Shown: piece by piece, positions 1-64,000 of the stretch
Layout: each line of letters begins with the position of its first letter
Numbering within the stretch: the first letter of the stretch is position 1
Origin: Candidatus Altimarinota bacterium
Lineage (GTDB): Bacteria > Patescibacteriota > Gracilibacteria > UM-FILTER-43-11
DNA length: 64,000 bases
Reading direction: 5' to 3'
Assembly (NCBI GenBank): GCA_028281045.1
Contig: JANQKP010000001.1
Location: 62,001 to 126,000, forward strand
Made by a program: the position numbers and the translations under genes
Notes under the pieces: generated by a model
Told to the model about the DNA's origin: nothing
Database searches by the model: none
What the model saw: the letters and a program-made list of their open reading frames with translations, nothing else

Positions 1-519
1 TACGAAAAGCTCAACAAAGAGCTAGAGCTTTATAGTAAAAATCTTTCTAAAAAACCACAGCTACTCGTATTTAATAAATTAGATAGCTCTATTGAAGAGC
101 TCAACGAAGAAATTCAAAAAGAGTTTAAAAAAGAGAAGCCTCTATTTATTTCAGCCGTAACCGGGGAGGGAATAGATGAATTTTTATACAAACTTAAAGA
201 TGAGGTCATTAAACTCCGTAAAAAAGAAGCCGTGGCTAAGCCAAAAGAAGCCAAAGAAAGAAAAGTCTTTAGACCGCATTTAGAAAAACAAGACACGCGT
301 AACTACACCATAGAAAAAGAAGGAGATGGATTCCGTATTAAAGGAAAACGTATAGAGCAGATTGCCATCATGACTGATATGACCCGGCGTGGAGCCATCG
401 TGCGTGTGCATGATGTACTTTCTAAAATTGGAGCTCAGAAACAAATGAAATCTATGGGCGCCCAAGAAGGGGATCCAATTTACATTGGAGAACGTAAATT
501 TGAATTCAGAGATATCTAG
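1..519 (+). CDS. obg: GTPase Obg/CgtA, C-terminal part (5' end outside window)
   Basis: Only the last 172 residues are present, reading in frame from base 1. The piece opens inside the G domain: NKLD (G4, residues 25-28) and SAVTGEG (G5, from residue 51) are visible, followed by a Lys/Glu-rich linker. From about residue 95 the OCT domain typical of Obg follows (FRPHL, then IEKEGDGFRIKGKRIEQ and MTRRGAIVRVHDVL). Obg is a ribosome-associated GTPase that acts in 50S assembly and stress control. The stop TAG shares the tetramer CTAG with the stop of the convergent arginine gene. Confidence 0.93.
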   Translation, partial: YEKLNKELELYSKNLSKKPQLLVFNKLDSSIEELNEEIQKEFKKEKPLFISAVTGEGIDEFLYKLKDEVIKLRKKEAVAKPKEAKERKVFRPHLEKQDTRNYTIEKEGDGFRIKGKRIEQIAIMTDMTRRGAIVRVHDVLSKIGAQKQMKSMGAQEGDPIYIGERKFEFRDI

Positions 520-1778
520 TGGCCTTGATAGGTATAGACCACTTTACCTTGAGGGATACCTCCATAGTCTTTAATGAATCCAGGCATATCTGCATGGCCC
601 ACCATTTCTTGAAGTGGTCCTTCTAGCTTAAAGCCGGCTTTATCGAATGAACTAGCGGCTCCATCCACCTTGGTCACAAGGCCAATCTTCTGACTCAGGG
701 CATTGGCATGGGCTTTTGCATTTTCTAAGATCATTCTTCCGTAGCCATTAGACTTTGGCCCTGCCCAATACATGCCAAGCTCAGTCCACTGATGGGCTCT
801 TGGAATAAGAGAAACTCCTCCTAGCATAGAATTTTTCACCTTCATTAAGTGATGATAGGTGATGGCTTCTTCAATTTCTTTAGGACCTCTTTGTCTAAAT
901 GGTCCTTTGGCTTGCATAAGGTCTGCAAATACGGCTTCAATAATAGGAATTTCCTCAGGTTTCACCATAGGGTGCTCGTGTTTAAACAGATCAATCACCA
1001 TCGTTCCATATCCTTTCCAGCCTAGAAGCTCTTCTCTCAAGTATCCACCGCCAAGGGCAACCCCTTTGCTGGCTTTTGGAATTACTTCCATCATAAGATT
1101 GGCTTTATTCACCATGCCACCTTGGATGGTTCCATCGTCTATTAATGGGGCTAGTTCTTCTAGGGTGAGTACAGGGAATATATTTTTGTCTTTATCCCAA
1201 ATCCCATTGGAATCACTGAGCATCACAAGCTCATTGATTCTTCCATGGGCACTTAAAATCGCTTTCATCATGTGATCTGCATTCACATTCACAAAGCCAT
1301 TCTCTGCTTGTCCGATGAATTGGTAGACGCTGAGCATGTGACTAGGATCAAATTGGTCAATGTAAACCGGTTCACCCACAAAGCCATGAGCGCCTGCATC
1401 TAAGTAACCACACTTAATGGTTGCAGGATCTTGAAAATGTATAGGCACTGAAGCAAATAAGTCGGCCAGATAAGCACGGATTTCTTTGGCTGCAGGAATA
1501 AGGGCCTGATCAATGGCTTTTTTCTCGGTATAGCGAATGCCACCCGTTTTTTTAATAGATAACTTCTTATCTTCGTAATGTTTATCAATAATAGGTCCTC
1601 CACCCACATTTAAAATGAATTTAATCCCATATCTCATGAGTTCCATCATGGTTTCGGCATCGCGCTGAAACTCTGGGGTGTTTAAGACAGATCCACTCAC
1701 TCTAAGTAAGATGGTTTTTCCAGCATACAAATCAATGTAGGCCTCTTCCTGTGGTGTGTAGTGGGGGGAACTTTGCAT
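516..1778 (-). CDS. Bifunctional N-acetylglutamate synthase/kinase (amino acid kinase + GNAT)
   Basis: 420 residues. The first about 280 residues are an amino acid kinase domain of the acetylglutamate kinase type, with LRVSGSVL at 25-32 and NVGGGP at 57-62. The last about 130 residues look like an N-acetyltransferase domain, with the acetyl-CoA loop NGYGRMILENA and upstream ELGMYW. This order matches NAGS-K fusions, which make and then phosphorylate N-acetylglutamate, the first two steps of arginine (ornithine) synthesis. No other arginine gene is in the window. The ATG at 1776-1778 has no Shine-Dalgarno sequence and lies about 20 bases past the U-tract of an attenuator whose leader peptide is rich in Arg codons. 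That arrangement independently supports an arginine role. Confidence 0.82.
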   Translation of the reverse strand: MQSSPHYTPQEEAYIDLYAGKTILLRVSGSVLNTPEFQRDAETMMELMRYGIKFILNVGGGPIIDKHYEDKKLSIKKTGGIRYTEKKAIDQALIPAAKEIRAYLADLFASVPIHFQDPATIKCGYLDAGAHGFVGEPVYIDQFDPSHMLSVYQFIGQAENGFVNVNADHMMKAILSAHGRINELVMLSDSNGIWDKDKNIFPVLTLEELAPLIDDGTIQGGMVNKANLMMEVIPKASKGVALGGGYLREELLGWKGYGTMVIDLFKHEHPMVKPEEIPIIEAVFADLMQAKGPFRQRGPKEIEEAITYHHLMKVKNSMLGGVSLIPRAHQWTELGMYWAGPKSNGYGRMILENAKAHANALSQKIGLVTKVDGAASSFDKAGFKLEGPLQEMVGHADMPGFIKDYGGIPQGKVVYTYQGH

Positions 1779-1798
1779 GGCGCGAAATTTTACATAAT

Positions 1799-1830
1799 AA
1801 AAAAAGCTCTGTCCAGTGCATGGATCAGAG
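1799..1830 (-). terminator. Intrinsic terminator of the arginine attenuator
   Basis: On the minus strand CTCTG-A-TCCA (1830-1821) pairs with TGGA-CAGAG (1815-1807) around the loop TGCAC. After one base there are seven U (1805-1799). It lies between the leader peptide and the acetylglutamate synthase/kinase start codon, so it should end transcription early when arginine is sufficient. Confidence 0.8.
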
Positions 1831-1888
1831 ACTTTGTTTCAGTTAACTTAAACTAACGCCATTTCTGACCACATGCAGAAATACGGCG
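1799..1888 (-). promoter_or_regulatory. Arginine transcription attenuator (hairpins 1:2, 2:3, 3:4)
   Basis: Reading the minus strand, segment 1 (1888-1876, overlapping the Arg codons) pairs with segment 2 (1867-1857): CGCC/GGCG and ATTTCTG/CAGAAAT with a two-base bulge. Segment 2 (1876-1864) can instead pair with segment 3 (1829-1818): GCATG/CATGC and GGTCAGA/TCTGATC, with one G-U pair and one bulged base. Segment 3 also forms the terminator stem with segment 4: CTCTG/CAGAG and TCCA/TGGA. A ribosome stalled at the Arg codons would mask segment 1, free segment 2 to pair with 3, and allow read-through. Confidence 0.82.
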
Positions 1889-1927
1889 ACGACGAGCTCC
1901 TGTGTTGATCAGTGAAATGAAGTTCAT
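1853..1927 (-). CDS. Arginine-rich leader peptide of the attenuator
   Basis: A 24-residue ORF, ATG at 1927 and TAG at 1855, encoding MNFISLINTGA-RRRR-ISACGQKWR. The four central Arg codons are CGT CGT CGC CGT (1894-1883), and a fifth Arg codon directly precedes the stop. It sits between a promoter and a terminator hairpin, upstream of the acetylglutamate synthase/kinase gene. This is the arrangement of leader peptides that sense charged tRNA(Arg) by ribosome stalling. The peptide itself probably has no function. I judge it real because the codon run, the hairpin alternatives and the downstream gene all agree. Confidence 0.82.
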   Translation of the reverse strand: MNFISLINTGARRRRISACGQKWR

Positions 1928-1947
1928 AAGTTGAATTAAGTAAGTTC

Positions 1948-1976
1948 ACTTTACCTTATATATAAAGGTAAGTCAA
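1948..1976 (-). promoter_or_regulatory. Promoter of the arginine leader, with an inverted repeat in the spacer
   Basis: Minus-strand -35 TTGACT (1976-1971), a 17-base spacer and -10 TAAAGT (1953-1948), about 20 bases before the leader ATG. The spacer holds an inverted repeat TACCTT-(7)-AAGGTA (1952-1970) that could bind a repressor or activator shared with the divergent pth gene. It does not resemble the classical ARG box. Confidence 0.5.
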
Positions 1977-1979
1977 ATA

Positions 1980-2007
1980 TTGTTTAAAGCGACATTATAG
2001 ATATAAT
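1980..2007 (+). promoter_or_regulatory. Promoter of pth, probably giving a leaderless transcript
   Basis: -10 TATAAT at 2002-2007 with a weak -35 TTGTTT at 1980-1985 (16-base spacer). The pth ATG begins at 2014, only 6 bases past the -10, so transcription would start at or next to the start codon. Confidence 0.6.
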
Positions 2008-2013
2008 ACTTGT

Positions 2014-2577
2014 ATGAAATTAATAGTGGGATTAGGAAACCCAGGGGATAAATATAAAGACACGCGTCATAACGCGGGCTTTATTGCGCTTGATGAGCTC
2101 GCTAGAGCAAATAGCCTAGAATTCAAAGCTTCTTCAAAGCATTTTGGAGATCTAGCCGAAGGCATGATCCAAAATGAGAAGGTGATTCTTTTAAAGCCTC
2201 AGACTTTTATGAATGTGTCTGGTAAAGCGGTAGCTTCTGTTTCTAATTTTTACAAAATAGATCCAGAAGACATTATTGTGCTTTTCGATGATGTGGATAT
2301 TAAAAGTGGAGAGCTGAGACTAAGAACCGAAGGCTCTGCTGGAGGACACAATGGGATTAAGTCTATTATTGCGAGCCTGGGAACTGATGCTTTTACCCGT
2401 GTGCGCATTGGAGTAGCGCCCATTCAAGAGTTTAATGGAGATTTAGCCGATTACGTCCTAGGAAGAATTTCTAAGGAAGAAGAAGGGGTTTTAATGCCTG
2501 TGATCGAAAATATTCCTTCTGTGATTGATACGATTTTAACTGAAAGCGTAGAGGTGGCTCAAAATAAATATAATTAG
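2014..2577 (+). CDS. pth: Peptidyl-tRNA hydrolase
   Basis: 187 residues, normal for the family (about 190). Begins MKLIVGLGNPG and contains TRHNAGF with the catalytic His near residue 20, the LLKPQTFMNVSG block, the catalytic Asp in LFDDVD, and GGHNGIKSI. The enzyme cleaves the ester bond of peptidyl-tRNAs dropped from ribosomes and recycles the tRNA in the cytoplasm. It is transcribed divergently from the arginine gene and followed by tRNA-Gln. The start is fixed by the conserved N-terminus and by a -10 box immediately upstream. Confidence 0.97.
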   Translation: MKLIVGLGNPGDKYKDTRHNAGFIALDELARANSLEFKASSKHFGDLAEGMIQNEKVILLKPQTFMNVSGKAVASVSNFYKIDPEDIIVLFDDVDIKSGELRLRTEGSAGGHNGIKSIIASLGTDAFTRVRIGVAPIQEFNGDLADYVLGRISKEEEGVLMPVIENIPSVIDTILTESVEVAQNKYN

Positions 2578-2578
2578 T

Positions 2579-2606
2579 TTGACACTGCCTATATTTTTGA
2601 TAATCT
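2579..2606 (+). promoter_or_regulatory. Promoter of tRNA-Gln
   Basis: Perfect -35 TTGACA at 2579-2584, beginning just after the pth stop, then a 16-base spacer and -10 TAATCT (2601-2606), about 30 bases before the tRNA. Confidence 0.55.
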
Positions 2607-2639
2607 TTTAGAGCATTTTTTTAAAAATGACCGTTTCGT

Positions 2640-2714
2640 TCGGGAGTCGCCAAGTGGTAAGGCAGCGGATTTTGGTTCCGCCATTCGGGGGTTCGAATCC
2701 CTCCTCCCGAGCCA
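2640..2714 (+). tRNA. tRNA-Gln (anticodon TTG), CCA encoded
   Basis: Acceptor stem TCGGGAG/CTCCCGA, T-arm with GGTTCGAATCC, anticodon stem GCGGA/TCCGC enclosing the loop TTTTGGT, so the anticodon is TTG. Discriminator G is followed by an encoded CCA at 2712-2714. U at position 1 is usual for bacterial tRNA-Gln. Confidence 0.95.
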
Positions 2715-2732
2715 AGCGGTTATTTTAGTATG

Positions 2733-2760
2733 TTGATTTTATAGCCTGTTGGTATAAAAT
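2733..2760 (+). promoter_or_regulatory. Promoter of the Glu-rich lipoprotein gene
   Basis: -35 TTGATT (2733-2738), 16-base spacer, -10 TAAAAT (2755-2760), about 30 bases before the ATG at 2790. Confidence 0.5.
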
Positions 2761-2789
2761 ATAGGTAATGACTAACTTTTAAATAAAAA

Positions 2790-3371
2790 ATGAAGAAACT
2801 CTCGCACTTACTCGTAGCTATTTTATTCGCGTTCACGCTTTCAGCATGCCAAACGAACACTTTAATCAGCGAACCTTTTCAAGAAGAGGCGACTGAAGAC
2901 ACAGAAACTCCTGAAGAGGCAGTAGAAGAAACAGAAACCGAAGAAGAAACTGAAGAGCCCGTAGAGGAGCCCGCTGAAGAACCCGAAGAAGATGCAGATA
3001 CTGAAGAAGAGCCTGCGACAGAAGACAAAATGCTAGACGATATTAGAGTGGATACACCAGTGAATGAACCCGCTGCTGATAATACGGCTACAGAGCCTGC
3101 TGTAGAAGAACCGGCTGAAGAACCAAAAGAAGAAGAGCCAGTGGAGGAGGTGAAAGAAATAGAGCTTAGTCCAAGATCGGCTCACTTTAAGGCAAGTTGT
3201 GAAAGAAAAGGGGGTAAATTCCTGGATGAGCATGAAGAATGTGAAAACATTGACCAATATTCTTGTAAGTACATTGGGGGGAATTACCTGAGCTGTGCCT
3301 CAGCTTGTCGCCACAACCCGGATGCTGAGATTTGTACGCTTCAGTGTGTAGAGGTTTGTGAATTGCTGTAG
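2790..3371 (+). CDS. Glu/Pro-rich lipoprotein with a Cys-rich C-terminal module
   Basis: 193 residues. A lipoprotein signal ends in the lipobox LSAC (Cys20). It is followed by about 110 residues of very acidic Glu-Pro repeats (many EEPxEE units), which should form an extended stalk. The last about 55 residues hold a Cys-rich unit with CERKGG, KYIGGNYLSCASACRH and CTLQCVEVCELL. From memory, similar GG-x(n)-C-x3-C units occur on secreted proteins of CPR bacteria. It is likely a surface-anchored protein of unknown role. It starts a run of exported-protein genes reaching to about 6965. Confidence 0.85.
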   Translation: MKKLSHLLVAILFAFTLSACQTNTLISEPFQEEATEDTETPEEAVEETETEEETEEPVEEPAEEPEEDADTEEEPATEDKMLDDIRVDTPVNEPAADNTATEPAVEEPAEEPKEEEPVEEVKEIELSPRSAHFKASCERKGGKFLDEHEECENIDQYSCKYIGGNYLSCASACRHNPDAEICTLQCVEVCELL

Positions 3372-3407
3372 CCTAGGCATCAGCCTTGCCTCCAGAGACC
3401 CTGTAAA

Positions 3408-4493
3408 ATGACACCAATGGATAAAAAACAAACAATGAAAAAAATAATCACACCTTTGATTTTATTTGCTCTTGTTATTAGCGCCACCTACTACGTAGGG
3501 GTTTCTAATGGAAGACTTAATTTTGATTTCTTTAGTAAAACAAGCGAGTTTGAAGCTGCAAACTCTGCAGCATCCACTAAAGATTTAGATTATGATGGAA
3601 TTTTAAACCAAGACCTTATGGAAGACCCAGAGCCCCTTATTAATGTGAATGAAATTGTATCTGGGGGACCTCCAAAAGATGGAATTCCACCGATTGATGA
3701 TCCTAAATATGTTTCTGTAGAAGAAGCAGAGGATTTTGTGAATGATGCGACCAATGGAATTTTAGTAAAAGTAGGTAGCAGCGCCTGGTTTTACCCCTAC
3801 AACATCATGACGTGGCATGAAATTGTAAATGATACTTTAAGAGAAGTGCCTCTTTCTATTACCTTCTGCCCACTCTGTGGAACGGGAATTGTGTTTGAAA
3901 GAACGATAGAAGATGGAACCGTACTGGACTTTGGAACTTCAGGAAAACTATGGCAATCGAACTTGGTGATGTATGATCGGCAAACCGATAGCTACTGGCC
4001 TCAGGTGACAGGAGTGGCTTCTGTTGGAAAGCTCACGGGAACAGAGCTTAAACTCTACCCAAGCTCTCTTATAGACTTTGCTTCGGTAAAAGAACAATTC
4101 CCGGAGGCTAAAGTGCTTTCAGATGACACAGGCCACTTTAGAAACTATCAGAGAAATCCATATCAAGGATACGACGATAATGAATCTGTATTTTTCCCAG
4201 TTTCAAACGAAAGCGATAGACTTCATCCAAAACAGCTGGTGTATACCCTGAGCGTAGATGGTGAGTTTAAAGCGTACCATTACGACAATATCTCAGAAGC
4301 TGGTTTAAACGGTGTGGTCAGAGATAATTTTAATGGCCATGAACTGGATATTACCGTAGGGGAAGATGGAGAAATAAACGTCTTTGATAAGACCGATAAC
4401 AAGCGTGTTATTGGCTTTATTGGCATGTGGTTCTCACATGTGGCGGTTCACCCCGATACCCCACTGTGGGTAAGTGTTGACGAGACAGAATAA
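3408..4493 (+). CDS. DUF3179-domain exported protein
   Basis: 361 residues. A signal anchor begins at the second or third Met (ATG at 3408, 3417 or 3435; no ribosome binding site decides). The body matches the DUF3179 family, with ITFCPLCGTGIVFER, DFGTSGKLWQSNLVMYDRQT, a Ser-Tyr-Trp-Pro stretch and VFFPV further on. The biochemical role of the family is not established. The CPLC pair suggests a metal or redox site. It lies within the cluster of exported proteins. Confidence 0.82.
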   Translation: MTPMDKKQTMKKIITPLILFALVISATYYVGVSNGRLNFDFFSKTSEFEAANSAASTKDLDYDGILNQDLMEDPEPLINVNEIVSGGPPKDGIPPIDDPKYVSVEEAEDFVNDATNGILVKVGSSAWFYPYNIMTWHEIVNDTLREVPLSITFCPLCGTGIVFERTIEDGTVLDFGTSGKLWQSNLVMYDRQTDSYWPQVTGVASVGKLTGTELKLYPSSLIDFASVKEQFPEAKVLSDDTGHFRNYQRNPYQGYDDNESVFFPVSNESDRLHPKQLVYTLSVDGEFKAYHYDNISEAGLNGVVRDNFNGHELDITVGEDGEINVFDKTDNKRVIGFIGMWFSHVAVHPDTPLWVSVDETE

Positions 4494-4503
4494 TTTTGTT
4501 ATA

Positions 4504-4533
4504 ATATAAGGATTCATTTTGTAATCCTTATAT
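4504..4533 (+). promoter_or_regulatory. 11-bp inverted repeat abutting the start codon of the next gene
   Basis: ATATAAGGATT (4504-4514) is a perfect inverted copy of AATCCTTATAT (4523-4533) around an 8-base loop. The second arm includes the A and T of the ATG at 4532. A TATAAT -10 (4500-4505) overlaps the left edge. It could be an operator or an mRNA hairpin that hides the start. Confidence 0.5.
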
Positions 4534-5245
4534 GAAAAGACCTCTTGTTCTTACAGCACTGCTCATTGCCTTTTTGGCTCATACAAACGCGAACTTGTAT
4601 TCAGACAATACCGCGCTTAATGTGGTGCCTTTTGAGGAGTACGAAGAGATTAAAGAGCTGAGAAAGAAAAAGCCTAAATTGCCGAGCCAAAAGCAATTCA
4701 AGGCTAGCGTTCTTGAGATCAAAACCGCTTCACTAGACTCTGAAGCGGAATTTGAAAAGCTTCTGATGGAAATCGACTCTGTGATCACAAGACCTGTGAT
4801 TAGCAGCGAAGACATAGACCGTGGATGGTACCTTGGAGGAAACCAAGAAAAGAAAATTGGAACGCCAGACCTTTGGAGTTGGACCTCTTACGGTGGTGTA
4901 GACCGCTGGATTAGCCCAGAGGCTATTGATGAACTGCTGCATGCAAGCAAAGACAACATTTGTGAGCATACAGGAGGAAGTTATGCGAGATCTTGTTTAG
5001 AAACGGAAAGCAATTGTGAATATATTCCGACTACCCAGTGTGTTTGTCCTGCAGGAACCCTTTGGACTGAAAAAGAAGGATGTCTTTTAGCAGACGAAGA
5101 AGGAGTTTTTGTAGAGATTACAAAAGCAGAGCTTTCTCGCGGTTGGTATACCGGAGAAATCTCTGAGAAAAAGAAAAATACACCAGCGCACTGGTTCTTT
5201 AATTCAGAGGCGAAAACGCCTCGTTGGCAAAACCCTACGCAGTAA
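4532..5245 (+). CDS. Secreted protein with two RGWY...W repeats and a Cys-rich middle
   Basis: 237 residues with an N-terminal signal peptide (cleavage near residue 20). Two copies of an about 35-residue repeat are visible: DRGWYLGG...KIGTPDLWSW...DRW near residues 96-130, and SRGWYTGE...KKNTPAHWFF...PRW at the C-terminus. Between them is a Cys-rich segment (CEHTGGSYARSC, TTQCVCPAGTLW, GC) like the one in the lipoprotein encoded upstream. I do not recognise the family. Its TAA stop overlaps the next ATG (TAATG), so the two genes are translationally coupled. Confidence 0.8.
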   Translation: MKRPLVLTALLIAFLAHTNANLYSDNTALNVVPFEEYEEIKELRKKKPKLPSQKQFKASVLEIKTASLDSEAEFEKLLMEIDSVITRPVISSEDIDRGWYLGGNQEKKIGTPDLWSWTSYGGVDRWISPEAIDELLHASKDNICEHTGGSYARSCLETESNCEYIPTTQCVCPAGTLWTEKEGCLLADEEGVFVEITKAELSRGWYTGEISEKKKNTPAHWFFNSEAKTPRWQNPTQ

Positions 5246-6675
5246 TGTTTAAATTCAAGTTAAAACATGGGCTTCTTGCACTGACTCTAGCATTTGCTAG
5301 CCAAATGTTTGTGCCTACTGCCTCTGCAGACCTTGGAGATGAGTACGTACGCGATTTTGGGCTTATTGTCCATCAGGCGAACCGTGAACGTGGTGTAAGC
5401 CGTGCTAAAGCCGTAGAAGTGCTGATGAAGTACTACGGACAAAACAATGTAAAAGAAAAAGCGATTACCCCTCAGTTTAAAGACGTAGATAAAGATTCTA
5501 ATGCTTACCCTTATGTAGAGCAGGCGTGTCGTCTTGAGGTATTCAAATGTAATAAGCCTTATTTCTACCCAACAGAAACGATTTCTCAAAAAGATTTCAT
5601 TTCTTGGTTTGGAGAAGTGAGATCGCTACTTCCGAACGTAGACGATAGTAAATACTCTAAGATCGAAGACGATTACATGCGTACCTGGCTTAATGCTCGT
5701 CGTAATAACTGGCTTATAACTTCTGAAATCACCTATAACACCCTTAAAGAATTCCTTTATCGCCATGAGGTGTCTTATCAACATGGGCAAACGCCATATT
5801 TCCCAGGACTTGTACTGAGTAAAAAAGACATCAATACAGATAACTTCACGTCTATTAATGGAGTGGCTAGTATTCAGGAAAAACTTTCTGGAGAAGTAAA
5901 AAGGCTTAAGTCAATTAAGAGAAAAAGCAATTCAGAGAAATACTACCTGAGCCGCATTGAAGAGTATCAAGAAGATTTCACTGAAATCCATGATTCACTT
6001 AAAGAAGCGAATCACCCTCTAAATCTACTTAAGAATCTACCAGCGGATATTAGAGCAGATATTGAAAAATATGAACTGAATGAAATCATGGGATCTTTTG
6101 CCTATGACTATTCTCACAATGCTCCTTACCGTAAGCATAACGTGACCCAAGGAGCCCTTAAAATGCAGGGGGTAGTGATTATGCCAGGCGAAGAAGCAGA
6201 CTTCATTAAACAGCTTAGTAATAATGGTTGGTCTGAATTTGTTTACGGTTACACCGTAGTAGCCGGAGTACCAACATGGGAATTTGGAGGAGGTCTATCT
6301 GGATCTTCTACAATGATCTCGCTTCCAGCATACCTGGCTGGACTAGAGCTGACCCAATTTAGCCCACACAGATTATTCTACGTGGATCTATACCCAACGG
6401 AATATATTGGGCTAGATACGACGATTTACAGACCAAGTAAAAACTTGAAAGTTAAAAACAACACCAATGATCCTGTGATCTACTACGTAGACGATAACGT
6501 AGAAGAGGAAGTGATTACGGTTTACATTATTGGAAATGCTCCATATAAAAGCCTGGAGCACATTGGACCTATTGAACTAGGAAACAGAACGTTTAAGTGG
6601 ATTCGACAATTCGAGCACTTTGATGGTACAATCACCCGTGATGAGAGAATCACTCATTACGATGCTATTCACTAA
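5245..6675 (+). CDS. Exported SLH-like and VanW-like protein
   Basis: 476 residues from the ATG at 5245. This start, 21 bases inside the longer frame, is chosen because it gives a clean signal peptide ending PTASA and a TAATG junction. An N-terminal segment (about 25-120) resembles S-layer homology repeats (QFKDVDKDSNAYPYVEQA, PTETISQKDFISWFGE). A helical middle follows. The last about 170 residues resemble a VanW domain (VVIMPGEEADF, WEFGGGLSGSSTM, GLDTTIYRPSKNLKVKNNT). The usual Cys of the VanW motif GGGLCQVST is absent here. It is probably involved in envelope structure; activity is unknown. Confidence 0.75.
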   Translation: MFKFKLKHGLLALTLAFASQMFVPTASADLGDEYVRDFGLIVHQANRERGVSRAKAVEVLMKYYGQNNVKEKAITPQFKDVDKDSNAYPYVEQACRLEVFKCNKPYFYPTETISQKDFISWFGEVRSLLPNVDDSKYSKIEDDYMRTWLNARRNNWLITSEITYNTLKEFLYRHEVSYQHGQTPYFPGLVLSKKDINTDNFTSINGVASIQEKLSGEVKRLKSIKRKSNSEKYYLSRIEEYQEDFTEIHDSLKEANHPLNLLKNLPADIRADIEKYELNEIMGSFAYDYSHNAPYRKHNVTQGALKMQGVVIMPGEEADFIKQLSNNGWSEFVYGYTVVAGVPTWEFGGGLSGSSTMISLPAYLAGLELTQFSPHRLFYVDLYPTEYIGLDTTIYRPSKNLKVKNNTNDPVIYYVDDNVEEEVITVYIIGNAPYKSLEHIGPIELGNRTFKWIRQFEHFDGTITRDERITHYDAIH

Positions 6676-6683
6676 TTAAAACC

Positions 6684-6965
6684 ATGAAGAAACTTGTACC
6701 TCTTTTCGCTGCTCTTTTTTTGCTAACCGCTTGCGGTAAAGATAAAGCTCCTGAAGAACCTGTAAAAACTATAGAGCTTAATTTCAATATGCAAACCGGT
6801 AAAATGGAAGCTGTTGAGGCTGGGAGCTCTGAAGATTCTGGAAATGAAGGTGGAGGATCTCTTGTAGTAGAAGAAGAAATTGTAGAAGAAGAACTCCCTG
6901 CACCTCCAACCATTGAATTTACAGCGCCTACTTCTGGACCGAACAGAAACGCTAGTCCACAATAA
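6684..6965 (+). CDS. Small acidic lipoprotein
   Basis: 93 residues. A lipoprotein signal with lipobox LTAC (Cys17) is followed by a low-complexity, Glu-rich and Gly/Pro-rich tail with no recognisable domain. It begins 8 bases after the VanW-like gene and probably belongs to the same transcript. Function is unknown. Confidence 0.7.
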   Translation: MKKLVPLFAALFLLTACGKDKAPEEPVKTIELNFNMQTGKMEAVEAGSSEDSGNEGGGSLVVEEEIVEEELPAPPTIEFTAPTSGPNRNASPQ

Positions 6966-6974
6966 TAAATTTTT

Positions 6975-7679
6975 ATGGCAGAGCCCATAAGACTCAATAA
7001 GTACCTGGCCAGCCAGGGCATAGCTTCTCGCCGTGAGGCAGACGAGCTCATCTCAGAGGGGCTTGTTTCGGTGAACGGAAAACTAGTGACCGAAATGGGA
7101 GTAAAAATAGACCCTGATATCGATAAAGTGGAAGTGAATAACGAAGCGGTGAAGGAAAGAAAGAACTTGGTTTACATTGCCTTAAATAAACCGCTGGGTT
7201 ATGTGTGCTCTATGACGCGCACTAAAGTAGAGAAAGATATTGTGACAGACCTAATCGATGTGCCTGAAAGAGTGTATCCCGTAGGGAGACTCGATAAAGA
7301 CACCACAGGTCTTTTGATCTTAACCAATGATGGCACGCTCACCTTTGAGCTCACGCATCCCTCATCGGAATCAGAAAAAGAATATGAGGTCACCACCGAA
7401 GGAGACATTACCTATGGGGCCATTAGTAAACTTAAAAAAGGTGTGAAGATACTAGGAGAAAAAACACTACCTGCAGAAGTGGAAAAAATAGGGCCGAATA
7501 AAATCAGAATCATTCTAAGAGAAGGAAAGAATCGTCAGATCAGACGTATGTGCCAAAAGGTGGGATACCCCGTTAAAACTCTAAAACGCATTCGCGTTAA
7601 GTTTTTAAAGCTTGGAGATTTAAAAATAGGGGAGTGGAGACATCTAACCGAAGCTGAAGTAAAATCTTTAAAGTCATAA
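6975..7679 (+). CDS. rRNA pseudouridine synthase, RluB/RsuA family
   Basis: 234 residues, typical length. The N-terminal S4 RNA-binding domain (IRLNKYLASQGIASRREADELI) is followed by the synthase core, with the catalytic motif GRLDKDTTGLLILTND (Asp near residue 99) and the C-terminal REGKNRQIRRM. The enzyme isomerises uridine in 16S or 23S rRNA. RluB, RluE, RluF and RsuA cannot be told apart by eye. It heads an rRNA-modification operon with rsmG (1-base gap) and rlmE. Confidence 0.92.
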   Translation: MAEPIRLNKYLASQGIASRREADELISEGLVSVNGKLVTEMGVKIDPDIDKVEVNNEAVKERKNLVYIALNKPLGYVCSMTRTKVEKDIVTDLIDVPERVYPVGRLDKDTTGLLILTNDGTLTFELTHPSSESEKEYEVTTEGDITYGAISKLKKGVKILGEKTLPAEVEKIGPNKIRIILREGKNRQIRRMCQKVGYPVKTLKRIRVKFLKLGDLKIGEWRHLTEAEVKSLKS

Positions 7680-7680
7680 C

Positions 7681-8379
7681 ATGCAAGATTTATTAAATAG
7701 TATAGGGGTTGAGCTCGATGCCAAAGAGCTAGAGCAGTTACATGAACTAGGGCATCTTATTCGTCAGAAAAACGAAGAGCTTAACTTAACCAGCTTTAAA
7801 GAGCTAGGGGATATTTGCGAAGAACTTATTGTGGATTCTCTGATGCTGATCACCCAAGAGCTCATTGAGCCTGGGCAAAAGATCATAGATGTAGGTAGTG
7901 GAGCAGGCGTACCAGGATTACCCCTGGCCATTGTGTACCCAGAAACAGAGTTTGTCCTTTTAGATAGCAGCCAAAAGAAAATGAAAGCTGCAGAAAGCTT
8001 CATTGAAGCTCTAGGCCTTAAAAATGTCACCACTTTAAGTGAAAGAGCAGAAGATGTAGGACAAATGAAAGAACACAGAGAGCAGTACGACATTGTTATT
8101 TCTAAAGCCTGCGCCGCATTACCGGTGCTAATGGAGCTTTGCACCCCTTTAATTAAAGTGGGGGGCATGCTGGTGGCCTACAAAGGGAGAAAACATATGG
8201 AGGAACTAGCAGCCGCTAAAAACGCTATGGAAAAACTGCATTTAGAGCAGCCGATGAATCAGCACTATACTTTGGTCGAAGACCGTGGGCAGCGCACCTT
8301 GATGCTATTTCAAAAAGCAGAAGAAACACCTAAAGAGTATCCACGTCGCAGTGGAACCCCTAATAAAAATCCACTTTAA
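7681..8379 (+). CDS. rsmG: 16S rRNA m7G527 methyltransferase RsmG
   Basis: 232 residues. The SAM-binding loop IIDVGSGAGVPGLPLAI and the downstream FVLLDSSQKKM and SKACAAL blocks are typical of RsmG/GidB, which methylates G527 of 16S rRNA. A basic C-terminal tail extends about 20 residues past the usual end. Its TAA overlaps the next gene's ATG (TAATG at 8377-8381). Confidence 0.95.
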   Translation: MQDLLNSIGVELDAKELEQLHELGHLIRQKNEELNLTSFKELGDICEELIVDSLMLITQELIEPGQKIIDVGSGAGVPGLPLAIVYPETEFVLLDSSQKKMKAAESFIEALGLKNVTTLSERAEDVGQMKEHREQYDIVISKACAALPVLMELCTPLIKVGGMLVAYKGRKHMEELAAAKNAMEKLHLEQPMNQHYTLVEDRGQRTLMLFQKAEETPKEYPRRSGTPNKNPL

Positions 8380-9002
8380 TGGCAAAGAAAAGAAAACCGT
8401 ATCAAGTACAGGATAAATACTTTCAAATGGCCAAGGACGAAGGCTATAGAGCACGTAGTGCCTTTAAGCTTCAGGCGCTCCAAGAAAGATTTAAAATCTT
8501 GAAGCCCGGAGATAAAGTGCTAGACCTTGGAGCTGCTCCAGGGAGTTTCTTACAATTCATTGGAAAAGTCATTGGAGAAAAGGGGATTGCTGTTGGGGTA
8601 GATCTAAAAGAAATAGAACTTTTCGATGAGCCTAACATTGTCACCTTTGTAGGTGACATGTACGACGAAGAACTGAACAAAAAAATTGTTCAAGAATCTG
8701 GAATTGAAATCTTTGATGTGATCACTTCAGATTTAGCTCCAGCGACTACAGGGATTAAATCTGTAGACGGTGGGCAAAGCTTTGAGCTCAATGCTCAAGT
8801 GCTAGAAGTCTGCAAAGACTTATTAAAACCCGGGGGACACGTAGTGATGAAAATGCTCCCAGGTGCTGATGAAAGCGAGCTCATTCGTCGAACAAAAAAT
8901 TTGTTCAAAGCAGTCAAAAGAATGCAACCTGATGCGGTGCGCTCATCAAGCCGCGAAGTGTATGTTATTGGAATCAAAAAGAAGCATTTGACCAAGTCTT
9001 AG
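8379..9002 (+). CDS. rlmE: 23S rRNA 2'-O-methyltransferase RlmE (FtsJ)
   Basis: 207 residues, normal length. YRARSAFKL with the catalytic Lys, LDLGAAPGSFLQ (SAM site), the catalytic Asp in TSDLAP, VVMKML with the second Lys, and the C-terminal RSSSREVYVIG give the K-D-K-E tetrad. It methylates U2552 of the peptidyl-transferase A loop. Third gene of the rRNA-modification operon. Confidence 0.95.
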   Translation: MAKKRKPYQVQDKYFQMAKDEGYRARSAFKLQALQERFKILKPGDKVLDLGAAPGSFLQFIGKVIGEKGIAVGVDLKEIELFDEPNIVTFVGDMYDEELNKKIVQESGIEIFDVITSDLAPATTGIKSVDGGQSFELNAQVLEVCKDLLKPGGHVVMKMLPGADESELIRRTKNLFKAVKRMQPDAVRSSSREVYVIGIKKKHLTKS

Positions 9003-9041
9003 ATTAGCATTAGAATAAACTCTAATTTTTAATCATTTACT

Positions 9042-9299
9042 ATGGGTGTTAAAGAAGTTCTGCTACATGAAGATCAGAGTGATGTTGGTGTAAATCAAAT
9101 CAAGCTCGCAACAGGTGAAATCATTCGTGCTTCACGCGTAAGCTTAGATGGTATTAACGATGCTTACTTTCCGATAGGGACGCCTTATGGAAAACAAGAT
9201 AAACCTGGTCAAATTAGACTAACGGACGGTACTTACGCTGCAATGGAAGAAATTAGAAGAGTGCGCATTGCACCTGCTGTTAGAGGGATTGATGCATAA
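9042..9299 (+). CDS. Conserved-looking hypothetical protein, 85 aa
   Basis: 85 residues with no signal peptide or membrane segment. The composition suggests a small beta-rich protein (VNQIKLATGEIIRASRV, PGQIRLTDGTYAAMEEI). I do not recognise it. It follows rlmE by 39 bases and overlaps tail to tail by 20 bases with the convergent HAD gene. Codon use matches the neighbours, which supports a real gene. Confidence 0.6.
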   Translation: MGVKEVLLHEDQSDVGVNQIKLATGEIIRASRVSLDGINDAYFPIGTPYGKQDKPGQIRLTDGTYAAMEEIRRVRIAPAVRGIDA

Positions 9300-9870
9300 G
9301 AGATTCCGTTCTATAGCGGACATTGGCTAACCTTTCGGCATCACGTTCTATCTTAGTCGTCTTCGTGGTCTTTTTTCTGATGTTTTCCACCAGGCGCTCT
9401 TTGCTTAGTGGGGCAAAGCTCACCTGGTGACAGTCTCGTGGGTGAATACTAAGAACTCCAGTGTTATTTTCCACATCGCTTCGCTCTGTACCCGTGTCAT
9501 CGATGAAGATCGCTTGATGCGCCTCTAAGTTATATCGTCTGAGTACAGATTCTATAGGTCCGCTTTTACTGAAGTTGCCTCCGTAGACTTCAGTGAAAAG
9601 CATTCTCATCTGAGGGAAGGCATTAAAAAAGCGCTCATAGAGCGCTTCGTCGTTCCTAGTGACCATGATGATTGGCATGCCCAGCATTTGGGCTCTTATG
9701 AGCAGATGCATCGTGGCCGGATGCAGAGGCCTATTTCTAAGCTCTTCATCGCTTAGGCTATTTACCGTGCCATCTAGTATCGTTTCATCTAAATCTACAA
9801 AAAGAACTCCGGCTTCGACTTGCATCGAATTTGGAGCTCGCTGCTGATGAAGAGAATTTATGCTGTTCAT
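9280..9870 (-). CDS. HAD-superfamily hydrolase-like protein
   Basis: 196 residues from the ATG at 9870. A TATAGT -10 box lies 6 bases upstream of this ATG, so a leaderless transcript is likely; a longer form would start at GTG 9879. HAD motif I is LFVDLDETILDG, motif II IIMVTRND, motif III a Lys in GGNFSKSGP, and motif IV AIFIDDTGTE. The substrate cannot be told; the cap is small. A basic C-terminal tail follows the fold. It may share a minus-strand transcript with pyrG, which ends 37 bases upstream. Confidence 0.8.
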   Translation of the reverse strand: MNSINSLHQQRAPNSMQVEAGVLFVDLDETILDGTVNSLSDEELRNRPLHPATMHLLIRAQMLGMPIIMVTRNDEALYERFFNAFPQMRMLFTEVYGGNFSKSGPIESVLRRYNLEAHQAIFIDDTGTERSDVENNTGVLSIHPRDCHQVSFAPLSKERLVENIRKKTTKTTKIERDAERLANVRYRTESLMHQSL

Positions 9871-9906
9871 CGCCCTCACTATACGCTTCCTATTTTGAAA
9901 CGCAAA

Positions 9907-11514
9907 CTATTTTTTTCCTTTCACCGCCGCCCCTAGGAAATCTCTAAATAGGGGATGTGGTCTATTAGGTCTAGATTTAAATTCCGGATGGAATTGAGAC
10001 CCTAGCATGAACGGATGGCCTTTGATTTCTACAATTTCCATCAGATCTCTATCTGGAGAAACTCCAGAGAAGATTAGGCCATTCTTTTCTAAGTCTTTTT
10101 TAAATTTATTGTTGAACTCGTATCTATGGCGATGTCTTTCGTGCACCATTTCTTTTCCGTATGCTTTTCTAGCTTTGGTTCCTTTAATAAGGTTACAGGG
10201 CCAATCTCCAAGACGAAGCGTTCCACCTTTAGCGCGTTTTTCGGTTTGTCCTGGTAGGAAGTGAACGAGTTTGTTTTTCGCACGTGGTGAGAACTCTTCT
10301 GAAGTGGCTCCAGCAATGCCTACCACGTTTCTGGCAAATTCAATCGCCATCAGTTGAGATCCAAGACATAGTCCAAGGTATGGTACATCATTTTCACGGC
10401 AGTATTTGGCTACCTCTATTTTCCCTTCAGTTCCACGACTTCCAAATCCTCCTGGTACCACAACACCGTCTACACTTTCTAGGCGTTTCCATTCGGCTTT
10501 TACGTTCTTTTCAATTTTCTCAGCATCGATCCAAACGATTTCTGGTTTTTGCTTGTGGAAGAAGCTTGCGGCTTTAATGGCTTCAATTACAGAAAGGTAA
10601 GCGTCATCGAGTTCATTGTATTTACCAGCCAGTCCAATCTTAATCGTTTCTTTCGAATTAAGAATGTTATCGACCATCGCCTTCCATTCTTTAAGGTCTG
10701 GTTTCTTATATTTAAGTCCTAATTTCTTACAGATGATTTTGGCAAAGTTTACCTCGTGGAAGTTCAGCGGCACTTGGTAAATCGATTTCACTGTTGGCGC
10801 TGGAATCACCGCTTCAAGATCTACATCACAGAAATTAGAAATCTTAGAAAGATGTTTTTCTTCAATAGGAGCATCCGCTCTAGCCACAATCATATCTGGA
10901 TGAATCCCAAGGCTTTGAAGTAATCTCACAGAAAGCTGCGTAGGCTTAGTTTTAATTTCATTTGAAGACGCTAGATACGGTAGAAGTGTTAAGTGAATGA
11001 ACAGCGTATCGTCTTTTCCTTCTTCATGTCTCATTTGACGAAGTGCTTCTAGGAATGGTTGTCCTTCAATATCTCCCACAGTTCCTCCAATTTCACAAAG
11101 CATAATGTCTGCTTTTGAAGTTTTAGCGGCTTCTTTAATGCGGCGTTTAATTTCATTGGTGATATGCGGAACAATTTGAATGGTTCCACCTAAATAATCT
11201 CCACGACGTTCTTTTTCTAGAACTTCCGTGTAGATTTGCCCGGTAGAGGTGCTACTCATTTTAGTGAGTGGTACATCAATGAAGCGTTCATAGTGACCTA
11301 GATCTAGATCTGTTTCGGCTCCATCATCGGTAACGAAAACTTCACCATGTTGAAAAGGACTCATGGTTCCTGGATCCACATTTAGATATGGATCTAACTT
11401 CATGGTGAATACTTTAAAACCAGATGCCTTAAGAAGATTACCGATGGAGGCGGACGTGATCCCTTTTCCAAGGGAGCTACACACACCACCAGTAACGAAT
11501 ATATATTTAGGCAT
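9907..11514 (-). CDS. pyrG: CTP synthase
   Basis: 535 residues, normal length. The N-terminal synthetase domain begins KYIFVTGGVCSSLGKGITSASIG (ATP and UTP site), with ETDLDLGHYERF and CEIGGTVGDIE. The C-terminal glutamine amidotransferase has GLCLGSQ with the nucleophilic Cys and SQFHPEF with the catalytic His and Glu. It makes CTP from UTP, ATP and glutamine. It lies 63 bases downstream of trpS on the minus strand. Confidence 0.97.
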   Translation of the reverse strand: MPKYIFVTGGVCSSLGKGITSASIGNLLKASGFKVFTMKLDPYLNVDPGTMSPFQHGEVFVTDDGAETDLDLGHYERFIDVPLTKMSSTSTGQIYTEVLEKERRGDYLGGTIQIVPHITNEIKRRIKEAAKTSKADIMLCEIGGTVGDIEGQPFLEALRQMRHEEGKDDTLFIHLTLLPYLASSNEIKTKPTQLSVRLLQSLGIHPDMIVARADAPIEEKHLSKISNFCDVDLEAVIPAPTVKSIYQVPLNFHEVNFAKIICKKLGLKYKKPDLKEWKAMVDNILNSKETIKIGLAGKYNELDDAYLSVIEAIKAASFFHKQKPEIVWIDAEKIEKNVKAEWKRLESVDGVVVPGGFGSRGTEGKIEVAKYCRENDVPYLGLCLGSQLMAIEFARNVVGIAGATSEEFSPRAKNKLVHFLPGQTEKRAKGGTLRLGDWPCNLIKGTKARKAYGKEMVHERHRHRYEFNNKFKKDLEKNGLIFSGVSPDRDLMEIVEIKGHPFMLGSQFHPEFKSRPNRPHPLFRDFLGAAVKGKK

Positions 11515-11577
11515 TAGAGAGATCTTAACAAGAAGAGTTTAGACTATATTTTTTAAAAGTAAAATAGTTTTTGCTTG

Positions 11578-12546
11578 TCAGTATTTAAGTCCGGTTGCCT
11601 GACGTACTTTTTCCATGGTTTCATGCGAAACTTCGCGCACTTTTGCAGCGCCTTGAGCTAGGATGGCCTCCACTTCTTTCGGCTGCGCCGCGAGTTCTTC
11701 GCGCTTTTTGCGGAACGGTTCAAAGTAGGCGAGTAGCTTCTCAGCAAGTTCTTTTTTGGCATCCCCGTACCCCATACCTCCTTGTTTGAATTTATTTGCA
11801 AAGGCTGCAGTTTCATCTTCAGAGGCTACGAGTTTATACAGTTCATAAATCACATTTCCTTCAGGTTCTTTTGGCTCATCTACACCCTTAGAGTCTGTGG
11901 TGATTTTCATAATGGTTTTTTCAATCGCTTTAGGGTCTCCAAAGATAGGAATCGTATTTCCATACGATTTACTCATCTTTTGCCCATCGATTCCTGGAAT
12001 GATCGCTACATCGTCTGAAATGTCTGGTTCTGGAATCACAAAGGTGTCTCCATATTTATTGTTGAACTTGGTTCCAATGTCTCTGGCCATTTCAAGATGT
12101 TGTTTCTGATCTTTTCCAACAGGTACTACTTCTGCTTGATTGATTAAAATATCAGCAGCCATTAGGGCAGGGTAGGTGAATAGTCCTAGATTGGCTTCAA
12201 TCCCTTTTGCGACTTTATCTTTATAAGAAGTTGCTCTTTCCATGAGCCCCATAGGAGTAAGACAAGAAAGGACCCAAGAAAGCTCTGCGGTTTCTGGTAC
12301 GTCGCTTTGTACCCAGAAGAAACTTTTATCGGTATCGACTCCAAGAGCTATCATATCCATAGCGGCATCCAGCGTTTGCTGCTTAAGGGCAGCGCTGTCA
12401 TCTACGGTAGTCAGTGAATGCAGGTTGGCCACAAACATAAAAAGCTCCGAGTCTTTTTGGTAGTCGATCATACGCTTGATCGTACCGAAGTAATTACCAA
12501 TGTGGAGCGTTCCCGATGGTTGAATTCCTGTAAGGACTCTTTTCAT
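11578..12546 (-). CDS. trpS: Tryptophanyl-tRNA synthetase
   Basis: 322 residues. The class I signatures are PSGTLHIGNYFG (HIGH-like) near residue 10 and DGQKMSKSYGN (KMSKS) near residue 195. It ends ATGLKY at the usual point for TrpRS. It is one of only two genes in the window that stop with TGA. No tRNA-Trp-responsive element such as a T-box is evident upstream. Confidence 0.97.
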   Translation of the reverse strand: MKRVLTGIQPSGTLHIGNYFGTIKRMIDYQKDSELFMFVANLHSLTTVDDSAALKQQTLDAAMDMIALGVDTDKSFFWVQSDVPETAELSWVLSCLTPMGLMERATSYKDKVAKGIEANLGLFTYPALMAADILINQAEVVPVGKDQKQHLEMARDIGTKFNNKYGDTFVIPEPDISDDVAIIPGIDGQKMSKSYGNTIPIFGDPKAIEKTIMKITTDSKGVDEPKEPEGNVIYELYKLVASEDETAAFANKFKQGGMGYGDAKKELAEKLLAYFEPFRKKREELAAQPKEVEAILAQGAAKVREVSHETMEKVRQATGLKY

Positions 12547-12666
12547 AACAAATTAATCTTACAAATCATCTGGCAGGTGGTCAACAAAAAGGCGGCGAAA
12601 GATGTTGAATAATCCCTTTAATTAAAGTATATTGGGTGTACGAAGAAAAACTAACAAAAATAAATT

Positions 12667-13026
12667 ATGCCTTCAGAACTGCTTATTACTATTCAAGATG
12701 CGGGAACCCCTAACGCAAAGGTGGTGGCCCTTTCTGGTGAACTTGATGAATCGAATCTAGATCAGATCCGTACCCAGTTAGACCCTGTTTTAACGGACGT
12801 AAGCATCACTAAAGTCCTTTTAGATCTAACAGGACTTCAGTTTATTAATAGTAAGGGAATTGGATACATCGTATCGGTTCACACTCATCTTTCTAAAGAT
12901 CAACGTGTGCTTTCAATGGCAGCCGCTAATGAAGCCGTAATGGATGTGATTAGCCTTGTTGGGCTTACTTCGATCATTCCTTACTTTGCCACTATGGATG
13001 AAGCCCTCTCCAGTCTTAATTCATAA
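12667..13026 (+). CDS. STAS-domain protein (anti-sigma factor antagonist type)
   Basis: 119 residues forming a single STAS domain: VVALSGELDESNLDQI and LLDLTGLQFINSKGIGYIVSVH, where the Ser of NSKG is at the position phosphorylated in SpoIIAA/RsbV. Such proteins bind anti-sigma kinases in partner-switching systems. No kinase or sigma factor is nearby, so the partner is unknown. The GTG start of the next gene lies 9 bases after the stop. Confidence 0.88.
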   Translation: MPSELLITIQDAGTPNAKVVALSGELDESNLDQIRTQLDPVLTDVSITKVLLDLTGLQFINSKGIGYIVSVHTHLSKDQRVLSMAAANEAVMDVISLVGLTSIIPYFATMDEALSSLNS

Positions 13027-13035
13027 ATGTAATTA

Positions 13036-14841
13036 GTGGACAATTTATTCTTTGAGCTAGGGCTCGTTATCATTTCCTCAGCGGTCATTGGGGTACTTGG
13101 GTACCTTCTAAAACAGCCCCTGATTTTGGCGTACATTGCCGCGGGAGTACTTATTGGACCTTTTGGATTTGGACTCGTACACGATATTGAAACCATTCAT
13201 GTCATTGCAGAGATTGGGATCATGCTGATGCTTTTTTTAGTGGGACTCGAGATGAATCCAGACCGGCTTAAAGACCTAGGGCTTGTCGCCTTTGTCGTCG
13301 GAATAGGCCAGGTGCTTTTCACAGGAGCCTTAACTTACGTTATTGCCGCTTGGTTCAACTTCCCACTCATAGAAGCCATGTATCTCATGGTAGCCCTCAC
13401 GTTTAGCTCCACGGTGATAGCCGTAAAGATTATCTATGACAAACAAGATAATCATTCTTTATATGGCTCTGTCGCTATTTCTACGCTTCTTGTACAAGAT
13501 ATTCTTGCGGTAATGGCCCTACTAGTACTCACCGGGTTCGAAGCCGGTTCATTCACCTTTGACGCCGTACGCTTTGGAACCATCTTTGGAAAAGGAATTG
13601 TACTAGGAATACTTGCCATTGTTGTAGCTAAAAAACTCCTGGGATACCTTTACAATATGATTGCCACCAGCCACGAGCTTCTGATTCTATTTAGCTTAGC
13701 TTGGGCCTTTATTGTGGCGCTCCTTTCAGGAGCCATTGGATTCAGTATTGAAATTGGAGCCTTCATTGCAGGGGTAAGCTTGGCTAGCCTACCATATACC
13801 TTTGAAATCAATGCTAAAGCTAAAGTCCTTCGTGATTTCTTTATTACGATTTTCTTTGTAGCCCTTGGAGCCGGACTGGTGTTCTCATCAATGGGACCAC
13901 TGATTCCTAAATTTGTAACCTTCTCACTCTTTGTACTCATTGGAAACCCACTCATTGTGATGATTCTCATGGGAATCTTAGGTTACGACAAGCGGAACAG
14001 CTTCTTTACCGGGTTATCTATTGCAAATATCTCCGAATTCTCGCTTATTATTGCTGCGCTAGGGCTAAATCTTGGGCATTTGCCCCAAGATGTGGTTTCT
14101 ATGATCACCATCATCGCGATTCTTACAATGACGCTATCGTCATACATGATGATCTACAACAATCAGCTGTATAACTGGCTTAAACCGGTCTTGAGCATCT
14201 TTGAGTTTAAAAACGTGAAGACTAAGATCAGCAATAAGCCACAGGGGCTTAAAGACCATATTATTCTGCTTGGAACCGGGCAAATGGGTATGCAGATCTT
14301 AGAACAAGTAAAAGGCTTCAAAGAAAGCTATATTGTAGTAGATCATGATAACTCTGTGATCAAACATCTCATCGACAAAGATATCCCATGTATCTTTGGC
14401 GATATCGAAGATGTAGAGCTCCTTCAAGAATTAGATCTGCCTCATGCAGAGATCATTATTAGTACACTGCCTAATACAGAAGATAATTTCTTCCTCATTA
14501 AGCAGCTAGATAAGATGAGCCCAGAAGAAAGACCTATATTAATAGTAACGGCTAATTCTGGACGCGAAGGCTTTGAGCTGTTTAACCGTGGTGCAGACTA
14601 CGTGATCCTAAAGCCATACCTAGGAGCTTCTCATATTCATGAAATTAATAAAGAGCTTTACCAACTTGAAGAAGAATCTATCACTCCAATACTAGAGCCA
14701 GAAGAAACGAATAAGAAATTCAAAGGAGATCATGATTATGCAAAAGTACTGCACAACTTAAACAAGCTTCGCTTAATGGAGATTAAGCAGAAGCTACATA
14801 AGAAGAAAAATACCCCTCCGCCAGCTCCGGAGGCGGCTTAA
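13036..14841 (+). CDS. CPA2-type cation:proton antiporter with TrkA-N domain (KefB-like)
   Basis: 601 residues starting at GTG. The first about 385 residues hold 11-13 hydrophobic segments of the Na+/H+ exchanger fold (GVLIGPFGFGLV, FLVGLEMN, the TFSSTVIAVK block, FIAGVSLASLPY, FFVALG). A cytoplasmic Rossmann RCK/TrkA-N domain follows at about 405-530 (HIILLGTGQMGMQIL, YIVVDHDN, IFGDIEDV). The tail is Lys/Pro-rich. Likely a K+ or Na+/H+ antiporter gated by nucleotide or glutathione adducts. Ion specificity cannot be read from the sequence. Confidence 0.9.
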   Translation: MDNLFFELGLVIISSAVIGVLGYLLKQPLILAYIAAGVLIGPFGFGLVHDIETIHVIAEIGIMLMLFLVGLEMNPDRLKDLGLVAFVVGIGQVLFTGALTYVIAAWFNFPLIEAMYLMVALTFSSTVIAVKIIYDKQDNHSLYGSVAISTLLVQDILAVMALLVLTGFEAGSFTFDAVRFGTIFGKGIVLGILAIVVAKKLLGYLYNMIATSHELLILFSLAWAFIVALLSGAIGFSIEIGAFIAGVSLASLPYTFEINAKAKVLRDFFITIFFVALGAGLVFSSMGPLIPKFVTFSLFVLIGNPLIVMILMGILGYDKRNSFFTGLSIANISEFSLIIAALGLNLGHLPQDVVSMITIIAILTMTLSSYMMIYNNQLYNWLKPVLSIFEFKNVKTKISNKPQGLKDHIILLGTGQMGMQILEQVKGFKESYIVVDHDNSVIKHLIDKDIPCIFGDIEDVELLQELDLPHAEIIISTLPNTEDNFFLIKQLDKMSPEERPILIVTANSGREGFELFNRGADYVILKPYLGASHIHEINKELYQLEEESITPILEPEETNKKFKGDHDYAKVLHNLNKLRLMEIKQKLHKKKNTPPPAPEAA

Positions 14842-14844
14842 AAT

Positions 14845-15738
14845 ATGAAAAGTATATCCAAGGAAAGACAGGGTGAAATTTATATCGCAATAGAAGCCCT
14901 TTTATGGAGCCTTTTTCCTATTATAGCTATTTTTTCTTTCAGCTCTTTATCCCCCTTGTTTTCCGCATCTCTAAGTTCTCTTGCCGCCGCCCTATTCTTT
15001 ATAGCCCTTCTGTCTTATCAGGGAAAATGGAGTGATCTCAAAGTTCACTCCGCTTGGTTAGATATTTTTATTGCTACCATGTTAATCGCTGTTGGATACT
15101 ATGGGCTTGTTTTTATTGGCATTCAAAAAACAAGCGCAGGTAATGCTAGCATTATGTTGCTTATGGAGGTGTTTTTTTCAATGCTCATTCTTGGACTTTG
15201 GAAAAAAGAATCCCTGAAAAAAAACCACTTTTTTGGGGCTCTACTCATGACCCTAGGAGCCTTTCTTATTTTGTTCCAAGGCTCTCTCAGCATAGACACA
15301 GGTAGCTTAATTATACTGGGGGCAACAACATTGCCTCCTGTTGGTAATTACTTTGCTCAAAAGGCTATGGAAAAGGTGGGGTCTTCTTTTATATTGATGG
15401 TACGTAGTTTGCTAAGTGGTTTTATTTTACTGTTTTTAGCATTTTCATTTGAGTCAGCACCCACCTTGTTAGACGTTAATAATTCTCTTTATTTTATATT
15501 GATTAATGGCTTTTTATTGTTTGGTCTTTCTAAGGTGTTTTGGTTTGAGGCCATACACAGAATAACCATTACCAAAGCGATATCACTCGCTTCTGTGGCA
15601 CCTGCTTTCACCTTATTCTTTGCCTACTTTTTACTCAACGAAGTACCAACATTGTGGCAAATATTTGGACTCATACCTATTTTCATGGGCGTCTGGCTAC
15701 TCACTGGAGTTAAGTATGCCGAGGTGATAGCTGAGTAA
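14845..15738 (+). CDS. EamA-family (DMT) transporter
   Basis: 297 residues with ten predicted membrane segments in two EamA halves. The first half has IAIEALLWSLFPI and IGIQKTSAGNASIMLLMEVFFSMLI; the second has PVGNYFAQKAMEKVG and ITKAISLASVAPAFTLFFAYFLLNEV. These drug/metabolite exporters have varied substrates. Base composition looks more AT-rich than the antiporter gene upstream (4-base gap), hinting at separate acquisition, but this is only a visual impression. Confidence 0.87.
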   Translation: MKSISKERQGEIYIAIEALLWSLFPIIAIFSFSSLSPLFSASLSSLAAALFFIALLSYQGKWSDLKVHSAWLDIFIATMLIAVGYYGLVFIGIQKTSAGNASIMLLMEVFFSMLILGLWKKESLKKNHFFGALLMTLGAFLILFQGSLSIDTGSLIILGATTLPPVGNYFAQKAMEKVGSSFILMVRSLLSGFILLFLAFSFESAPTLLDVNNSLYFILINGFLLFGLSKVFWFEAIHRITITKAISLASVAPAFTLFFAYFLLNEVPTLWQIFGLIPIFMGVWLLTGVKYAEVIAE

Positions 15739-15771
15739 GGTGGGGTATGACCTAGATAAATTTGAAGTAGT

Positions 15772-16710
15772 CTATTTTTCATCTTCCTCTGGCTCCGGAA
15801 GCTGCATAAGGGCCTTAACGCCATTTTCCCATTTCTCGCGATATTCCTCTCTGCGATCGTTATTGTGAAACTTAAGAATTCTATCGGTCACAATCACATT
15901 GGCTTCAGGGCCAAGAGATTTAAACCGACGTAGTGTTCTTCTTTTAAATGTCTTTTGCATAAGACGCTCAAAAGCATCTCCTAGTTTTCCGCCTAGGATT
16001 TTTTCTAAAATACTGCGTGTAGCGCTTTTTTCTGAAACCACCATATGTCTTTCTGGATGTTCATCAAAAGAAAGTCCTTTTTCTTTTAAGAAGTCCTTAT
16101 TTTCTTTTTTAATGCGCTCATACGTGTCTTTTCCAAAGACAGGAGCAAGGTGTTTGGCCCAATAGGTTAAATAAGGGTCTTCACCTTTTAACTTAAAATG
16201 TTCTATATCGGTTGCGTCTTCCGTGACGAAGAAGCTTAAGCAAAAACGTCCTGCGACTTTATCGCCATAGCGTCTTACGCCAAAGAATTGCAGAAGTACG
16301 GTTAAAATAAAGCGCGCGGTCCACATGCGCCCTTCTTTTATTACAATAAATAGGTCTATATCGCTGCTTTCTGAAGCGTTGTCGTAAGAAAGATTGTTAC
16401 ATACGGCAATCATCTTCACAAAAGGCGTACGCATCATGTGTTGCATGTAAAAGCTCGTTCTATTCCAGAACTTTTCTGAAATAAACTTACGGCTTTTGCG
16501 TGTGTCTATTAAATGCCCACGGCCATCTAAAACAAAATGCTCGCGTATTTCTTCTACGCCAGGCATTTTTTCAAGGAGGCCTTTAACTTCTTTAATATGA
16601 ACCGGTTTAGTTCTTCCGTACAGGTTTTCTAAGATCTCTTCCGCCGTAAGGGGGAAGTCGAAAAGGTCATAGAAAACAATGGTTTGGTAGATTGACTTTT
16701 TTAAGTTCAT
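15772..16710 (-). CDS. Nucleotidyltransferase-fold protein with winged-helix N-terminus
   Basis: 312 residues. The N-terminal about 90 residues look like a winged helix (YQTIVFYDLFDFPLTAEEILENLYG). The segment NASESSDIDLFIVI near residues 110-125 is the polymerase-beta type nucleotidyltransferase signature, in which the G-S is replaced by A-S before E-S-SDIDL. The rest is helical and basic. From memory, similar proteins occur often in CPR genomes, but I know no demonstrated substrate. It is convergent with the EamA gene and divergent from uvrC. Confidence 0.7.
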   Translation of the reverse strand: MNLKKSIYQTIVFYDLFDFPLTAEEILENLYGRTKPVHIKEVKGLLEKMPGVEEIREHFVLDGRGHLIDTRKSRKFISEKFWNRTSFYMQHMMRTPFVKMIAVCNNLSYDNASESSDIDLFIVIKEGRMWTARFILTVLLQFFGVRRYGDKVAGRFCLSFFVTEDATDIEHFKLKGEDPYLTYWAKHLAPVFGKDTYERIKKENKDFLKEKGLSFDEHPERHMVVSEKSATRSILEKILGGKLGDAFERLMQKTFKRRTLRRFKSLGPEANVIVTDRILKFHNNDRREEYREKWENGVKALMQLPEPEEDEK

Positions 16711-16736
16711 ACCTATATTATATAGGGTTAAAACAG

Positions 16737-19025
16737 ATGAGCAAAACGTTAAAAAGCATCATCGCTAAAGCCCCAGGAACTCCAGGGGTATACAAGTTTC
16801 TTTCTGAAAAAGGAGAGATTATTTATGTTGGAAAAGCGAAGAATTTAAAGAAGCGTCTTTCGCAGTACATGCAGAAAGGAAAAAAGCATTCTCCGAAGAT
16901 CGATAAGATGCTTGAAAAATCCACCAGCGTAGAATGGATAGAAGTGGCTTCTGAAGTAGAAGCGCTTATTTTGGAAGACAATTTAATTAAAGAATTAAAT
17001 CCAAGGTATAACGTTCTTTTAAAAGACGATAAGACGTTCCAATACATTAAGGTGACCATTCAAGAGGATTACCCTGAGGTGACTACGGTACGAAAAATAG
17101 AAAAAGATGGGGCCAAATACTTTGGACCTAAAACCAGTGGAACGGATGTAAAACGCCTACTAGAGTCTGCTAAAAAGATTTTCAGACTCTGTAGTGTTAA
17201 AAATATTTCACTAGATTTAAAAGGAAAGCCACTGGATGGGGCAAAAGTAGCCGTAAAGCATGGAAAGATGCCCGCGAAGAGACCTTGCTTAGATTTTCAC
17301 ATTAAACGTTGTACAGGGCCTTGTGCAGGAATGGTGACCCCAGAGGAATACAGAAAACAAATCGATGAAGCCATTGCCTTTTTAAATGGGGATTATAAAG
17401 CCGCTATAGAGCAGCTTAAAGCGCAGATGATGGAATATGCCCAGAATAAGAAATTCGAGCGCGCTGCAGCGATTAGAGATCAGATAGAATCCATTGAACG
17501 CTCTGCTCAGAAGCAGCTGATTACAGATACGAATATTGTAGACCGTGATGTTATTGCTTATGTGCCAGACCTAGGTAAAAACTTCTTCAATTTATTCCAA
17601 ATTAGAAGTGGAAAACTGGTGAGCCAAGAAAACTTTGTTTCTGAAGGTGAAGAAACTCCAGAAGAAATCATGGAAGCCTTTCTTCGTGAATACTACTCAC
17701 TCGCGGCAGATATTCCGAAGGAGATTCTAGTATCGATTGAAGTCGATAATAAGCTCATGAAAGCTTATATCGAAAAACATACCGATCATGCGGTGCAGGT
17801 GATTCATCCACAAGCTGGTAAAAAAGACGATCTCGTACTTCTAGCAGAACAAAATGCTAGAAGTTACGCAAAACAAAACCGCGTACGCTGGATGGCCGAT
17901 GAAAAGAAACCAGAAATGGCCATAGAAGAACTGCAGAAAAAGCTTGGGCTTAAAAATCCTATCAAACGCCTAGAATGCTTTGATATTTCCCACCTGGGTG
18001 GAACTGAAACTGTAGGTTCTATGAGTGTATTTAAAAAAGGAAAGCCAAGCAAAGCAGACTACCGCTTATTTAGATTAAAAAGTACTGTTGGAAAAATAGA
18101 CGACTTCCAAAGTATGGAAGAGGTGATTCGAAGACGTTTAAATTATTTACCAGAACTGCTCCCTGAAGGTTATAAAATACGCACGGGTAAGAAGGGGGAT
18201 GAAAAAGCTTTAGAAAGCCACTGGGGAAAAGAAGAATTGAAAGACGTAGGGATTAAAAACTACCAGATACTAGAAAAGAATAAGAAGGTGGTTGGAGCAG
18301 CTTCTATTATTGAGCTTTCAGAAAAGGTGCATGAAATTGGCTCTCTTTTTGTAGACGAAGATGAGCGTGGCCAAAAGCTGGGTTATCAACTTATTAAAAA
18401 GATCATAGATAAGTCTAAACAAAAAAGACTTTATTTAATGTGTGAACCTGACCTTGAGGGTTATTATACCCAGTTTGGTTTCGATGTACTACACAAAGCG
18501 CCTAAAGAACTTAAGAAGCAGGCTAAAAAATATGAAAAGCGAGGTTATGGCCCACATATATTCTTGTCTTATCAGAAAAAGAAACCAGATACTTCATTCA
18601 CATCTACTCCAAGCTTAATTGTTATAGATGGTGGAAAAGGACAGCTTTCTACGGCTTACAAAGTATTAGAAGAAAAGGGGAGAACCGATATTCCTATTAT
18701 TTCCCTGGCTAAAAAACTAGAAGAAGTATTTGTGCCTAAGAAATCAGATCCTCTAAATATTCCAGCAGACACTGAGGCAAGCTACTTATTACAAAGAGCT
18801 AGAGATGAGGCTCATAGATTTGCGATTACATTTAATAAAGAGTCTAGGCTTAAATCTATGACAAAATCTCAGCTGGATGAGGTGGTAGGCCTAGGGCCTA
18901 AGATGAAAACCAGGCTTCTAGCACACTTTGGGAGCACAGAAGCGATTAAAGAAGCGCCACTAGAACAATTAGTGCCTATATGTGGTGAGCCTATTGCTAA
19001 AAAAATCAAAGAGCAAATAATTTAG
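16737..19025 (+). CDS. uvrC: Excinuclease UvrC with a GNAT acetyltransferase domain inserted in its nuclease domain
   Basis: 762 residues, against about 600 for usual UvrC. The ATG at 16737 matches the family N-terminus (KAPGTPGVYKF); a longer TTG frame from 16692 is not needed. Order: GIY-YIG nuclease (about 10-90), Cys-containing linker (CLDFHIKRCTGPC), UVR motif (YAQNKKFERAAAIRDQIE), and the RNase H-like nuclease (CFDISHLGGTETVGSM ... IRRRLNYLPE). Then comes an extra module at about 470-620, followed by the rest of the nuclease (LIVIDGGKGQLSTA) and C-terminal HhH motifs. The extra module carries GNAT marks: EIGSLFVDEDERGQKLGYQLI and YYTQFGFDVL. UvrC makes both incisions in nucleotide excision repair. 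The role of the insert is unknown. Confidence 0.93.
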   Translation: MSKTLKSIIAKAPGTPGVYKFLSEKGEIIYVGKAKNLKKRLSQYMQKGKKHSPKIDKMLEKSTSVEWIEVASEVEALILEDNLIKELNPRYNVLLKDDKTFQYIKVTIQEDYPEVTTVRKIEKDGAKYFGPKTSGTDVKRLLESAKKIFRLCSVKNISLDLKGKPLDGAKVAVKHGKMPAKRPCLDFHIKRCTGPCAGMVTPEEYRKQIDEAIAFLNGDYKAAIEQLKAQMMEYAQNKKFERAAAIRDQIESIERSAQKQLITDTNIVDRDVIAYVPDLGKNFFNLFQIRSGKLVSQENFVSEGEETPEEIMEAFLREYYSLAADIPKEILVSIEVDNKLMKAYIEKHTDHAVQVIHPQAGKKDDLVLLAEQNARSYAKQNRVRWMADEKKPEMAIEELQKKLGLKNPIKRLECFDISHLGGTETVGSMSVFKKGKPSKADYRLFRLKSTVGKIDDFQSMEEVIRRRLNYLPELLPEGYKIRTGKKGDEKALESHWGKEELKDVGIKNYQILEKNKKVVGAASIIELSEKVHEIGSLFVDEDERGQKLGYQLIKKIIDKSKQKRLYLMCEPDLEGYYTQFGFDVLHKAPKELKKQAKKYEKRGYGPHIFLSYQKKKPDTSFTSTPSLIVIDGGKGQLSTAYKVLEEKGRTDIPIISLAKKLEEVFVPKKSDPLNIPADTEASYLLQRARDEAHRFAITFNKESRLKSMTKSQLDEVVGLGPKMKTRLLAHFGSTEAIKEAPLEQLVPICGEPIAKKIKEQII

Positions 19026-19093
19026 AATAATATAATGTTTTTATGGGAAGCTTATTATCACGGTAGCTCAGAATATTTTAATTACTTTGAAAT

Positions 19094-21037
19094 ATGTATT
19101 TATCTAGATTGCTCGTAAAAAATTATCGCTCTATAAAAGACTTGGATCTTTCCTTTAAAAAAGGGAAAAATATTATAATTGGACGAAACAATGCAGGTAA
19201 AAGTAATATTATTAAAGCCCTAGATATAGTGCTTGGAGAGAATTCACCCATTTTTGCCAAGTCTGAAAATATTACACAGAAAGACTTTTATTCGCACAAG
19301 AAAGAGGTGGAAGGCCAGCCTATTGAAGAAAGTGCTGACGAAATAATAATACTATGTGAGCTAACAAGGGAGCCAGGTGAAGCCCTGAACTATGATGAGA
19401 TGTACAACTGTTATGGATTCTATGCCACTGTCAGTAGGGCAATATCAAATGAAGGCCTAATAGAAAGACCTGCGTCTGTCTTTGAGATAGATCCAGATAC
19501 ATTAAGTAGAGCTGAGAAAAATTATATTAACCCAAAACTAAGACACCAAAAAAGTTTTGAACAAGAGTTTGAGGACAAGTATCATTTTACCTTCGTCTTT
19601 CAGGCTAAAAAAGATGAAAACGGCAAAATCACATCAAAGGAGTTAAGATTTCTCTATAGGGAAAATACCGATCTAAATTGGTTTCTGGGGTTTAAAGCAC
19701 CGATTAGAAATGAGTTTTTACAGAGCGCAATTATCCACTCATTTAGGGATCCTCAAATGCAATTGCGACTAAATGATTGGAGTTGGTATGGAAAGCTAAT
19801 GAGATATCTTACGCAAGAAAGTGATGAGCAGGGTAATTTAGAGCAGGCATTTGAAAAAGTTAGAGCTGTTGCAGATCAAATTTTTGAGTCCGCTAAGGAA
19901 AGCATACACAGGAGTTCGTTGGATGTGGCTTTTCCAGGGGCAGAGATACATTTCCAATTTAGCCATGACAAGAATACCGATATATATAAAGGCTGCAATA
20001 TATACATCGATGATGGGGTTAAAACTGCTCTTTCAGAAAAAGGTTCTGGTATACAGAGCGCAACCATCATTGGTCTATTCAACTATTACACCAAAGAAAT
20101 AAATACTGTCACCAGCGCCTTGCTTTGCGTAGAAGAGCCAGAATTATATCTCCATCCTCACGCAAGAAGAGTTTTAAGCGGAAGATTAGATGATTTTACT
20201 GATGCTGGAAAAAATCAAGTTATCGTTACCACCCACAGCTCTGAATTTATAAGTGCCAAAGATTGTGGTTTAAATGTTTTGCTTGCCAGAAAAGATGCAT
20301 ATGATGGCACTACAGTTAGCAACATAGAATTAGGTCAAAACAAATCACTACTTTTGGATAGTAACCACAAGGAAATATTTTTTGCAGACAAGGTTATAAT
20401 TTGCGAAGGTATAGCGGATGAGATGTTATTAAAGTGGATATCAAGCGAAAAATTTCCAAATAAAATCGATGAAAACAACATTTCCATTATTCCGGTGGGA
20501 GGAAAGAACAATATAATTAAATTATCTAAGCTCATCAGGCAGCTAGAGATCAATTGTTATGTATTTTCTGATTTTGATTTTTTGATCAGAGATGATTCAG
20601 AAGACGCAGACCCATATAAAACTGATCAACATTCATATAGGCATAAGAGCGTTGAAAATTTAACGAAAGCATTTTTTGAACAAGATTGTATTGCGGGCAA
20701 AAAAGGTAAAGATATTTTTATTGAAATTCAAAAGCTAAGACAGGGGTTGAAGAAGGAGGATGTTAAATCTTTCTATACAGCAAAAAAAATAGAGGAATTT
20801 TCGAATAAAGAGATGTTAGATGATTTTTTAGCTAAGCTCAGAAAAACTGGAGTTGGTATACTTAGCGCAGAGCTAGAAGACTTTTCAAAAAAACAAGATT
20901 ATATATCATCCTCTAAAAAAATTACTGAAAATAAAATTTTTGATCTAAGCTCAAAATTGGTAAATGGAGAGAGTATAGAGGATTATTTTGATACTATTCA
21001 GGTTGAAGAATTTCTTTCAGCAGTAATAAATGACTAG
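19094..21037 (+). CDS. OLD-family ATP-dependent nuclease (AAA ATPase + TOPRIM)
   Basis: 647 residues. The N-terminal ABC-type ATPase has Walker A GRNNAGKSN (30-38), a signature-like KGSGIQSA, Walker B LLCVEEPELYLHPHA (about residue 347) and a switch His in TTHSSE. A TOPRIM nuclease domain follows, with VIICEGIADEMLL (about 437) and the acidic YVFSDFDF (about 493). This is the class 1 OLD (overcoming lysogenization defect) layout; relatives act in phage defence. It stands alone, looks AT-richer than uvrC and dus on either side, and shares a CTAG stop overlap with dus. A transferred defence gene is plausible. Confidence 0.87.
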   Translation: MYLSRLLVKNYRSIKDLDLSFKKGKNIIIGRNNAGKSNIIKALDIVLGENSPIFAKSENITQKDFYSHKKEVEGQPIEESADEIIILCELTREPGEALNYDEMYNCYGFYATVSRAISNEGLIERPASVFEIDPDTLSRAEKNYINPKLRHQKSFEQEFEDKYHFTFVFQAKKDENGKITSKELRFLYRENTDLNWFLGFKAPIRNEFLQSAIIHSFRDPQMQLRLNDWSWYGKLMRYLTQESDEQGNLEQAFEKVRAVADQIFESAKESIHRSSLDVAFPGAEIHFQFSHDKNTDIYKGCNIYIDDGVKTALSEKGSGIQSATIIGLFNYYTKEINTVTSALLCVEEPELYLHPHARRVLSGRLDDFTDAGKNQVIVTTHSSEFISAKDCGLNVLLARKDAYDGTTVSNIELGQNKSLLLDSNHKEIFFADKVIICEGIADEMLLKWISSEKFPNKIDENNISIIPVGGKNNIIKLSKLIRQLEINCYVFSDFDFLIRDDSEDADPYKTDQHSYRHKSVENLTKAFFEQDCIAGKKGKDIFIEIQKLRQGLKKEDVKSFYTAKKIEEFSNKEMLDDFLAKLRKTGVGILSAELEDFSKKQDYISSSKKITENKIFDLSSKLVNGESIEDYFDTIQVEEFLSAVIND

Positions 21038-22068
21038 ATCAGTATGTCTCTCACCTCCTCCGTACTATTGCTCTGCATCAGATCTTTTCTCATTTCTCTA
21101 GCGCCATCAAAACCTTTTACGTACCAACCTAGGTGACTACGCATGTGTACAAAAGGTACTTCAGGCATCATTTTTTCAAAAAGCTCACAGTGTTCAATAG
21201 CCACTTTGAATTTTTCTTCTTTGGTGGGTTCATGATCTCCAAAGAACCATGGGTTTCCAAAGGTGGCACGTCCTATAAGGACTCCATCTACGTTGTAATC
21301 TTTAATTCTTTGATGCGCTGCTTCTAGGGTAAGAATATCTCCATTTCCTAAATAACTAGTGCCCATATCTTTACAAATAGCAGCTCCTTTGGCTATTTCT
21401 TCCCAGTTGGCTTCGCCCATGTACATTTGTTTTAGGGTTCTTCCATGCATGGTGATATTAGCAGGATCTTCTTCTAGAAGATGTTTTACCCATTCTTCTA
21501 CGACAATCTCTTTAAAACCAATACGGGTTTTAACTGAAACCGGTAGATTTTTCTTTTCTATATTGGCTCTTCCTGCTCCTTCGTTCATTTCATGAACCGC
21601 GGCAATAATATTTTCATGCACTCCGGCTTCTTCCATGGTAATTCCATTGGCAAAATCTTCGGTTCCTTTTTTACAGCTTCTAATGATTTCTTTGGCTAGC
21701 TCCGGGGTTTGTATTAGGGCAGCCCCAGATCCGCGTTTAGCTACAGCGTTGGCTGGGCAACCCATATTAATGTCTATACCGTCATATCCTAGGTGGGCCA
21801 GCATAACCGTGGCCTTATAAAAAGAATCTATTTCTACTCCGTAAATCTGCGCGACCACGGGTCTTTCCGTTTCATCGTATCTAAAAGCACGTAGCATTTT
21901 AACGGCACCACGGGCTAGGCCTTCTACATTAGTAAATTCGGTCATCACTAGACTTGGCTTACTGTATTTACACGTGATGTACCTAAAAGGGGCGTCTGTA
22001 ACACCATCCATGGGAGATAATCCGATAATAGGAGCCTCAAGCTCGTCCCAGAAACCTCTAAAAGGCAT
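21034..22068 (-). CDS. tRNA-dihydrouridine synthase
   Basis: 344 residues. A flavin-dependent TIM-barrel Dus enzyme: IIGLSPMDGVTDAPFR at the N-terminus, VAQIYG, DINMGCPANAVAKRGSGAAL with the catalytic Cys, SVKTRIG, ITMHGRTLKQMY and GRATFGNPWFF. It reduces specific uridines in tRNA D-loops. An expansion near residues 140-175 (a Glu/Asn-rich helix) is longer than usual. It lies 36 bases after trmB on the same strand, so a tRNA-modification operon is likely. Confidence 0.93.
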   Translation of the reverse strand: MPFRGFWDELEAPIIGLSPMDGVTDAPFRYITCKYSKPSLVMTEFTNVEGLARGAVKMLRAFRYDETERPVVAQIYGVEIDSFYKATVMLAHLGYDGIDINMGCPANAVAKRGSGAALIQTPELAKEIIRSCKKGTEDFANGITMEEAGVHENIIAAVHEMNEGAGRANIEKKNLPVSVKTRIGFKEIVVEEWVKHLLEEDPANITMHGRTLKQMYMGEANWEEIAKGAAICKDMGTSYLGNGDILTLEAAHQRIKDYNVDGVLIGRATFGNPWFFGDHEPTKEEKFKVAIEHCELFEKMMPEVPFVHMRSHLGWYVKGFDGAREMRKDLMQSNSTEEVRDILI

Positions 22069-22104
22069 AGCTTTTAACTAGTAGATAAAGCTCAGGTATT
22101 GTAC

Positions 22105-22746
22105 TTACTTACGCTTGGCGCGTAAATAGTTAATATTGCTGCCTAGCTTTCTATGTTTTTGTTCAAAATACGTTTGAATTTGTAGAATCTCATCTTTTGT
22201 ATCTTCCGGCACGTCTTCATTTTGTTCTTCTAGTTCAAAAGCCTTGTGGGCGCCTATGGTTTCTAGAGAAAATTCAAAGAGGGGATTGTTATCTGTTTTT
22301 AAATGCAGCATTCCACTTTTCTTAAGCATCTTGGCGTACATATCTAAGAACCTTTCTGCGGTCAGACGCTTTTTAGCTTTTCCTTTTTTAGGATGTGGAT
22401 CTGGAAAGGTCACCCAGATCTCTGAAATAGACTCATCTGGTACGTAAGCTTCCAGGCGATCTATATAATCTCGGAGGAATATAGCGTTCTCTATTTCATT
22501 ATCCTGAGCTTCATTGGCTCCGTACCACAGGCGTTCACCTTGAATATCTACGCCTATGAATTTCTTTTTAGGAAAAAGCTTAGCGAGCGCCAAGGTATAC
22601 TGCCCACTTCCACAGCCAAGTTCTAAAATAACCTCTTCCTCTTTTATATAAGAAAGAAACTTATCTTTAAAACGTTCATCTGTATATTCCAGTACCAGGG
22701 GGTGCTCTGAAACCTGTGCGAATCTTTGTAATTTTTTACGTGGCAT
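22105..22746 (-). CDS. trmB: tRNA (guanine-N7-)-methyltransferase
   Basis: 213 residues. LELGCGSGQYTLALAKLFP is the SAM site, with FIGVDIQGERL, then IWVTFPDPHPKKGKAKKRLT, the TrmB hallmark, and LHLKTDN. It methylates G46 in the variable loop of tRNA. It lies between an unknown gene (18-base gap) and dus on the minus strand. Confidence 0.95.
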   Translation of the reverse strand: MPRKKLQRFAQVSEHPLVLEYTDERFKDKFLSYIKEEEVILELGCGSGQYTLALAKLFPKKKFIGVDIQGERLWYGANEAQDNEIENAIFLRDYIDRLEAYVPDESISEIWVTFPDPHPKKGKAKKRLTAERFLDMYAKMLKKSGMLHLKTDNNPLFEFSLETIGAHKAFELEEQNEDVPEDTKDEILQIQTYFEQKHRKLGSNINYLRAKRK

Positions 22747-22764
22747 AGTTAAGCTTAATCCATA

Positions 22765-24036
22765 TTATTGTATGGATTCTCTCACAGCTTGCAACCCGTT
22801 GTCATTTTGATTCATGCGGCACACTTGGCATGGACAATCTTCTAGGAGGAAAATGTCAGGTTTTGTCGCTATATTAAAAGCCTCACGGTTTCGCCCCCTT
22901 ACAGTAAACGGTAAGGTCTCTCTTGTAGCCACCTTTCCACATTTTTTCATGTCTTCAAGGGTGACAATATCAATTCTTTTTCCTCCCGTGCTGCTTTGAG
23001 CAATTTCAGCTCTCAGTAAAATATTCTCCATAGAAGATTGCTGCAAGGCATCATTGAAAAATCTTTGATCAACCACCAGCATGATGTAGCGCGCTTCATT
23101 TACAATATAAAAATCTGGTTCAATGAGTAAATTGCTTTGGGGAATACGCGTTTCTCCCTCTGGAACAGGAATAACAAAGGCATCTGGCTTGTAAAGCCAT
23201 TCTTTTCCTGCCATCATCAGTTGTCTGGCTAAATTGGCATCATAAATACTGGTGAAGAAAGGATGATGCCCTCTGGCATCTTTAATGTCTTGGCGACGCC
23301 CTGCAAATTTCCAGTTTTTCTTTTCAGCTTGTTCAGCTCGCATTTCTTCCCTTAGCATTGCTGAATGCTTGGCATATCTTTCCATGCCCTTTAGACGTCT
23401 TTGAACTGAGGCAATGCTTCTTCTTTCATGATTCCCAGGTAAATCTTGGTTAGGCCTATCGGTTTCAATGTTTACACCACGCTGCGTTAAGAAGCGAGCA
23501 CAGCTTTTAGTGTCTATATCTCTTAAGCTCTTTGCATAATGCTTACGATTTTTTAGTTTAGTATTTTCAATAGCATCAGCCATAGCTCTTACCGCTTCTG
23601 CTGCAGAAGGGTAGTTATCATAAAAAGCTTGGGCAATTTCAGCATCCGTCTTTTCAGAATCTTCTTCAGTTCGAGAAAGCTCTACAAAAACCTCAAAAGC
23701 TCGTACTTGCCCATGAGAGACCGTAATATTGAAATACTTTTGTATCTTACTGCGTGAATCAGAGGCTACTCCTGCCATATAATCTGCCACACTGTAAGCG
23801 GTTTGTTGCTCTACACTTTCATCTAGCAATTGTCCTGCTCTGCGTCTTAGGCGGGTGACAAGACGCTTCCAAACTTCTACATAGCTATCTGATGTTTCCC
23901 CAAGTTGAACCACAATATCGCGAAGCCCTCCTTCTTCAATAGGAATTTGATATTGATCTGGGTCTTGCTTGTCGCCATTGTGAACAAGCCAGCGATCTAG
24001 TTCTGCAAGCAACTGCTTGTGATGCATAGAGGGCAA
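22765..24036 (-). CDS. Unknown 423-aa protein with a C-terminal Cys cluster
   Basis: No family recognised. The protein is soluble and largely helical and charged, with a basic middle (about 190-265). The C-terminal third looks like a mixed alpha/beta fold (FVIPVPEGETRIPQSNLLIEPDFYIV, YIMLVVDQRFFNDAL, KRIDIVTLEDM). It ends near DCPCQVC, three close Cys that could bind metal. It is the first gene of a minus-strand operon with trmB and dus. Two consensus promoters and an inverted repeat lie upstream, so expression is probably regulated. Confidence 0.75.
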   Translation of the reverse strand: MPSMHHKQLLAELDRWLVHNGDKQDPDQYQIPIEEGGLRDIVVQLGETSDSYVEVWKRLVTRLRRRAGQLLDESVEQQTAYSVADYMAGVASDSRSKIQKYFNITVSHGQVRAFEVFVELSRTEEDSEKTDAEIAQAFYDNYPSAAEAVRAMADAIENTKLKNRKHYAKSLRDIDTKSCARFLTQRGVNIETDRPNQDLPGNHERRSIASVQRRLKGMERYAKHSAMLREEMRAEQAEKKNWKFAGRRQDIKDARGHHPFFTSIYDANLARQLMMAGKEWLYKPDAFVIPVPEGETRIPQSNLLIEPDFYIVNEARYIMLVVDQRFFNDALQQSSMENILLRAEIAQSSTGGKRIDIVTLEDMKKCGKVATRETLPFTVRGRNREAFNIATKPDIFLLEDCPCQVCRMNQNDNGLQAVRESIQ

Positions 24037-24041
24037 TTAAA

Positions 24042-24077
24042 GGTGAAATATTATAATTCATTTCACCAATATGTCAA
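24042..24077 (-). promoter_or_regulatory. Consensus promoter with an operator-like inverted repeat over the -10
   Basis: Minus-strand -35 TTGACA (24077-24072), 16-base spacer, -10 TATAAT (24055-24050), only about 15 bases before the ATG of the 423-aa protein. An inverted repeat GGTGAAAT-(10)-ATTTCACC (24042-24067) brackets the -10, the expected place for a repressor site. Confidence 0.68.
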
Positions 24078-24137
24078 ATGGCTTTCTTATGCAAAAAAAG
24101 CCGCTTTTTCCAAATTTGGGTTCGGCGACTTCTTACC

Positions 24138-24166
24138 ATTATAACAAAAATGGGGGTCTAAGTCAA
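24138..24166 (-). promoter_or_regulatory. Second, upstream promoter with an early terminator downstream
   Basis: Minus-strand -35 TTGACT (24166-24161), 17-base spacer, -10 TATAAT (24143-24138). About 25 bases after the expected start, AAAAAG-CGG-CTTTTT followed by more T (about 24108-24093) looks like a weak intrinsic terminator. Most transcripts from here might therefore be short. Confidence 0.55.
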
Positions 24167-24255
24167 ATTTATTATGCTTCAAAATGGGGACTTTTCATTG
24201 TATAAAAGGCCAAATTTTGCTAGAGTGAGTCCGTAATTTTTAAACCGAAATCAAT

Positions 24256-24831
24256 ATGAAACTCGGAAGATACATCGTTGGACTTGTAAGCGGTCTGACC
24301 TTTGGCATGCTTTTTGCGCCTAAAAAAGGGGAAAAGCTGAGAAAAGACCTAGCCAAAAAGAGTAAAAAATCGAACCAAGATGCACTGAAGCACCTTGGAA
24401 GCGCTTATAAGGATGCTTGGTCTGACCTTGCAGATGAAATGAGTAATCTAAAAGAACATGAGCAAGTAGAAGCTTTATTTGAAATGTCTGAAGAAAAACT
24501 TAAAGCTTTTTTAGCTGCAGCAGAAGACCGTGGTTATGAATTTGCCTCTGTGGCTCAAGATAAATTAGAGAAACTGGCTGAAATGGCTCAAGACAAAGCC
24601 AAGGAATTTGAAGAAACCAGTAAGAAAAAAGGAAAGAAAGTCGCTAAAAAAGCCGTTTCTAAAGCGAAAAAGGTGCAGAAGAAAGCGGTGACGAAAGCCA
24701 ATGCTACTAAGCGTAAAGCAACATCTGCTGCCAAGAAACAAGTGAAGAAGGCGACCAAGAAAGTAAATACAGTGAAAAAGACAGTGGCTAAAAAAGCTCC
24801 TGCCAAAAAGAAGGCAGCTAAGAAGAAATAG
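24256..24831 (+). CDS. YtxH-like protein fused to a histone H1-like Lys/Ala tail
   Basis: 191 residues. The N-terminus is a single membrane or amphipathic helix followed by FAPKKGEKLRKDL, the YtxH signature. A charged helical middle (about 40-120) follows. The last about 70 residues are almost only Lys, Ala, Thr and Val (KKAVSKAKKVQKKAV, AAKKQVKKATKK, KKAPAKKKAAKKK), like histone H1-type tails. It could hold DNA or another polyanion near the membrane. It precedes the pyrophosphatase by 80 bases. Another YtxH protein is at 58034. Confidence 0.78.
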   Translation: MKLGRYIVGLVSGLTFGMLFAPKKGEKLRKDLAKKSKKSNQDALKHLGSAYKDAWSDLADEMSNLKEHEQVEALFEMSEEKLKAFLAAAEDRGYEFASVAQDKLEKLAEMAQDKAKEFEETSKKKGKKVAKKAVSKAKKVQKKAVTKANATKRKATSAAKKQVKKATKKVNTVKKTVAKKAPAKKKAAKKK

Positions 24832-24911
24832 GCTTGCCTCTCTGCTAAGGATCGATTAAGATCCTTACCTATGTTTAACTTATAAATTTTTAACTCTTTT
24901 TAATCAACGAC

Positions 24912-26933
24912 ATGATTACTCTATACCTCTCTATCGCTGTCGCTGTTCTTAGCCTGGTTTACGCAGGTTATAACACAGGGCGAGTGCTAAAAACAGATTC
25001 GGGTACTCCGAAAATGGGTGAGATTTCTGATGCTATTAAAGTAGGTGCTATGACCTACATGCACAGACAACTTAAGACCATTTCTGTTTTTGCTGTTATT
25101 TTATTTGCACTCATTGCTTACGGGCTTGGGATTAACATGGCTCTTACCTTTATTGCAGGGGCAATTCTTTCATACATTGCTGGTTATGTAGGTATGAACG
25201 TTTCTGTTCGCGCTAATGTGCGTACTGCTGCTGCAGCTAAAAAAGGACTAGCTCAAGCACTAGAAGTAGCCTTCAAAGGAGGTTCTGTTTCTGGATTCGC
25301 CGTAGTAGGTCTTGCTCTACTTGGAGTATCAGCAGCTTACTTAATCTTCACTCTACTGGGAGTTTCTGAGCACAGCATTCCTCATTACCTGATTGGATTC
25401 GGATTTGGAGCTTCTCTAGTTTCACTCTTCGCTCGTGTGGGAGGAGGAATCTTTACTAAAGCGGCAGACGTAGGTGCTGACCTTGTAGGTAAAGTAGAAG
25501 CAGGTATTCCTGAAGACGATCCACGTAACCCAGCAACGATTGCTGATAACGTGGGAGATAACGTAGGAGATTGTGCAGGTATGGGTGCGGATCTATTCGA
25601 AACATACGCTGTAACGCTTATTGCGGCTATGGTACTTGCTGAAGCCGAAGGGCTTTCACAAACTTATGTACTTTACCCACTAGCTCTTGGAGCAGTGGCT
25701 GTAGTCGCTTCTATTATTGGAATCAACTTTGTTAAAACTCGTAACAAGAAAAAGATCATGCAAGCTCTTTATAAAGGAATGCTTGTAACTCAAGGTCTTG
25801 CTCTTGTTGGATTCCTTGTAGTGACTTTCCTAATGATCCCAGGAACCGCTAATCCTCTTAGTCTATTCTGGACCACGGTTATTGGGGGATTAATCACCGT
25901 ACTGCTTATTGTAGTAACGGAGTACTACACCGCAACCAATTACCGTCCAGTACGTCAGACCGCTAAAGCGTCTGAAACCGGTGCTGGAACTAATGTAATC
26001 ACGGGTCTTGCGATGGGAATGGAATCAACCATTCTTGTAGTATTCATTATCGTAGGTGGTATTCTTTCTGCCTTCTATTTCGGAGGACTATACGGAATTG
26101 CTATTGCTGCGGTGTCTATGCTTTCAACTACTGGTGTAGTGATTGCTATGGATACTTACGGACCAATTACAGATAACGCTGGAGGTATTGCTGAAATGGC
26201 AGAACAACCAGCGGCAGTACGTAAAGTAACTGATGCTCTAGATGCAGTAGGGAACACCACTAAAGCGGTAACCAAAGGTTACGCGATCGGTTCTGCTGCG
26301 CTTGCGGCTCTTGTACTTTTCCAAGACTATAATGGAGCATTGCTTGGAGCTGGAAAACGTCTAATCTTCGATCTTACCGATCATAAAGTGCTTATTGGTC
26401 TTCTTCTTGGAGCCCTTATTCCTTACGCGTTCTCTGCAGTAACTATGCTTGCTGTAGGTAAAACCGCTCACAAGGTTGTACTTGAAGTACGTCGCCAGTT
26501 CAAAGAAATTAAAGGAATTATGACTGGTAAAGGAAAACCAAACTATGAACGTTGTGTAGATATTGTAACTAAAGCAGCGCTAGTAGAAATGGTAGTACCA
26601 GCGCTTATTGCTGTACTTTCTCCAGTACTTGTTGGATTCATCCTAGGGCCTAAAGCTCTAGGAGGAATGCTTATTGGAGTAACCGTTTCAGGACTTCTTC
26701 TAGCTATTTCAATGGCCAACGGAGGAGCAACTTGGGACAATGCTAAAAAATATGTAGAAGATGGTCACCACGGTGGTAAAAACTCTGAAGCTCACAAAGC
26801 TGCAGTAGTTGGAGACACCGTAGGAGATCCTTACAAGGATACTTCTGGACCAGCTCTAAATGCACTGATTAAGGTAATCAATACAATTGCCCTACTTATT
26901 GCACCAGTAATCGCTGGATGGAGCCTCTTCTAA
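24912..26933 (+). CDS. hppA: Membrane-bound proton-translocating pyrophosphatase
   Basis: 673 residues with about 16 membrane segments. The substrate loop is [23 protein letters not shown], followed by [19 protein letters not shown] and, later, [16 protein letters not shown] and [15 protein letters not shown]. The family sites that distinguish K+-dependent from K+-independent enzymes read [10 protein letters not shown]; Lys after GNTT indicates the K+-independent proton pump type. It couples PPi hydrolysis to ion pumping. A strong terminator follows. Confidence 0.96.
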
Positions 26934-26950
26934 TCATTTAGAACAATTAA

Positions 26951-26980
26951 GAAGCCTTGACTAAGTCAGGGCTTCTTTTT
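26951..26980 (+). terminator. Intrinsic terminator after hppA
   Basis: GAAGCC-T-TGAC (26951 on) pairs with GTCA-G-GGCTTC (ending 26975) around TAA, followed by TTTTT. Confidence 0.88.
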
Positions 26981-27008
26981 ATAATCAGCCCTAAATTAAC
27001 TAATAGAT

Positions 27009-27242
27009 ATGGAAAGAGTTTCAGTTACTACAGCAGAATATAGTGCCGTTACCAAGGCCTTTGATTACATGGGTGGAGGAGACGTGCGTCGCAGAAATGG
27101 GCTTTGGGTTTGGCATGAGGCAGAAACCGAGCTTCGCCTTGTAGAAAAAACCAACGTAGCTGCTGAAAAAGTTCGCGCCGTTGTTACTTCTGTAGTTGAA
27201 AGCGATAAATTTGTTTGCATCGACGACTCAGCTGAGTCTTAG
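27009..27242 (+). CDS. Hypothetical protein, 77 aa
   Basis: 77 residues, soluble, one domain at most (YSAVTKAFDYMGGGDVRRRNGLWVW then TELRLVEKTN). I do not recognise it. It has its own start just after the hppA terminator. Its TAG overlaps the TAA of sufU on the other strand (TTAG at 27239-27242). Confidence 0.55.
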   Translation: MERVSVTTAEYSAVTKAFDYMGGGDVRRRNGLWVWHEAETELRLVEKTNVAAEKVRAVVTSVVESDKFVCIDDSAES

Positions 27243-27628
27243 ATGTGATAATCCGTCCAAGTCTTTAATTTCTCTCCACGTTTTTCCAGGATTCCATTTT
27301 GCAGGGCTAGTAGTGCAAGCAAAGCGCATTTGCTTCTTCGAAGTGAAATGTCGATTCCAAGCATTTCAAAAACATCGGCTTTGGCGATCTTTAGAATCTC
27401 GTTTTCATCCATGTCTTCCGTTAAATCTCCAAGCATATCGGCAGAAGCCATAGAAATAGCGCAACCTTGCCCCGAAAAGCCATAGGCTTCTTTTGGGGTA
27501 ATAGAGGTCTCAATAACATCACCACAAGAATGATTTGCTTCTTTATGGGTAATCTCAGCAGAAAACTCCTTATCTTTATAATGAGGCTCTTTATACCTAT
27601 CTAAGATGTTTTGTGCATAAATATCCAT
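27239..27628 (-). CDS. sufU: Fe-S scaffold/sulfur-transfer protein SufU
   Basis: 129 residues of the IscU/SufU family. The three conserved Cys are in NHSCGD, GQGCAIS and SKCALL. The zinc-type SufU takes persulfide sulfur from SufS. Last gene of the sufCBDSU operon. Its ATG overlaps the sufS TAA (TAATG). Confidence 0.93.
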   Translation of the reverse strand: MDIYAQNILDRYKEPHYKDKEFSAEITHKEANHSCGDVIETSITPKEAYGFSGQGCAISMASADMLGDLTEDMDENEILKIAKADVFEMLGIDISLRRSKCALLALLALQNGILEKRGEKLKTWTDYHI

Positions 27629-28818
27629 TAGTTGAAGTATTTATGGGTTTCCTCCAGTGTTTTTACGGCTTTATCTATATCTTCCTCCGTATTATATAGG
27701 GCCAGGCTAATACGCGCGGTTCCAGGTAGCCCATAATGATCCATAAGTACCTGGTTACAATGGTGTCCAGCGCGAATCACAATGTTTTGTTGTGAGAGCC
27801 CTTCAGCAATGTCATGAGGGTGCACGCCTTCTATGCCAAATGAAACTAAAGATCCACGATTTTTCAGGTCTTTTGGCCCAATGATTTCCACATAAGGCAT
27901 GCTTGTTAGTTTGCCAAGCAGATATTCTGTAAGTTCTTTCTCGTATTTATGAATTTTGCTGTATCCAATATCTAAAACATATTGAAGCGCTGCCTTAAGG
28001 CCAATGGCTCCAGCAATATTAGGCGTACCCGCTTCGAATTTTTCTGGAAGTCCCGCAGGAGTAAAGTGGTCTTCAAAGACTTCGTTAATCATAGACCCAC
28101 CGCCTAGGAAAGGTTCCATTTGTTCTAGTAGTTCAGTTCTTCCCCAAAGTACTCCAATACCGGTTGGACCATAGATTTTATGCCCAGAGAACACAATAAA
28201 GTCTACACCTAGTTTTTGCACATCCACCTCTTGGTGCACAATGCTTTGCGCCACATCTACAAGTACAAGGGCGTTTTTGCTGTGGGCTACTTTAATAATA
28301 GGTTCTAGTTCCGGCATCACGGCTAAGCTATTATTCATAGCGGTAATGGCTACCAGTCTTGTCTTTTCATTAATAAGTTCCTCCGCAAATTCCAGGCGAC
28401 CTTCGCTATCGATTGGAATGTATTTAATATTCACCCCTGTTTTTTCTGAAAGCTGTAACCAAGGCACAATATTACTGTGGTGCTCCAGCTTACTTAAAAG
28501 AATCTCATCTCCTTTTTGAAACTGAGATTCTAGAGACCTAGCCACTAAGTTAATAGATTCTGTAGTATTCCGCGTGAAAATAATTTCATGCTTATTTTCC
28601 GCGTGAATAAAGTCTGCAGTCACTCTACGAGCATCTTCATAAGCCACAGTAGCTTCTTCTGATAAGAAGTTAGGCCCACGGTGAATATTAGAATTAAAAT
28701 GCGTGTAATACTCTGTAATAGCATCTAAAACCGCCTGCGGTTTCTGCGCAGTGGCTGCAGAGTCTAAATAAACAAGATCTCTTTTGCCGAAGATGGGAAA
28801 ATCTTTTTTAAAGTCCAT
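27628..28818 (-). CDS. sufS: Cysteine desulfurase SufS
   Basis: 396 residues, normal for class II desulfurases. PLP-binding Lys in FSGHKIYGPTGIGVL, substrate residues in YLDSAATAQKP, and the catalytic Cys in RAGHHCNQ near residue 350. It frees sulfur from cysteine as a persulfide for Fe-S cluster assembly. TAATG overlaps join it to sufD and sufU. Confidence 0.96.
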   Translation of the reverse strand: MDFKKDFPIFGKRDLVYLDSAATAQKPQAVLDAITEYYTHFNSNIHRGPNFLSEEATVAYEDARRVTADFIHAENKHEIIFTRNTTESINLVARSLESQFQKGDEILLSKLEHHSNIVPWLQLSEKTGVNIKYIPIDSEGRLEFAEELINEKTRLVAITAMNNSLAVMPELEPIIKVAHSKNALVLVDVAQSIVHQEVDVQKLGVDFIVFSGHKIYGPTGIGVLWGRTELLEQMEPFLGGGSMINEVFEDHFTPAGLPEKFEAGTPNIAGAIGLKAALQYVLDIGYSKIHKYEKELTEYLLGKLTSMPYVEIIGPKDLKNRGSLVSFGIEGVHPHDIAEGLSQQNIVIRAGHHCNQVLMDHYGLPGTARISLALYNTEEDIDKAVKTLEETHKYFN

Positions 28819-29672
28819 TATATGAGAGATTCTACTCTTTCTTTAAGCTCTGGCAAATCATCAATGATTTCAAGTCTATCCGCGAGGAATCCTTTAGCCA
28901 TGATTTTTCTCGCTTCATCCTCTTCAAGCCCACGAGATTTAGCATAGAAAAGAGCTTCATCAGACAGATTTGAAATGCTCGCCCCATGGCTCGCTTTTAC
29001 ATCGTTCGTATCTATTTCCAGCGCTGGCGTTGCTTTAACAGAAGCTTCTTTGCTAAGAAGTAGTGCATGTTCATGCATAAAGGTATTGGTTCCTCCGGCA
29101 GGCTGATCTATGGCAATGATGCCATTGATCTCTAAATTGCTTTTATCTTTAGCGACGCCTTTGGCATTGATTTCACCTCCACCGTTCTTCTGATGAAAAT
29201 GATTCTTCACCGTACAAGCAATTTGCTGCTCATTCTTCGCAGAAGAAATAAAATCTGTATTTAAAGTAGGGGACACGCCATTTCCATTTTGGATCATATT
29301 GGTTTCTACCGTTTTCGCTCCAAATTGGAAATTAATAAAGTGCACATCAGCTCCTTGCTCTGCTTGAGACGTTCTATTTTCTGTATAAGCGGTACTTTCT
29401 GCAAAGTTTTGCAGGGTAATAAGCTTAATGTTGGCATCTTGCTCTGCATTTACGGTAACGGTGTAGTCTAAAGCGTCTAGGTCTCCAGAAAAGTCTTCTA
29501 GAACCGTGGCTCTAGCATTAGCCCCAATGTTAATTTCTAGATTAACCTTGTTTTCATCTTCCAGCGTTAAGGTAATAGCTTCTTTAATTTCAGCACCGGC
29601 CGGAATGGTTAAAACGTAACCGTTGTCGGTTTTTTCAAATTTAACCTCTGATGTTTCAGTGATCATTTGCAT
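28818..29672 (-). CDS. sufD: Fe-S assembly protein SufD
   Basis: 284 residues, shorter than most SufD (about 400). The beta-helix core and the C-terminal SHGASISNLSDEALFYAKSRGL, typical of SufB/SufD, are clear, with the C-terminal helical GFLADRLEII. The long N-terminal helical region is mostly missing. It forms a complex with SufB and SufC. TAATG overlaps with sufB and sufS. Confidence 0.9.
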   Translation of the reverse strand: MQMITETSEVKFEKTDNGYVLTIPAGAEIKEAITLTLEDENKVNLEINIGANARATVLEDFSGDLDALDYTVTVNAEQDANIKLITLQNFAESTAYTENRTSQAEQGADVHFINFQFGAKTVETNMIQNGNGVSPTLNTDFISSAKNEQQIACTVKNHFHQKNGGGEINAKGVAKDKSNLEINGIIAIDQPAGGTNTFMHEHALLLSKEASVKATPALEIDTNDVKASHGASISNLSDEALFYAKSRGLEEDEARKIMAKGFLADRLEIIDDLPELKERVESLI

Positions 29673-31111
29673 TATCCGACAGAGTTTTCCATTTCAAGTT
29701 CTATAAGGCGGTTCATTTCCACGGCATATTCCAGTGGAAGTTCACGCACGATAGGGTTTATAAATCCATTTACAATCATGGCTTCCGCTTCTACCTCTGG
29801 AATTCCACGAGAGGTGAGATAAAACACATCTTCATCGTTTAAACGACCTACACGAGCTTCGTGATTTACGTTGGCAGAGCTGTTATCGATTTTCATTTTC
29901 GGTTCGGTATCCGAAATTGAAATCGGATCTAAAATAAGCGCATCACATTCGACTTTGCTCATGGCGTTTTCAGCGGTTTTAGCCACTTGTAGTTCCCCAC
30001 GGTACACCGAGGCTCCACCACCCTTGGAAATAGACTTCATCACTACATTAGATGAAGTATCTTTCCCAAGGTGGAATACTTTAGCACCGGTATCTTGTAT
30101 TTGTCCTTCATTAGCAAAAGCAATTCCAAGATGATCGCAACGTGAGCGATCTCCTTTAAGAATCGAAGCAGGGTAGAGCATGGTCACTCCAGACCCCATA
30201 TTACCTCCAACCCATTCCATCACAGCATCTTCATCTACAATAGCGCGCTTCGTATTTAGGTTGTAAGTGTCTTTACTCCAGTTTTCTACAGAGCTGTATC
30301 TAAATTTAGCGCGTTTCCCCACAAAGACTTCTACGCAGCCTGCGTGAAGTGCATTGCTTCCGTATTTAGGCGCAGAGCAGCCTTCAATGTAATGTCCTTC
30401 AGCATCATCTTCGATGATAATAAGGGTATGTTCAAATTGCCCCATGCCTTGAGCATTCATTCTAAAGTACGCTTGAAGCGGTTCATCGAGTTTTACACCA
30501 CTTGGAACATATAAAAAGGTTCCTCCAGACCATACCGCGCCATGAAGCGCTGCAAATTTATGATCTGAGCTTGGCACACATTTCATGAAATACTTTTGTA
30601 CCAGCTCTGGATGCTCTTTTACAGCGACATCCATATCTAAGAAAAGTACGCCTTTGTCTTCCCATTCTTTTTGAAGAGAGTGGTACACCACTTCAGATTC
30701 GTATTGGGCACCAACACCAGCAAGCACTTTACGTTCTGCCTCAGGAATTCCTAGACGATCGAAAGTATTTTTAATATTTTCTGGTACTTCTTCCCAAGAC
30801 TCAAAGCCACCTTCTTTATCGGCTGCTTTTGCAAAGAAACAGATTTCATCGAAATCGAGCGCAGAAAGATCTGGGCCCCAAGCAGGGGAAGCTTTCTTTT
30901 CAAAAATCTCTAGAGATTTCAGTCTATGCTCCAGCATCCAATCGGGTTCGCCTTTGTCTTTAGAAATAGCCTCTACAAGTTCACGTGAAATTCCTTTAGA
31001 GAATTTCTTCATGTATTCGGCTGGATCAGCATGATCGAAAGTATCCCGATCAAGACCGGCGAAAATCGGTTCATCCATTTCTCCCTCTGTTTGAGTAGGG
31101 TCCATTGGCAT
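29672..31111 (-). CDS. sufB: Fe-S scaffold SufB
   Basis: 479 residues. SufB landmarks include KCVPSSDHKFAALHGAVWSGGTFLYVPSGV, EGCSAPKY, VQNW-like VENWSKDTYNLNTKR, DTGAKVFHLG and the C-terminal NHEARVGRLNDEDVFYLTSRGI. It is the scaffold on which Fe-S clusters form with SufC and SufD. It follows sufC after one base. Confidence 0.96.
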   Translation of the reverse strand: MPMDPTQTEGEMDEPIFAGLDRDTFDHADPAEYMKKFSKGISRELVEAISKDKGEPDWMLEHRLKSLEIFEKKASPAWGPDLSALDFDEICFFAKAADKEGGFESWEEVPENIKNTFDRLGIPEAERKVLAGVGAQYESEVVYHSLQKEWEDKGVLFLDMDVAVKEHPELVQKYFMKCVPSSDHKFAALHGAVWSGGTFLYVPSGVKLDEPLQAYFRMNAQGMGQFEHTLIIIEDDAEGHYIEGCSAPKYGSNALHAGCVEVFVGKRAKFRYSSVENWSKDTYNLNTKRAIVDEDAVMEWVGGNMGSGVTMLYPASILKGDRSRCDHLGIAFANEGQIQDTGAKVFHLGKDTSSNVVMKSISKGGGASVYRGELQVAKTAENAMSKVECDALILDPISISDTEPKMKIDNSSANVNHEARVGRLNDEDVFYLTSRGIPEVEAEAMIVNGFINPIVRELPLEYAVEMNRLIELEMENSVG

Positions 31112-31112
31112 A

Positions 31113-31874
31113 TTAAATCCAGTTATATCCTTTCTGCTCTAGTTCTTCAGCAAAGTCTTTACCTCCAGATTTCACAATTTGTCCGTCTTTGAGTACGTGC
31201 ACAAAATCTGGTTCTAGGTATTTAAGAATTCTTTGGTAATGCGTCACCATAAGAATACCCATATTGTTTTCACTATCTTCTTTAACTTGTTTTACCCCAT
31301 CGCAAACAATCTTAAGGGCATCGATATCTAAACCAGAATCAGTTTCGTCTAGAATAGCGATTTCTGGTTTAAGTACGGCCATCTGCAGAATCTCTGCTTT
31401 TTTCTTTTCTCCACCAGAAAATCCATGGTTTAAGTAACGCGTGGCAAACTTAGGATCGATATGCAACTTTTCCATAAGCGCTTTAAGCATTTTCTTAAAG
31501 CGGAATACTAAAATTCCAGGAGCTTCTGGATCATTCGCTTTTTCTTTGGCGCGATAAGCCGCGAGTAGAAACTCTTCTGTGGTTACCCCTGCAATTTCCT
31601 TTGGATATTGAAAAGCAAGAAAGAGACCTTTATTGGCTCTTTCATTGGGTTCCCATTCTAAAATAGATTCTCCGTTAAAAAGAATATCTCCACCGGTCAC
31701 TTCGTACTTAGGATGACCCATGATTACATTCGATAGGGTACTTTTACCACTTCCGTTAGGACCCATGATCGCATGGATTTCATCTGAAGCCACAGTTAAA
31801 GAAACTCCTTTTAAAACAGGTTTGTCATCTACAGAAACTTGTAGGTCTTTGATCTCTAAAGTATTGATAGCCAT
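31113..31874 (-). CDS. sufC: Fe-S assembly ATPase SufC
   Basis: 253 residues. ABC ATPase with Walker A GPNGSGKST, signature FSGGEKKKAEILQ, Walker B AILDETDSGLD and a switch His in VTHYQRIL. First gene of sufCBDSU, behind a promoter with an inverted repeat. Confidence 0.97.
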   Translation of the reverse strand: MAINTLEIKDLQVSVDDKPVLKGVSLTVASDEIHAIMGPNGSGKSTLSNVIMGHPKYEVTGGDILFNGESILEWEPNERANKGLFLAFQYPKEIAGVTTEEFLLAAYRAKEKANDPEAPGILVFRFKKMLKALMEKLHIDPKFATRYLNHGFSGGEKKKAEILQMAVLKPEIAILDETDSGLDIDALKIVCDGVKQVKEDSENNMGILMVTHYQRILKYLEPDFVHVLKDGQIVKSGGKDFAEELEQKGYNWI

Positions 31875-31876
31875 TA

Positions 31877-31926
31877 TTGAGCGTTAAATAGCTCAAAAAT
31901 TATACTGATTTAAGGCGAAAAAGCAA
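31877..31926 (-). promoter_or_regulatory. suf operon promoter and candidate operator
   Basis: Minus-strand -35 TTGCTT (31926-31921), 16-base spacer, -10 TATAAT (31904-31899). Directly downstream, TTGAGC-(8)-GCTCAA (31896-31877) covers the likely transcription start and ends 3 bases before the sufC ATG. It could be the site of an iron or Fe-S sensing regulator, or an mRNA hairpin over the initiation region. Confidence 0.58.
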
Positions 31927-31927
31927 T

Positions 31928-32407
31928 TTAAAGCGCTATCTTTTCCCAGGTATTTCCAGTGTTGTCTAGGAATTTATCTAGATCTGTGGTTTTTATCACC
32001 AAAGATATGGTATTTATCATAGGATGAAAGTGTTGAAACTCTTCTTCGTAGATATCTTCATCTACAAAAACAAGCACATGGTTTTCTGGATCATTAATCA
32101 GGGCAAAAGGCGTCATAGACCCTGGGGTTACTCCTAGGTATTTCTCGAGTTCATCGGGTTGGGCCCCTCCAATCTTGCTGCAGCCTAAGTGCTCACGGAT
32201 AATATTCGTATCTAGTTCTTTATCCGCAGGCATGGTCACCAAAAAGTGTTTCTTACCTTTTTTATCACGTAAAAAAACATTCTTCACACGGCCTCCAGGA
32301 ATATCTTTGTAGATTTCCTTGGCCTCTTCTACAGTATGAGCAGGAGCATGTTCATATTTTTCATATGAAATACCGAGCTCGTCTAAAATGGCATAAATAT
32401 CTTTCAT
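31928..32407 (-). CDS. YbaK/ProX-type aminoacyl-tRNA deacylase
   Basis: 159 residues, single YbaK domain: HAPAHTVEEA, VKNVFLRDKKGKKHFLVTMPADKELD, and LGVTPGSMTPFALIND. These freestanding editing proteins hydrolyse mischarged tRNAs such as Ala-tRNA(Pro). The form resembles ProX/PrdX (prolyl-tRNA deacylase). It may share a transcript with the unknown gene just upstream (17-base gap). Confidence 0.9.
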   Translation of the reverse strand: MKDIYAILDELGISYEKYEHAPAHTVEEAKEIYKDIPGGRVKNVFLRDKKGKKHFLVTMPADKELDTNIIREHLGCSKIGGAQPDELEKYLGVTPGSMTPFALINDPENHVLVFVDEDIYEEEFQHFHPMINTISLVIKTTDLDKFLDNTGNTWEKIAL

Positions 32408-32424
32408 GCCCCCATTATACTAGC

Positions 32425-33285
32425 TTAGCCTGCTAGCTGCCTAGGATTTTTAGGCAAAACTTTCTTAGCACCTTTGCCAAGCATTTTTGCAATCCAATTG
32501 CGGGACTTTTTTACCTGTTTTTGCGGGCGCCCAAATGGGTCTGGTAAGCCCATAACTTCTCTTTCTTTTATTAGGTTTTTTGTCATGTGTTGCCTCACCC
32601 AAATACCTTTCTCGTTGATTTGTAATTTACCGTCGTATTCTTTCTCATTAAAATCTTGGAAAGTGTAATCAGGGCCTTCGCTTTCTAGTAGTGATTGAAA
32701 CTGACTCAGTATAGAGTGCTCTCTTGTATGGTCATCAAGCTCCCAAATAGGTGTAGAAAGTATCTCTGTAGACTGATTCCAATCGAATTGATCAATCGTG
32801 GTTCCTAGAACTTTTTCAGCCCATGCATGGAGATCCCAAAAACTATCTCCGGCTTGCATATCTAACGTAAAGCCAGGATGGGCGTATTCATAAAGCACAA
32901 GCATTTCGCTTAAATACGCCTGAGCAGTTTCATGGCCTAGTTTTTCACGTGTGGCTTGAAGCAGTAAACCAAGGTAAAAGCGAATATCCAGGGCATCACG
33001 TGATTCATTTGGTTGCGTAAAGGCAGTAGCCCCTTCCACATGCCAACTTCGCACAATAAGGTTGTTGATCATGGGATCCTTCGAAAGAATGGCATACCAT
33101 CTCTTTTGCCCCTCTAAGATTCTTCTGTCAAAACCCTCCGGAATTGGCTCTTCTTGCTCGGCTAGACCTGTTTCAATAAGTCCAGAAGGCAAAGCTTGTG
33201 GGCGACTTTCTAAATTAGGGACAATAACAGAGTTAATATCTCTGATTTCTATCGCATCTGGTGATTCTTGAGGTCCAGTTCTCAT
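32425..33285 (-). CDS. Unknown 286-aa protein, divergent partner of the AAA+ cluster
   Basis: No family recognised. A soluble protein with a disordered-looking N-terminus (about 1-50), a helical middle rich in aromatic residues (FYLGLLLQATREKLG, YEYAHPGFTLDMQAG, SFWDLHAWAEKVLG) and a strongly basic C-terminal tail (KKSRNWIAKMLGKGAKK). Its promoter and that of the radical SAM/AAA+ cluster are back to back. This suggests shared control and possibly a shared job. Confidence 0.7.
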   Translation of the reverse strand: MRTGPQESPDAIEIRDINSVIVPNLESRPQALPSGLIETGLAEQEEPIPEGFDRRILEGQKRWYAILSKDPMINNLIVRSWHVEGATAFTQPNESRDALDIRFYLGLLLQATREKLGHETAQAYLSEMLVLYEYAHPGFTLDMQAGDSFWDLHAWAEKVLGTTIDQFDWNQSTEILSTPIWELDDHTREHSILSQFQSLLESEGPDYTFQDFNEKEYDGKLQINEKGIWVRQHMTKNLIKEREVMGLPDPFGRPQKQVKKSRNWIAKMLGKGAKKVLPKNPRQLAG

Positions 33286-33309
33286 AGGTAAATCATAACT
33301 TGAATATTT

Positions 33310-33373
33310 ATTTTACGTATAAAACAAAATAAGTCAATTTTTTATTGACACTTCTATATATAAGTGTTTAAAT
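33310..33373. promoter_or_regulatory. Back-to-back divergent promoters of the AAA+ cluster
   Basis: Minus: -35 TTGACT (33337-33332), 16-base spacer, -10 TAAAAT (33315-33310), toward the 286-aa gene. Plus: -35 TTGACA (33345-33350), 17-base spacer, -10 TTAAAT (33368-33373), toward the three-gene cluster. The two -35 boxes are 7 bases apart and form an imperfect palindrome (GTCAAT...ATTGAC), a natural site for one regulator acting on both sides. Confidence 0.62.
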
Positions 33374-33400
33374 TATATCCTTTTACCCTAGTTGCACTCC

Positions 33401-34273
33401 ATGAGCTACGAAAGTCGCATATTTCAGCACCAAAATAATATCAATCGCTATCTCAAAGGCCTTGGGTCTCATGAGCGCTTTGATGAAGTAGAAAAAAAGC
33501 TGCTAAGCGAGTATCAGAGTATAGGGAATTTGCCTTATGAAGATCAGATTTTTGAAAGAGGTTGTGCTGAAGAAGCTTTTGCAGCCTTAGGGAGACGAGA
33601 TATGAGCCTTACAGAGTACGGGGTTTCGTTTGCAAAAGGGGTATCGATATACGTTCACACCCAGGAGAAAAAATTAGCAGAAGAAAAAAAATATGGAGAT
33701 GAACTCGCACAGGCAAACAAGACTTTTCTTAGGCTATGGGATGAGATTCGTAAAAGAAAGCGAAAGGAGATTGAAGAAAGAAGAATAGCTGAAGAGGAGA
33801 TTCAGAGAGCCATTAGCGAGACCAAGGCGAAGATCAATGCCAATACCTCACTCCTTTCTACAGCAAGAAAAGCAGCTGAAATGCTTATGCGAGAGGGGTA
33901 CAAGTTAGATGACCCTTCTGTACTTGAAACACCCCCAGCAGAGGCTATTTGTCATGGACTAAAAATAACCGCTACAAATGTAGATGGAGTTCAAAGAGAA
34001 ATTTCTCTGTATTTACCAGGAGGTGAAGTGCGTACCGTAGTGCACGTACCAAACGAATTAGATTTGAACTGTCAGGAGGCTGCAGAAGGTTTTCGCAATC
34101 AGATAGGACAGCTTATTGAAGATGCTGCTGCAAGCTGTGGTACTTCAATCACAGCCGATTACAGATTTAATGGCCCAGAAGGATCTGGTCCAAGAGGGGG
34201 TTCAGCAAATGTAGATCCTCACTTTATTCACGAGCAACAAGGTAATAACCAAGGTCAAAAGTTAAATGAATAA
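33401..34273 (+). CDS. Coiled-coil protein with a possible DUF2997-like C-terminus
   Basis: 290 residues from the ATG at 33401 (a TTG three codons upstream is less likely). The N-terminal half is helical. A charged coiled coil (RKRKRKEIEERRIAEEEIQ) lies near residues 120-150. The C-terminal about 90 residues (ISLYLPGGEVRTVVHV, LDLNCQEAAEGF, ITADYRF) recall the small DUF2997 family, found beside Ycf46-type ATPases in some bacteria. That match is from memory and weak. The next gene starts 8 bases before this one ends. Confidence 0.7.
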   Translation: MSYESRIFQHQNNINRYLKGLGSHERFDEVEKKLLSEYQSIGNLPYEDQIFERGCAEEAFAALGRRDMSLTEYGVSFAKGVSIYVHTQEKKLAEEKKYGDELAQANKTFLRLWDEIRKRKRKEIEERRIAEEEIQRAISETKAKINANTSLLSTARKAAEMLMREGYKLDDPSVLETPPAEAICHGLKITATNVDGVQREISLYLPGGEVRTVVHVPNELDLNCQEAAEGFRNQIGQLIEDAAASCGTSITADYRFNGPEGSGPRGGSANVDPHFIHEQQGNNQGQKLNE

Positions 34274-34907
34274 CTTACTAGAAAAAGCAGAGGGAGACTT
34301 TGTAGAGCGCACGTTTGAAGGCGATGATATAAACGTGGCGAGCTTTAGGGCCGCTACCCAAGTGCATGGCCCTGGAGAGCGCTTTGCCCTTTGGACTCAG
34401 GAATGTCTAAAAAGATGCCCTGGTTGCATCAATGGCCACATGCTCAAAAGCGAAGTGGCCAACTTAATGCCTCAAAAAACACTTCTAGATTTTGTGCGCC
34501 GCTCTCGCGATGGTGTGCTGGCCGTTGAAGGCATCACCATCATGGGTGGTGAACCCATGCTGCAAGCAAAAGGTTTAGCTATCTTGCTAGAAGCTATCAA
34601 GGCAGAGACTCCAGATTTCAACACGCTTATTTTTACTGGTTATACCCTAGAAGAATTGCAACGCTTTAATCGCCAATCTATAAACGACTTACTTGCCCTA
34701 ACGGACACTTTAATCGATGGCACTTACGAAAGAACTCAAAGAGACGCTGGTCATATTCGAGGATCAAAAAACCAGAATGTGCATCATCTTACTGAAAGAC
34801 TTGCAGAAAGAGACTTCTCAAGAAAAGGCGATGAGCACAGCGTAAACCTTACTTCTCAAGGGGTGTATCACGGCCAAACAGGCATACCCATTAATCAATT
34901 TGCTTAG
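34266..34907 (+). CDS. Radical SAM protein, NrdG/activating-enzyme-like
   Basis: 213 residues. Cys47, Cys51 and Cys54 form the radical SAM motif C-LKR-C-PG-C, preceded by ALWTQE. The SAM-binding GGEP is at 94-97, followed by a short half-barrel (LIFTGYTLEEL). Size and order resemble the activating proteins of anaerobic ribonucleotide reductase and other single-cluster radical SAM enzymes. No ribonucleotide reductase is nearby. The fixed neighbours are the coiled-coil gene (8-base overlap) and the AAA+ gene (no gap), so the partner is probably one of these. Confidence 0.82.
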   Translation: MNNLLEKAEGDFVERTFEGDDINVASFRAATQVHGPGERFALWTQECLKRCPGCINGHMLKSEVANLMPQKTLLDFVRRSRDGVLAVEGITIMGGEPMLQAKGLAILLEAIKAETPDFNTLIFTGYTLEELQRFNRQSINDLLALTDTLIDGTYERTQRDAGHIRGSKNQNVHHLTERLAERDFSRKGDEHSVNLTSQGVYHGQTGIPINQFA

Positions 34908-37900
34908 ATGAATTTAAACCCTTTCCCATTCAGAAGAAAACCAGATGGCACAGGATTGCCTGAGTCTGAGCGTGCCCTATTTGCAAAGCAGGTGGCTGGT
35001 AAGCTCAATGAGTACGAACCTATTATAGGGGTGAATGGAGATACTTCAGATTTCATGTCTCATGAGGGTCGTTTAGACGTGTCACACACTCTTCTGCAAG
35101 AAATGGTTTCTCCAGAAGAGGCAAAGGATAAAAAATACGACCTTGTTCTTGTTTATAACCCTGCTTCAGGGAAAATCACCTTTGGTGATGAGGTTTTAGG
35201 TTGGGGAGAGGATGATCTCTATATGAGAGAAGATTTCCAAAAGCTGAAACAAGAAATTAATATTGTAGCGGCCAGCAGCTTATCTGATGGAAATCAGTCA
35301 GATTTAGTTACACCATTAGTTGAAAAAGCTTTTGTAGGATCAACGCATGGAATGATGCCAGATAAAGTTTGTCTTGAACTTGTTTCCCAGCTTATTGGTA
35401 AGGGTAAAAAGGTTTGTCTGGTGGTTGAACAAGCGCATCATTTTATACCGAGCAACGGAGACCAAATGGCTTCTCCTGAGCGGGTGTCAAATGAGGCCCT
35501 TGTGCTTGATTTAGTAAGAGGCGACTTCAGACGTAATCCAGGAAGCCATATCATTCTTATCGATCGCAAAAATAAGCTCAATGGAGATATAACAGAGCAT
35601 ATTCCTTTTGTTTCTATTCCGCCTACCAATGAGGCCGATGTTCATCCAATACTCTCTGGCACTATCAAGGATCCAGAAGAGATGAAAAAAGCCCTTGTAC
35701 TGGCTAGAAGAACCAGAATTAGAGACTTAATGAACTTAACCACTGAGTTCAAAGATGATCCAAAGAATCTATTGGAAAGATTAGTACGTTTTAAAGAAGA
35801 GCAAGTGGTAAAAATGGCCGGAGGCGCTGTTAAGTGTCGTATTGAAAAATACGACGAAAGCATGGTTGCCATGCCAGATGAAGAACTTGAGTTTTGGAAT
35901 GGGGTGGCTAAATCTATGATAGAAAAACCAGATACAACTCCTCAAGGAGCCTTGCTTATGGGTTCTCCAGGGGTAGGTAAAAGCGTCAGAGCACGCTACA
36001 TGGCCAGTCTTCTAGGAATGCCGTTCTTACAGGTAAAAAACACCTCTAGTGGCGGACTACGCGGAGTTAAAGAAGATCGAGTGACTGCTGTACTTGAAGC
36101 AGCAATACGAGTAAAACCTTGTGTAATATTTTGGGATGAAATCGATAAAGCTTTCCCAAGAACGGAAGGGATGATCGAAGGATTTTCTAGTAATGACGAT
36201 GAAGAGGTGGCAGCAAAACTACAAACCATGTTAGATAGTGAAGAAATGCAGGGGGTTATTTTTGTTGCAGGAGTGAATAATCCTGAAACGATGAATGAAG
36301 CTCTGCTTCGTAGTGGACGTTTTGGAATAAAAATTGCTTGTCTTGTTCCAAAAACAGACAAGGAGCGCATGGATGTGTTTAAAGCTGTGTGGAATCAATT
36401 GCCAAGTGCTCGTGAAATCAATATGCCAACTAAAGCTATACTGCAACTTGTGGCGCAAGCTTCAGACCAGGCAACTGGTGCAGATTACAAAGAGCTTATA
36501 CAAAATGCTATAAGAGATTTAGATGTAGGTAAGTATAGCGATATTAATCAGGCCATTATTTATCATTTAAGCGTATTCCGTTTTGCTAAAAACGATCGTT
36601 TTAGAGCCATGGAAGACAAGGCGCTAGAGATGCATTCAGCTCCTTTCCTTTTAGATGGGGAATCGATTGAAATAAGCGAGAATTTCCAAGAGATTTTAGG
36701 AGCCCTTCAGATCATAGAAGATGGTAAAGCACAACTTGATGAAAAAGAGGCTCTTATCGATCAAAAGATAGAGCAATTAGGAGTAAAATCAGCTCAAGTT
36801 GAAGCCTCTAAGCTAGAACTTAATGAGCTCATTGAGCAACATGCACAAGTTATGCTGTCTGCAGATGCAGACCTGCAAGATCGCAGAAATAGATTGGATA
36901 CTGAAATTGCCCAAAAAAGAAAAGAGCTTGATGATGAAGAGCAGGCGCTTGCTGACCTAAGGCAGACGCTTGAAGATGAGCTCGCTTCAATGGGTGAAAA
37001 AGTAAGCGAAAGAGTAAATGAATTACTGATTGAAGAACGTGCTAAGCTGGCCGAAATTCAACTGGAGTTAAACGATATAGAAGCAGGCCTAGGCTTTAGA
37101 TCAGCTGAATTAGAAAATAGGGCTACTTCTTTAGACGAGCTCAATGCTTTAATTCAGCAAAGAGAGCGAGAGCTTGCCGACTTTAAAAACACTTTAAATG
37201 CCCTTGAGGCCACCATAAAAGCGCTTCAGAAAGAGCTTGAAAACAAGCTCAAAGGGGCTATTGGTGAACACGAGGCAGCACGTCTGCGTGAAATGCTTGA
37301 GGCAGTGGAGGCGCAGAAGAAAGAGCTGGCTGAAAAGCGCCAAGCAGAAGCAGCTAAAGAAAGAGAGTTTAGAAACCTACAAATGCGCCAAGCGGGTTAC
37401 ATTACTTCTGTAGGCCAGATCCCAAGGTTGGTTCAGAAAGCTTTCTTTGAACTTTTCTTTAAGGTAATTAAAGACATCAGGCAGTTTGCAGATAAAATGG
37501 GGCAACAGGGAGGAGCTATGATCCAAGAACATCTGAATAGAGAGTTTGCTGATAAAAGCCTGCTTCCTAACAATAACGATGGAAGCAAGGTATCTATACT
37601 GATTCTAAAAGTTAAAAAGAATAGCGCTGAAGATATGGAAATCACAGGAGATGTTATTTTTGATCTTGGGTTCTATGTTCCATCTATATTGAGAAACGAT
37701 CTCAATCTTTTAAAAGGGAAGGATGGACGCAAAAACAATTGGACGATTACCGCTAACGGAAGACAGGGGGGTGGAACAAGGCTTGCTATTAAAGGTTTAA
37801 GATTAGATCAAGAAGTTCTATCGGGAAGTGGTGACCTCATTCATATGCTAGGCAAGCTTGGTCAGTATCACGAGGCATATAGTGGTAAAATCCATTATAA

Positions 37901-38930
37901 ACCTGAATTCGATGTTCACGCAGTCGTAGGGGAATTGGTTGAATTCAAGCCAAGTATGTTATTACTGGATTACGAATTCGTAACAAAAATGACAGAACGC
38001 ATTATTGCCAGTCAGTTTGCCCCTTGGGAACATAAGAAATCTTCAAAATTTAAGGTTGAAACTACGGCAGATAGGGAAGAGGTAGCCAACTTATTTGCGG
38101 AGCTAATAAGAGTACTGCGAGATGGTGAAAAGCAATTAGAAGACCTTATTATTTTCCTTGGAGAAGCCGAGGCAGAAAGATGGATCAGCCAAGTAAGTAC
38201 ACTGGCTGAGTATAAAGATCTACTGAGTAGGATTGTGCACATTAAAAATCAATATCTGCACCTGAGTGAGTATGGAATAACTAGCTTAAGCGACAAGGCT
38301 TGCTATGAACGTATGCACAAGATGCTCATTGATAGTCTTCCCAGCGATGAAAAAGCCATTGAAATCGATAGTAGTAATAGTAGAGTTAAAATACTTAGAA
38401 AAGGTCAGGGCATTAAGCACACTTATTATTCCTTTCACAACACTTATTATACAGAACTAGAAATTACGCCAAAGCCTACAGGGCTATCTATTAGTGCTGA
38501 TAAACGTGAGCTTGATATGAATCAGGAGCGCTTAGCTAGATTGGCTAGTTACATCAACGGTGTAAGAAAGGATGGTCTGCCGACACGTGTAAGAAATGGG
38601 GAAATTAGCCTTGGCCTAGAAAAGGATAAGCTTAGAAGTGTTTATGATGAATTTTATAAGCAATTAGGAGTTAAGTTCCCAGCAAAGTATGTGGTTGATA
38701 AAAAAGGTGAAACCATTCATGTAGAACTAAGAAGCGATAGAACACCAGTTTCATTCAAGCTGGAAATGCAAGATAACTGTATTCGTATTTTTGATTACGA
38801 TTTCTCTAGGTGTAGTGATCAGTCTGAAGCAACAAAAAGAAGGGTTATAGGAGAGGTTATTCATACAGATCTTCGCAGTGTTTTCACCCCTATACTAGAG
38901 GAGGTTTGGGGTAGGGTTTCTAGCAAGTAG
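34908..38930 (+). CDS. Large Ycf46-like AAA+ ATPase with a long coiled coil
   Basis: 1340 residues. An N-terminal non-catalytic domain (about 1-310) is followed by an AAA+ module: Walker A GSPGVGKS (about 352), Walker B CVIFWDEIDKAF (about 405), sensor VNNPE and arginine finger LLRSGRFG (about 467). The N-domain/AAA+ pattern resembles Ycf46-type ATPases. Residues about 600-830 form a coiled coil (KEALIDQKIEQLG, RQTLEDELASMGEK and many similar). The last 500 residues are a mixed region I do not recognise. It is the third gene of a tight cluster and would act as an oligomeric remodeller. Confidence 0.85.
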   Translation: MNLNPFPFRRKPDGTGLPESERALFAKQVAGKLNEYEPIIGVNGDTSDFMSHEGRLDVSHTLLQEMVSPEEAKDKKYDLVLVYNPASGKITFGDEVLGWGEDDLYMREDFQKLKQEINIVAASSLSDGNQSDLVTPLVEKAFVGSTHGMMPDKVCLELVSQLIGKGKKVCLVVEQAHHFIPSNGDQMASPERVSNEALVLDLVRGDFRRNPGSHIILIDRKNKLNGDITEHIPFVSIPPTNEADVHPILSGTIKDPEEMKKALVLARRTRIRDLMNLTTEFKDDPKNLLERLVRFKEEQVVKMAGGAVKCRIEKYDESMVAMPDEELEFWNGVAKSMIEKPDTTPQGALLMGSPGVGKSVRARYMASLLGMPFLQVKNTSSGGLRGVKEDRVTAVLEAAIRVKPCVIFWDEIDKAFPRTEGMIEGFSSNDDEEVAAKLQTMLDSEEMQGVIFVAGVNNPETMNEALLRSGRFGIKIACLVPKTDKERMDVFKAVWNQLPSAREINMPTKAILQLVAQASDQATGADYKELIQNAIRDLDVGKYSDINQAIIYHLSVFRFAKNDRFRAMEDKALEMHSAPFLLDGESIEISENFQEILGALQIIEDGKAQLDEKEALIDQKIEQLGVKSAQVEASKLELNELIEQHAQVMLSADADLQDRRNRLDTEIAQKRKELDDEEQALADLRQTLEDELASMGEKVSERVNELLIEERAKLAEIQLELNDIEAGLGFRSAELENRATSLDELNALIQQRERELADFKNTLNALEATIKALQKELENKLKGAIGEHEAARLREMLEAVEAQKKELAEKRQAEAAKEREFRNLQMRQAGYITSVGQIPRLVQKAFFELFFKVIKDIRQFADKMGQQGGAMIQEHLNREFADKSLLPNNNDGSKVSILILKVKKNSAEDMEITGDVIFDLGFYVPSILRNDLNLLKGKDGRKNNWTITANGRQGGGTRLAIKGLRLDQEVLSGSGDLIHMLGKLGQYHEAYSGKIHYKPEFDVHAVVGELVEFKPSMLLLDYEFVTKMTERIIASQFAPWEHKKSSKFKVETTADREEVANLFAELIRVLRDGEKQLEDLIIFLGEAEAERWISQVSTLAEYKDLLSRIVHIKNQYLHLSEYGITSLSDKACYERMHKMLIDSLPSDEKAIEIDSSNSRVKILRKGQGIKHTYYSFHNTYYTELEITPKPTGLSISADKRELDMNQERLARLASYINGVRKDGLPTRVRNGEISLGLEKDKLRSVYDEFYKQLGVKFPAKYVVDKKGETIHVELRSDRTPVSFKLEMQDNCIRIFDYDFSRCSDQSEATKRRVIGEVIHTDLRSVFTPILEEVWGRVSSK

Positions 38931-38931
38931 T

Positions 38932-39966
38932 CTACTCTGCGTCCCAATCGGTTCCAAAGACTTGAACCCAGTAACAATTCACTCCGTTACTATCGCAGGC
39001 CCTTCCAACACCTAGGTCTAAATAAATATTAGAAAGGATATTATTGCGGTGCCCGACGCTGTTCATCCAGCCTTCCATGGCTTCTTCTGGAGAATGATAA
39101 TTCCACCCAATGTTTTCACCTACGCTTTTATTGTACCCTTGGGCTCTAGCGCGTCTTTGCGCAGTGTCTCCATTTAAAGAAGTGTGATCAAAGTAGTTAT
39201 TTTCTTGCATGTCTTCAGCATGCACCAGGGCAGCCGCATTAAGCTTGGTATCCAGTTTTAAAGCAATAACCCCTACCTTAGCTCTTTCAGCGTTTACTAA
39301 CTCTAAAATATCTTCTTGGTAGTTTTCGTAATCGTCTTCGGAAACAAATAGAGTTTTATCATTGGTGTCTACGAGATCATCATTCATGTAAATCAGGCGT
39401 CCATTGGGTTTAAAGTCCATGAAACTTGTGATGATTCTTGCCATTTCACCACGGGTGATTAAGCGGTGTGGATCAAAGCTGTTTCCAAAGGCGAGATTAT
39501 TCTCTTGAGAGTGATATAAATAAGGTGCGGTCCAATCTCCATCTACAGAATCATAGGTCAGCTCAAACATCTTAAAGATGATAGAAAGCGCTTCTGCATA
39601 AGAAATATTATTGGCAGGTTTAAAGGTGCCATCTTGGTAACCTCCAACCACTCCAATTTCTTTTCCGGTGCACACGGAGTCTGCATACCACTGAGAGGTG
39701 TCTACATCGTTAAAACACTTATTGCCATCATAACTTGGTGTAATGCGTTCTATATTACTACCAATAACAATCTTTAAAAACTCAGCTCGGTTGATTAAAT
39801 TATTAGGCCTATAAGTTCCATCGTTATAACCTCCTACAATGCCATCATCGATCAATCTTTCTATATCCGTTTTGTAGGCATTTGAAGAAACGTCTGAAAG
39901 TGAAACAGCCAAAGTCATTGAAGGAAGTAGAAGTAGACCTGCAATGATAGAGATGGCTTTTTTCAT
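38932..39966 (-). CDS. S-layer homology and CAP-domain exported protein
   Basis: 344 residues. Signal peptide, then three SLH repeats (about 22-190: LIDDGIVGGYNDGTYRPNN, GVVGGYQDGTFKPANN, RLITRGEMARIITSF). A C-terminal CAP/SCP-like domain follows (about 215-340: LVNAERAKVGVIALKLD, HAEDMQENNYFDHT, VGENIGW, VGHRNNILS). SLH repeats attach proteins to the cell wall; bacterial CAP domains have varied or unknown activity. It is convergent with the AAA+ gene with one base between stops. Confidence 0.93.
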   Translation of the reverse strand: MKKAISIIAGLLLLPSMTLAVSLSDVSSNAYKTDIERLIDDGIVGGYNDGTYRPNNLINRAEFLKIVIGSNIERITPSYDGNKCFNDVDTSQWYADSVCTGKEIGVVGGYQDGTFKPANNISYAEALSIIFKMFELTYDSVDGDWTAPYLYHSQENNLAFGNSFDPHRLITRGEMARIITSFMDFKPNGRLIYMNDDLVDTNDKTLFVSEDDYENYQEDILELVNAERAKVGVIALKLDTKLNAAALVHAEDMQENNYFDHTSLNGDTAQRRARAQGYNKSVGENIGWNYHSPEEAMEGWMNSVGHRNNILSNIYLDLGVGRACDSNGVNCYWVQVFGTDWDAE

Positions 39967-39970
39967 AGGC

Positions 39971-41335
39971 TTATTTTACCCAAACGGTTTTAATATTACA
40001 GAATTCTTTGATTCCGTAATGACTGAGCTCGCGTCCAATTCCAGATTTCTTTTCTCCTCCAAATGGAAGGCGAGGATCTGATTTTACAAAGCTGTTGATA
40101 AACACCGCTCCAGCATCGATTTTCTTCGCCATTGCTTTGGCTTTTTCAGTATCTTGAGTATGAATAGAGGCTCCTAGTCCAAATTCAGTATCATTAGCCA
40201 CTTCAATCGCTTCTTCTTCGCTTTTTACGGCAATAATCGCTGCTGCAGGTCCAAAGGTTTCTTCATCGTAAAGTGGCATTCCTTTTTTAACGCCTTTTAC
40301 AATGGTTGGTTCATAAAAGGCTCCTTTATCGCCCCAGCGTTTACCACCGGCTACAATTTCAGCTCCTTTTTCTACAGATTCATTCACTTGTCTTTCCACT
40401 TCAGCCACGGCTTTTTCATTCACCAGTGGTCCAAAGTTGGTGTTTTCATCCATAGGGTCTCCAACCACAAAGGATTCATACTTGGCTTTGTATTTTTCTA
40501 CGAATTCATCCAGTACATCTTCCATAACAATAAAGCGTTTAGCCGCAATACAGCTTTGTCCGCTGTTTTGGAAGCGACCTGTAGAGGCCATGTCGCAAGC
40601 AGCAGTGATTTCAGCATCAGAAAGCACAATAAACGGATCTGAGCCTCCAAGCTCTAGAACCGTTTTTTTGATTTCTTCACCACATACTTTAGCCACTTGA
40701 GATCCGGCATATTCACTTCCGGTTAAAGTTGCGGCTTTAACGCGATCATCGCGAAGTACCACTTCTACTTTAGAAGATCCAATGAGCATGTTTTGGAATA
40801 CTCCTTTAGGGAAGCCTGCGGCATCAAACATTTCTTCCATAGCCTCAGCACACTGTGGCACATTGCTTGCGTGTTTAAGCAGCCCTACATTTCCCGCCAT
40901 AGCGGCAGGAGCAATAAAGCGGAACGCTTGCCAATATGGATAATTCCAAGGCATTACAGCGACTACAATTCCAATAGGATCAAATTGTACGTAGCTTTCA
41001 GAGGCATCGGTTTCAATCACTTCTTTTTTCAGAATCTCTTCAATGTTTTCAGCATAGTATTCACACACCCACGCACATTTTTCTACTTCAGCAATTCCTG
41101 CATTAATGGGTTTACCCATTTCAATCGCAGCGTATTCGGCGTATTTTCTAGCATTGTCTTTTAGATGCTGTGCAAGATTTAGCATCAGTTTGCGACGCTC
41201 GTCGTAAGACGTGTCTTTCCAGGTTTCAAAGGTGCTTTGAGCCTGCGCAATCTTAGCTTCAATTTGCTCAGGAGTTAGTTCATCAAATGTTTTTACCGTT
41301 TCTCCGGTGGCAGGGTTAGTCGATGCAATAGGCAT
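39971..41335 (-). CDS. NAD(P)-dependent aldehyde dehydrogenase (succinate-semialdehyde type)
   Basis: 454 residues. Catalytic Cys in FQNSGQSCIAAKRF, catalytic Glu in LELGGSDPFI, cofactor region in VMPWNYPYWQ and GSEYAGSQV, and LPFGGEKKSGIGRELSHYGI near the end. The closest named group is the succinate-semialdehyde/aldehyde dehydrogenase (GabD/YneI) type, but substrate cannot be proven. It lies 18 bases downstream of an acetolactate synthase-like gene on the same strand, so the two are probably co-transcribed. Confidence 0.93.
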   Translation of the reverse strand: MPIASTNPATGETVKTFDELTPEQIEAKIAQAQSTFETWKDTSYDERRKLMLNLAQHLKDNARKYAEYAAIEMGKPINAGIAEVEKCAWVCEYYAENIEEILKKEVIETDASESYVQFDPIGIVVAVMPWNYPYWQAFRFIAPAAMAGNVGLLKHASNVPQCAEAMEEMFDAAGFPKGVFQNMLIGSSKVEVVLRDDRVKAATLTGSEYAGSQVAKVCGEEIKKTVLELGGSDPFIVLSDAEITAACDMASTGRFQNSGQSCIAAKRFIVMEDVLDEFVEKYKAKYESFVVGDPMDENTNFGPLVNEKAVAEVERQVNESVEKGAEIVAGGKRWGDKGAFYEPTIVKGVKKGMPLYDEETFGPAAAIIAVKSEEEAIEVANDTEFGLGASIHTQDTEKAKAMAKKIDAGAVFINSFVKSDPRLPFGGEKKSGIGRELSHYGIKEFCNIKTVWVK

Positions 41336-41353
41336 GATATGAATGGTTACTTA

Positions 41354-42997
41354 TTAATCGATACATTTTTTATTTTTCAGTCCTTCGGTGAGCACTCTGT
41401 GGTTTTCAGAGTAATCAATCGGTACTTCAATCAGGTGAACACCACCTTCTTTAAAGGCGGCTTCAATCATTTCCGTGAGATCTTCTGGTTTTTCAACCAG
41501 GTGACCTTTGGCTCCATAGCTCTCCGCGTATTTCACAAAGCTTGGGTTGTGGTAATCCAGGCCAAAGTCAGTGAAGCCCATACCAGCTTGTTTCCATTTA
41601 ATCATTCCATAGGCGCTGTCATTTAAAATCAGCACCACAAGGTCTAGGTTCATTCTCACCGCGGTTTCCAGTTCTTGGCTGTTCATCATGAACCCACCGT
41701 CTCCAGCCACCGCAAGTACTTTGCGGTCTGGGTGAACCAGTTTTGCTCCAATTCCAGAAGGCAGTCCAGCTCCCATAGTCGCCAGAGCGTTATCTAAAAG
41801 AATAGTGTTTTGCTGATAAGCGATGTAATGGCGTGCAAACCAAAGTTTGTACATTCCATTATCCAGACAAACAATACCATCTTCAGGCATCACCTTGCGT
41901 ACATCGGCCACAATACGTTGTGGGTACATCGGGAAGCTATCGTTATCTGTATTTTCCTTAATTTGAGTCTGTACTTCTTCACGAACCCGCATGAAGTAAT
42001 CAAAATTCCAATGATCTTGCTTAGAAATATCTTCTTTAATCTGCCAAATCGCGTTAGCAATATCTCCAACCACCTCAAGTTGTGGGAAGTAGATCTGATC
42101 TACCTCTGCCGAGAAGAAATTGATGTGAATCACATCGCGTCCATCTCCTTTTTCCATGAAGAATGGTGGTTTTTCAATCACATCATGACCTACATTAATA
42201 ATCAGGTCTGCTTTATCTACGGCGCAGTGCACATAATCTCCAGAAGAAAGCGCTGCGGTTCCTAAATAAAGGTCATGACGTTCATCGACCACTCCTTTCC
42301 CCATTTGAGTATCAAAGAAGGGGATACCGGTTTTATCGATAAGCTCTTTCAGCATTTTAGAGGTGAGCTTACGATTAGCCCCAGCCCCAATCAAAATCAA
42401 AGGACTTTTAGCCTTTTCAATCATTTCAACCGCCTTTTTAATCGCCTTCGTTTCAGCGACTGGGCGACGAATAGGGCAAGGCTCTATGAGTGGTGCATCT
42501 ACATCTTCTTCGGCAATATCCTCTGGAAGCTCCAGGTGAACTGCTCCAGGGCGCTCTTCTTCAGAAAGTTTAAACGATTTAGCCACAAGCGATGGAATAT
42601 TGTTCCCATTCACCACCTGTTTCGTGAATTTCGTCAGAGGGCGCATCATTTCTACGATATCAACGATCTGGAAAGATCCCTGCTTACTCTTTTTAATCGG
42701 TTTTTGCCCGGTGATCATCATCATAGGCATGGCTCCAAGCTGCGCGTAGGCAGCAGCGGTCACAAAATTGGTGGCCCCAGGCCCTAGGGTTGAAATACAA
42801 ACCCCTGCTTTTCCTGTGAGGCGCCCATAAGTCGCGGCAATAAAGCCAGCGGCTTGTTCATGGCGCGTCACCACAAGTTCAATATCAGATTCTCGAATCG
42901 ATTCTAGAAAATCGAGGTTTTCCTCTCCAGGAATACCAAAAACGTATTTCACGTCATGCGCTTCTAGCGCTTTTACAAATAAATCAGAGGCTTTCAT
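41354..42997 (-). CDS. Acetolactate synthase-type thiamine diphosphate enzyme
   Basis: 547 residues. TPP-enzyme order: N-terminal pyrimidine-binding domain with the catalytic Glu in VVTRHEQAAGFIAATYGRLTG, a central domain (LILIGAGANRKLTS), and a C-terminal pyrophosphate-binding domain with AVAGDGGFMMNSQELETA and LILNDSAYGMIKWKQ. Length and motifs fit AlsS-like catabolic acetolactate synthase; no regulatory subunit gene is next to it. Another TPP decarboxylase or ligase of the same superfamily remains possible. Confidence 0.88.
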   Translation of the reverse strand: MKASDLFVKALEAHDVKYVFGIPGEENLDFLESIRESDIELVVTRHEQAAGFIAATYGRLTGKAGVCISTLGPGATNFVTAAAYAQLGAMPMMMITGQKPIKKSKQGSFQIVDIVEMMRPLTKFTKQVVNGNNIPSLVAKSFKLSEEERPGAVHLELPEDIAEEDVDAPLIEPCPIRRPVAETKAIKKAVEMIEKAKSPLILIGAGANRKLTSKMLKELIDKTGIPFFDTQMGKGVVDERHDLYLGTAALSSGDYVHCAVDKADLIINVGHDVIEKPPFFMEKGDGRDVIHINFFSAEVDQIYFPQLEVVGDIANAIWQIKEDISKQDHWNFDYFMRVREEVQTQIKENTDNDSFPMYPQRIVADVRKVMPEDGIVCLDNGMYKLWFARHYIAYQQNTILLDNALATMGAGLPSGIGAKLVHPDRKVLAVAGDGGFMMNSQELETAVRMNLDLVVLILNDSAYGMIKWKQAGMGFTDFGLDYHNPSFVKYAESYGAKGHLVEKPEDLTEMIEAAFKEGGVHLIEVPIDYSENHRVLTEGLKNKKCID

Positions 42998-43069
42998 TTT
43001 TTAGGGTTAGTTTCAAAGAAGAGTGTAACTCTCCTTTAGTTAAAAAACGGTAGTTAAGGCAACAAAAGG

Positions 43070-43225
43070 CTAGGCTTCGCTCTCTTGCTTGTGATTATTG
43101 ATATCACCGCAAGAGCAAGCCATAAGCTCCTGTCCAGACTTTGCGCAGTCTTCTGGCGCAGCCTGACAAGTTCCTGGTTCCTCAGAGGCACCATGACATT
43201 CACCCGTACATATGTAATGATCCAT
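43070..43225 (-). CDS. Small Cys-rich protein, 51 aa
   Basis: Encodes a 51-residue protein starting MDHYICTGECHGASEEPG with six Cys (C6, C10, C20, C27, C36, C38) arranged as two CxxxC/CxC groups plus single Cys, and several His. The pattern suggests a small metal-binding (zinc-ribbon-like) protein. From memory, comparable YxCTGxCxG small proteins occur in CPR genomes. It lies in the gap between the acetolactate synthase and exporter genes. Confidence 0.65.
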   Translation of the reverse strand: MDHYICTGECHGASEEPGTCQAAPEDCAKSGQELMACSCGDINNHKQESEA

Positions 43226-43336
43226 TTCTTCTTGTTAAAGATTCGCGTTCTATTATAATCAATGTCCCTGCATTTTCAGAGGTTTATACATTGATTTTTC
43301 GCCTTAAAAATGGTAAAATAATAAGATTAAAATACT

Positions 43337-45154
43337 ATGGAAAAAAACACTCTAAAACATCAACTTAAAGAAAAGCTCAAAAAAGAGCATGTAAAACATG
43401 TTTTTTCGCTAGCTTTCAAGTGGGTTCGTAAGAACCTATTCAAGGTCCTTTTCGTCCTTGCACTCATTGCTTTTTTCATTAATCGCAATGGGAATGGGCA
43501 AGAGGCCTATGAGTTCTTTGAGGTCAAAAGAGGCGCTGTAACGCAGCAAGTCTTTGTAAGCGGTAATGTAGAACCTATTGAATCCGTGGATTTAGCCTTT
43601 GAGGTGAGCGGACGCGTGAAGGAAGTAGTGCGTGATGTTAGTGAGCCTGCAGAGCGTGGAGAAGCCCTAGTTACCCTAGAGCTAGGAGAGCTGGCGGGAG
43701 AACTAAGCCAAGCCCAAGCTGGGGTAGACCTAGAAGTGGCCAGATTGAACCAATTCTCAGGGGCAGTGGCCACAGAGCAAGCGAGACTAGATGAACTCCG
43801 TCGTGGAACCCGCCCAGAAGAGATTAGCCTAGCGCAAACCAACTTTGATAACGCAGATGTTGAACTAGAGAACGCAGAGCGTAACTTAGAATCTGTGAAA
43901 TCTAAAACAGAAGCTGACCTTAATGAAGATTATAGTTCTGCACTAACCACAGCTAATTCAGCGTCGCAAGTGGCTAAAAACGCTATTTTAACCATTACAG
44001 AGATACAGCAAAAGTATCACAGTAATTATGATTTTGAGGCCTTGCCGATTAGAAATGCGAAAAAAGTAGCTGTAAAAGCCCTATTTGATGTTCCAAATGT
44101 GGAACTCAATACGCTTCAATTTGTGAGCCAACTTTCTGGTGGGGTTTATAGCGAAGTTAAGACCCTAACCGTAGATGATGATGGTGAGGCGATCATCGCA
44201 TCTCTAAAAGAGCTTTTAGAGGCCGTTAAGCTAACCAAGCTTGCGGTAGATAGTATTCCGCTGAAAACAGAGTATACCGACGCAGAGGACACAGAGATTG
44301 CAACGACCAAAACAGATTTAAATACAGAGATCAGTAGCATTTCCTCTAGTATTGACGCTATTGAAGTGCAAAAGAAAGCCAATGACACTGCGGTGATTAC
44401 CGCTGAAAGCGATCTGGCTAAAGCAGAAAACACGAAAAGTGCTGCTGAAGATGAATTAAAACTTAAAAAAGCAGGCTCTACGCCTGAAGAAATTCGTGCT
44501 CAAGAAGGACGCGTAGCCACAGAGCTAGCGAACCTTAGCGCGCAACGTGCTCAGGTGAGACAGGCTCAAGGAAATCTAGAAAATGTGCAGGCTAAAATTG
44601 CCAAGCGCACGCTAGTGGCTCCAATTAGTGGAGTGGTGACCAAGCAAGACGCTAAGGTAGGAGAAATCATTTCTCCAAACGTGGTACTTGTTTCTGTGAT
44701 CACAGAAACCAACTATGAAATTGAAGCGAATGTTCCAGAGGTAGATATTGCCAAAGTAAACGTAGGCAATGAAGCTATGATGGTACTAGATGCTTATGGG
44801 CCAGAAGAATTCTTCCCAGCAAGAGTGGTAGAAATTGAACCAGCAGACACCATTGTAGATGGAGTGCCATCTTACAAAGTGACTTTTGAGTTCACTGAGG
44901 ACGATGAAAAACTAAGACCAGGATTAACTGCAGATATCACTGTAGAAACCGCTAGAAAAGAAAACGTGCTGAAGATTCCAGTGCGCACGGTGAAACGTGA
45001 AGATGGTGAAACCTTTGTACGTCTTTTAAAAGACATGGAAGGTAAAACGCCACTGATTGAAAGACGCCTAATTCAAACCGGTCTCCTTGGAGGAGATGGA
45101 ATGATTGAAGTCCTTTCAGGACTGGATGAGGGAGAACGTATTATTATTGAATAA
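43337..45154 (+). CDS. Efflux adaptor protein (HlyD/MacA type)
   Basis: 605 residues. One membrane anchor near residues 34-46, then the first half of a lipoyl-like domain (RGAVTQQVFVSGNVEPIESVDLAFEVSGRV). A very long alpha-helical hairpin follows (about 110-410; AQAGVDLEVARLNQ, TEEIRAQ-type repeats). The second lipoyl half (AKRTLVAPISGVVTKQDAKVGEII) and beta-barrel come last. It is longer than ordinary MacA (about 370) because of the extended hairpin. First gene of a three-gene MacAB-like exporter operon. Confidence 0.9.
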   Translation: MEKNTLKHQLKEKLKKEHVKHVFSLAFKWVRKNLFKVLFVLALIAFFINRNGNGQEAYEFFEVKRGAVTQQVFVSGNVEPIESVDLAFEVSGRVKEVVRDVSEPAERGEALVTLELGELAGELSQAQAGVDLEVARLNQFSGAVATEQARLDELRRGTRPEEISLAQTNFDNADVELENAERNLESVKSKTEADLNEDYSSALTTANSASQVAKNAILTITEIQQKYHSNYDFEALPIRNAKKVAVKALFDVPNVELNTLQFVSQLSGGVYSEVKTLTVDDDGEAIIASLKELLEAVKLTKLAVDSIPLKTEYTDAEDTEIATTKTDLNTEISSISSSIDAIEVQKKANDTAVITAESDLAKAENTKSAAEDELKLKKAGSTPEEIRAQEGRVATELANLSAQRAQVRQAQGNLENVQAKIAKRTLVAPISGVVTKQDAKVGEIISPNVVLVSVITETNYEIEANVPEVDIAKVNVGNEAMMVLDAYGPEEFFPARVVEIEPADTIVDGVPSYKVTFEFTEDDEKLRPGLTADITVETARKENVLKIPVRTVKREDGETFVRLLKDMEGKTPLIERRLIQTGLLGGDGMIEVLSGLDEGERIIIE

Positions 45155-45155
45155 T

Positions 45156-46412
45156 ATGAAAAAGTTTTTTCGTTCACTAAAGGTTGGTGTTTATCTGGGC
45201 CTAAAACAGATAAGACGCGCCAGTAAATGGACGACGCTTTTAATTACCATGGTGATGACCCTAACGTTCCTGAACCTAGTATTCGTAAGTGGAATTCTAG
45301 TAGGACTTATTCAGGGTTCTATTGATGAATATAAAGAACAATACTCTGGAGATGTGATTTTAACCACACTGCCTACGAAGAATTACATCACAGAAAGCCA
45401 ACGCATTGTGTCTTTCACAGAATCTTTAGATGAAGTAGAAGCGCTTTCGGCGCGCTACATTGAAGGCGCAACGCTGGAAGCGAACTATAAAACCAAATCA
45501 AGAGCTTCAGACAAAGCCGATTCCGTTGGAGTGAATGTGGTGGGAATAGATCCAGATAAAGAAAATGAACTGGGAGACCTTTCTAGCGCTCTTTTAAAAG
45601 GAGAGTACTTAAGAAAAGGAGATGAGAGTGGAATCATCATTGGGCATTATCTTTTATCTCAATATTCTAATGTAGATTTCCCAGGGCAGGGGACTTTAGA
45701 CGATGTAGAAGTAGGAGATAAAATACGCCTTATTGTTGGAGACATCCGTAAGGAAATGACCGTACGCGGGATTGTAAAAAGCAAAGTAGATGAAGTGTCT
45801 ATTCGTGCCTTTGTAAATGACAGTCTGCTGCGTAAGATCATTCAAAGAGACGATTACAATGTAGATGAAATTGCTATTCGTATCTCAGATCCAGAAGAGG
45901 CTCAACAGGTAAAACAAACTCTGATCAACGCAGACTTTGATAAAAACGCCATCATTCAAACGTCGAATGAATCTCTAGGAGATTTCCTAGAAGATATCAT
46001 CAACACGTTCAGTATGCTGGGAGCCTTCTTTGGAAGTATTGGACTTGTGGTGGCTTCTATCACGATCTTCATCGTGGTATTCATTAATGCCATTACGCGT
46101 CGTAAATACATTGGAATCATGAAGGGGATTGGAATCTCTAGTCTTGCGATTGAAATCTCTTACGTGATTCAATCGCTAATCTACGCCATTGTAGGGTCTG
46201 CGCTTGGAGCGGTTATTGTATACCGCTTTGCCATTCCTTTCTTTGAAAGGAATCCTATTAATTTCCCATTCAGTGATGGAATTCTTGTAGCCCCTGTAGA
46301 TGAAACTGTTATTAAAGTGGCCCTTATTATTCTAGCTACTATTATCGCTGGTTATTTACCTGCGAAGATGGTGAGCCGTGAAAATACTCTTAACGCTATT
46401 CTTGGACGCTAA
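45156..46412 (+). CDS. ABC transporter permease (MacB/FtsX family)
   Basis: 418 residues from the ATG at 45156, one base after the adaptor stop; a longer frame starting inside that gene is rejected. One N-terminal membrane segment, a large extracellular domain (about 55-285), then three membrane segments at the C-terminus (FFGSIGLVVASITIFIVVF, ISYVIQSLIYAIVG, VALIILATIIAGYLP): the FtsX-like topology. Its TAA overlaps the ATPase ATG (TAATG). Confidence 0.91.
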   Translation: MKKFFRSLKVGVYLGLKQIRRASKWTTLLITMVMTLTFLNLVFVSGILVGLIQGSIDEYKEQYSGDVILTTLPTKNYITESQRIVSFTESLDEVEALSARYIEGATLEANYKTKSRASDKADSVGVNVVGIDPDKENELGDLSSALLKGEYLRKGDESGIIIGHYLLSQYSNVDFPGQGTLDDVEVGDKIRLIVGDIRKEMTVRGIVKSKVDEVSIRAFVNDSLLRKIIQRDDYNVDEIAIRISDPEEAQQVKQTLINADFDKNAIIQTSNESLGDFLEDIINTFSMLGAFFGSIGLVVASITIFIVVFINAITRRKYIGIMKGIGISSLAIEISYVIQSLIYAIVGSALGAVIVYRFAIPFFERNPINFPFSDGILVAPVDETVIKVALIILATIIAGYLPAKMVSRENTLNAILGR

Positions 46413-47107
46413 TGATCATTAATGCAAAGAACATCACCAGAAGTTATGTTTCAGGAGAAGTAGAAACAAAAGTGCTGAAAGGCATAGATTTTGCAGTAGA
46501 GGCAGGAGAATTTGTCGCTATTATGGGACGTTCAGGTGCCGGTAAAAGTACTTTGCTTTACCAGCTTTCACTTCTAGATGTGCCTAACACAGGAATCATT
46601 GTGATCGATGGAAGAAGAACAGACCACATGGATAGTGAAGAGCGTACGCAGTTCAGATTAGATGAACTGGGTTACGTATTCCAAGACTACGCCATTCTTC
46701 CAGAGCTTACGGCTTATGAAAATGTAGTACTGCCGCTGCTTATGAAAGGTATGGACCCTGAGGAGGCTAAAAAACAAGTGATGGATGCCCTAGATAAGAT
46801 GGGGCTAGCAGATAAATGGAAAAACTTACCAAGTCAGCTTTCTGGAGGGGAACAACAAAGAGTGAGTATTGCTCGCGCCATTACCCATAATCCAAAAATT
46901 CTTTTTGCCGATGAGCCTACAGCGAATCTAGATGGGCAAACGGCTAAAAAGATCATTGAGATCTTTAATGACCTAAATGAGGCGGGACAAACCATTGTGA
47001 TGGTGACGCATGAAAAACAATACACTAAAAACTGCAATCGTATTGTAGATTTAGATGATGGGGTGATTGTAAAAGAGCACAAACTTAAGAAATCTAAGAA
47101 AAAATAG
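46412..47107 (+). CDS. ABC transporter ATPase (MacB/LolD family)
   Basis: 231 residues. Walker A GRSGAGKST, Q-loop FQDYAILPELTAYENV, signature LSGGEQQRVSIARA, Walker B ILFADEPTANLDG, switch His in VTHEKQY. It drives the exporter made with the two preceding genes. Lys-rich C-terminus. The substrate is unknown. Confidence 0.95.
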   Translation: MIINAKNITRSYVSGEVETKVLKGIDFAVEAGEFVAIMGRSGAGKSTLLYQLSLLDVPNTGIIVIDGRRTDHMDSEERTQFRLDELGYVFQDYAILPELTAYENVVLPLLMKGMDPEEAKKQVMDALDKMGLADKWKNLPSQLSGGEQQRVSIARAITHNPKILFADEPTANLDGQTAKKIIEIFNDLNEAGQTIVMVTHEKQYTKNCNRIVDLDDGVIVKEHKLKKSKKK

Positions 47108-47140
47108 ATTTTCAAAAAGAAAACCTATATTTTATAGATA

Positions 47141-47671
47141 ATGATTTTGACGTACAAAGACATCGTGGGTAGCCCTGTTATGCTTTTTGATGAAGGCAAC
47201 ATGGTGGCCATTGTTAAAGATGTCATTATTAACCCCAATAATGGAAAGCTTGAGGCGCTTTGGGTAAAAGCGTTAACCGATGAGGTGATTGGAGATGGAA
47301 TACTCCGCACCCAAGATATTGTGGAATGGAAAAACAATCTTTATATAAAAGATGCCCATGTGATTTCAGAACCTGGAGATGTGCTGGCTATAGATGAGAT
47401 TCTAGACCAAAACATTCTCTTTATAGGCAATAACGTACAGAATGAAATAGGGGAGTCTCTAGGAAGCGTTTATGGCGCTGAGTTTGATACCAAAAGCCTA
47501 TACCTGAAAGCGATTTATACGGCTCAGGCTATTCTTTTCTTTAAATTCAATAAAAGAATCTTTAGTTACGACTCTATTATTAACGTCACCGAAGACCTTA
47601 TTGTTGTTAAAGATAAGCAAACCAAAGCTGAAACAGAAGAGGCTTCTGATTTAGAACCAGAGCTCATTTAA
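47141..47671 (+). CDS. Protein with two PRC-barrel domains
   Basis: 176 residues. Two tandem PRC-barrel units: LTYKDIVGSPVMLFDEGNMVAIVKDVII (about 3-75) and LFIGNNVQNEIGESLGSVYGAEFD (about 87-160). PRC-barrels mediate binding in photosynthetic reaction centres, RimM and many small envelope proteins. The target here is unknown. A very stable hairpin follows the stop. Confidence 0.83.
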   Translation: MILTYKDIVGSPVMLFDEGNMVAIVKDVIINPNNGKLEALWVKALTDEVIGDGILRTQDIVEWKNNLYIKDAHVISEPGDVLAIDEILDQNILFIGNNVQNEIGESLGSVYGAEFDTKSLYLKAIYTAQAILFFKFNKRIFSYDSIINVTEDLIVVKDKQTKAETEEASDLEPELI

Positions 47672-47678
47672 AAACATT

Positions 47679-47717
47679 GGTGCCTCTCAACCGAGAGGCA
47701 CCGACACAGTCTTTTTT
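47679..47717. terminator. Strong hairpin between convergent genes
   Basis: GGTGCCTCTC (47679-47688) pairs perfectly with GAGAGGCACC (47693-47702) around AACC. On the plus strand nine bases and then seven T follow (47711-47717); on the minus strand AATG and five T follow. It probably ends transcription from both sides. Confidence 0.75.
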
Positions 47718-47729
47718 TGGCGACCAGCG

Positions 47730-47972
47730 CTACAGGTACGTTTTTTCTACTACCGGATAAATCATCGCATACAGCAGGTATAGGAAGCCGCTCATGCAAG
47801 CAGCACCCGCTATTTTCATCTTGCCTAGGCTTACAGGCCTGACAAAGATGGCATAGACCCCTCCAAATACGGAGAGAATTGCGACAACACCGAGGGGGCC
47901 GCCGATGTGGTGGCACATGGCAGCATAACCTGTGATAACGGCTAGGATCGCGGTTTTGATTGTTGTACCCAT
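47730..47972 (-). CDS. Small membrane protein, 80 aa, with a strong Shine-Dalgarno
   Basis: 80 residues from the ATG at 47972, chosen because AGGAGG lies just upstream at normal spacing (a longer frame from 47999 would bury it). Three hydrophobic segments (IKTAILAVITGYAAM, VVAILSVFGGVYAIFV, ACMSGFLYLLYAMIY) with a Cys-His-His between the first two. No family recognised. The AGGAGG is unusual here, because nearly all other genes in the window lack one. Confidence 0.65.
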   Translation of the reverse strand: MGTTIKTAILAVITGYAAMCHHIGGPLGVVAILSVFGGVYAIFVRPVSLGKMKIAGAACMSGFLYLLYAMIYPVVEKTYL

Positions 47973-48086
47973 GATAGTCCTCCTTTCGCTTACTATCACT
48001 GACTGTGAAAAAGATCACAATGTACCACCATAGAATATGGAATACATTGAAGGATTGTTATTTTACATTAAAACTTTTAAATTGTC

Positions 48087-48111
48087 AAAAAAAGCCCCAC
48101 CGAAGTGAGGC
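48087..48111 (-). terminator. Intrinsic terminator of the pilin-like gene
   Basis: On the minus strand GCCTCAC-TTCG-GTGGGGC (one G-U pair) is followed by seven T (48093-48087). Confidence 0.85.
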
Positions 48112-48137
48112 TTCTAATTTCTTTGCGGTTGTTACGC

Positions 48138-48509
48138 TTATCCAAGAGAAGAAGTAACAAAGGTAACGATAGTGTAAGAAAGAAGGATGATCACAATACC
48201 TACCACAGCGTAAGTGATGATCTTCTTAGATTTTTGAATTTGTTCATCGTTTCCTCCAGCAGTAACCATAAGTACTCCAGCATAGATCAGCATCGCTACA
48301 GCGATAAGACCTAGAAGCCCTAGGAAGAAGTTGATGATATTTGTAATGTTTTGACCAAGAGTTCCTTGAGCCGCTACATTAGGTGCTGCACCAGTTTGTG
48401 GATTATCGAAGAACGCTCCACTCTGTGCGTATGCGCTTTGCGCGAAAAGAACTAGAGCTGCAAAAGCTGTAGATACTTTAGTAGATGTCTTTTTAATAAG
48501 TGCTTTCAT
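48138..48509 (-). CDS. VirB2/TrbC-like pilin-type membrane protein
   Basis: 123 residues. Signal peptide ending SAYA, a short exposed segment, then two hydrophobic helices (IINFFLGLLGLIAVAMLIYAGVLMV and ITYAVVGIVIILLSYTIVTFV) separated by a polar turn with GGNDEQIQKSKK. This is the layout of VirB2/TrbC pilins and of the pilin-like proteins common in CPR genomes. No other type IV secretion gene is in the window. It has its own consensus promoter and terminator, so it is likely a strongly expressed single gene. Confidence 0.82.
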   Translation of the reverse strand: MKALIKKTSTKVSTAFAALVLFAQSAYAQSGAFFDNPQTGAAPNVAAQGTLGQNITNIINFFLGLLGLIAVAMLIYAGVLMVTAGGNDEQIQKSKKIITYAVVGIVIILLSYTIVTFVTSSLG

Positions 48510-48543
48510 TTGTTTTTATATTAAATGTTATTATCTGAAAAAG

Positions 48544-48572
48544 ATTATATCAAAGCTTCCCTATAGAGTCAA
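48544..48572 (-). promoter_or_regulatory. Near-consensus promoter of the pilin-like gene
   Basis: Minus-strand -35 TTGACT (48572-48567), 17-base spacer, -10 TATAAT (48549-48544), about 35 bases before the ATG at 48509. Confidence 0.75.
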
Positions 48573-48623
48573 CAAATGAAATTGACACATTTAACTGAGG
48601 TGATTTAATTAAAAATCTATTTT

Positions 48624-49001
48624 TTAACCGTTTGTTATCATCTGGCGGAATGAATCGTTGGATGGAAACGGTTTTTTAATTACTTTAACCATGCCATCTT
48701 CGTTAAGTCGGCGGATCTCAGCCCCACCCTCGTCGCTGTCACCATTCATAACAATGATATTTTTTACACCCATTACAGTAGACATAGCTATAACTGCACT
48801 ACCGTCCACTCTGGTCCAATCTGTAACAACGACATCAGCTAAAAGCTTGTCCAGACTCTCTCTTACCTGCTCCATAGCAGGTTTTTCGGTGTGAATTATT
48901 TCAACAGCATGGTTGTCCTCCCTAAGAATACGCTTCGCTAGCTTTCCAACAGAGGAGTCATAACAAACAAATAAAACATTTTTTGGGGATTTTTCAGACA
49001 T
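48624..49001 (-). CDS. Stand-alone response-regulator receiver domain
   Basis: 125 residues, one CheY-like domain. VLFVCYDSSVGKLAKRIL occupies the first strand and helix, although the usual acidic pair is reduced (CYD). The phospho-acceptor Asp is in DVVVTDW (about 58), and the conserved Lys is in VIKKPF near the end. No output domain or histidine kinase is nearby. Partners are unknown. Confidence 0.82.
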   Translation of the reverse strand: MSEKSPKNVLFVCYDSSVGKLAKRILREDNHAVEIIHTEKPAMEQVRESLDKLLADVVVTDWTRVDGSAVIAMSTVMGVKNIIVMNGDSDEGGAEIRRLNEDGMVKVIKKPFPSNDSFRQMITNG

Positions 49002-49089
49002 AGGGCATAAATTAGTTTTTTATTTTAAACCTTTTTTAAAATAAGTCAATATATCAAAAAAGTTTCAATGGGGTTTGAAACTTCCTTGA

Positions 49090-49174
49090 TGGTGGGCAGG
49101 GAGGGATTCGAACCCCCGAAGTCATAGACAACTGGTTTACAGCCAGTCCCGTTTGACCGCTTCGGTACCTACCC
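49090..49174 (-). tRNA. tRNA-Tyr (anticodon GTA), CCA encoded
   Basis: Class II tRNA with a long variable arm. Acceptor GGGTAGG/CCTGCCC (one G-U pair), anticodon arm ACTGG-CTGTAAA-CCAGT giving GTA, T-arm GGTTCGAATCC, then A and an encoded CCA. It lies in a three-tRNA cluster with tRNA-Pro and tRNA-Thr. Confidence 0.95.
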
Positions 49175-49187
49175 ATGATGTATTTGA

Positions 49188-49264
49188 TGGTCGGGGAGAC
49201 AGGACTTGAACCTGCGACCTCACGGTCCCAAACCGCGCACTCTAGCCAACTGAGCTACTCCCCG
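49188..49264 (-). tRNA. tRNA-Pro (anticodon TGG), CCA encoded
   Basis: Acceptor CGGGGAG/CTCCCCG, anticodon loop TTTGGGA giving TGG, T-arm GGTTCAAGTCC, discriminator A, encoded CCA. Confidence 0.95.
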
Positions 49265-49268
49265 AAGA

Positions 49269-49344
49269 TGGAGCCACCTGTCGGGCTTGAACCGACGACC
49301 TACCGCTTACAAGGCGGTTGCTCTACCAGCTGAGCTAAGGTGGC
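49269..49344 (-). tRNA. tRNA-Thr (anticodon TGT), CCA encoded
   Basis: Acceptor GCCACCT/AGGTGGC, anticodon loop CTTGTAA giving TGT, T-arm GGTTCAAGCCC, discriminator T, encoded CCA. It is first in the minus-strand cluster. Upstream, TTGACT (49406-49401) with a TAATTT or AATAAT -10 near 49378-49385 is a plausible promoter. Confidence 0.95.
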
Positions 49345-49486
49345 CTATCACATCAAAAATGAACAAAAGCACAAGCTAAATTATTGGAAAAAACGAATAG
49401 AGTCAATAGAATTTAAAAACGAAAAACTTCAGGATTTGTTTTTAACCTAGATCCTCTAATAAAAATATGTTATAAACTATCTACCT

Positions 49487-49877
49487 TTGTTCATTTTAAA
49501 CCGTAGTAGTCGCGCCAGTTTACTGGCGAGGAAAGTCCGAGCATCAAAGAGTAAGATGGTTGCTAACGGCAACCGGGACGCTAGCAATAGCGCATACCTA
49601 GGGAAAGTGCCGCAGAAACGATTCTGCCTTTGGCTAAGAATGAAACGTCCAGAATAATGAGTCTGGTCCCTATGTGGTGACACATAGTGGTGGTAAACCC
49701 CATCCGATGTAAGGCAATAATGGAGAAATGGAATCTGGTGTCACTCGCACTACCATTTCTGTTGCTGCTAGAGGGTTATAGCAATATAACTCCCAGATAG
49801 ATGACTACTCTTCCTCCGGAGTCTGAACGATTCCGAAAGAAGACAGAACTCGGCTTATGAGTTTAAACTCTGAACAA
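49487..49877 (+). ncRNA. rnpB: RNase P RNA (bacterial type A-like)
   Basis: About 390 bases. The 5' core GAGGAAAGTCCGAGC (from about 49529) and the 3' core ACAGAACTCGGCTTATGAG (from about 49844) are the conserved RNase P elements (CR I and CR V). The ends pair to form P1: TTGTTC with GAACAA and TTAAAC with GTTTAA. A TATAAA -10 (49471-49476) lies just upstream. It is the ribozyme that trims the 5' ends of pre-tRNAs and lies beside the tRNA cluster on the opposite strand. Confidence 0.95.
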
Positions 49878-49897
49878 TTTATAACTATTTTTACTTA

Positions 49898-51319
49898 GTG
49901 AAGAAGTCTGAAATATTCTTCGGGGCCTTGCGCCTGCCTATAGATATGGTGGCCACCTTTGCCGCCTTCATGCTGGCATATAGATTGCGTCCAATTACGG
50001 ATCTAATCCCGGGGGTACAATTCGAATTCTTCCCAGAGTCTCTGCCACCACTGGCAGAATATACAGAGCTTGCTGTATACAGTTCTATATTCTTAGTGGT
50101 GATCTTTGCAGTGAATCAGCTGTATAGCCTAAAAATCACACATAGCTTTGTGCAAGAGCTCTTTAAAATAGTATTTTCAGTAACGGTATGGCTTCTGTTT
50201 ATCATTGCCTATCACTTCTTAGTGATCCACGAGCTCTTCTTCTCGCGCATTGCTATGGCGCAGATTTGGCTTTTTGCCATTATGCTCATTACCTTAGGGA
50301 GAATCCTTATTATATGGATTCAAGAACTACTTCTCAGGTTTAATATTGGTAAGCGCCGCGTACTATTTGTAGGAATAAGCCCCATTGCTGATCAGTTTTA
50401 CAGTATTCTCAAAGATATTCCTTCATATAACGTGATTGGGGCGGTAGATGACCACAAAGAATCTAGAAAAAGCGGAAAGCTAAAGATTATAGATACGCTG
50501 AATAATCTAGATGCGGTGGTAAGGAAGTACCGTGTGGAAGAAATCATCCAAGCGGATCCTAATCTAGAGCAACAAGATGCCAGCGAACTACTGAACTACT
50601 GTAGAGCGAATCAGATTAGCTATCATTTTATTCCCGATCTCATGCGTCTTCAACGCACCAACGTTGAAGTGAGCATGTTTAACGATATGCCCCTAGTTTC
50701 CCTAAGACAAACGCGCTTAGACGGTTGGGGACATATCTTTAAAAGAACTTTTGATTTCATCTTTAGTCTCATTGTTATCATCCTACTGATCCCTATTTGG
50801 ATCATCATAGCCCTGGCGATTAAATTAGACAGCAAAGGACCTATTATTTATAAGAGCAGACGCCAATACAGAGATAAAACCTTTAGCGCTTATAAATTCC
50901 GCTCTATGGTGCCAGACGCAGATGCTAAAAAAGCAGCGCTTATGAAGGATAGCGATAGAAAAGGACCTCTATTTAAGATTAAAAAAGACCCTCGTGTAAC
51001 GAGCGTTGGTAAATTCCTACGTAAAACCAGCTTAGATGAGCTTCCACAGCTCTTTAACGTGCTTATTGGGAACATGAGCCTAGTAGGTCCACGTCCACAT
51101 CTTCCAGAGGAAGTGGCGAAATATTCAACGCATCATTATCAAGTGTTTGCGCTAAAACCGGGAATGAGTGGCCTGGCTCAGGTAAGTGGAAGATCTCACC
51201 TCGACTTTGAAGACGAAGTAAAACTCGATGTGTATTACATTGAAAACTGGTCTCCATGGCTGGACATTAAAATCATACTAAAAAGTGTTGGAGTTATCTT
51301 CCGTGCCGACGGACACTAA
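49898..51319 (+). CDS. Polyprenyl-phosphate sugar-1-phosphate transferase (exopolysaccharide type)
   Basis: 473 residues starting at GTG, 20 bases after RNase P RNA. Four or five N-terminal membrane helices, a Rossmann-like CoA-binding-type domain (RRVLFVGISPIADQFY), one more helix, then the catalytic bacterial sugar transferase domain: KRTFDFIFSLI, IIYKSRRQYRDKTFSAYKFRSM, TSLDELPQLFNVLIGNMSLVGPRPHLPEEV and KPGMSGLAQVSGRS. It starts glycan assembly on a lipid carrier. A strong terminator follows. Confidence 0.94.
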   Translation: MKKSEIFFGALRLPIDMVATFAAFMLAYRLRPITDLIPGVQFEFFPESLPPLAEYTELAVYSSIFLVVIFAVNQLYSLKITHSFVQELFKIVFSVTVWLLFIIAYHFLVIHELFFSRIAMAQIWLFAIMLITLGRILIIWIQELLLRFNIGKRRVLFVGISPIADQFYSILKDIPSYNVIGAVDDHKESRKSGKLKIIDTLNNLDAVVRKYRVEEIIQADPNLEQQDASELLNYCRANQISYHFIPDLMRLQRTNVEVSMFNDMPLVSLRQTRLDGWGHIFKRTFDFIFSLIVIILLIPIWIIIALAIKLDSKGPIIYKSRRQYRDKTFSAYKFRSMVPDADAKKAALMKDSDRKGPLFKIKKDPRVTSVGKFLRKTSLDELPQLFNVLIGNMSLVGPRPHLPEEVAKYSTHHYQVFALKPGMSGLAQVSGRSHLDFEDEVKLDVYYIENWSPWLDIKIILKSVGVIFRADGH

Positions 51320-51323
51320 AAAA

Positions 51324-51348
51324 CCCTGCAGAAACTGCAGGGCTTTTT
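51324..51348. terminator. Bidirectional terminator between the sugar transferase and rpmG
   Basis: CCCTGCAG-AAA-CTGCAGGG (51324-51342) preceded by a run of A and followed by CTTTTT, so it can serve both convergent genes. Confidence 0.9.
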
Positions 51349-51370
51349 AAAAACAAATTCAATAAGAAAT

Positions 51371-51547
51371 TTAGCTAGAGTGCTTGATTTCTTTGGTAGT
51401 GGTGTGCCAACTGTGCCGACGCAAGCGTGGACAATACTTTTTGACACGTAGGTTTTCCGTAGTCTTCTTGTTGAGACGAATCTTGTAGTTCAGTTCACCT
51501 GTTTCTTCGCATTTTAGATACACACATGTGTTTTTTCCTCTTGGCAT
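51371..51547 (-). CDS. rpmG: Ribosomal protein bL33
   Basis: 58 residues: begins [13 protein letters not shown], with NYKIRLNKK and the family block [13 protein letters not shown] near the C-terminus, ending TTKEIKHSS. It keeps three Cys (8, 13, 39), with the first pair spaced CX4C rather than the usual CX2C and His where the fourth Cys would be, so it is a partly degraded zinc-ribbon form. Large-subunit protein. Confidence 0.93.
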
Positions 51548-51642
51548 ATTAGCGTTTTACTATTAAAGCTCACGTAATTTACATAAAAAGCTTTGCTTTG
51601 TCAAAAGTATTTGTTACATTGATGTAAAGAACAAATAAAGAC

Positions 51643-52395
51643 ATGAGCCCATCTGGTCAGAGTTCTCCTCCTATTAAACCACAGGATACAATAACTAAGA
51701 TCCCTGAAAATAAGGTGGTAGCTGCTTTTGCTAAATCTTTAGAAGGCCTAGACCTGGAGCCACTTACAGAACAAGTGATTAATGGAGAGAGGCAAAGAAT
51801 GGAAGCTGTGGGTATTAGAGATGTTGAGGTTAGAGGAATGATAAGCGACTCTATCAGTTCAAAAATTGCAGGACTTCGAAAAAAACCAGATACATTGACG
51901 CCTGACCGCGAAGTTTTTCTTAAAGGTGTTATAGATGGATCTCGAGTTAAGTTCGTTGGGACTCTAGAAGATCTTGAGAAAAAGAAGGCTAAGAGAATAA
52001 AGCTTAATGCTGATGCTATAGGGGCGCTAACCGATTTGTTATCAGAGGAATCTTATTTTGAAATGGCTGAGAGCTCTGCAGATCAGAACCTAGATTTCGA
52101 AATCGATTTCACCCCTGAGATGCAGGCAGTGATTGACTCTTTCCCACTTATGCATAGGCCTCTTATCACACAAAAGATAAAGCTTTGGTACACCATTGTC
52201 CTCAAGAAAATTCAAAATGACTCACACAACTATAACTCAGTAGATGATGCCATGTTTAACATTTATGACAGTGCAAGAATATTCGCGAAGCATGACATTG
52301 ATACAACACTTCCTGGCACTCAAGCACGTAAAAGCATTGTCAATCTTGGATTGAAAGCCGTTAAAAATATTGCGAGCTCATTCAGGGCAAAATAA
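51643..52395 (+). CDS. Hypothetical protein, 250 aa
   Basis: No family recognised. Soluble, mostly helical, Lys/Glu-rich, with no signal peptide or clear motif. The C-terminal part (FEIDFTPEMQAVIDSFPLMHRPLI and beyond) looks like a compact helical domain. It is flanked by bL33 and tRNA-Thr, and its stop lies 3 bases before the tRNA 3' end on the other strand. Codon use resembles neighbouring genes. Confidence 0.62.
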   Translation: MSPSGQSSPPIKPQDTITKIPENKVVAAFAKSLEGLDLEPLTEQVINGERQRMEAVGIRDVEVRGMISDSISSKIAGLRKKPDTLTPDREVFLKGVIDGSRVKFVGTLEDLEKKKAKRIKLNADAIGALTDLLSEESYFEMAESSADQNLDFEIDFTPEMQAVIDSFPLMHRPLITQKIKLWYTIVLKKIQNDSHNYNSVDDAMFNIYDSARIFAKHDIDTTLPGTQARKSIVNLGLKAVKNIASSFRAK

Positions 52396-52398
52396 AAA

Positions 52399-52474
52399 TG
52401 GAGCCACGACCCGGGTTTGAACCGGGGACCTCACCCTTACCATGGGTGCGCTCTACCGACTGAGCTATCGCGGC
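52399..52474 (-). tRNA. tRNA-Thr (anticodon GGT), CCA encoded
   Basis: Acceptor GCCGCGA/TCGTGGC (one G-U pair), anticodon arm CACCC-ATGGTAA-GGGTG giving GGT, T-arm GGTTTGAACCC, discriminator T, encoded CCA. Confidence 0.95.
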
Positions 52475-52559
52475 TTATTTCTGTTTGCCAAATGAGATTA
52501 CAGATTTGCTTTTTTAGCGTCAAGCCCTTATAGTGTTGAGCCATTCCTAATTAAATAAT

Positions 52560-52871
52560 ATGAAAGAATCTAAAGTAACAGTTTCGCACCCAATCAATCT
52601 TCAAGAGGCAGGAGCAGATGCTATTCTCTCAGGGGATTATGAATTAGCCATAGCTTACACAATAAAAGACGAAGGAACTGAGAATCATATCCTTCAGGAT
52701 TTTTACCATGGTGGTATTGATAAGGCCATGGAATTGTTGTTATCTAAATTAGGTGTTAATACAGATTCGACTGAGATAGATAGGGAAAAATTAAAATCTG
52801 CCCTTGTGCAGAGAATACAGTTGGCACAAGCGACCAGAACTGCGGTCGGAAAAATTACAAGATCAAGATAA
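52560..52871 (+). CDS. Hypothetical protein, 103 aa
   Basis: Not recognised. A small soluble helical protein (INLQEAGADAILSGDYELAIAYTIKD). It lies between two minus-strand tRNA genes, 11 bases from the 3' end of tRNA-Ser. A real gene seems likely because the start follows a TA-rich leader like other genes here. Confidence 0.5.
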   Translation: MKESKVTVSHPINLQEAGADAILSGDYELAIAYTIKDEGTENHILQDFYHGGIDKAMELLLSKLGVNTDSTEIDREKLKSALVQRIQLAQATRTAVGKITRSR

Positions 52872-52882
52872 ATTAATATAAA

Positions 52883-52972
52883 TGGAGGAGAGGAAGGGAT
52901 TCGAACCCTCGAAAGGCCTAAACCTTTACCCGCGTTCCAGGCGAGCCCATTCAACCACTCTGGCACCTCTCC
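52883..52972 (-). tRNA. tRNA-Ser (anticodon GGA), CCA encoded
   Basis: Class II tRNA with a long variable arm. Acceptor GGAGAGG/CCTCTCC, anticodon loop CTGGAAC giving GGA, T-arm GGTTCGAATCC, discriminator T, encoded CCA. Confidence 0.95.
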
Positions 52973-52982
52973 GAGATAACAA

Positions 52983-53005
52983 AAAAGGCCAACAAGTGGC
53001 CTTTT
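52983..53005. terminator. Terminator after rpmB
   Basis: AAAAGGCCA-(5)-TGGCCTTTT, a symmetric hairpin flanked by A and T runs, 20 bases past the bL28 stop on the minus strand. Confidence 0.85.
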
Positions 53006-53024
53006 CTTAATTTTAGATCAAAAA

Positions 53025-53243
53025 CTACTTAGTTGCTTTTGCCTTTTTCTTACGAGCAGGCTTCGAAAGTGTTCTAAGCGCGGAAGTAGAAATACGCATG
53101 GTTTCGTATTTACCAGTTTTAGGGTTGAAAACCTTCTTCTTTTGAAGGTTTGGAAGAAAGCGACGTTTCGTGCGTCTCACAGAGTGAGATACATTGTTTC
53201 CACTAGAAGGTCTCTTTCCACTGATTTGACATACTTTTGGCAT
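53025..53243 (-). CDS. rpmB: Ribosomal protein bL28
   Basis: 72 residues: MPKVCQISGKRPSSGNNVSHSVRRTKRRFLPNLQ is the family N-terminus, with NPKTGKYETMRISTSALRTL and a Lys-rich end. A large-subunit protein, ordinary length. Confidence 0.95.
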   Translation of the reverse strand: MPKVCQISGKRPSSGNNVSHSVRRTKRRFLPNLQKKKVFNPKTGKYETMRISTSALRTLSKPARKKKAKATK

Positions 53244-53306
53244 AGTAGTTGTTTTTTAGAGCGCATTGAGGTTATCATTACCGCTGTATCTTGTCAAATA
53301 ATAATT

Positions 53307-53918
53307 ATGCAGCTTATTGCGCTCATTATTGCACTGGTAGTATGTATTTCGGTTCACGAGGCAGCTCATGCCTGGGTCGCCTGGAAACTAGGGGATCCTA
53401 CGGCGAAACACGCCGGAAGAGTTACTTTAAACCCCAAGGCTCATCTAGATGTACTTGGAACCCTGATGATTTTCATTGCCCACTTTGGATGGGGGAAGCC
53501 TGTGCCATACAATGATAATAACTTGAAGCATCCAAGGCGTGATGCAGCACTTATTTCACTCGCAGGGCCCGCTAGTAATTTGCTAACCGCCCTTGTGATT
53601 GCCTTTTTAATTAAATATCTGCCTATTTCTGGATTCTTATTCTTAGTATTACAGTCTATTTTCGCCCTTAGCATTATTCTAATGCTCTTCAACCTGCTTC
53701 CTATTGCGCCCTTAGACGGTTCTAAGTTTGTAGGCGCCTTTATTCCAGAATCTAAACAAAACTGGTATGAAAGTTTTGTGCACCAAGGTCCTATATGGAT
53801 TATTTTGATCATTGTAGGGGACAGGCTGATCAATGAAATTGTAGGCTTTTCTTTCTTAGGAACCTACTTGCAATACGGCTACGACTTTGTGCAAGCAGGC
53901 ATCTTTTTAATCACTTAA
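53307..53918 (+). CDS. Site-2 protease-like membrane metalloprotease (M50)
   Basis: 203 residues from the ATG at 53307; the longer upstream frame runs across rpmB and is rejected. Zinc motif HEAAH in ISVHEAAHAWVAWKLGD, the family's GRVTLNPKAHLD, and the third ligand in LFNLLPIAPLDGSK. Four to five membrane segments. Small S2P-like enzymes cut membrane proteins, often anti-sigma factors; the target here is unknown. Confidence 0.92.
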   Translation: MQLIALIIALVVCISVHEAAHAWVAWKLGDPTAKHAGRVTLNPKAHLDVLGTLMIFIAHFGWGKPVPYNDNNLKHPRRDAALISLAGPASNLLTALVIAFLIKYLPISGFLFLVLQSIFALSIILMLFNLLPIAPLDGSKFVGAFIPESKQNWYESFVHQGPIWIILIIVGDRLINEIVGFSFLGTYLQYGYDFVQAGIFLIT

Positions 53919-53992
53919 AAAAGTACGAGAAAAGGGCTGTGTCAACTTCAGAAACTTGATTTCTGAGTAAATTTTTGGTTCAATGTATTTGA

Positions 53993-54157
53993 AAACAAAA
54001 ACAAACACTCGAAGTTGTGCGTCATCGCTCACGTATATTGATTCGTTCTTAACCTTTACGGGATTATGAGTCTTCCCGCTGGCAGTACCAGCCCGGCTCT
54101 TCCCACCTTAGACCCTTCGGGTCACTTATATGGAGAAAGCGACAAGTTGGAGTTTTT
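53993..54157 (+). ncRNA. Candidate structured RNA between convergent genes (unassigned)
   Basis: About 165 bases with no ORF. The ends can pair: AAAACAAAAAC with GTTTTTGTTTT (11 bp), then TCGCT with AGCGA and CGTATA with TATATG. Inside are three clean hairpins: CGGGA/TCCCG, GCTGG/CCAGC (loop CAGTA) and GACCC/GGGTC (loop TTC). A weak promoter (TTGATT, 17 bases, TTCAAT) precedes it on the plus strand. It lacks recognisable SRP, tmRNA or RNase P core sequences; 6S RNA or a novel RNA remain possible. Strand is uncertain. Confidence 0.4.
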
Positions 54158-54160
54158 GTT

Positions 54161-54505
54161 TTACCCCAGTTTAGATACCACTAGCCCTATGGGCTTTTTT
54201 ACATTGTTGTAATTGGTGCTATCTGCCTCGTTAAGTCCCACAAGGTTATAGCCATGTTCTGTGTAAGCCTCTACGCATTTAATAAGCACGTTGCCATTGT
54301 GCTCAAAAGCGCCAATGTCTCCAGCGTTTAGTCTATCTAACGGCTTAACTAAAACTTCCTCTCCAGGACTTAGAAGAGGAAGCATAGAATGTCCTTCTAT
54401 TTTAAAGCGCTTTCTTTTGCCCACAAAAAGCAAAAGAAGCTCTTTTAGGTTAGCTGGCGGTATACCAGGCAACGTCTTTTCCTTTAGATTCCCAGAAGAT
54501 GTCAT
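54161..54505 (-). CDS. sodX: S24/S26-type signal peptidase, probable Ni-SOD maturation protease
   Basis: 114 residues. FKIEGHSMLPLLSPGEEVLV carries the nucleophilic Ser, and NVLIKCVEAY the general-base Lys, as in LexA/signal peptidase I folds. In other bacteria such a peptidase beside sodN removes the Ni-SOD propeptide. Here it follows sodN with a 56-base overlap. The N-terminal 20 residues lie within the overlap, so the true start might be later. Confidence 0.8.
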   Translation of the reverse strand: MTSSGNLKEKTLPGIPPANLKELLLLFVGKRKRFKIEGHSMLPLLSPGEEVLVKPLDRLNAGDIGAFEHNGNVLIKCVEAYTEHGYNLVGLNEADSTNYNNVKKPIGLVVSKLG

Positions 54506-54905
54506 GGATTTTTTGAATATTATCTAGTGCTTCTTGAGCTACCGCTGGATCTACATGTTGTTTAGCCTTAGAAAGAAGCTTGGTGGTTTGCCAGATAAGA
54601 TCGTGAAGATCTGGATACTTCTCTAGATGCTCTGGCTTGAAGTAATCGGTCCAAAGAACCAGCACTTCATCTTTAGCAAGCTTAGCTTGCTCTTCTTTAA
54701 TATTCGCATAGCGTGCGAAATTATTTTTGTCGTGAATATCTGTGCTATCTGCAAGGCCTTCCATTTTTTTAGACATAGAAAGCACCGCTTCAGCGGCAAT
54801 GCGCGCAGAGGCAGGATCATAGACTCCACAAGGGCCATCACAATGGGCAAAGGCCACAGGCGCATCAGTTTGTTTAATAATTTTGGTTAGTACTTTAGTA
54901 ATCAT
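54450..54905 (-). CDS. sodN: Nickel superoxide dismutase
   Basis: 151 residues. A 20-residue leader ending AFA is followed by HCDGPCGVYDP, the nickel-hook motif: after cleavage the N-terminal His1, Cys2 and Cys6 bind nickel. The rest is the four-helix bundle of the family (ASARIAAEAVLSM ... WTDYFKPEHLEKYP ... IHDIFWESKG). It destroys superoxide. Its protease overlaps downstream and a small His-rich membrane protein lies 4 bases upstream. Confidence 0.94.
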   Translation of the reverse strand: MITKVLTKIIKQTDAPVAFAHCDGPCGVYDPASARIAAEAVLSMSKKMEGLADSTDIHDKNNFARYANIKEEQAKLAKDEVLVLWTDYFKPEHLEKYPDLHDLIWQTTKLLSKAKQHVDPAVAQEALDNIQKIHDIFWESKGKDVAWYTAS

Positions 54906-54909
54906 TCAA

Positions 54910-55092
54910 TTATTCGTTAGTGTTTTTAATAAGAATAAGCGCTGAAATAAGAAGCGCAAAAGTGAGAGGAGCAATATGAAATGGATCCGTTAAAAAGTGG
55001 ATGGTCGTCGCTTCTGCATGAGCAGCAGCGAGATCTGGATGCGCGTAGGCATTGACCGGAACCATCATAAGCAAGAATGCAAGTTTCTTCAT
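54910..55092 (-). CDS. Small His-rich membrane protein beside sodN
   Basis: 60 residues. A signal peptide with a predicted cut after NAYA would leave a mature N-terminus HPDLAAAHAEATTIH, then FLTDPFHIAPL and one membrane helix. Five His in about 25 residues suggest metal binding. Position at the head of the sodN operon suggests a role in nickel delivery or sensing. No family recognised. Confidence 0.62.
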   Translation of the reverse strand: MKKLAFLLMMVPVNAYAHPDLAAAHAEATTIHFLTDPFHIAPLTFALLISALILIKNTNE

Positions 55093-55165
55093 GTTATTTT
55101 GTTATTTGCAATCATCAGATTATAGAAACACTCATCTTGAGTAAAGTTTAAATCTCTATATAATT

Positions 55166-55738
55166 ATGCATATGAATAAACCCGTACAAGACGGTGACGT
55201 TGAGATCGTTTACCAAGGAAAAATTGTAGAGGTTGTTAAAACTCCAATGAAAATTGGAGAAAAGAAGGTGTCTTTCGAAAGCGCACGTCGCGCTCCAGGA
55301 GTGAGACTTCTTTTTGTGAGAGATAGAAAGATTCTTATGAGTAGAGAATACCGCAGCGAAATACAAGATTACGATTACAGACTTCCTGGTGGAAAAGTAT
55401 TCGATACCCTCGAAGAATATAATGCAGCACCCCAAGATGATGCCTCTATGGCTAAGCATGCAGAAGCGGCAGCCATTAAAGAAGCTATTGAAGAAGTGGG
55501 ACTTGTAGCTAAGAATCTTCAGCTTATTCACATTTCACATTCAGGGGCTACCGTAGTATGGAACCTGTTCTACTTTGTTATTGAAGATTTTGAAGAAGGG
55601 GAGCGTGAGCTTGAAGATGGTGAGGTGATAGAGCCAGAATGGAAAACCTTTGAAGAAGCTGAGAAGCTTTGCTTAGACGGATCTGTTAAAGAAGATCGCT
55701 CAGCCGCGGTTCTGTTGAGATTTTTAGCCACGCAGTAG
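55166..55738 (+). CDS. NUDIX hydrolase
   Basis: 190 residues. The Nudix box starts at LPGGKVFDT and ends AAAIKEAIEEVGL; about 20 extra residues sit between the two halves, and Lys replaces the usual Arg before E. The overall shape is that of ADP-sugar pyrophosphatases (VRLLFVRDRKILMSREYR). The exact substrate is unknown. Its TAG overlaps the GTG start of smpB (TAGTG). Confidence 0.87.
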   Translation: MHMNKPVQDGDVEIVYQGKIVEVVKTPMKIGEKKVSFESARRAPGVRLLFVRDRKILMSREYRSEIQDYDYRLPGGKVFDTLEEYNAAPQDDASMAKHAEAAAIKEAIEEVGLVAKNLQLIHISHSGATVVWNLFYFVIEDFEEGERELEDGEVIEPEWKTFEEAEKLCLDGSVKEDRSAAVLLRFLATQ

Positions 55739-56181
55739 TGAAAGTAATTCAGAAAAACAAGAAGGCCCTATTCGATTACGAGATTCTCGAAAATTTCAAG
55801 GCGGGACTTATGCTTACCGGCCCTGAAGTGAAGTCTGTACGTAATGGAGATGTGAACCTAAAAGGGGCTTATATTTCTACAGCAGAAGATGCCCCTGTGC
55901 TTAAAGGATGTAATATTTCTAGGTACCGTTATGACAGTACAGAGTCTCATGAGCCTATGCGAGATCGTAAACTTTTATTAAAGCAGCGCGAAATAGATAA
56001 GATTACGCGCGCTTTAAACGAACAAGGCGTGACGGTAGTGCCTATAGCTATTGGCCTAGAAGGGAAGTTTATAAAACTAGAAATTGCTACCGCTCGTGGG
56101 AAGAAAAAACATGATAAACGGAACGTGATAAAAGAGCGCTCGCAAAAACGAGACATGGCACGTATAATGAAGTCTAAATAA
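55738..56181 (+). CDS. smpB: SsrA-binding protein SmpB
   Basis: 147 residues starting at GTG. KALFDYEILENFKAGLMLTGPEVKSVR and the oligonucleotide-binding core are typical, and the C-terminal tail has GKKKHDKRNVIKERSQKRD. It carries tmRNA to stalled ribosomes. No tmRNA gene is seen in this window. RecR follows 3 bases later. Confidence 0.96.
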   Translation: MKVIQKNKKALFDYEILENFKAGLMLTGPEVKSVRNGDVNLKGAYISTAEDAPVLKGCNISRYRYDSTESHEPMRDRKLLLKQREIDKITRALNEQGVTVVPIAIGLEGKFIKLEIATARGKKKHDKRNVIKERSQKRDMARIMKSK

Positions 56182-56184
56182 TTT

Positions 56185-56784
56185 ATGTCACATTTACCTG
56201 AAAACATTCAGCGGACTATTGAGGAGTTTTCTAAACTCCCTGGAATTGGAACCAAGTCGGCAGAACGCTTAACGTTCTACCTGCTTCGTAAACGCGATCA
56301 GGATGTGAGAGAATTTGGAGACGCCCTAACAGGACTCAAGCAGGGGATTAACTACTGCCAAATTTGTAGCAACCTGTGTACTAAAGATATTTGTGGCATT
56401 TGCCAAAATGAATCTAGAAATAAGAATGTGATTTGTGTGGTCGAAGAAATGCTAGATCTGATTGCCATGGAAAAAGCCAGCGACTTTAAAGGTGTGTTTC
56501 ACGTGCTTCACGGTGTGATTTCACCCGTAGAAGGGGTTGGACCAGATGAGCTCCGTATTGCAGAGCTAATAAGCCGCGTAAAAGCCGGAGACATTGAAGA
56601 AATTATTCTAGCGCTTAATCCTTCTATGGAAGGAGAAGCCACAGCCGCTTACATTGTGCGTAACCTAGAAGGACAAGACGTTAAAATCACCAGGCTCGCT
56701 CGTGGAATCCCTGTGGGAGGCGACCTTGAATACGCTGACACACAAACGCTGCGTCAGGCGATGCAAAACAGAAGTCAGTACTAG
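56185..56784 (+). CDS. recR: Recombination protein RecR
   Basis: 199 residues. Helix-hairpin-helix KLPGIGTKSAERLTFYLL, a zinc site with four Cys (CQIC-x5-C-x4-CGIC), then TOPRIM (VICVVEEMLDLIAMEK) and the C-terminal Walker-like ARGIPVGGDLEYAD. It works with RecO/RecF in gap repair. Its TAG shares CTAG with the stop of the VanW gene. Confidence 0.96.
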   Translation: MSHLPENIQRTIEEFSKLPGIGTKSAERLTFYLLRKRDQDVREFGDALTGLKQGINYCQICSNLCTKDICGICQNESRNKNVICVVEEMLDLIAMEKASDFKGVFHVLHGVISPVEGVGPDELRIAELISRVKAGDIEEIILALNPSMEGEATAAYIVRNLEGQDVKITRLARGIPVGGDLEYADTQTLRQAMQNRSQY

Positions 56785-58034
56785 TATCCACGTTGCAGAA
56801 GCGCGTCTTGCGTAGCGCTTTCTTCCGATGAAACCCCAATGGCAAAGAAGTCTGGGCGTGCTTGATAGCGACTATAAATGTGCTCAAAGTAAGGCTCTTT
56901 ACCTTCTTCTTCGAAGGTTACTTGGCGATACCAGTTCGCGGTGAGTCCTGGAACGGCGTGACCAAACTCTTTTCTTTCACCAGGGGCTAGTTCCGTCGTG
57001 TATTCAATACGAGGCTCTGGTGGCTTTTTATAATCTGTGTAATAAGGTCCTATCATCGCTACTTTGCGACTATCTTTAGTTCCATACAGGTTGTAGTAGG
57101 CTTTATCACCAATCGTGAACGATTGCATAAGAAGTGCTCCAGGACTATCGTTGATGAATTTAAGATCAACGATAGGGGGATACACGGTGGCATCTAGGCC
57201 CACAGGGGCATAGTATTGCACCGAGTAAGAATGATTTCTTCTTTTGGTCACAGGGTAACCTCCAGCGAGTATCGCGCGGTAGGCAGTAGTAGACACTTGG
57301 CAAAGACCCCCTCCGTATTCAGGTACGGTTTTATCACCTTTAATTACAAGCTCTGGCAGGTAGCCCGTGTAATCTTCTACGGGTCCAAGTACATCTCCAA
57401 AGGTGAATTCTTCACCCACAGGAATGATGTGGCCATCGAATTTAGAAAGGCCTACACGAATATTATTACGTCTATTGTATGGCGATCCTGTGAAACTGGT
57501 TTCACCACTAGAAACAAGATCTGTAATTCCCATATCACGGAGCTTTTTGTTTACAATGGTCACCTCAGGTTCTTCTCTTATGATTGGAAGATTTACAAAC
57601 TTAGTTTGCCCATTTTCAAGGGCCTCTTTAATTAAGAAGGCAGCTTTTTCTATGTCGAGTTTACGACCATAGAAACCATTTCCTTCAAAAACCACTTCTT
57701 CGTTTTCATCGAGTGAAACCGTAACGTCTTCAGGGTCTCTTGAGATTTCTTCAGCGATACCTCGCTTTAAGTAATCTTGAATTTTCATCACATCAATACC
57801 GCTCACGGTTTCTGTGCGCACTTCTTCGCTCAAGTTAATATTCGCTTCTTCTCCAAGATCTACATCAAGCCCGTGAAAACGGAGCTTGTTGTAATCGGAA
57901 TGAATATTAATGTAATTGAAATTCACATCCCAGATTTTCCAATCTGTTTTAAGTGTAAGTTTAGGAAAACTTGCTGCCTGAGCAGGAGCAGAGAAGAGAA
58001 GGATTCCGATCATGATTCCTAGAATCTTTTTCAT
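56781..58034 (-). CDS. VanW-family exported protein with a peptidoglycan-binding-like domain
   Basis: 417 residues. Signal peptide (cleaved near AQA), a PG_binding_4-like region (about 60-165; RGIAEEISRDPEDV, FEGNGFYGRKLDIEKAAFLIK), then a full VanW domain: SFTGSPYNRRNNIRVGLSKFDGHIIPVGEEFTFGDVLG, YGGGLCQVSTTAYRAI, and YAPVGLDATVYPP. The family Cys in GGGLCQVST is present, unlike the VanW-like protein at 5245. Envelope function; activity unknown. A TAATG overlap joins it to the YtxH gene upstream. Confidence 0.91.
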   Translation of the reverse strand: MKKILGIMIGILLFSAPAQAASFPKLTLKTDWKIWDVNFNYINIHSDYNKLRFHGLDVDLGEEANINLSEEVRTETVSGIDVMKIQDYLKRGIAEEISRDPEDVTVSLDENEEVVFEGNGFYGRKLDIEKAAFLIKEALENGQTKFVNLPIIREEPEVTIVNKKLRDMGITDLVSSGETSFTGSPYNRRNNIRVGLSKFDGHIIPVGEEFTFGDVLGPVEDYTGYLPELVIKGDKTVPEYGGGLCQVSTTAYRAILAGGYPVTKRRNHSYSVQYYAPVGLDATVYPPIVDLKFINDSPGALLMQSFTIGDKAYYNLYGTKDSRKVAMIGPYYTDYKKPPEPRIEYTTELAPGERKEFGHAVPGLTANWYRQVTFEEEGKEPYFEHIYSRYQARPDFFAIGVSSEESATQDALLQRGY

Positions 58035-58279
58035 TATTTTCGTTTTCTTTTTGTAGTGAGTAATTTGATTAAAATTCTTTTAATAGGGCCTGCTTTATTT
58101 TCATCGATTTCAGCTTTGCCATCTAAAAAGAGCTCTAAAGATTTATCCTTAAGATACTTACGACTTTCTTCTCCTTTCTTGGGTGCAAGGGTAAGACCAA
58201 GAATAGAACCAATGGCTCCACCCACTACAACTCCCGTAAGAGTTTTAAACAATTTTTTCTTTACCTTTTCCTTGGCCAT
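58034..58279 (-). CDS. YtxH-like small membrane protein
   Basis: 81 residues. A Lys-rich N-terminus, one Gly-rich membrane helix (LTGVVVGGAIGSILGLTLAPKKGEESRKYL), and a basic C-terminus (LLTTKRKRK). The APKKGE after the helix is the YtxH mark also seen in the protein at 24256. It is co-transcribed with the VanW gene. Confidence 0.8.
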   Translation of the reverse strand: MAKEKVKKKLFKTLTGVVVGGAIGSILGLTLAPKKGEESRKYLKDKSLELFLDGKAEIDENKAGPIKRILIKLLTTKRKRK

Positions 58280-58328
58280 TTTAGGGCATTAATTGCGGCC
58301 TTTATTATACTCTTGAATAGGGTAAATA

Positions 58329-59711
58329 TCAATGGCGATTGAAGTCGATGTCTGGATACGTTTTCATGTGCTCAAGCACCTCTGTTTCTATTTCTTTTAG
58401 GTGCTCCTCAGATTGAGCCTGAACGATAATAGAAAGACATGGGCTCGTATTGCTGTATCTCACTCCAGCCCAGCCCCCGTTTCCAAAGTCCATGCGGATT
58501 CCATCCATGGTTTCACTTGGGTATTTGCCTGAAAAATGCTCCGTGACTTTTTCAATGATTTCTTTTTTCTTTTCATCTGGGCAATACGGGCGCATTTCTG
58601 GAAGCGCAAAGGTTTTAGGATAAGCGTCAAAGATTTCAGAAGCCTTTTGATCTGAATCAGCAACAATTTTAATCAGCCTAAGGGCAGCCACTAAGGCGTC
58701 ATCGTAAGAATAGAACCCTTCGGGTAAAAAGAAGTGACCAGATTGTTCACCTCCAAAGATAGCCCCGGTTTCATGCATGGTGTTTTCTACAAAAGAGTGG
58801 CCCACAGGACACATGCGAGGATCTCCTCCTTTTTCTTTTACAAAATCAAAGAGGGTTTGCGCATTACTCACCGTGCCCACAATAGCTCCACCCGGGTTTC
58901 GACTTAGAGCGTCTTCTGCAAGGAGCATCATAAGATAATCGGCGCTCATGTAGCCACCTTTATCGTTAATTAAGCCTACGCGGTCTCCATCCCCATCAAA
59001 AGCCAGGCCTAGGTCTGCGCCAGCTTCAATCACTTTCTTTTTAAGATCTTCTGTGGTTTCTTCCACGACAGGATCTGCCTGATGATTTGGGAATGTTCCA
59101 TCTAGCTCGGTATAAAGCTCAACCACTTCGTGGCCCATGGCTTTAATCATGGCAGGGTACATTTCACCAGTCACTCCGTTTCCAGAATCCACCACTACTT
59201 TTAATTTATGATCGTAATTAAAAACAGACTTTAGTTTTTCTAAGTACTCATCTTCATAATTTGCTTCAGAGAGCGTTCCTTCACCGGTTTCAAAATCTCC
59301 CGCTTCAATGAGTCTAAGTACTACTTGAATTTCTTCTCCAAAAATCGCATGACCATTTTGGGTAATGAGCTTAAAGCCATTGTATTCTTTGGTATTGTGG
59401 CTCGCGGTAATATTGCAGCCCCCATCGTAGCCCCCAACGGTGTTGGCAAAATAAACATAAGGGCTTGGAGTCACCCCAAGCGTTTCTACATCACAGCCTG
59501 TACCAAGTAGGGCACTTACAAAAGCTTCATGCAGCTCTGGTCCATGAGTTCTATTGTCTCGCCCTACACACACCTTAGGTTTTTCAATCCCTAGGTTGCG
59601 TTTTAAATAAGTTCCAAAAGCTTTTCCAATAAGCGTGGCCGCTTCTGCGTTCAGTTGATCTGGGTAAGTACCACGTATGTCGTAAGCTCTGAATATATTG
59701 GGAGCGATCAT
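58329..59711 (-). CDS. Phosphomannomutase/phosphoglucomutase
   Basis: 460 residues. Four-domain alpha-D-phosphohexomutase: start FRAYDIRGTYPDQL, catalytic Ser in ITASHNTKEYNG (the usual Pro after Asn is Thr), metal loop LAFDGDGDRVGLI, sugar loop GGEQSGHFF, and phosphate loop near RYSNTSP. It interconverts hexose 6- and 1-phosphates for glycan precursors, consistent with the sugar transferase elsewhere in the window. Stops with TGA, one of two here. Confidence 0.93.
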   Translation of the reverse strand: MIAPNIFRAYDIRGTYPDQLNAEAATLIGKAFGTYLKRNLGIEKPKVCVGRDNRTHGPELHEAFVSALLGTGCDVETLGVTPSPYVYFANTVGGYDGGCNITASHNTKEYNGFKLITQNGHAIFGEEIQVVLRLIEAGDFETGEGTLSEANYEDEYLEKLKSVFNYDHKLKVVVDSGNGVTGEMYPAMIKAMGHEVVELYTELDGTFPNHQADPVVEETTEDLKKKVIEAGADLGLAFDGDGDRVGLINDKGGYMSADYLMMLLAEDALSRNPGGAIVGTVSNAQTLFDFVKEKGGDPRMCPVGHSFVENTMHETGAIFGGEQSGHFFLPEGFYSYDDALVAALRLIKIVADSDQKASEIFDAYPKTFALPEMRPYCPDEKKKEIIEKVTEHFSGKYPSETMDGIRMDFGNGGWAGVRYSNTSPCLSIIVQAQSEEHLKEIETEVLEHMKTYPDIDFNRH

Positions 59712-59771
59712 CTTTGTTTAATTAATGCAAAAAAGATTCTAGCATAAAAAAGAAGCGTTGCAGAAAATAGG

Positions 59772-59806
59772 GGGGACTTAGAAGCTCAGGTCTTCTAGAG
59801 GTCCCC
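59772..59806. other. Stable hairpin in the intergenic region
   Basis: GGGGAC (59772-59777) pairs with GTCCCC (59801-59806) and TAGAAG (59779-59784) with CTTCTA (59792-59797), loop CTCAGGT. There is no T-run on either side, so it is not a classical terminator. A second inverted repeat, CTGCTAGC (59861-59868)/GCTAGCAG (59880-59887), covers the stop codon of the next minus-strand gene. Confidence 0.5.
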
Positions 59807-59880
59807 ACAAATTATTGCTAGAAACGTTCTTTTCCACTAGTTTCTATGGTTTTTGCTAAGCTGCTAGCTTTCTGGATCTG

Positions 59881-60324
59881 CTAGCAGGTCAGCGGGCTCG
59901 CCCCTGGTCGGAAAGTGAGGCGCTCAATTTGAGCCGCCAACCATTCTCCAACACGGGCTTGAAGCACCAAGAGTTTGTGCATTGACAACCCCGTTTGACC
60001 CTGAGTTTGCCGCCTAATTTGTTGATCGGGGCGCACCGTAGTCCAAGAAAGGGTTGTTGTCATCGTGCTCCATAGGCCGGAGCTGGCCACCATCTGCATT
60101 AATCCTCGCAGTTGGGTTTTCATCGTCGCCACAGCGGCGCCGAGGACAGGGATTGAAAGAACTTCCTGCATGACACCTTCATAAATTCGCAGTGTCATTT
60201 GCAGGGGCGAAATGTGAGAGACCTGCTGCGGTCCCGTTCCTTTGGGAATCAGCATCGCCAGTCCCACGAACAAGGTCGATAGAATCGACATGACCAAAGC
60301 TTGGCCTCGTGTTCGTACTGTCAT
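59881..60324 (-). CDS. GC-rich outlier gene: small exported or membrane protein
   Basis: 147 residues. A basic start then one hydrophobic segment (RGQALVMSILSTLFVGLAMLI), reminiscent of the N-terminus of Tad/Flp-type pseudopilins. The rest is a soluble region rich in Gln, Met and Thr. GGAGGGAGG lies upstream at usable spacing, unlike most genes here. Base composition is visibly more GC-rich than its surroundings, so it is probably a recent arrival. Function unknown; the weak pseudopilin resemblance is the only lead. Confidence 0.55.
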   Translation of the reverse strand: MTVRTRGQALVMSILSTLFVGLAMLIPKGTGPQQVSHISPLQMTLRIYEGVMQEVLSIPVLGAAVATMKTQLRGLMQMVASSGLWSTMTTTLSWTTVRPDQQIRRQTQGQTGLSMHKLLVLQARVGEWLAAQIERLTFRPGASPLTC

Positions 60325-60612
60325 AGAGGTTTTCCTCCCTCCGTTTGGTTTATGGAAAAGAACAAAAGAACAATTTTGTGTCGTAGCTACCTAACACCTC
60401 GTTGCGGCTATATAGGACGTAGTAGATAGTAAAAAAATGAGGATTAGAGAGCAAAAGAGCGACACTTTTAATACGAACGTTATCAACTTCGAATTTGACT
60501 GTCAAATAATATGTATATATTAATTTGATCCCCAAAAAAACTTGGATTTTAATAAATTTATGCTAAAATTTAGTAAATTTGTTTTATTTAAGCTAAAAAT
60601 TAGCCTTTAAAA
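60325..60612. other. 288-bp intergenic region upstream of ddl
   Basis: No gene or RNA recognised. The half nearest ddl is very AT-rich and holds two near-identical palindromes, CTAAAATTTAG (60563-60573) and CTAAAAATTAG (60593-60603). Their centres are 30 bases apart (about three helical turns), and the second is 9 bases before the ATG. They look like paired operator sites or small hairpins. Confidence 0.45.
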
Positions 60613-62988
60613 ATGAGCAAAAAATTAAAAGTAGCGATTTTATGTGGGGGTCCTTCAGCTGAAAGAGGAATTTCTCTAAACAGTGCTAGAAGCGTTTGTG
60701 ATCATTTGCAATCGGAAACCATTGAAGTGGTTCCGATTTATTTTGATCACCTTAAAAGAGCTTATGAAATCTCTCGTGGACAGCTTTATAGCAATACTCC
60801 CAGCGATTTCGACTTTAAATTACATCAATCGGGCAAACCGCTTTCTAAAGAGCAACTTAAAAAGAAATTAAAATCGGTAGACATTGCCTTTCCTGCCATG
60901 CATGGAACCTTTGGAGAAGATGGGGGAGTGCAACGTATGCTAGAAAAGTTTGGCGTTCCTTATGTAGGTAGCCCGGTAGAAGCTTGTAAACGCGCTTTCG
61001 ATAAATACGAAGCCAATGAATACATCAAAGAGCATGGGTTTTACACACTTCCAAGCACCGTGCTTAAAGGACATTTAAAAGATCATAAGAAAGTGCTCGA
61101 TAAATTCTTTAAAGAGCACAACATTAAACGGGCTGCCGTAAAGCCAGCCACCGGTGGATCTAGTATTGGGGTAGAATCCGTTTCTACCGTAAAAGAAGCC
61201 CTGGAAGCTTCGCACAGAATATTCAGCAAGCGTTTAGACACCCGCGTGGTGGTAGAACCTTTTTGTAAAGGAATAGAATTCACTGTAATCATTTTACAGA
61301 ACCGCTTTGGTTTACCTGTAGCGGTGCTGCCAACCGAAATGGAACTGTCTTACGATGACCATGAAATCTTTGATTACCGTAAAAAGTATTTAGCCACGCG
61401 TCAGGTGACTTATCACTGCCCACCGCGTTTTGATAACGACACCATTGAAAAAATACAGATTCAGGCAGAGCAGCTCTTTCAGCTGCTGGGCATGAGAGAC
61501 TTTGCCCGTTTCGATGGTTGGCTACTTCCAGATGGAAACATCTGGTTCTCAGATTTCAATCCTATTTCTGGAATGGAGCAAAACAGTTTCTTGTTCATGC
61601 AAACCTCTCAAATTGGCATGAGCCATAAAGACTTACTGCGTTACGTAGTAAAGCAAGCGTGTAGGCGTTATGACATCAATTTCCCAGAAGAAAAGAAAGA
61701 GACGAAGAAAAAGAAACACGTGAATGTTTTATTCGGAGGTAAGAGCGCCGAAAGACAAGTGTCGCTCATGAGCGGAACCAATGTATGGCTGAAGCTAAGA
61801 CAATCTAAAAAATATGAACCACACCCTTATTTACTCGATGAAAATCACAATGTGTGGAAGCTGCCTTACTTTATGACGCTAAACCATACGGTGGAAGAAG
61901 TGCGTGAAGTGGCAGAGCATGCCAAGAAAGATGAAGACAGGCTGCACAGATTAAAAGAAAGGGTGTATGCCAAGTTAAACCTAGAGCCCAATACAGCTAC
62001 AGAGCCTTTTTTCTATCCAGAAAAAATGCCTTTAAAAGATTTCATCAAAAAATCAGATTATGTTTTTATTGGACTGCATGGAGGTATTGGGGAAAATGGA
62101 GAACTTCAGGCCATGCTTGAAAAAGCAGGCCTAAAACACAATGGTTCAGATACCAAAGGATCACTCTTGGGTATGAACAAATACGAAACGGCCAAAGCCA
62201 TAGAGCATTTAGAAAAAGATGGCATGTATACCGCGAAGAAAAAGATTATGAAGGTAGAGGATTTTAAATCGTTTAAAGCTTTAGATTACAAAAGATTATT
62301 CACGCAACTTAAAAAAGAACTGGGTAGCCGAACCTTAATTGTAAAACCGATTGGAGATGGATGTAGTGCAGGGATTGCGAGGCTCTTTGGTCCAAAATCG
62401 CTTCAGATTTACATAGAGCATGCAGAAAGAGGTGAGGCCTGCATTCCAGCAGGAATGATGCAAGAACAAGAGAGCATCATTGAAATGCCACCACGAAAAA
62501 TGAAAGAGCTCATGTTTGAGCAGTATATCAGTACAGATCAAACACGAGTAGTAAACGACAAATTAAAATGGACACGTAAATGTGATTTCATTGAAATCAC
62601 TATGGGGCTCATTGGACCTAAAGGAAAAATGAAAGCCATGAATCCAAGTTTAACCGTGGCCTCTGGACACATTCTTTCTTTAGAAGAAAAATTCCAAGGG
62701 GGAACGGGGGTGAATATTACTCCACCACCACAGCCTTATGTAAAAGCGAGTGCGACTAAAAAAGCGAAGGAGCGCATGGAAAAAGTAGCAAAAGCCTTGG
62801 GGCTAGGGGGTTATGCTCGTATTGATGCCTTTATGCATGTGAAAACCGGAGAGCTCATTATTATTGAGGCCAACACATTACCTGGTCTCACCGCCTCAAC
62901 GGTGATCTATCATCAGGCTTTAGAAGAAAAGCCTTCGATGTATCCAACCGATTTCTTAGAAAAAATAATTGAAGTGAGTGGCTACTAA
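60613..62988 (+). CDS. ddl: Double D-alanine-D-alanine ligase (two ATP-grasp units in one chain)
   Basis: 791 residues, more than twice a usual Ddl (about 310-370). Unit 1 (about 1-355) has LCGGPSAERGISLNSA, MHGTFGEDGG, KPATGGSSIGV, EPFCKGIEFTV and the metal site FARFDGW...SDFNPISGM (Asp where Glu is usual, Asn kept). A Lys-rich linker follows. Unit 2 (about 368-791) has LFGGKSAERQVSLMSG, LHGGIGENGELQ, KPIGDGCSAGI and YARIDAF...IIEANTLPGLTAS, with an extra insertion before its ATP-binding part. Both look potentially active. It makes the D-Ala-D-Ala end of peptidoglycan precursors; one unit may have another substrate or role. Confidence 0.88.
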   Translation: MSKKLKVAILCGGPSAERGISLNSARSVCDHLQSETIEVVPIYFDHLKRAYEISRGQLYSNTPSDFDFKLHQSGKPLSKEQLKKKLKSVDIAFPAMHGTFGEDGGVQRMLEKFGVPYVGSPVEACKRAFDKYEANEYIKEHGFYTLPSTVLKGHLKDHKKVLDKFFKEHNIKRAAVKPATGGSSIGVESVSTVKEALEASHRIFSKRLDTRVVVEPFCKGIEFTVIILQNRFGLPVAVLPTEMELSYDDHEIFDYRKKYLATRQVTYHCPPRFDNDTIEKIQIQAEQLFQLLGMRDFARFDGWLLPDGNIWFSDFNPISGMEQNSFLFMQTSQIGMSHKDLLRYVVKQACRRYDINFPEEKKETKKKKHVNVLFGGKSAERQVSLMSGTNVWLKLRQSKKYEPHPYLLDENHNVWKLPYFMTLNHTVEEVREVAEHAKKDEDRLHRLKERVYAKLNLEPNTATEPFFYPEKMPLKDFIKKSDYVFIGLHGGIGENGELQAMLEKAGLKHNGSDTKGSLLGMNKYETAKAIEHLEKDGMYTAKKKIMKVEDFKSFKALDYKRLFTQLKKELGSRTLIVKPIGDGCSAGIARLFGPKSLQIYIEHAERGEACIPAGMMQEQESIIEMPPRKMKELMFEQYISTDQTRVVNDKLKWTRKCDFIEITMGLIGPKGKMKAMNPSLTVASGHILSLEEKFQGGTGVNITPPPQPYVKASATKKAKERMEKVAKALGLGGYARIDAFMHVKTGELIIIEANTLPGLTASTVIYHQALEEKPSMYPTDFLEKIIEVSGY

Positions 62989-63004
62989 TTGTTAATATGC
63001 AGTC

Positions 63005-63625
63005 ATGAGTTTATTAAATAGAGATCCAAAAAGTTTTATTGTGACAGGGTTTACCGCTCTTATTGAGTTTGGAAACCACTACTTTACTCTAGCGAGTTGG
63101 CTGTTTAGATATGACAAAAACATCTTCAAGAAAGTAGAGATCATGATGATAACGCTCACTTTACTTTGTATATGGCTGCTTCTGAACGTACACAATTTTA
63201 CAGGAACGCCACTACTTCTTATTGAGCTATTTATGGCCCAGCGGGTTCTAGAGTATCTCATTGTTTATTCTCGTTCATTTATTCTTAATCGCGGAAGAAT
63301 CTTCACAGATTTCCACCATGATGTGAATAGGGGAGAGTGGCTTATTGTTATGTTCTTCATGAGTCTCACCCAGGTTACCGTAGCTTTTGCCACGTGGTAT
63401 CGCATTATTTCTTTAAGAACAGAAGGGGCCTTTACCGTGGCTCTAGATACTATGGATAGCTTCTACTTTAGCGTTATGACTTTCTTAACCGTAGGTTACG
63501 GAGATATTACTCCGGTAACCACACTCGCTAAAAGCGTAAGCATGTTCCAAGGGGCGCTGTATTTTTACACCCTTCTTATTGTGCTTAACGGTCTTATTTC
63601 TATGCACTTTTTACACAATAAATAA
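63005..63625 (+). CDS. Two-pore-domain-like potassium channel subunit
   Basis: 206 residues. Four hydrophobic segments. The last two frame a pore loop with the selectivity filter TVGYGDITP (about 160-168), in the Ion_trans_2 layout. The N-terminal pair of helices is less typical. There is no cytoplasmic RCK domain, so gating is unknown. It starts 16 bases after ddl, and its end overlaps by 15 bases the end of the convergent gene. Confidence 0.87.
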   Translation: MSLLNRDPKSFIVTGFTALIEFGNHYFTLASWLFRYDKNIFKKVEIMMITLTLLCIWLLLNVHNFTGTPLLLIELFMAQRVLEYLIVYSRSFILNRGRIFTDFHHDVNRGEWLIVMFFMSLTQVTVAFATWYRIISLRTEGAFTVALDTMDSFYFSVMTFLTVGYGDITPVTTLAKSVSMFQGALYFYTLLIVLNGLISMHFLHNK

Positions 63626-64000
63626 GTGTATGAAAGCTAAGATAATCGGCTGGTGAATCAAATAAATCACCAGCGCTTTTTGACCTACTTTTCCAAGTAA
63701 ATTCGTTTCACCTGTTTTAAAGAGCTTGGCCTTATCTAAAACATGAGCCAGGGTAATTCCAACAAGGGGAACACCGAGCCATGGGATAATGGGAAAGTAA
63801 TCTACCGTGGCAAAAGAAGTAGGATAAAAACCAAAAGGAATAAGCAGGCTCGTTTCTACATAAGGGGCTGTGAACACACTAAAAACATAAAGGCCTACGG
63901 CAGTCACTAAAGATATCAGTGGCATTCTTACTAGAAGTGCTCCAATTAAAATACTTACGCTAATAAAATGTAGGGCTCCAAAGCGAATGTAGTCGGCAGG
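63611..64000 (-). CDS. Membrane acyltransferase-like protein (DUF1624/HGSNAT type), C-terminal part
   Basis: Open to the window edge: 129 residues visible, reading in frame from base 64000. Four or five membrane helices. IRFGALHFISVSILIG and YLIHQPIILAF near the end match the DUF1624/heparan-alpha-glucosaminide acetyltransferase-like family, which moves acetyl groups across the membrane onto sugars. The start lies beyond the window. Confidence 0.68.
   Translation of the reverse strand, partial: PADYIRFGALHFISVSILIGALLVRMPLISLVTAVGLYVFSVFTAPYVETSLLIPFGFYPTSFATVDYFPIIPWLGVPLVGITLAHVLDKAKLFKTGETNLLGKVGQKALVIYLIHQPIILAFIHLFIV

What the first reader, a model, noticed from the sequence alone, without database searches (positions are those of the whole stretch)
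1799..1927. Complete arginine transcription attenuator in a Patescibacteria-like genome
Seen directly: a 24-codon leader ORF with Arg codons CGT CGT CGC CGT, followed by four segments. Segment 1:2 is a stable hairpin overlapping the Arg codons, 2:3 is a 12-bp alternative with one G-U pair and one bulge, and 3:4 is a terminator with seven U. The gene behind it is an acetylglutamate synthase/kinase, the entry to arginine synthesis. The geometry fits the classic His/Trp logic: stalling frees segment 2, while complete translation leads to termination. I know of arginine control mainly by ArgR, and of no described ribosome-mediated arginine attenuator in this group.
Basis: partly seen in the sequence, partly recalled or inferred. 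Interest (0 to 1): 0.92.

Follow-up and report, generated by a model that had tools for sequence, protein, structure and literature searches.

The report
Arginine-sensing gene switch in Gracilibacteria relatives
A tiny gene rich in arginine codons, followed by two competing RNA hairpins, appears to let this uncultured bacterium switch on an arginine-pathway-like enzyme gene when charged arginine tRNA runs short; the same switch recurs before the equivalent gene and before true arginine-synthesis genes in many related bacteria, a use of this classic mechanism that I could not find described.

Summary
On the minus strand, a 24-codon leader ORF (1927-1853; CGT CGT CGC CGT) is followed by an overlapping 1:2 hairpin, a 12-bp 2:3 antiterminator and a 3:4 terminator with seven U, 20 bases before an N-acetylglutamate synthase/kinase-like gene (1778-516). 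Relatives settle it. Arg-run leaders precede the same gene in 19 genomes of 15 genera of this class, with little sequence shared between distant ones. An Arg run occurs upstream of 23 of 30 homologues but only 1 of 22 pyrB-like genes. The 2:3 complementarity beats shuffles (Fisher p 6e-21, 18 representatives). Such leaders also precede genuine arginine operons (argC-argF, argG-argF, argF-argG, argG-argH). None of 20 genomes has ArgR. One correction: the window's own genome has no argC, argF, argG or argH over cut-off, so the gene cannot be 'the entry to arginine synthesis' there; its function is open. I conclude that this is an arginine-specific ribosome-mediated transcription attenuator: a known mechanism with an apparently undescribed specificity and lineage. 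Expression evidence is lacking. In code-25 relatives the gene additionally seems to need a +1 frameshift at CCC_AGA, possibly a second arginine sensor.

The parts
1948..1976 (-). promoter-like site TTGACT-17-TAAAGT, placing a start about 10-20 nt before the leader ATG
   Evidence: Consensus scan only, 9 of 12 matches, at the chance level for this region; inferred.
1853..1927 (-). leader ORF, 24 codons, MNFISLINTGARRRRISACGQKWR
   Evidence: Arg-run leader ORFs at similar distance precede the homologous gene in 19 genomes.
1883..1894 (-). sensor codons CGT CGT CGC CGT (Arg x4)
   Evidence: Sequence. Arg runs in upstream ORFs of 23 of 30 homologues against 1 of 22 pyrB-like genes.
1857..1888 (-). 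1:2 hairpin: CGCC(gt)ATTTCTG / CAGAAATGGCG, overlapping the last Arg codons of the run
   Evidence: Sequence; dG -11.6 for the region, p 0.19 alone; combined over 18 representatives p 6e-9.
1864..1876 (-). segment 2 of the antiterminator (GCATGTGGTCAGA)
   Evidence: Pairs with 1829-1818; no shuffle as good, p 0.001; compensatory changes in the equivalent helix of six relatives.
1818..1829 (-). segment 3 of the antiterminator (TCTGATCCATGC), shared with the 5' arm and loop of the terminator
1799..1830 (-). 3:4 intrinsic terminator, stem 1830-1807 with 5-nt loop, seven U 1805-1799
   Evidence: Sequence; part of the MFE fold; best U-tailed hairpin -13.7 kcal/mol with the A/U extension.
516..1778 (-). 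regulated gene, 420 aa: amino-acid kinase domain plus C-terminal GNAT-type domain, NAGS/K-like
   Evidence: PF00696 and TIGR00761 hits, the latter below the curated argB cut-off; model pLDDT 90, best PDB folds NAGS 2r8v/3d2p and NAGS/K 3s6g, 3s6k.

Best explanation
It is an arginine-specific, ribosome-mediated transcription attenuator. RNA polymerase starts a few bases before the leader ORF and a ribosome follows it. When charged Arg-tRNA is plentiful, the ribosome reads the four Arg codons, reaches the UAG stop and covers segment 2; segment 3 then pairs with 4 and transcription ends in the U run. When Arg-tRNA is scarce, the ribosome stalls on the Arg codons, holding segment 1; segment 2 pairs with 3, the terminator cannot form and the NAGS/K-like gene is transcribed. 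Shown by sequence and comparison: the parts, their order, the Arg specificity, and conserved competing pairings. Inferred: real termination, real stalling, the promoter, and the response to arginine. What the enzyme does in a genome without the arginine pathway is unknown; my guess is a repurposed acyl-amino-acid kinase/acetyltransferase used in arginine limitation.
For: Anatomy complete and exact. Arg-run leader plus downstream hairpin before the homologous gene in 19 genomes, 15 genera, families f1, f5, f11, f14. Codons switch from CGN to AGA in AT-rich code-25 genomes while the amino acid stays Arg. Same-genome control: 23 of 30 upstreams against 1 of 22 pyrB-like ones. 2:3 complementarity against shuffles: Fisher p 6e-21 over 18 representatives. 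Two G-C/A-U compensations in the 2:3 helix of six relatives, 89.7% cells paired against 36-69% when slid. The leader also precedes genuine arg operons: argG-argF in G117 (L060), argC-argF in G330 (L090), argF-argG in G190 (L135), argG-argH-NAGS/K in G234 (L140). No ArgR in 20 genomes, while 9 of 14 control genomes ring. A crude ribosome-footprint model drops 2:3 pairing from 0.72 (stall) to 0.24 (stop) here, and by more than 0.2 in 15 of 24 leaders.
Against: No RNA or reporter data. None of the window's same-family relatives keeps the gene, so the window's own leader has no close alignment. With the full terminator present, the equilibrium fold of this leader favours 3:4 in both states, so the switch needs co-transcriptional order. 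About 9 of 24 leaders do not switch in the crude model. Several 'b' leaders have poor U tracts (L011b, L013b, L035b). The arginine pathway is missing in the window's genome.
Confidence: 0.88

Rival explanations
1. Nascent-peptide arrest: the ribosome stalls because a basic/hydrophobic leader peptide acts in the exit tunnel (as in speFL-type arrest peptides) and reports something other than Arg-tRNA charging; the RNA switch is otherwise the same.
For: Poly-Arg stretches slow ribosomes in general (background knowledge); many leaders share a hydrophobic start and, within family f5, a tail like SSEVTA.
Against: Leader peptides of distant families share little except the Arg run. The tail conservation can follow from the RNA helix that it encodes. 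True arg operons carry the same leaders, and T-boxes, a tRNA-charging sensor, replace the leader before the same genes in f34.
Confidence: 0.06
2. Arg-responsive but translational attenuation: the alternative hairpins control start-site access or mRNA stability rather than transcription termination.
For: Some relatives have conserved 3:4 stems without a good U tract (L011b, L013b, L035b, L036b).
Against: The window has a textbook terminator with seven U ending 20 nt before the start codon; most relatives have T5-T9 runs.
Confidence: 0.05
3. Chance: an ordinary terminator or 5'UTR with an Arg-rich spurious ORF.
For: RRR occurs in about 1% of short ORFs (10 of 1191 in the window); whole-leader folding energy is not exceptional (z -1.41); the 1:2 hairpin alone has p 0.19.
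Against: Recurrence in 15 genera, the same-genome control and the 2:3 statistics make chance negligible for the family.
Confidence: 0.01

Closest known systems
Classical amino-acid leader-peptide attenuators (trp, his, leu, thr, phe; Yanofsky type)
   Same: Leader ORF with a run of the regulating codon, 1:2 / 2:3 / 3:4 helices, intrinsic terminator, biosynthetic-type gene behind (sequence).
   Different: Arginine is the sensed amino acid. PMC2965389 and PMC1262725 report such attenuators in Proteobacteria, Actinobacteria and some Firmicutes; I found no arginine case in the passages read. Here the host group is the class that holds Candidatus Gracilibacteria, and several relatives carry two attenuators in series.
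orf34/speFL leader of speF, Salmonella (PMC6386406)
   Same: Bacterial leader ORF in which two consecutive Arg codons sense arginine.
   Different: Acts through Rho and RNase G on an ornithine decarboxylase gene; no intrinsic-terminator switch and not an arginine-synthesis type gene.
rbfL, Staphylococcus aureus (PMC13009471)
   Same: Short leader whose Arg codons sense arginine limitation.
   Different: Pausing blocks the ribosome site of a biofilm regulator and lowers expression; here stalling should raise transcription.
T-box riboswitch (RF00230)
   Same: Senses tRNA charging by terminator/antiterminator choice; found before the NAGS/K gene in G330 (47 bits, E 2e-9, below the gathering score) and, by the conserved box only, before argF in G331.
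   Different: No leader ORF; a different sensor on the same kind of gene in family f34.
Arginine attenuator peptide of fungal arg-2/CPA1
   Same: Arginine-dependent upstream ORF before an arginine-pathway gene (from memory; the term recurs in papers listed).
   Different: Eukaryotic, nascent-peptide arrest by high arginine, translational; no RNA hairpin switch.

Membership tests
Ribosome-mediated transcription attenuator (leader-peptide type) | short leader ORF with a run of codons for the regulating amino acid | tested here: met
   Window; 19 genomes; control.
Ribosome-mediated transcription attenuator (leader-peptide type) | intrinsic terminator between leader and first gene | tested here: met
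   Stem 1830-1807 plus seven U.
Ribosome-mediated transcription attenuator (leader-peptide type) | antiterminator helix (2:3) exclusive with the terminator, conserved across relatives | tested here: met
   p 0.001 here; 6e-21 combined; compensatory pairs.
Ribosome-mediated transcription attenuator (leader-peptide type) | 1:2 hairpin overlapping the control codons | tested here: met
   11 bp, 1888-1857; not more stable than shuffles here (p 0.19) but so for the set (p 6e-9).
Ribosome-mediated transcription attenuator (leader-peptide type) | regulated gene belongs to metabolism of the sensed amino acid | tested here: inconclusive
   NAGS/K-like fold and true arg operons in relatives, but no argC, argF, argG, argH in this genome.
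Ribosome-mediated transcription attenuator (leader-peptide type) | expression rises on limitation of charged tRNA | not testable with these tools
   No expression data.
T-box riboswitch | Stem I and T-box sequence matching RF00230 | tested here: not met
   No Rfam match at the window leader.
N-acetylglutamate kinase (ArgB, TIGR00761) | score over curated cut-off | tested here: not met
   68.7 against 151.3 bits; a divergent homologue.
NAGS/K-type two-domain protein | amino-acid kinase domain plus C-terminal GNAT domain | tested here: met
   AlphaFold model pLDDT 90; 2r8v, 3d2p, 3s6g and 3s6k among the best folds over the full length.

The most novel reading that the evidence does not exclude
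The class controls these genes with layered arginine sensors. Besides single or tandem leader attenuators, the code-25 Gracilibacteria members (family f14) would need a programmed +1 ribosomal frameshift at CCC_AGA, a few codons into the gene (0-frame MEDVPR*, MEKLPR*, MKELPR*, MKEILPR...). Slow decoding of the AGA arginine codon would favour the shift and so production of the enzyme in arginine starvation: a natural hungry-codon frameshift used as a nutrient sensor, for which the 2016 review PMC5009743 says no examples are known.
Probability: 0.4. Interest if true: 0.88.

Novelty: new member of a known kind. Interest (0 to 1): 0.74.

Why it matters
Arginine is the textbook case of repressor (ArgR) control; I found no description of a leader-peptide transcription attenuator for arginine genes in the library searched. 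A class-wide set in ArgR-less, probably host-dependent bacteria shows that ribosome-coupled attenuation extends to the Patescibacteria and gives a testable regulatory circuit for organisms with few genetic tools. It also flags an orphan NAGS/K-like protein that stays under arginine control after the arginine pathway is lost, which asks what the protein now does.

Tried and rejected
(1) Close relatives: the protein and the leader DNA have no match in the window's own family, and scans of genome contigs and viral contigs with the window protein found nothing. The comparison therefore rests on more distant class members.
(2) A first pass over upstream regions used unoriented minus-strand loci; redone oriented.
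(4) Phylum-wide search: outside the class I looked at five kinase-type homologues and saw no Arg-run leader with a terminator.
(5) Formal pair counting on the 'a' leaders (A4) was dropped because segment 3 misaligns. The automatic terminator choice was wrong for L035b and doubtful for L007 and L011a.
(6) Equilibrium folding with ribosome footprints does not by itself reproduce the switch for the window; folding without segment 4 does.
(7) An AGA-run pattern search in AT-rich genomes gave two hits, neither a leader I could recognise.
(8) The window genome's carbamoyltransferase (C2:60253-61128) is taken as PyrB, since it scores below the argF cut-off and the next gene reads like PyrC.

Full report
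WHAT IS THERE. On the minus strand of 1976-1778 there is a complete leader-peptide attenuator. Reading 5' to 3': ATG at 1927; MNFISLINTGARRRRISACGQKWR; Arg codons CGT CGT CGC CGT at 1894-1883; stop TAG at 1855-1853; 11-bp 1:2 hairpin 1888-1857; 12-bp 2:3 helix 1876-1864 with 1829-1818; terminator stem 1830-1807 and seven U at 1805-1799; gene start at 1778. A promoter-like TTGACT-17-TAAAGT lies at 1976-1948, but such matches are at chance level here. No Rfam family matches the leader.

IS IT MORE THAN CHANCE AT THIS LOCUS? Of 1191 short ORFs in the window, 10 contain RRR and only this one is followed by T6 or longer within 90 nt. The 2:3 complementarity is beaten by none of 1000 dinucleotide shuffles; the 1:2 hairpin on its own is ordinary, p 0.19. 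Whole-leader folding is only mildly better than shuffles, z -1.41. The single locus is suggestive; the relatives decide.

RELATIVES. The gene product is found in 45 of 353 genomes of the class, but in no other genome of the window's family. Upstream of the gene I found an ORF with an Arg run and a hairpin behind it in 19 genomes of 15 genera, the window's own included. Examples: MILALSLSLRRRPASGGMSA (L007), MQINLIGPMARRRTSSEVTI (L040), MKFLIHQIISRRRTSSEVTG (L038), MINLLLNRRIRTLRLRTVRKR (L003), MKNIIINIRRRLCENFS (L025). Two more, L042 and L043, are degenerate. In AT-rich, TGA-recoded genomes (GenBank titles: Candidatus Gracilibacteria for three of four) the codons are AGA, elsewhere CGN, so the amino acid and not the DNA word is kept. 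Counting uORFs with at least three of one residue in four: Arg runs occur upstream of 23 of 30 homologues and of 1 of 22 pyrB-like genes from the same genomes.

PAIRING. For each leader I took the stretch behind the Arg run and the 5' half of the terminator and compared their duplex energy with dinucleotide shuffles: Fisher p 6e-21 over 18 representatives, 4e-29 over all 26. The helices differ in sequence between genera, for example GAATTTCTCA/TGAGAAATTC (L025) and GAAAATAG/CTATTTTC (L015). In six related 'b' leaders the 2:3 helix keeps 89.7% of cells paired (36-69% when slid), with two positions changed on both sides, G-C to A-U; those are probably few independent events. A footprint model without segment 4 gives 2:3 pairing 0.72 with the ribosome stalled and 0.24 with it at the stop codon for the window, and the expected direction by more than 0.2 in 15 of 24 leaders. 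With the full terminator at equilibrium the window's leader does not switch, so co-transcriptional order is needed, as in the classical cases.

TRUE ARGININE GENES. The same device stands before bona fide arg operons: G117 argG-argF, MTNLFTTSLRRRPFSKGKWLLLLCK (L060); G330 argC-argF, MHSYANFLNRRRTTALLRRLRRRS (L090); G190 argF-argG (L135); G234 argG-argH-NAGS/K (L140). In G330 the NAGS/K gene has a T-box instead (RF00230, 47 bits, E 2e-9, below the gathering score), and a T-box-like sequence precedes argF in G331: two tRNA-charging sensors used on the same genes. ArgR (TIGR01529) is absent from all 20 genomes tested and found in 9 of 14 controls.

TANDEM ARRANGEMENT. In G190, G220, G221, G223, G227, G234, G240, G242 and G243 two Arg-run leaders stand in series (a then b), in most cases each with its own competing helices. 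Inference: two attenuators in series would sharpen or deepen the response.

THE REGULATED GENE. 420 aa, kinase domain (PF00696) plus a C-terminal domain; weak to argB (68.7 bits against a cut-off of 151.3). The AlphaFold model (pLDDT 90) matches N. gonorrhoeae NAGS and the bifunctional NAGS/K structures along its length. Residues matching E. coli NAGK N158, D162 and K217 (residue numbers from memory) are kept in the alignment; K8 is Arg in the window protein, and R66 is kept in the window protein but is Gly or Ala in several orthologues. argC, argF, argG and argH are below cut-off in the window's genome (96% complete), and argC, argF and argG are below cut-off in 17 of 27 gene-bearing genomes. 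So the arginine-controlled gene usually stands without the pathway.

LITERATURE. The Genome Biology survey PMC2965389 contains no mention of arginine, and the Actinobacteria survey PMC1262725 describes no arginine attenuator in the passages read. Known bacterial Arg-codon leaders are orf34 of speF (PMC6386406) and rbfL (PMC13009471); both act by other means on other genes. Searches for an arginine leader attenuator in bacteria or in Patescibacteria found none. Subscription papers are not covered, so absence is not proof.

A SECOND POSSIBLE ARGININE SENSOR IN RELATIVES. In the four code-25 genomes the only conserved ATG of the NAGS/K gene is in the wrong frame: ATG GAA AAA TTA CCC AGA TAG (L018), ATG AAA GAA TTA CCC AGA TAG (L022), ATG GAA GAT GTT CCC AGA TAA (L015), ATG AAA GAA ATA TTA CCC AGA AGC (L025). 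The protein continues one base later as CCA GAT/GAA. L022 and L025 have no ATG, GTG or TTG in the main frame before the conserved domain. CCC followed by a slow Arg codon would suit a +1 shift driven by arginine shortage. PMC5009743 states that no starvation-specific use of hungry-codon frameshifting is known. Four sequences from one family, no data: a lead.

VERDICT. A new arginine-specific member of a known mechanism, well supported by comparison, untested by experiment.

Noticed in passing
L015, L018, L022, L025 at the gene start (family f14, code 25): The NAGS/K gene appears to need a +1 frameshift at CCC_AGA shortly after the ATG in all four genomes (0-frame MEDVPR*, MEKLPR*, MKELPR*, MKEILPRSKGKT*); the A-site codon is Arg..
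   Followed up: partly
L011, L012, L013, L035, L036, L038, L135, L139, L140: Two Arg-run leaders with competing helices stand in series before one gene (tandem attenuators)..
   Followed up: partly
L009 1247-1422; L091 upstream of argF: T-box leaders (RF00230 47 bits in L009; T-box sequence only in L091) replace the Arg leader before NAGS/K and argF in family f34..
   Followed up: partly
L153 (G208:C39:6259-6342 minus): A Val-run leader MLLNLVTVVVVVVPQG followed by a hairpin (CCCGCGCTAAGCGGG) and T6 precedes a 135-aa protein of unknown kind: probably another amino-acid attenuator in this class..
   Followed up: no
L034, L040, L041, L042, L043, L046: The gene erodes in some relatives: kinase part degenerate (L040, L041, L046), GNAT only (L034) or kinase only (L042, L043), while L040, L041 and L046 keep the Arg leader..
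   Followed up: partly
window 516-1778 minus strand, alignment A1: The position matching NAGK R66 (GLRVT; numbering from memory) is Gly or Ala in several orthologues, and K8 is Arg in the window protein, so the substrate may not be N-acetylglutamate..
   Followed up: no
L139 (G221:C33:263-361 minus): Tandem Arg leaders stand before a gene cut by the contig end (MQCPPPKEIPTATAETPALPPSPIPAMIDDI...), identity unknown..
   Followed up: no

Follow-up and report, generated by a model that had tools for sequence, protein, structure and literature searches.

A three-gene radical-SAM/AAA+ set resembling an enlarged Ycf46-type operon in a Candidatus Altimarinota bacterium

Three consecutive plus-strand genes of a Candidatus Altimarinota bacterium, encoding a coiled-coil protein (ORF1), a radical-SAM protein and a large AAA+ ATPase, are supported as an enlarged and rarely found version of the Ycf46 operon, a set of genes widespread in bacteria, since a relative of the same phylum (G419) carries the classic set of DUF1257, DUF2997, radical-SAM protein and Ycf46-like AAA+ protein. 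As to function, we tentatively read them as an enlarged Ycf46-type module for radical-SAM/AAA+ protein modification or remodelling, an interpretation given slightly less than an even chance. Ycf46, DUF1257 (Ycf35) and DUF2997 are long-known conserved cyanobacterial genes, and Ycf46 and Ycf35 persist in algal plastids, while to our knowledge none of them has a settled biochemical role. The DNA analysed, hereafter the window, was a stretch of 64,000 nt (GCA_028281045.1, JANQKP010000001.1, positions 62,001-126,000).

All four open reading frames of the preliminary description are present (Table 1), and their coordinates agree with its three plus-strand genes overlapping or abutting behind one good predicted promoter. 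The end of ORF1 overlaps the radical-SAM start by 8 nt, and the ATG of the AAA+ gene abuts the radical-SAM stop. The two divergent -35 boxes are, as described, 7 bp apart, in a region where promoter-like sites (9, against 9.8 expected from shuffling) are in total not above chance. ORF1 likely begins at the ATG at 33401 and not at the TTG at 33392, because its homologue in another genome of the class (G623) begins there too (MSYES/MSHHS). The proposed unit of four genes survived in part: the three plus-strand genes keep their order in G623, whereas the divergent gene has no relatives in 57 related genomes and was not found beside the conserved G623 locus. The four-gene unit was therefore rejected, and on these comparisons the divergent gene is placed outside the conserved module.

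Table 1. Coordinates of the features of the locus, numbered from the first letter of the window.
Feature	Position	Strand	Basis or remark
Divergent orphan gene, 286 aa	32425..33285	-	common intergenic region, outside conserved unit
Predicted divergent promoter pair	33310..33374	.	best two sites of region, 10/12 each
Predicted minus promoter	TTGACT 33337-33332, TAAAAT ending 33310	-	
Predicted plus promoter	TTGACA 33345-33350, TAAATT ending 33374	+	
ORF1, 290 aa	33401..34273	+	32% identity to G623 homologue, E=2e-30
Radical-SAM protein, 213 aa	34266..34907	+	Fer4_12 match 2.5e-30; NrdG-like size
CxxxCxxC [4Fe-4S]/SAM motif (C47, C51, C54)	34404..34427	+	intact
AAA+ ATPase, 1340 aa	34908..38930	+	
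Ycf46-type N-terminal domain, residues 1-330	34908..35897	+	profile comparison and alignment to the G623 and G419 proteins
Classical AAA motor, residues 344-535	35937..36512	+	PF00004 1.3e-22
Coiled-coil region, residues 589-830	36672..37397	+	no proline, heptad-like runs at 637-786
Unrecognised C-terminal region, residues 831-1340	37398..38927	+	

The linkage of the three genes in relatives, which the preliminary description had left to a neighbourhood survey, is found in G623, a genome of the same class and another family, where the order is again ORF1, radical-SAM protein and AAA+ protein. The identities between window and G623 are 32%, 45% and 32%, respectively (E=2e-30, 8e-60 and 5e-90). 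This relative was reached only via the radical-SAM profile; single-protein scans found nothing, and 17 genomes of the same family gave no match. ORF1 is convincingly present in 2 of 348 genomes of the class (the window genome and G623). The AAA+ N-domain was found in 2 of 379 phylum genomes (G000 and G419), the same two that hold an AAA-linked radical-SAM protein. In G538, the radical-SAM gene adjoins a ClpB-type AAA+ gene. This contig may be a contaminant: it measures 4.2 kb and bears three long ORFs that stay open when read with table 11, although many TGA codons are read through in the RNR gene of the same assembly. The patchy distribution of the module suggests horizontal acquisition, of which base composition (GC 0.416 vs 0.412 for the window) gives no sign.

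The AAA+ protein had been described as a Ycf46-like ATPase with a coiled coil and a large unrecognised C-terminus, and each part of this description stands. Its N-terminal domain, with the motifs GxxSD (residues 44-48) and FxDE (92-95), is homologous to those of Ycf46-type proteins by profile comparison (E=4.7e-6, with 0 of 150 shuffles as good). The motor that follows contains Walker A GSPGVGKS (352-359), Walker B VIFWDE (406-411) and the arginine-finger region RSGRFG (468-473). The coiled-coil region is 38% charged and is hit by the coiled-coil parts of SMC models. The C-terminal region has no Pfam or PDB match, and the G623 homologue ends in an unrelated one. Full-length searches of genome contigs, viral contigs, plasmids and sampled relatives gave generic AAA matches or none, and a structure model of the N-terminal part built without alignment was poor (pLDDT 37). 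The anti-phage candidate IetA, the ATPase of IetAS, was rejected: the IteA model scores 41.6 bits, over the AAA domain only, against a curated cut-off of 510, and the operon has no protease gene that could stand for the subtilisin-type IetS.

ORF1 has a helical N-terminus with the motif F[EQ]RGCAExAF at residues 51-60, followed by a long helix or coiled coil and a C-terminal beta-beta-alpha segment. This last domain appears remotely DUF2997-like by way of plasmid coiled-coil proteins, which match the ORF1 end (E=5e-4) and DUF2997 (E=9e-5) in profile comparisons; the direct comparison of ORF1 with DUF2997 was not significant, 26 of 150 shuffles being as good. Pfam searches gave no match to DUF2997 in ORF1, and none to DUF1257 in ORF1 or the AAA+ protein, but the DUF1257 model likewise fails to detect the proteins at the equivalent positions in L009 and G419. 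Plasmids yielded no match to ORF1. A model of ORF1 from its single sequence had low confidence (pLDDT 55), and a fold search with it returned nothing below E=0.1.

The radical-SAM protein carries the sequence signature of its superfamily, CxxxCxxC and, downstream, the SAM-binding GGE motif (GGEP, residues 94-97), both invariant in an alignment with 9 relatives. In the tree it groups with other AAA+-linked proteins and belongs with those of Ycf46/DUF1257/DUF2997 operons, as found in G419, Paenibacillus, Paenarthrobacter and Rhodococcus. Viperin was tried as an identity and rejected (weak superfamily match only, in PADLOC).

Compared with these operons, the window shares a homologous AAA+ N-domain followed by a classical AAA motor, an adjacent radical-SAM gene of the same AAA-linked group and a compact arrangement. 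Nevertheless, the Ycf46-type ATPase measures about 510-570 aa against 1340 aa and is without the coiled coil and C-terminal region of the window protein, and two small DUF proteins stand where the window has one 290-aa coiled-coil protein. The earlier suggestion of an expanded Ycf46 system fits on both counts: coiled coil and new C-terminus are additions to the ATPase, and a single coiled-coil protein with a remotely DUF2997-like end takes the place of the small DUF proteins.

In such a module, the radical-SAM enzyme would generate a 5'-deoxyadenosyl radical, which would alter a residue of a partner protein, either ORF1 (in place of DUF1257/DUF2997) or a client adapted by ORF1. The AAA+ ring may bind the client through its variable coiled-coil/C-terminal part, and ATP could drive either the presentation of the client to the enzyme or its later remodelling and release.

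Plasmids offer a second point of comparison. This radical-SAM family recurs at 11 plasmid loci, next to an AAA+ gene or within a few kb of one; the motors encoded beside it include ClpB and CbbX types. A five-gene cassette from Polaromonas, Moellerella, Leisingera, Acinetobacter and Photobacterium encodes an SF1-type helicase, a PIN protein, a coiled-coil protein, a ClpB-type AAA+ protein and a 4Fe-4S radical-SAM protein that is 34-42% identical to that of the window. As in the window, AAA+ and coiled-coil protein adjoin the radical-SAM gene; a GNxxD motif lies near the AAA+ N-terminus and the coiled-coil protein has a DUF2997-like end. The cassette differs in its Clp D2 (AAA_2) motor, as against the classical AAA, and in encoding a helicase and a PIN protein as well. 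All these forms might belong to one broad class of radical-SAM/AAA+ machines, in which a single radical-SAM family was joined time and again to different AAA+ motors (classical AAA, Clp D2 or CbbX) with a common GNxxD N-domain, and to a coiled-coil/DUF2997-like partner. The ring would present a protein for radical modification, such as ORF1 with its conserved RGC motif, and the window system would be specialised for its target by a swapped C-terminal region; such a generalisation is speculative and rather doubtful.

The helicase and PIN-domain protein of this cassette also speak for a conflict or defence module, in which the AAA+ ring, by way of its variable C-terminus, would sense or recruit an invader-related target and the radical-SAM enzyme would arm an effector. 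The sporadic distribution, with no match in the 17 same-family genomes, and a conserved motor with unrelated C-termini in window and G623 would suit it too, and in predicted FtsH ternary systems a radical-SAM enzyme modifies a peptide effector (PMC7159879). However, a PADLOC search gave no significant specific match beyond AAA and radical-SAM matches at superfamily level, the neighbours in the window are mostly housekeeping-like, with no look of a defence island, and cyanobacterial Ycf46 relatives are linked to stress and CO2 use (PMC7496141). On balance, a defence role seems rather unlikely.

The cyanobacterial link leads to a stress or redox regulator, with the Fe-S protein as sensor or electron carrier and the AAA+ protein adjusting metabolic enzymes, as has been proposed for Ycf46. 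According to the account in PMC7496141 of Jiang (2015), the operon that contains Ycf46 in Synechocystis responds to stress, and the carbonic anhydrase EcaB is less active when Ycf46 is lost. Moreover, ferredoxin Fed7 accompanies DUF2997 and DUF1257 in the counterpart cluster of cyanobacteria (PMC4284462), so that the Fe-S protein could carry electrons and not perform radical chemistry. Nevertheless, CxxxCxxC and GGEP are invariant in the aligned relatives, and a role in sensing only is improbable because this catalytic signature has been kept intact; regulation of this kind is considered unlikely.

That the radical-SAM protein is an NrdG-type or other glycyl-radical activase with its partner elsewhere in the genome is largely refuted and very improbable. 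It resembles NrdG and pyruvate formate-lyase activase in size, in CxxxCxxC and in its Fer4_12 and NrdG model matches; NrdG is its best NCBIfam model (E=1e-25), although at 90.5 bits the curated cut-off of 126.1 is not reached, and its PHROGs match is an NrdG-like family. Yet in the tree it falls outside the supported NrdG clades and does not group with pyruvate formate-lyase activase, contrary to the possibility, raised beforehand, of a family with a known partner. The lack of a glycyl-radical partner, previously noted for the neighbourhood, extends to the genome (96% complete), with no NRDD or Gly_radical family found there or in G419, G538 and G623, the other genomes with an AAA-linked radical-SAM protein. 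Each of the four has another ribonucleotide reductase. Furthermore, among 49 radical-SAM loci retrieved from the surveyed genomes of the class and phylum, 4 (window, G419, G538, G623) have an AAA+ neighbour and many of the others adjoin NrdD, while none of the 49 has both. An identity as NrdG was rejected on the missing partner and the separate tree position. Finally, a chance neighbourhood of functionally unrelated genes, true enough of the divergent fourth gene, is refuted for the other three, and its probability negligible, by order and tight spacing kept in a different family (G623) and by joint presence or absence over 348-379 genomes.

In the heterotrophic counterparts of Ycf46, DUF1257 and DUF2997, an AAA+ ring regularly comes together with a radical-SAM enzyme, in genomes where no glycyl-radical protein was found. 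This turns the question of their role into a testable problem of enzymology, namely which substrate is modified, and the three-gene version in the window provides a compact and tractable set for co-expression.

The three plus-strand genes (see table) are a real, conserved unit. When the radical-SAM profile (A1) was searched across 353 genomes of the class, a strong match (1.9e-49) was obtained in one genome of another family, G623, whose locus L070 encodes homologues of ORF1, the radical-SAM protein and the AAA+ protein in the identical order. Identity with the window was 32% for ORF1 (2e-30), 45% for the radical-SAM protein (8e-60) and 32% for the AAA+ protein over residues 4-722 (5e-90); no relationship between the AAA+ proteins extends past the coiled coil (best E=1.2). 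The ORF1 profile matched convincingly in only 2 of 348 genomes, the window's and G623, two further matches at about 1e-4 being partial, confined to the helical part and read as chance. The distribution of the module is patchy, since this radical-SAM type was absent from all 17 same-family genomes listed. The core interpretation of the preliminary description, an expanded Ycf46/DUF1257/DUF2997 system, was right, except for the divergent gene counted as its fourth member: no homologue of it was found at the G623 locus, and it has no relative among 57 related genomes.

Coordinates of the module and of neighbouring features within the window
Feature	Position	Strand	Length
OLD/RecF-like P-loop ATPase gene	19094-21037	+	647 aa
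Suf iron-sulfur assembly genes (SufC-like, SufB-like, two more Suf-like)	27628-31874	-	
Divergent gene (orphan)	32425-33285	-	286 aa
ORF1	33401-34273	+	290 aa
Radical-SAM protein	34266-34907	+	213 aa
AAA+ protein	34908-38930	+	1340 aa

Within the operon, ORF1 and the radical-SAM gene overlap by 8 nt, and the radical-SAM and AAA+ genes abut with zero gap. The promoter region is common to the module and the orphan, with a TTGACA/TAAATT promoter-like site upstream of ORF1, a TTGACT/TAAAAT site toward the divergent gene and 7 bp between the two -35 boxes; these sites are the region's top two by score, the total of promoter-like sites not exceeding shuffled expectation. The Suf genes lie 1.5 kb from the operon, and none were seen adjoining the G623 locus. 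The OLD/RecF-like gene, whose GC content (0.347; window, 0.412) is the lowest among the window's long genes, was possibly acquired.

For the radical-SAM protein, matches were obtained to Fer4_12 (2.5e-30) and Radical_SAM (3e-6), and its NrdG match fell below the model's cut-off. In a tree which took in NrdG and PFL-activase types, the window and G623 proteins form one clade (support 99/95), nested in an AAA-linked group (86/81) which also holds one unlinked Geminocystis sequence and does not establish monophyly of AAA-linked radical-SAM proteins as a whole; 7 of 8 NrdG sequences lie in two separate supported clades. Among 49 radical-SAM loci taken from genomes of the class and the phylum, an AAA+ gene occurred at four (window, G623, G419, G538) and NrdD at many of the rest, the two never together. 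NRDD and Gly_radical were not found in any of these four genomes (controls were detected in known genomes; the window's own genome is 96% complete), and another ribonucleotide reductase was present in all four, so an activase partner is probably not hidden elsewhere in them.

The AAA+ protein contains a single classical AAA motor (1.3e-22) in which Walker A, Walker B and the arginine-finger region are all preserved; a proline-free coiled coil (residues ~589-830) and a C-terminus with no family or structure match come after it. Its N-domain (window and G623) matches the Ycf46-type N-domain profile with E=4.7e-6, beating 150 of 150 column-shuffled controls; GxxSD and FxDE positions are invariant in the alignment with G419, and, among 379 genomes of the phylum, the profile was found in G000 and G419, exactly the two with the AAA-linked radical-SAM type. 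The profile match of this N-domain to the Clp-type one was only marginal: among 150 shuffles, one scored equally well. In G419, a relative in the same phylum, DUF1257-like, DUF2997-like, radical-SAM and AAA+ genes are consecutive, the two small proteins being assigned from position and sequence pattern (the DUF2997-like one matches Pfam weakly, E=0.066; the other has no Pfam match to DUF1257). The same row, with an annotated DUF2997, occurs on plasmids of Paenibacillus, Paenarthrobacter and Rhodococcus.

No convincing family match was found for ORF1, whose best conserved stretch is F[EQ]RGCAExAF (residues 51-60), or for the divergent gene. The coiled-coil protein of plasmid ClpB-type loci ends in a segment matching DUF2997 (E=9e-5 when profiles were compared, a level reached by none of 150 shuffles; one such protein, Pfam 0.016), and the end of ORF1 matches the ends of these proteins and of a Calothrix protein (E=5e-4, 0 of 150 shuffles as good); direct profile comparison of ORF1 with DUF2997 gave no significance. 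Judged from these profiles, ORF1 is a probable coiled-coil/DUF2997-type fusion.

The same radical-SAM family adjoins ClpB-type AAA+ genes in Polaromonas, Moellerella, Leisingera, Acinetobacter and Photobacterium and a Ycf46-type one in Treponema, and lies near a CbbX-type one in Calothrix; several of these motors share a GNxxD-like motif close to the N-terminus. On Treponema succinifaciens plasmid pTRESU01 (L012), the radical-SAM and Ycf46-like genes stand within a contractile injection locus with VgrG/Pvc8-type and baseplate genes. The plasmid loci L007, L008/L072, L010, L013 and L045 carry a cassette of SF1-type helicase, PIN-domain, coiled-coil, ClpB-type AAA+ and radical-SAM genes, possibly an uncharacterised mobile-element system; PADLOC gave no specific match for the PIN, coiled-coil and radical-SAM proteins tested. 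Geminocystis plasmid pGM01 (L048, 4953-10255) has a radical-SAM relative without AAA+ neighbour; three P-loop NTPase genes, with the motifs GHTGVGKT, GHSGVGKT and GTTGAGKT, lie close by downstream. The 4.2-kb contig C27 of G538 (L071), encoding an FHA-like protein, radical SAM and ClpB-type AAA+, is possibly a contaminant; its ORFs are open under table 11, and the RNR gene of the same assembly reads through many TGA codons.

No published account of such radical-SAM/AAA+ pairs was found in the literature searched, the prediction of FtsH ternary systems (PMC7159879) being thematically similar. The Ycf46 literature, in the passages of PMC7496141 that cite it, and that on Fed7/DUF2997/DUF1257 (PMC4284462) offer phenotype and linkage, no chemistry. 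The main rival explanations assign the module a conflict role or a sensor/electron-carrier role. In the mechanism proposed here, the radical-SAM enzyme would modify a partner protein, which the AAA+ ring would present or remodel; the C-terminus, being swapped on a conserved motor, suggests that binding is specific to the client. The module is a variant of an already known, functionally uncharacterised kind of gene set.

Follow-up and report, generated by a model that had tools for sequence, protein, structure and literature searches.

Where nickel superoxide dismutase (Ni-SOD) is encoded in cyanobacteria, SodT/UreH permeases have been described beside its gene, sodN, and proposed as nickel suppliers; in that account a membrane partner is encoded together with sodN and sodX, SodT has six spans and UreH a His-rich cytoplasmic loop (PMC4284471). 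A second class of permeases, HupE/UreJ (PF04955), is characterized by the first-span signature HPXXGXDH, and HupE is believed to cross the membrane six times (PMC7689651). The leader ORFs CutF, CruR and CzcI (the DUF2946 group) are described as short, with a signal peptide and a metal-ligand motif, and as lying directly 5′ of a metalloenzyme or transporter gene (PMC9973294). Anglerases Ang-1 and Ang-2, found partly by using a Ni-SOD signal peptide as bait, are reported as N-terminal-His domains fused to HupE/UreJ-2, the His being exposed once the leader is cleaved, and are proposed to capture metal for the permease (PMC12537917). Finally, Pfam names DUF6732 (PF20506) as a family of unknown function, and that name was not found in a full-text search of the open-licence literature. 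To our knowledge, the route by which nickel reaches Ni-SOD is poorly known where neither SodT nor another importer accompanies it.

The window (the whole 64,000-nucleotide stretch analysed here, from a 1.2-Mb patescibacterial genome in nine contigs) carries a sodN operon that shares features with each of these systems. As in the SodT/UreH operons, a membrane partner is encoded together with sodN and a sodX-like gene, but here that partner is a 60-residue protein with one span. As with the anglerases, an N-terminal His would be exposed once the leader is cleaved, although each of those is described as a folded domain of roughly 175 residues joined to a permease, whereas the window protein is a short segment on a single span. 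Such a small membrane protein is an easily tested candidate for nickel supply, and we propose, with a probability of roughly 0.4, that it is a membrane-anchored nickel-capture accessory for Ni-SOD, replacing SodT or HupE in the sodN operon. The protein would be exported and, its leader lost, the mature chain would start with His; anchored through its one span, the His segment facing outward, it would capture nickel for Ni-SOD production and hand that nickel over, while SodN would be made in the cytoplasm and lose its leader to the SodX-like protease. It would be built like the first segment of HupE (A/HPxH, the slash marking the leader junction, followed by H-x6-H at the entrance to the first span) and would take the place that in other sodN operons belongs to a nickel permease, either SodT/UreH-like or HupE. 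The proposal starts from direct observations of gene order, family membership, resemblance to HupE, recurrence beside sodN and the nesting of SodN in the tree.

Gene order and the superoxide dismutase

The transcript order on the minus strand of 54161-55092 is small gene, sodN, sodX-like ORF, and an ORF check found the coordinates and three-gene arrangement of the first-pass annotation to be correct.

54910..55092, minus strand: small gene, 60 aa, with leader and C-terminal membrane span, operon gene 1 (ORF; ten-relative profile; alignment A4; AF2)
54450..54905, minus strand: sodN, nickel superoxide dismutase (TIGR02753, PF09055, PDB Ni-SOD 1t6i)
54161..54505, minus strand: sodX-like S26/S24-type protease ORF, overlapping the end of sodN (PF00717; TIGR02754 below cut-off)
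55093..55165, no strand: 73-nt divergent intergenic region between the small gene (minus) and a NUDIX hydrolase (plus) (sequence)

The small-gene stop lies 4 nt before the sodN ATG on the same strand, and when the sodX-like ORF is read from its first ATG, its overlap with sodN is 56 nt, which would drop to about 23 nt with an alignment-consistent TTG start. A TATAAT on the minus strand about 25 nt 5′ of the small-gene ATG, within the intergenic region, is only suggestive because a promoter scan of 55093..55165 gave no minus-strand site. The three genes are best explained as one sodN operon. Divergent from it, on the plus strand at window 55166-56784, a NUDIX hydrolase, SmpB and RecR follow in a row.

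SodN matches TIGR02753 at 202.9 bits (cut-off 90) and PF09055 at E 6e-47, and aligns with the solved Ni-SOD structure 1t6i from the hook onward (E 1e-34). Its leader of 20 residues ends AFA/HCDGPCGVY and leads into a nickel hook of the form HCxxPCGxY, so that the earlier description of a sodN with intact hook and leader is borne out; judged by these matches, its identity as a Ni-SOD is beyond doubt. Ni-SOD was detected in 30 of 379 sampled genomes of the phylum and in 6 of 192 near relatives, the window's own genome being counted in both. For comparison of neighbourhoods we used 54 sodN loci: 19 from the deltaproteobacterial phylum, one on a Novosphingobium plasmid (L049), and 34 from the same phylum, the last made up of four from the near-relative search and thirty from the 379-genome search with the window's own copy included (L007 was not counted, as it is the same place as L036). 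Some of these 34 are short-flanked, for example L046 with 1785 bases.

The first-pass annotation had also taken Ni-SOD as a sign of oxygen exposure in a lineage usually considered fermentative. The enzyme stands, but a superoxide dismutase is unsurprising in this group given the 30 genomes above, and exposure to oxygen has already been discussed for it (in PMC8672522 and PMC9938205). One groundwater study reports Fe/Mn-SOD from most of its patescibacterial MAGs (PMC8672522), and a Saccharibacteria genome appears, as described in PMC6031116, to encode Ni-SOD. The terms ‘Ni-SOD’ and ‘Patescibacteria’ together were not found in a full-text search of the open-licence literature.

The sodX-like ORF scores 33.3 bits against PF00717, above the cut-off of 23.3, and 27.8 bits against the dedicated model TIGR02754, below its cut-off of 63.25; GHSMLP and VLIK motifs were recognized in it by eye, and the Novosphingobium copy likewise falls under the TIGR02754 cut-off (43.7 bits). 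By its PF00717 match we take it to be a serine-lysine protease of the S24/S26 type. The earlier reading as an overlapping maturation protease is thus upheld in the overlap, the PF00717 match and the position after sodN, though not by the dedicated model. A motif-defined SodX-like ORF lies 3′ of sodN in 32 of the 34 same-phylum loci, with one of the others cut short and sodN not located in the second. A second, distant SodN type with an HCQ or HCE hook was seen in the deltaproteobacterial phylum (L087, L088, L089 and L093-L097), with signal-peptide-like leaders and a SodX-like motif 3′ in only one of its eight loci; genomes G700 and G731 carry both types. Since SodN leaders of the window type are, in contrast, short, weakly hydrophobic and accompanied by SodX-like ORFs, the window-type Ni-SOD appears to need cytoplasmic nickel.

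The small protein and its family

The small protein consists of a hydrophobic leader (recognized by eye), an Ala17/His18 junction, His25, His32-x6-His39 and a C-terminal membrane span; its His residues number four (18, 25, 32 and 39), not five as had been counted at first. All 13 rows of the family alignment A4 have the Ala-His junction unchanged behind the leader, which supports the earlier prediction that the mature N-terminus is His. An AF2 model places a helix at residues 37-59 with a pLDDT of about 89 and the remainder low; built on a two-row alignment, the model as a whole is weak (mean pLDDT 67.6). The protein matched no family in Pfam, searched to E up to 1, or in NCBIfam, and a PDB search with the family profile returned one chance match only (E 0.22).

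Single-sequence and two-row searches had suggested that the gene was an orphan, a status overturned by the profile of its relatives. A single-sequence search of 184 relatives gave chance-level matches only, as did a two-row profile on the 379 phylum genomes apart from the window gene itself; plasmids gave no match, either by tblastn with the small protein or in searches using two of its relatives. L008 and the other weak rows of these searches were set aside as low complexity, interrupted by internal stops or inside long unrelated ORFs, and L078 was discarded with its pattern match in an unrelated frame. Used to search about 85,000 species, the 60-residue sequence found one relative (L047), a 73-aa ORF of ‘Deltaproteobacteria bacterium isolate OFTM107’ that has HFLTDPFH in common with the window protein and matches DUF6732 at 8e-5 (below cut-off) and, weakly, HupE at 0.022. 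A two-row profile then gave 13 matches in 188 genomes of the deltaproteobacterial phylum. Ten are small proteins of one plan (the L047 gene being counted again among them as L065), and three response-regulator-like proteins (L072, L076, L077) were dropped before the family alignment. The shared plan is a leader, A/HPxH, about ten residues, HxLTDPFH or a shorter variant, a span and a mostly Arg-rich end. Like the window protein, DUF6732 members are small, putatively exported and single-spanned with an A/HPGH leader junction; 10 of 12 family rows match DUF6732 at E up to 1, whereas the window protein itself does not. Within this family, which stands close to DUF6732, the window protein is a divergent member.

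The likeness to HupE/UreJ lies in the leader ending A/H, the HPxH and the H-x6-H at the first span, everything past that span being missing from the one-span window protein. When four small proteins are aligned jointly with four HupE starts, A17, H18, H32 and H39 are invariant, and a profile-profile comparison of the family with HupE gave a probability of 89.9 over 51 columns. When HFLTDPFH of the window protein is set against HPXXGXDH of HupE, the two His and their spacing agree but P, G and D are absent. Common descent of the small protein and the first segment of HupE is suggested by these results, and only suggested, because the hydrophobic leader supplies part of the profile-profile signal.

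With a HupE-like motif at the entrance to its span, the protein might itself be the importer, single spans oligomerizing into a minimal nickel (or cobalt) channel that goes back to the first HupE helix. As this idea would have it, HupE was not found in the window's genome by a search that was positive in 9 of 184 genomes and matched a Synechococcus control. However, six spans are attributed to HupE (PMC7689651), the oligomer is hypothetical, and the span holds no His or acidic residue after His39 until the last residue; we regard a channel of this kind as very improbable. A permease of the type found at L083 (see below) was found in none of 182 genomes, a set that included no genome with a known match. 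Outside the window's family a single class mate has sodN (L106, genome G058), and a full HupE is encoded elsewhere in its genome.

It is also conceivable, if quite unlikely in our view, that the small gene works as a nascent-chain metal sensor in the manner of CutF and CruR, co-translational export sensing outside nickel and setting sodN translation, with the finished protein of minor importance. In size and position the gene resembles the CutF type, being under 150 aa and first in the operon, with a putative signal peptide and a same-strand gene within 1000 nt, and translational coupling is plausible because the small gene ends 4 nt upstream and sodN has no Shine-Dalgarno-like stretch in the preceding 20 nt. 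CutF-like proteins with His motifs alone are, moreover, described as adjoining HupE/UreJ genes (PMC9973294). In contrast, the CutF survey filters on a PP motif within the final 15 residues, and this motif is absent from the window protein, whose C-terminal end is FALLISALILIKNTNE, as it is from the two sodN-adjacent relatives described below (L079 and L090), and the window protein has no DUF2946 match in Pfam. Two folds of the junction RNA gave no more structure than shuffles (z 0.18 and -0.90), and a start-site-masking hairpin is therefore not evident.

Small genes and permeases beside sodN

The nickel-capture proposal draws on what lies beside sodN elsewhere. A profile built from ten relatives, the window protein excluded, was used to scan all reading-frame segments of 25 residues or more, first at 46 loci (3410 segments) and then at all 54 (3940 segments). 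Four of the 3940 segments stand out, the next best having E 1.4. The window small gene, left out of the profile, scores E 1.2e-10 (38.8 bits). In the deltaproteobacterial phylum, L079 (E 1.5e-8) has a 60-aa gene with its stop 13 nt 5′ of sodN and L090 (E 0.0023) a 62-aa gene ending 10 nt 5′ of it; both genes have the plan leader-A/H(P or T)GH-span and lie directly 5′ of sodN on the same strand. The fourth segment, on the Novosphingobium plasmid (E 1.9e-6), belongs to a complete HupE (PF04955, 8.3e-47) directly 5′ of sodN, in an operon with a SodX-like ORF behind sodN. Shuffled segments reached a best E of 0.051, 0.92 and 2.2 in three runs. At 15.4 bits L090 is outscored by segments of a hand-picked control set (16.4 and 18.9, plus a true HupE at 24.1), and its case therefore rests on its position and on its protein clearing the DUF6732 cut-off (28.6 against 27 bits). 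The small-protein family thus recurs, rarely, beside sodN in another phylum, the small gene being missing at 17 of the 19 deltaproteobacterial-phylum loci.

Within its own phylum the small gene was found by the profile scan beside none of the 33 other sodN loci, and conservation next to sodN in relatives, on which the first-pass annotation had staked its nickel idea, fails; the survey of sodN neighbourhoods it had called for yielded homologues in another phylum (L079 and L090) and none at home. These 33 absences agree with the view that the gene is an incidental neighbour, a general DUF6732-like small envelope protein placed upstream of sodN by chance and with no link to nickel or SodN. So do the unrelated genes that adjoin the majority of family members found, and the genome of L047, in which sodN was searched for and not detected. 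Yet two genomes of another phylum have a similar gene directly 5′ of sodN and in the same orientation, although such matches are rare there (at E 0.01, 6 of 52 genomes of that class, with these sodN neighbours, which were themselves in the model, as the best two), and HupE occupies the same slot in Novosphingobium. We consider chance placement somewhat unlikely, while taking it as a serious alternative.

The slot beside sodN holds a different kind of membrane protein at two loci in the same SodN clade as the window:

L083, 2021-2746, minus strand: permease-like protein with His-rich loop, beside sodN
L086, 2176-2958, plus strand: permease-like protein with His-rich loop, beside sodN

The two proteins share 45% identity, have no match in Pfam and show sub-threshold matches to metal-efflux proteins only; going by the description in PMC4284471, they are probably SodT/UreH relatives outside cyanobacteria.

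A nickel-handling role for the small protein is reasonable because the family is real, two sodN operons of a distant phylum have the small gene and a third has HupE. What counts against nickel capture as proposed here is that one span alone makes no permease, that SodN looks cytoplasmic, and that neither HupE nor an L083-type permease turned up in the window's genome to take over captured nickel. The earlier suggestion of an undescribed nickel chaperone or sensor therefore keeps its nickel, whereas ‘undescribed’ needs qualifying for a protein in or near DUF6732 that resembles the start of HupE. Despite the failed conservation test in close relatives, that hypothesis is better founded than the sequence alone allowed, because the family recurs beside sodN and resembles the HupE entry segment.

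Ancestry of sodN and an adjoining RNA candidate

A SodN tree was built from 53 sequences of the 54 loci (L027 was left out, its sodN not being located by script). The window SodN is one of 5 own-family rows that share a clade (100/98) with 11 rows of the deltaproteobacterial-phylum HCDGPCG type; it stands next to L083 (95/83), while the four other own-family SodNs form a separate group within the same clade (100/97). AU tests reject a single clade of the window with these four (p 0.013) and of all 33 patescibacterial SodN rows (p 0.0004), p values that are somewhat optimistic because the tested groups were chosen with the tree in view. Since the window SodN nests in a deltaproteobacterial clade apart from own-family SodNs, its gene was likely acquired from, or exchanged with, a deltaproteobacterial lineage, and at least one, perhaps two, transfers of sodN between phyla are likely; we infer that the small gene was transferred along with it. 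The tree also presents a patescibacterium with an antioxidant enzyme nested in the clade of a distant phylum, away from the copies of its relatives.

It is tempting to extend nickel capture to the family as a whole. DUF6732-like single-span proteins may be stand-alone metal-entry segments of HupE, that is, anchored peptides with an N-terminal His that capture nickel or another metal, and that on two or more occasions were taken into sodN operons and travelled with sodN between a deltaproteobacterial lineage and a patescibacterium of reduced genome. We hold this wider reading to be unlikely as it stands; it would nonetheless be a first functional hypothesis for this Pfam family.

An RNA switch at the sodN start was considered and rejected, the operon strand giving only a chance-level plant snoRNA call and no unusual fold. 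Separately, a structured RNA candidate adjoins sodN in all five sodN genomes of the window's family, with 72% mean column identity and compensatory change in 13 of 50 consensus pairs:

54004-54157, plus strand: window copy
2036-2215, plus strand: L003 copy
2163-2345, plus strand: L005 copy
1212-1392, minus strand: L006 copy
1160-1345, minus strand: L004 copy

The window copy scores 30.6 bits against 6S RNA, below the Rfam cut-off of 46.4, and the L003 and L006 copies are unmatched to 6S at E up to 10. In the four relatives the RNA candidate is divergent upstream of sodN; in the window it is convergent behind sodX. Around this site, window 52399-54157 and L003 1037-3438 both carry ribosomal protein L28, an M50 peptidase and a pair of tRNA genes, which in the window are those for Thr and Ser. 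In L003, sodN and the RNA lie between the two tRNAs, and in the window they lie past the M50 gene, as if the sodN-RNA unit had been placed twice.
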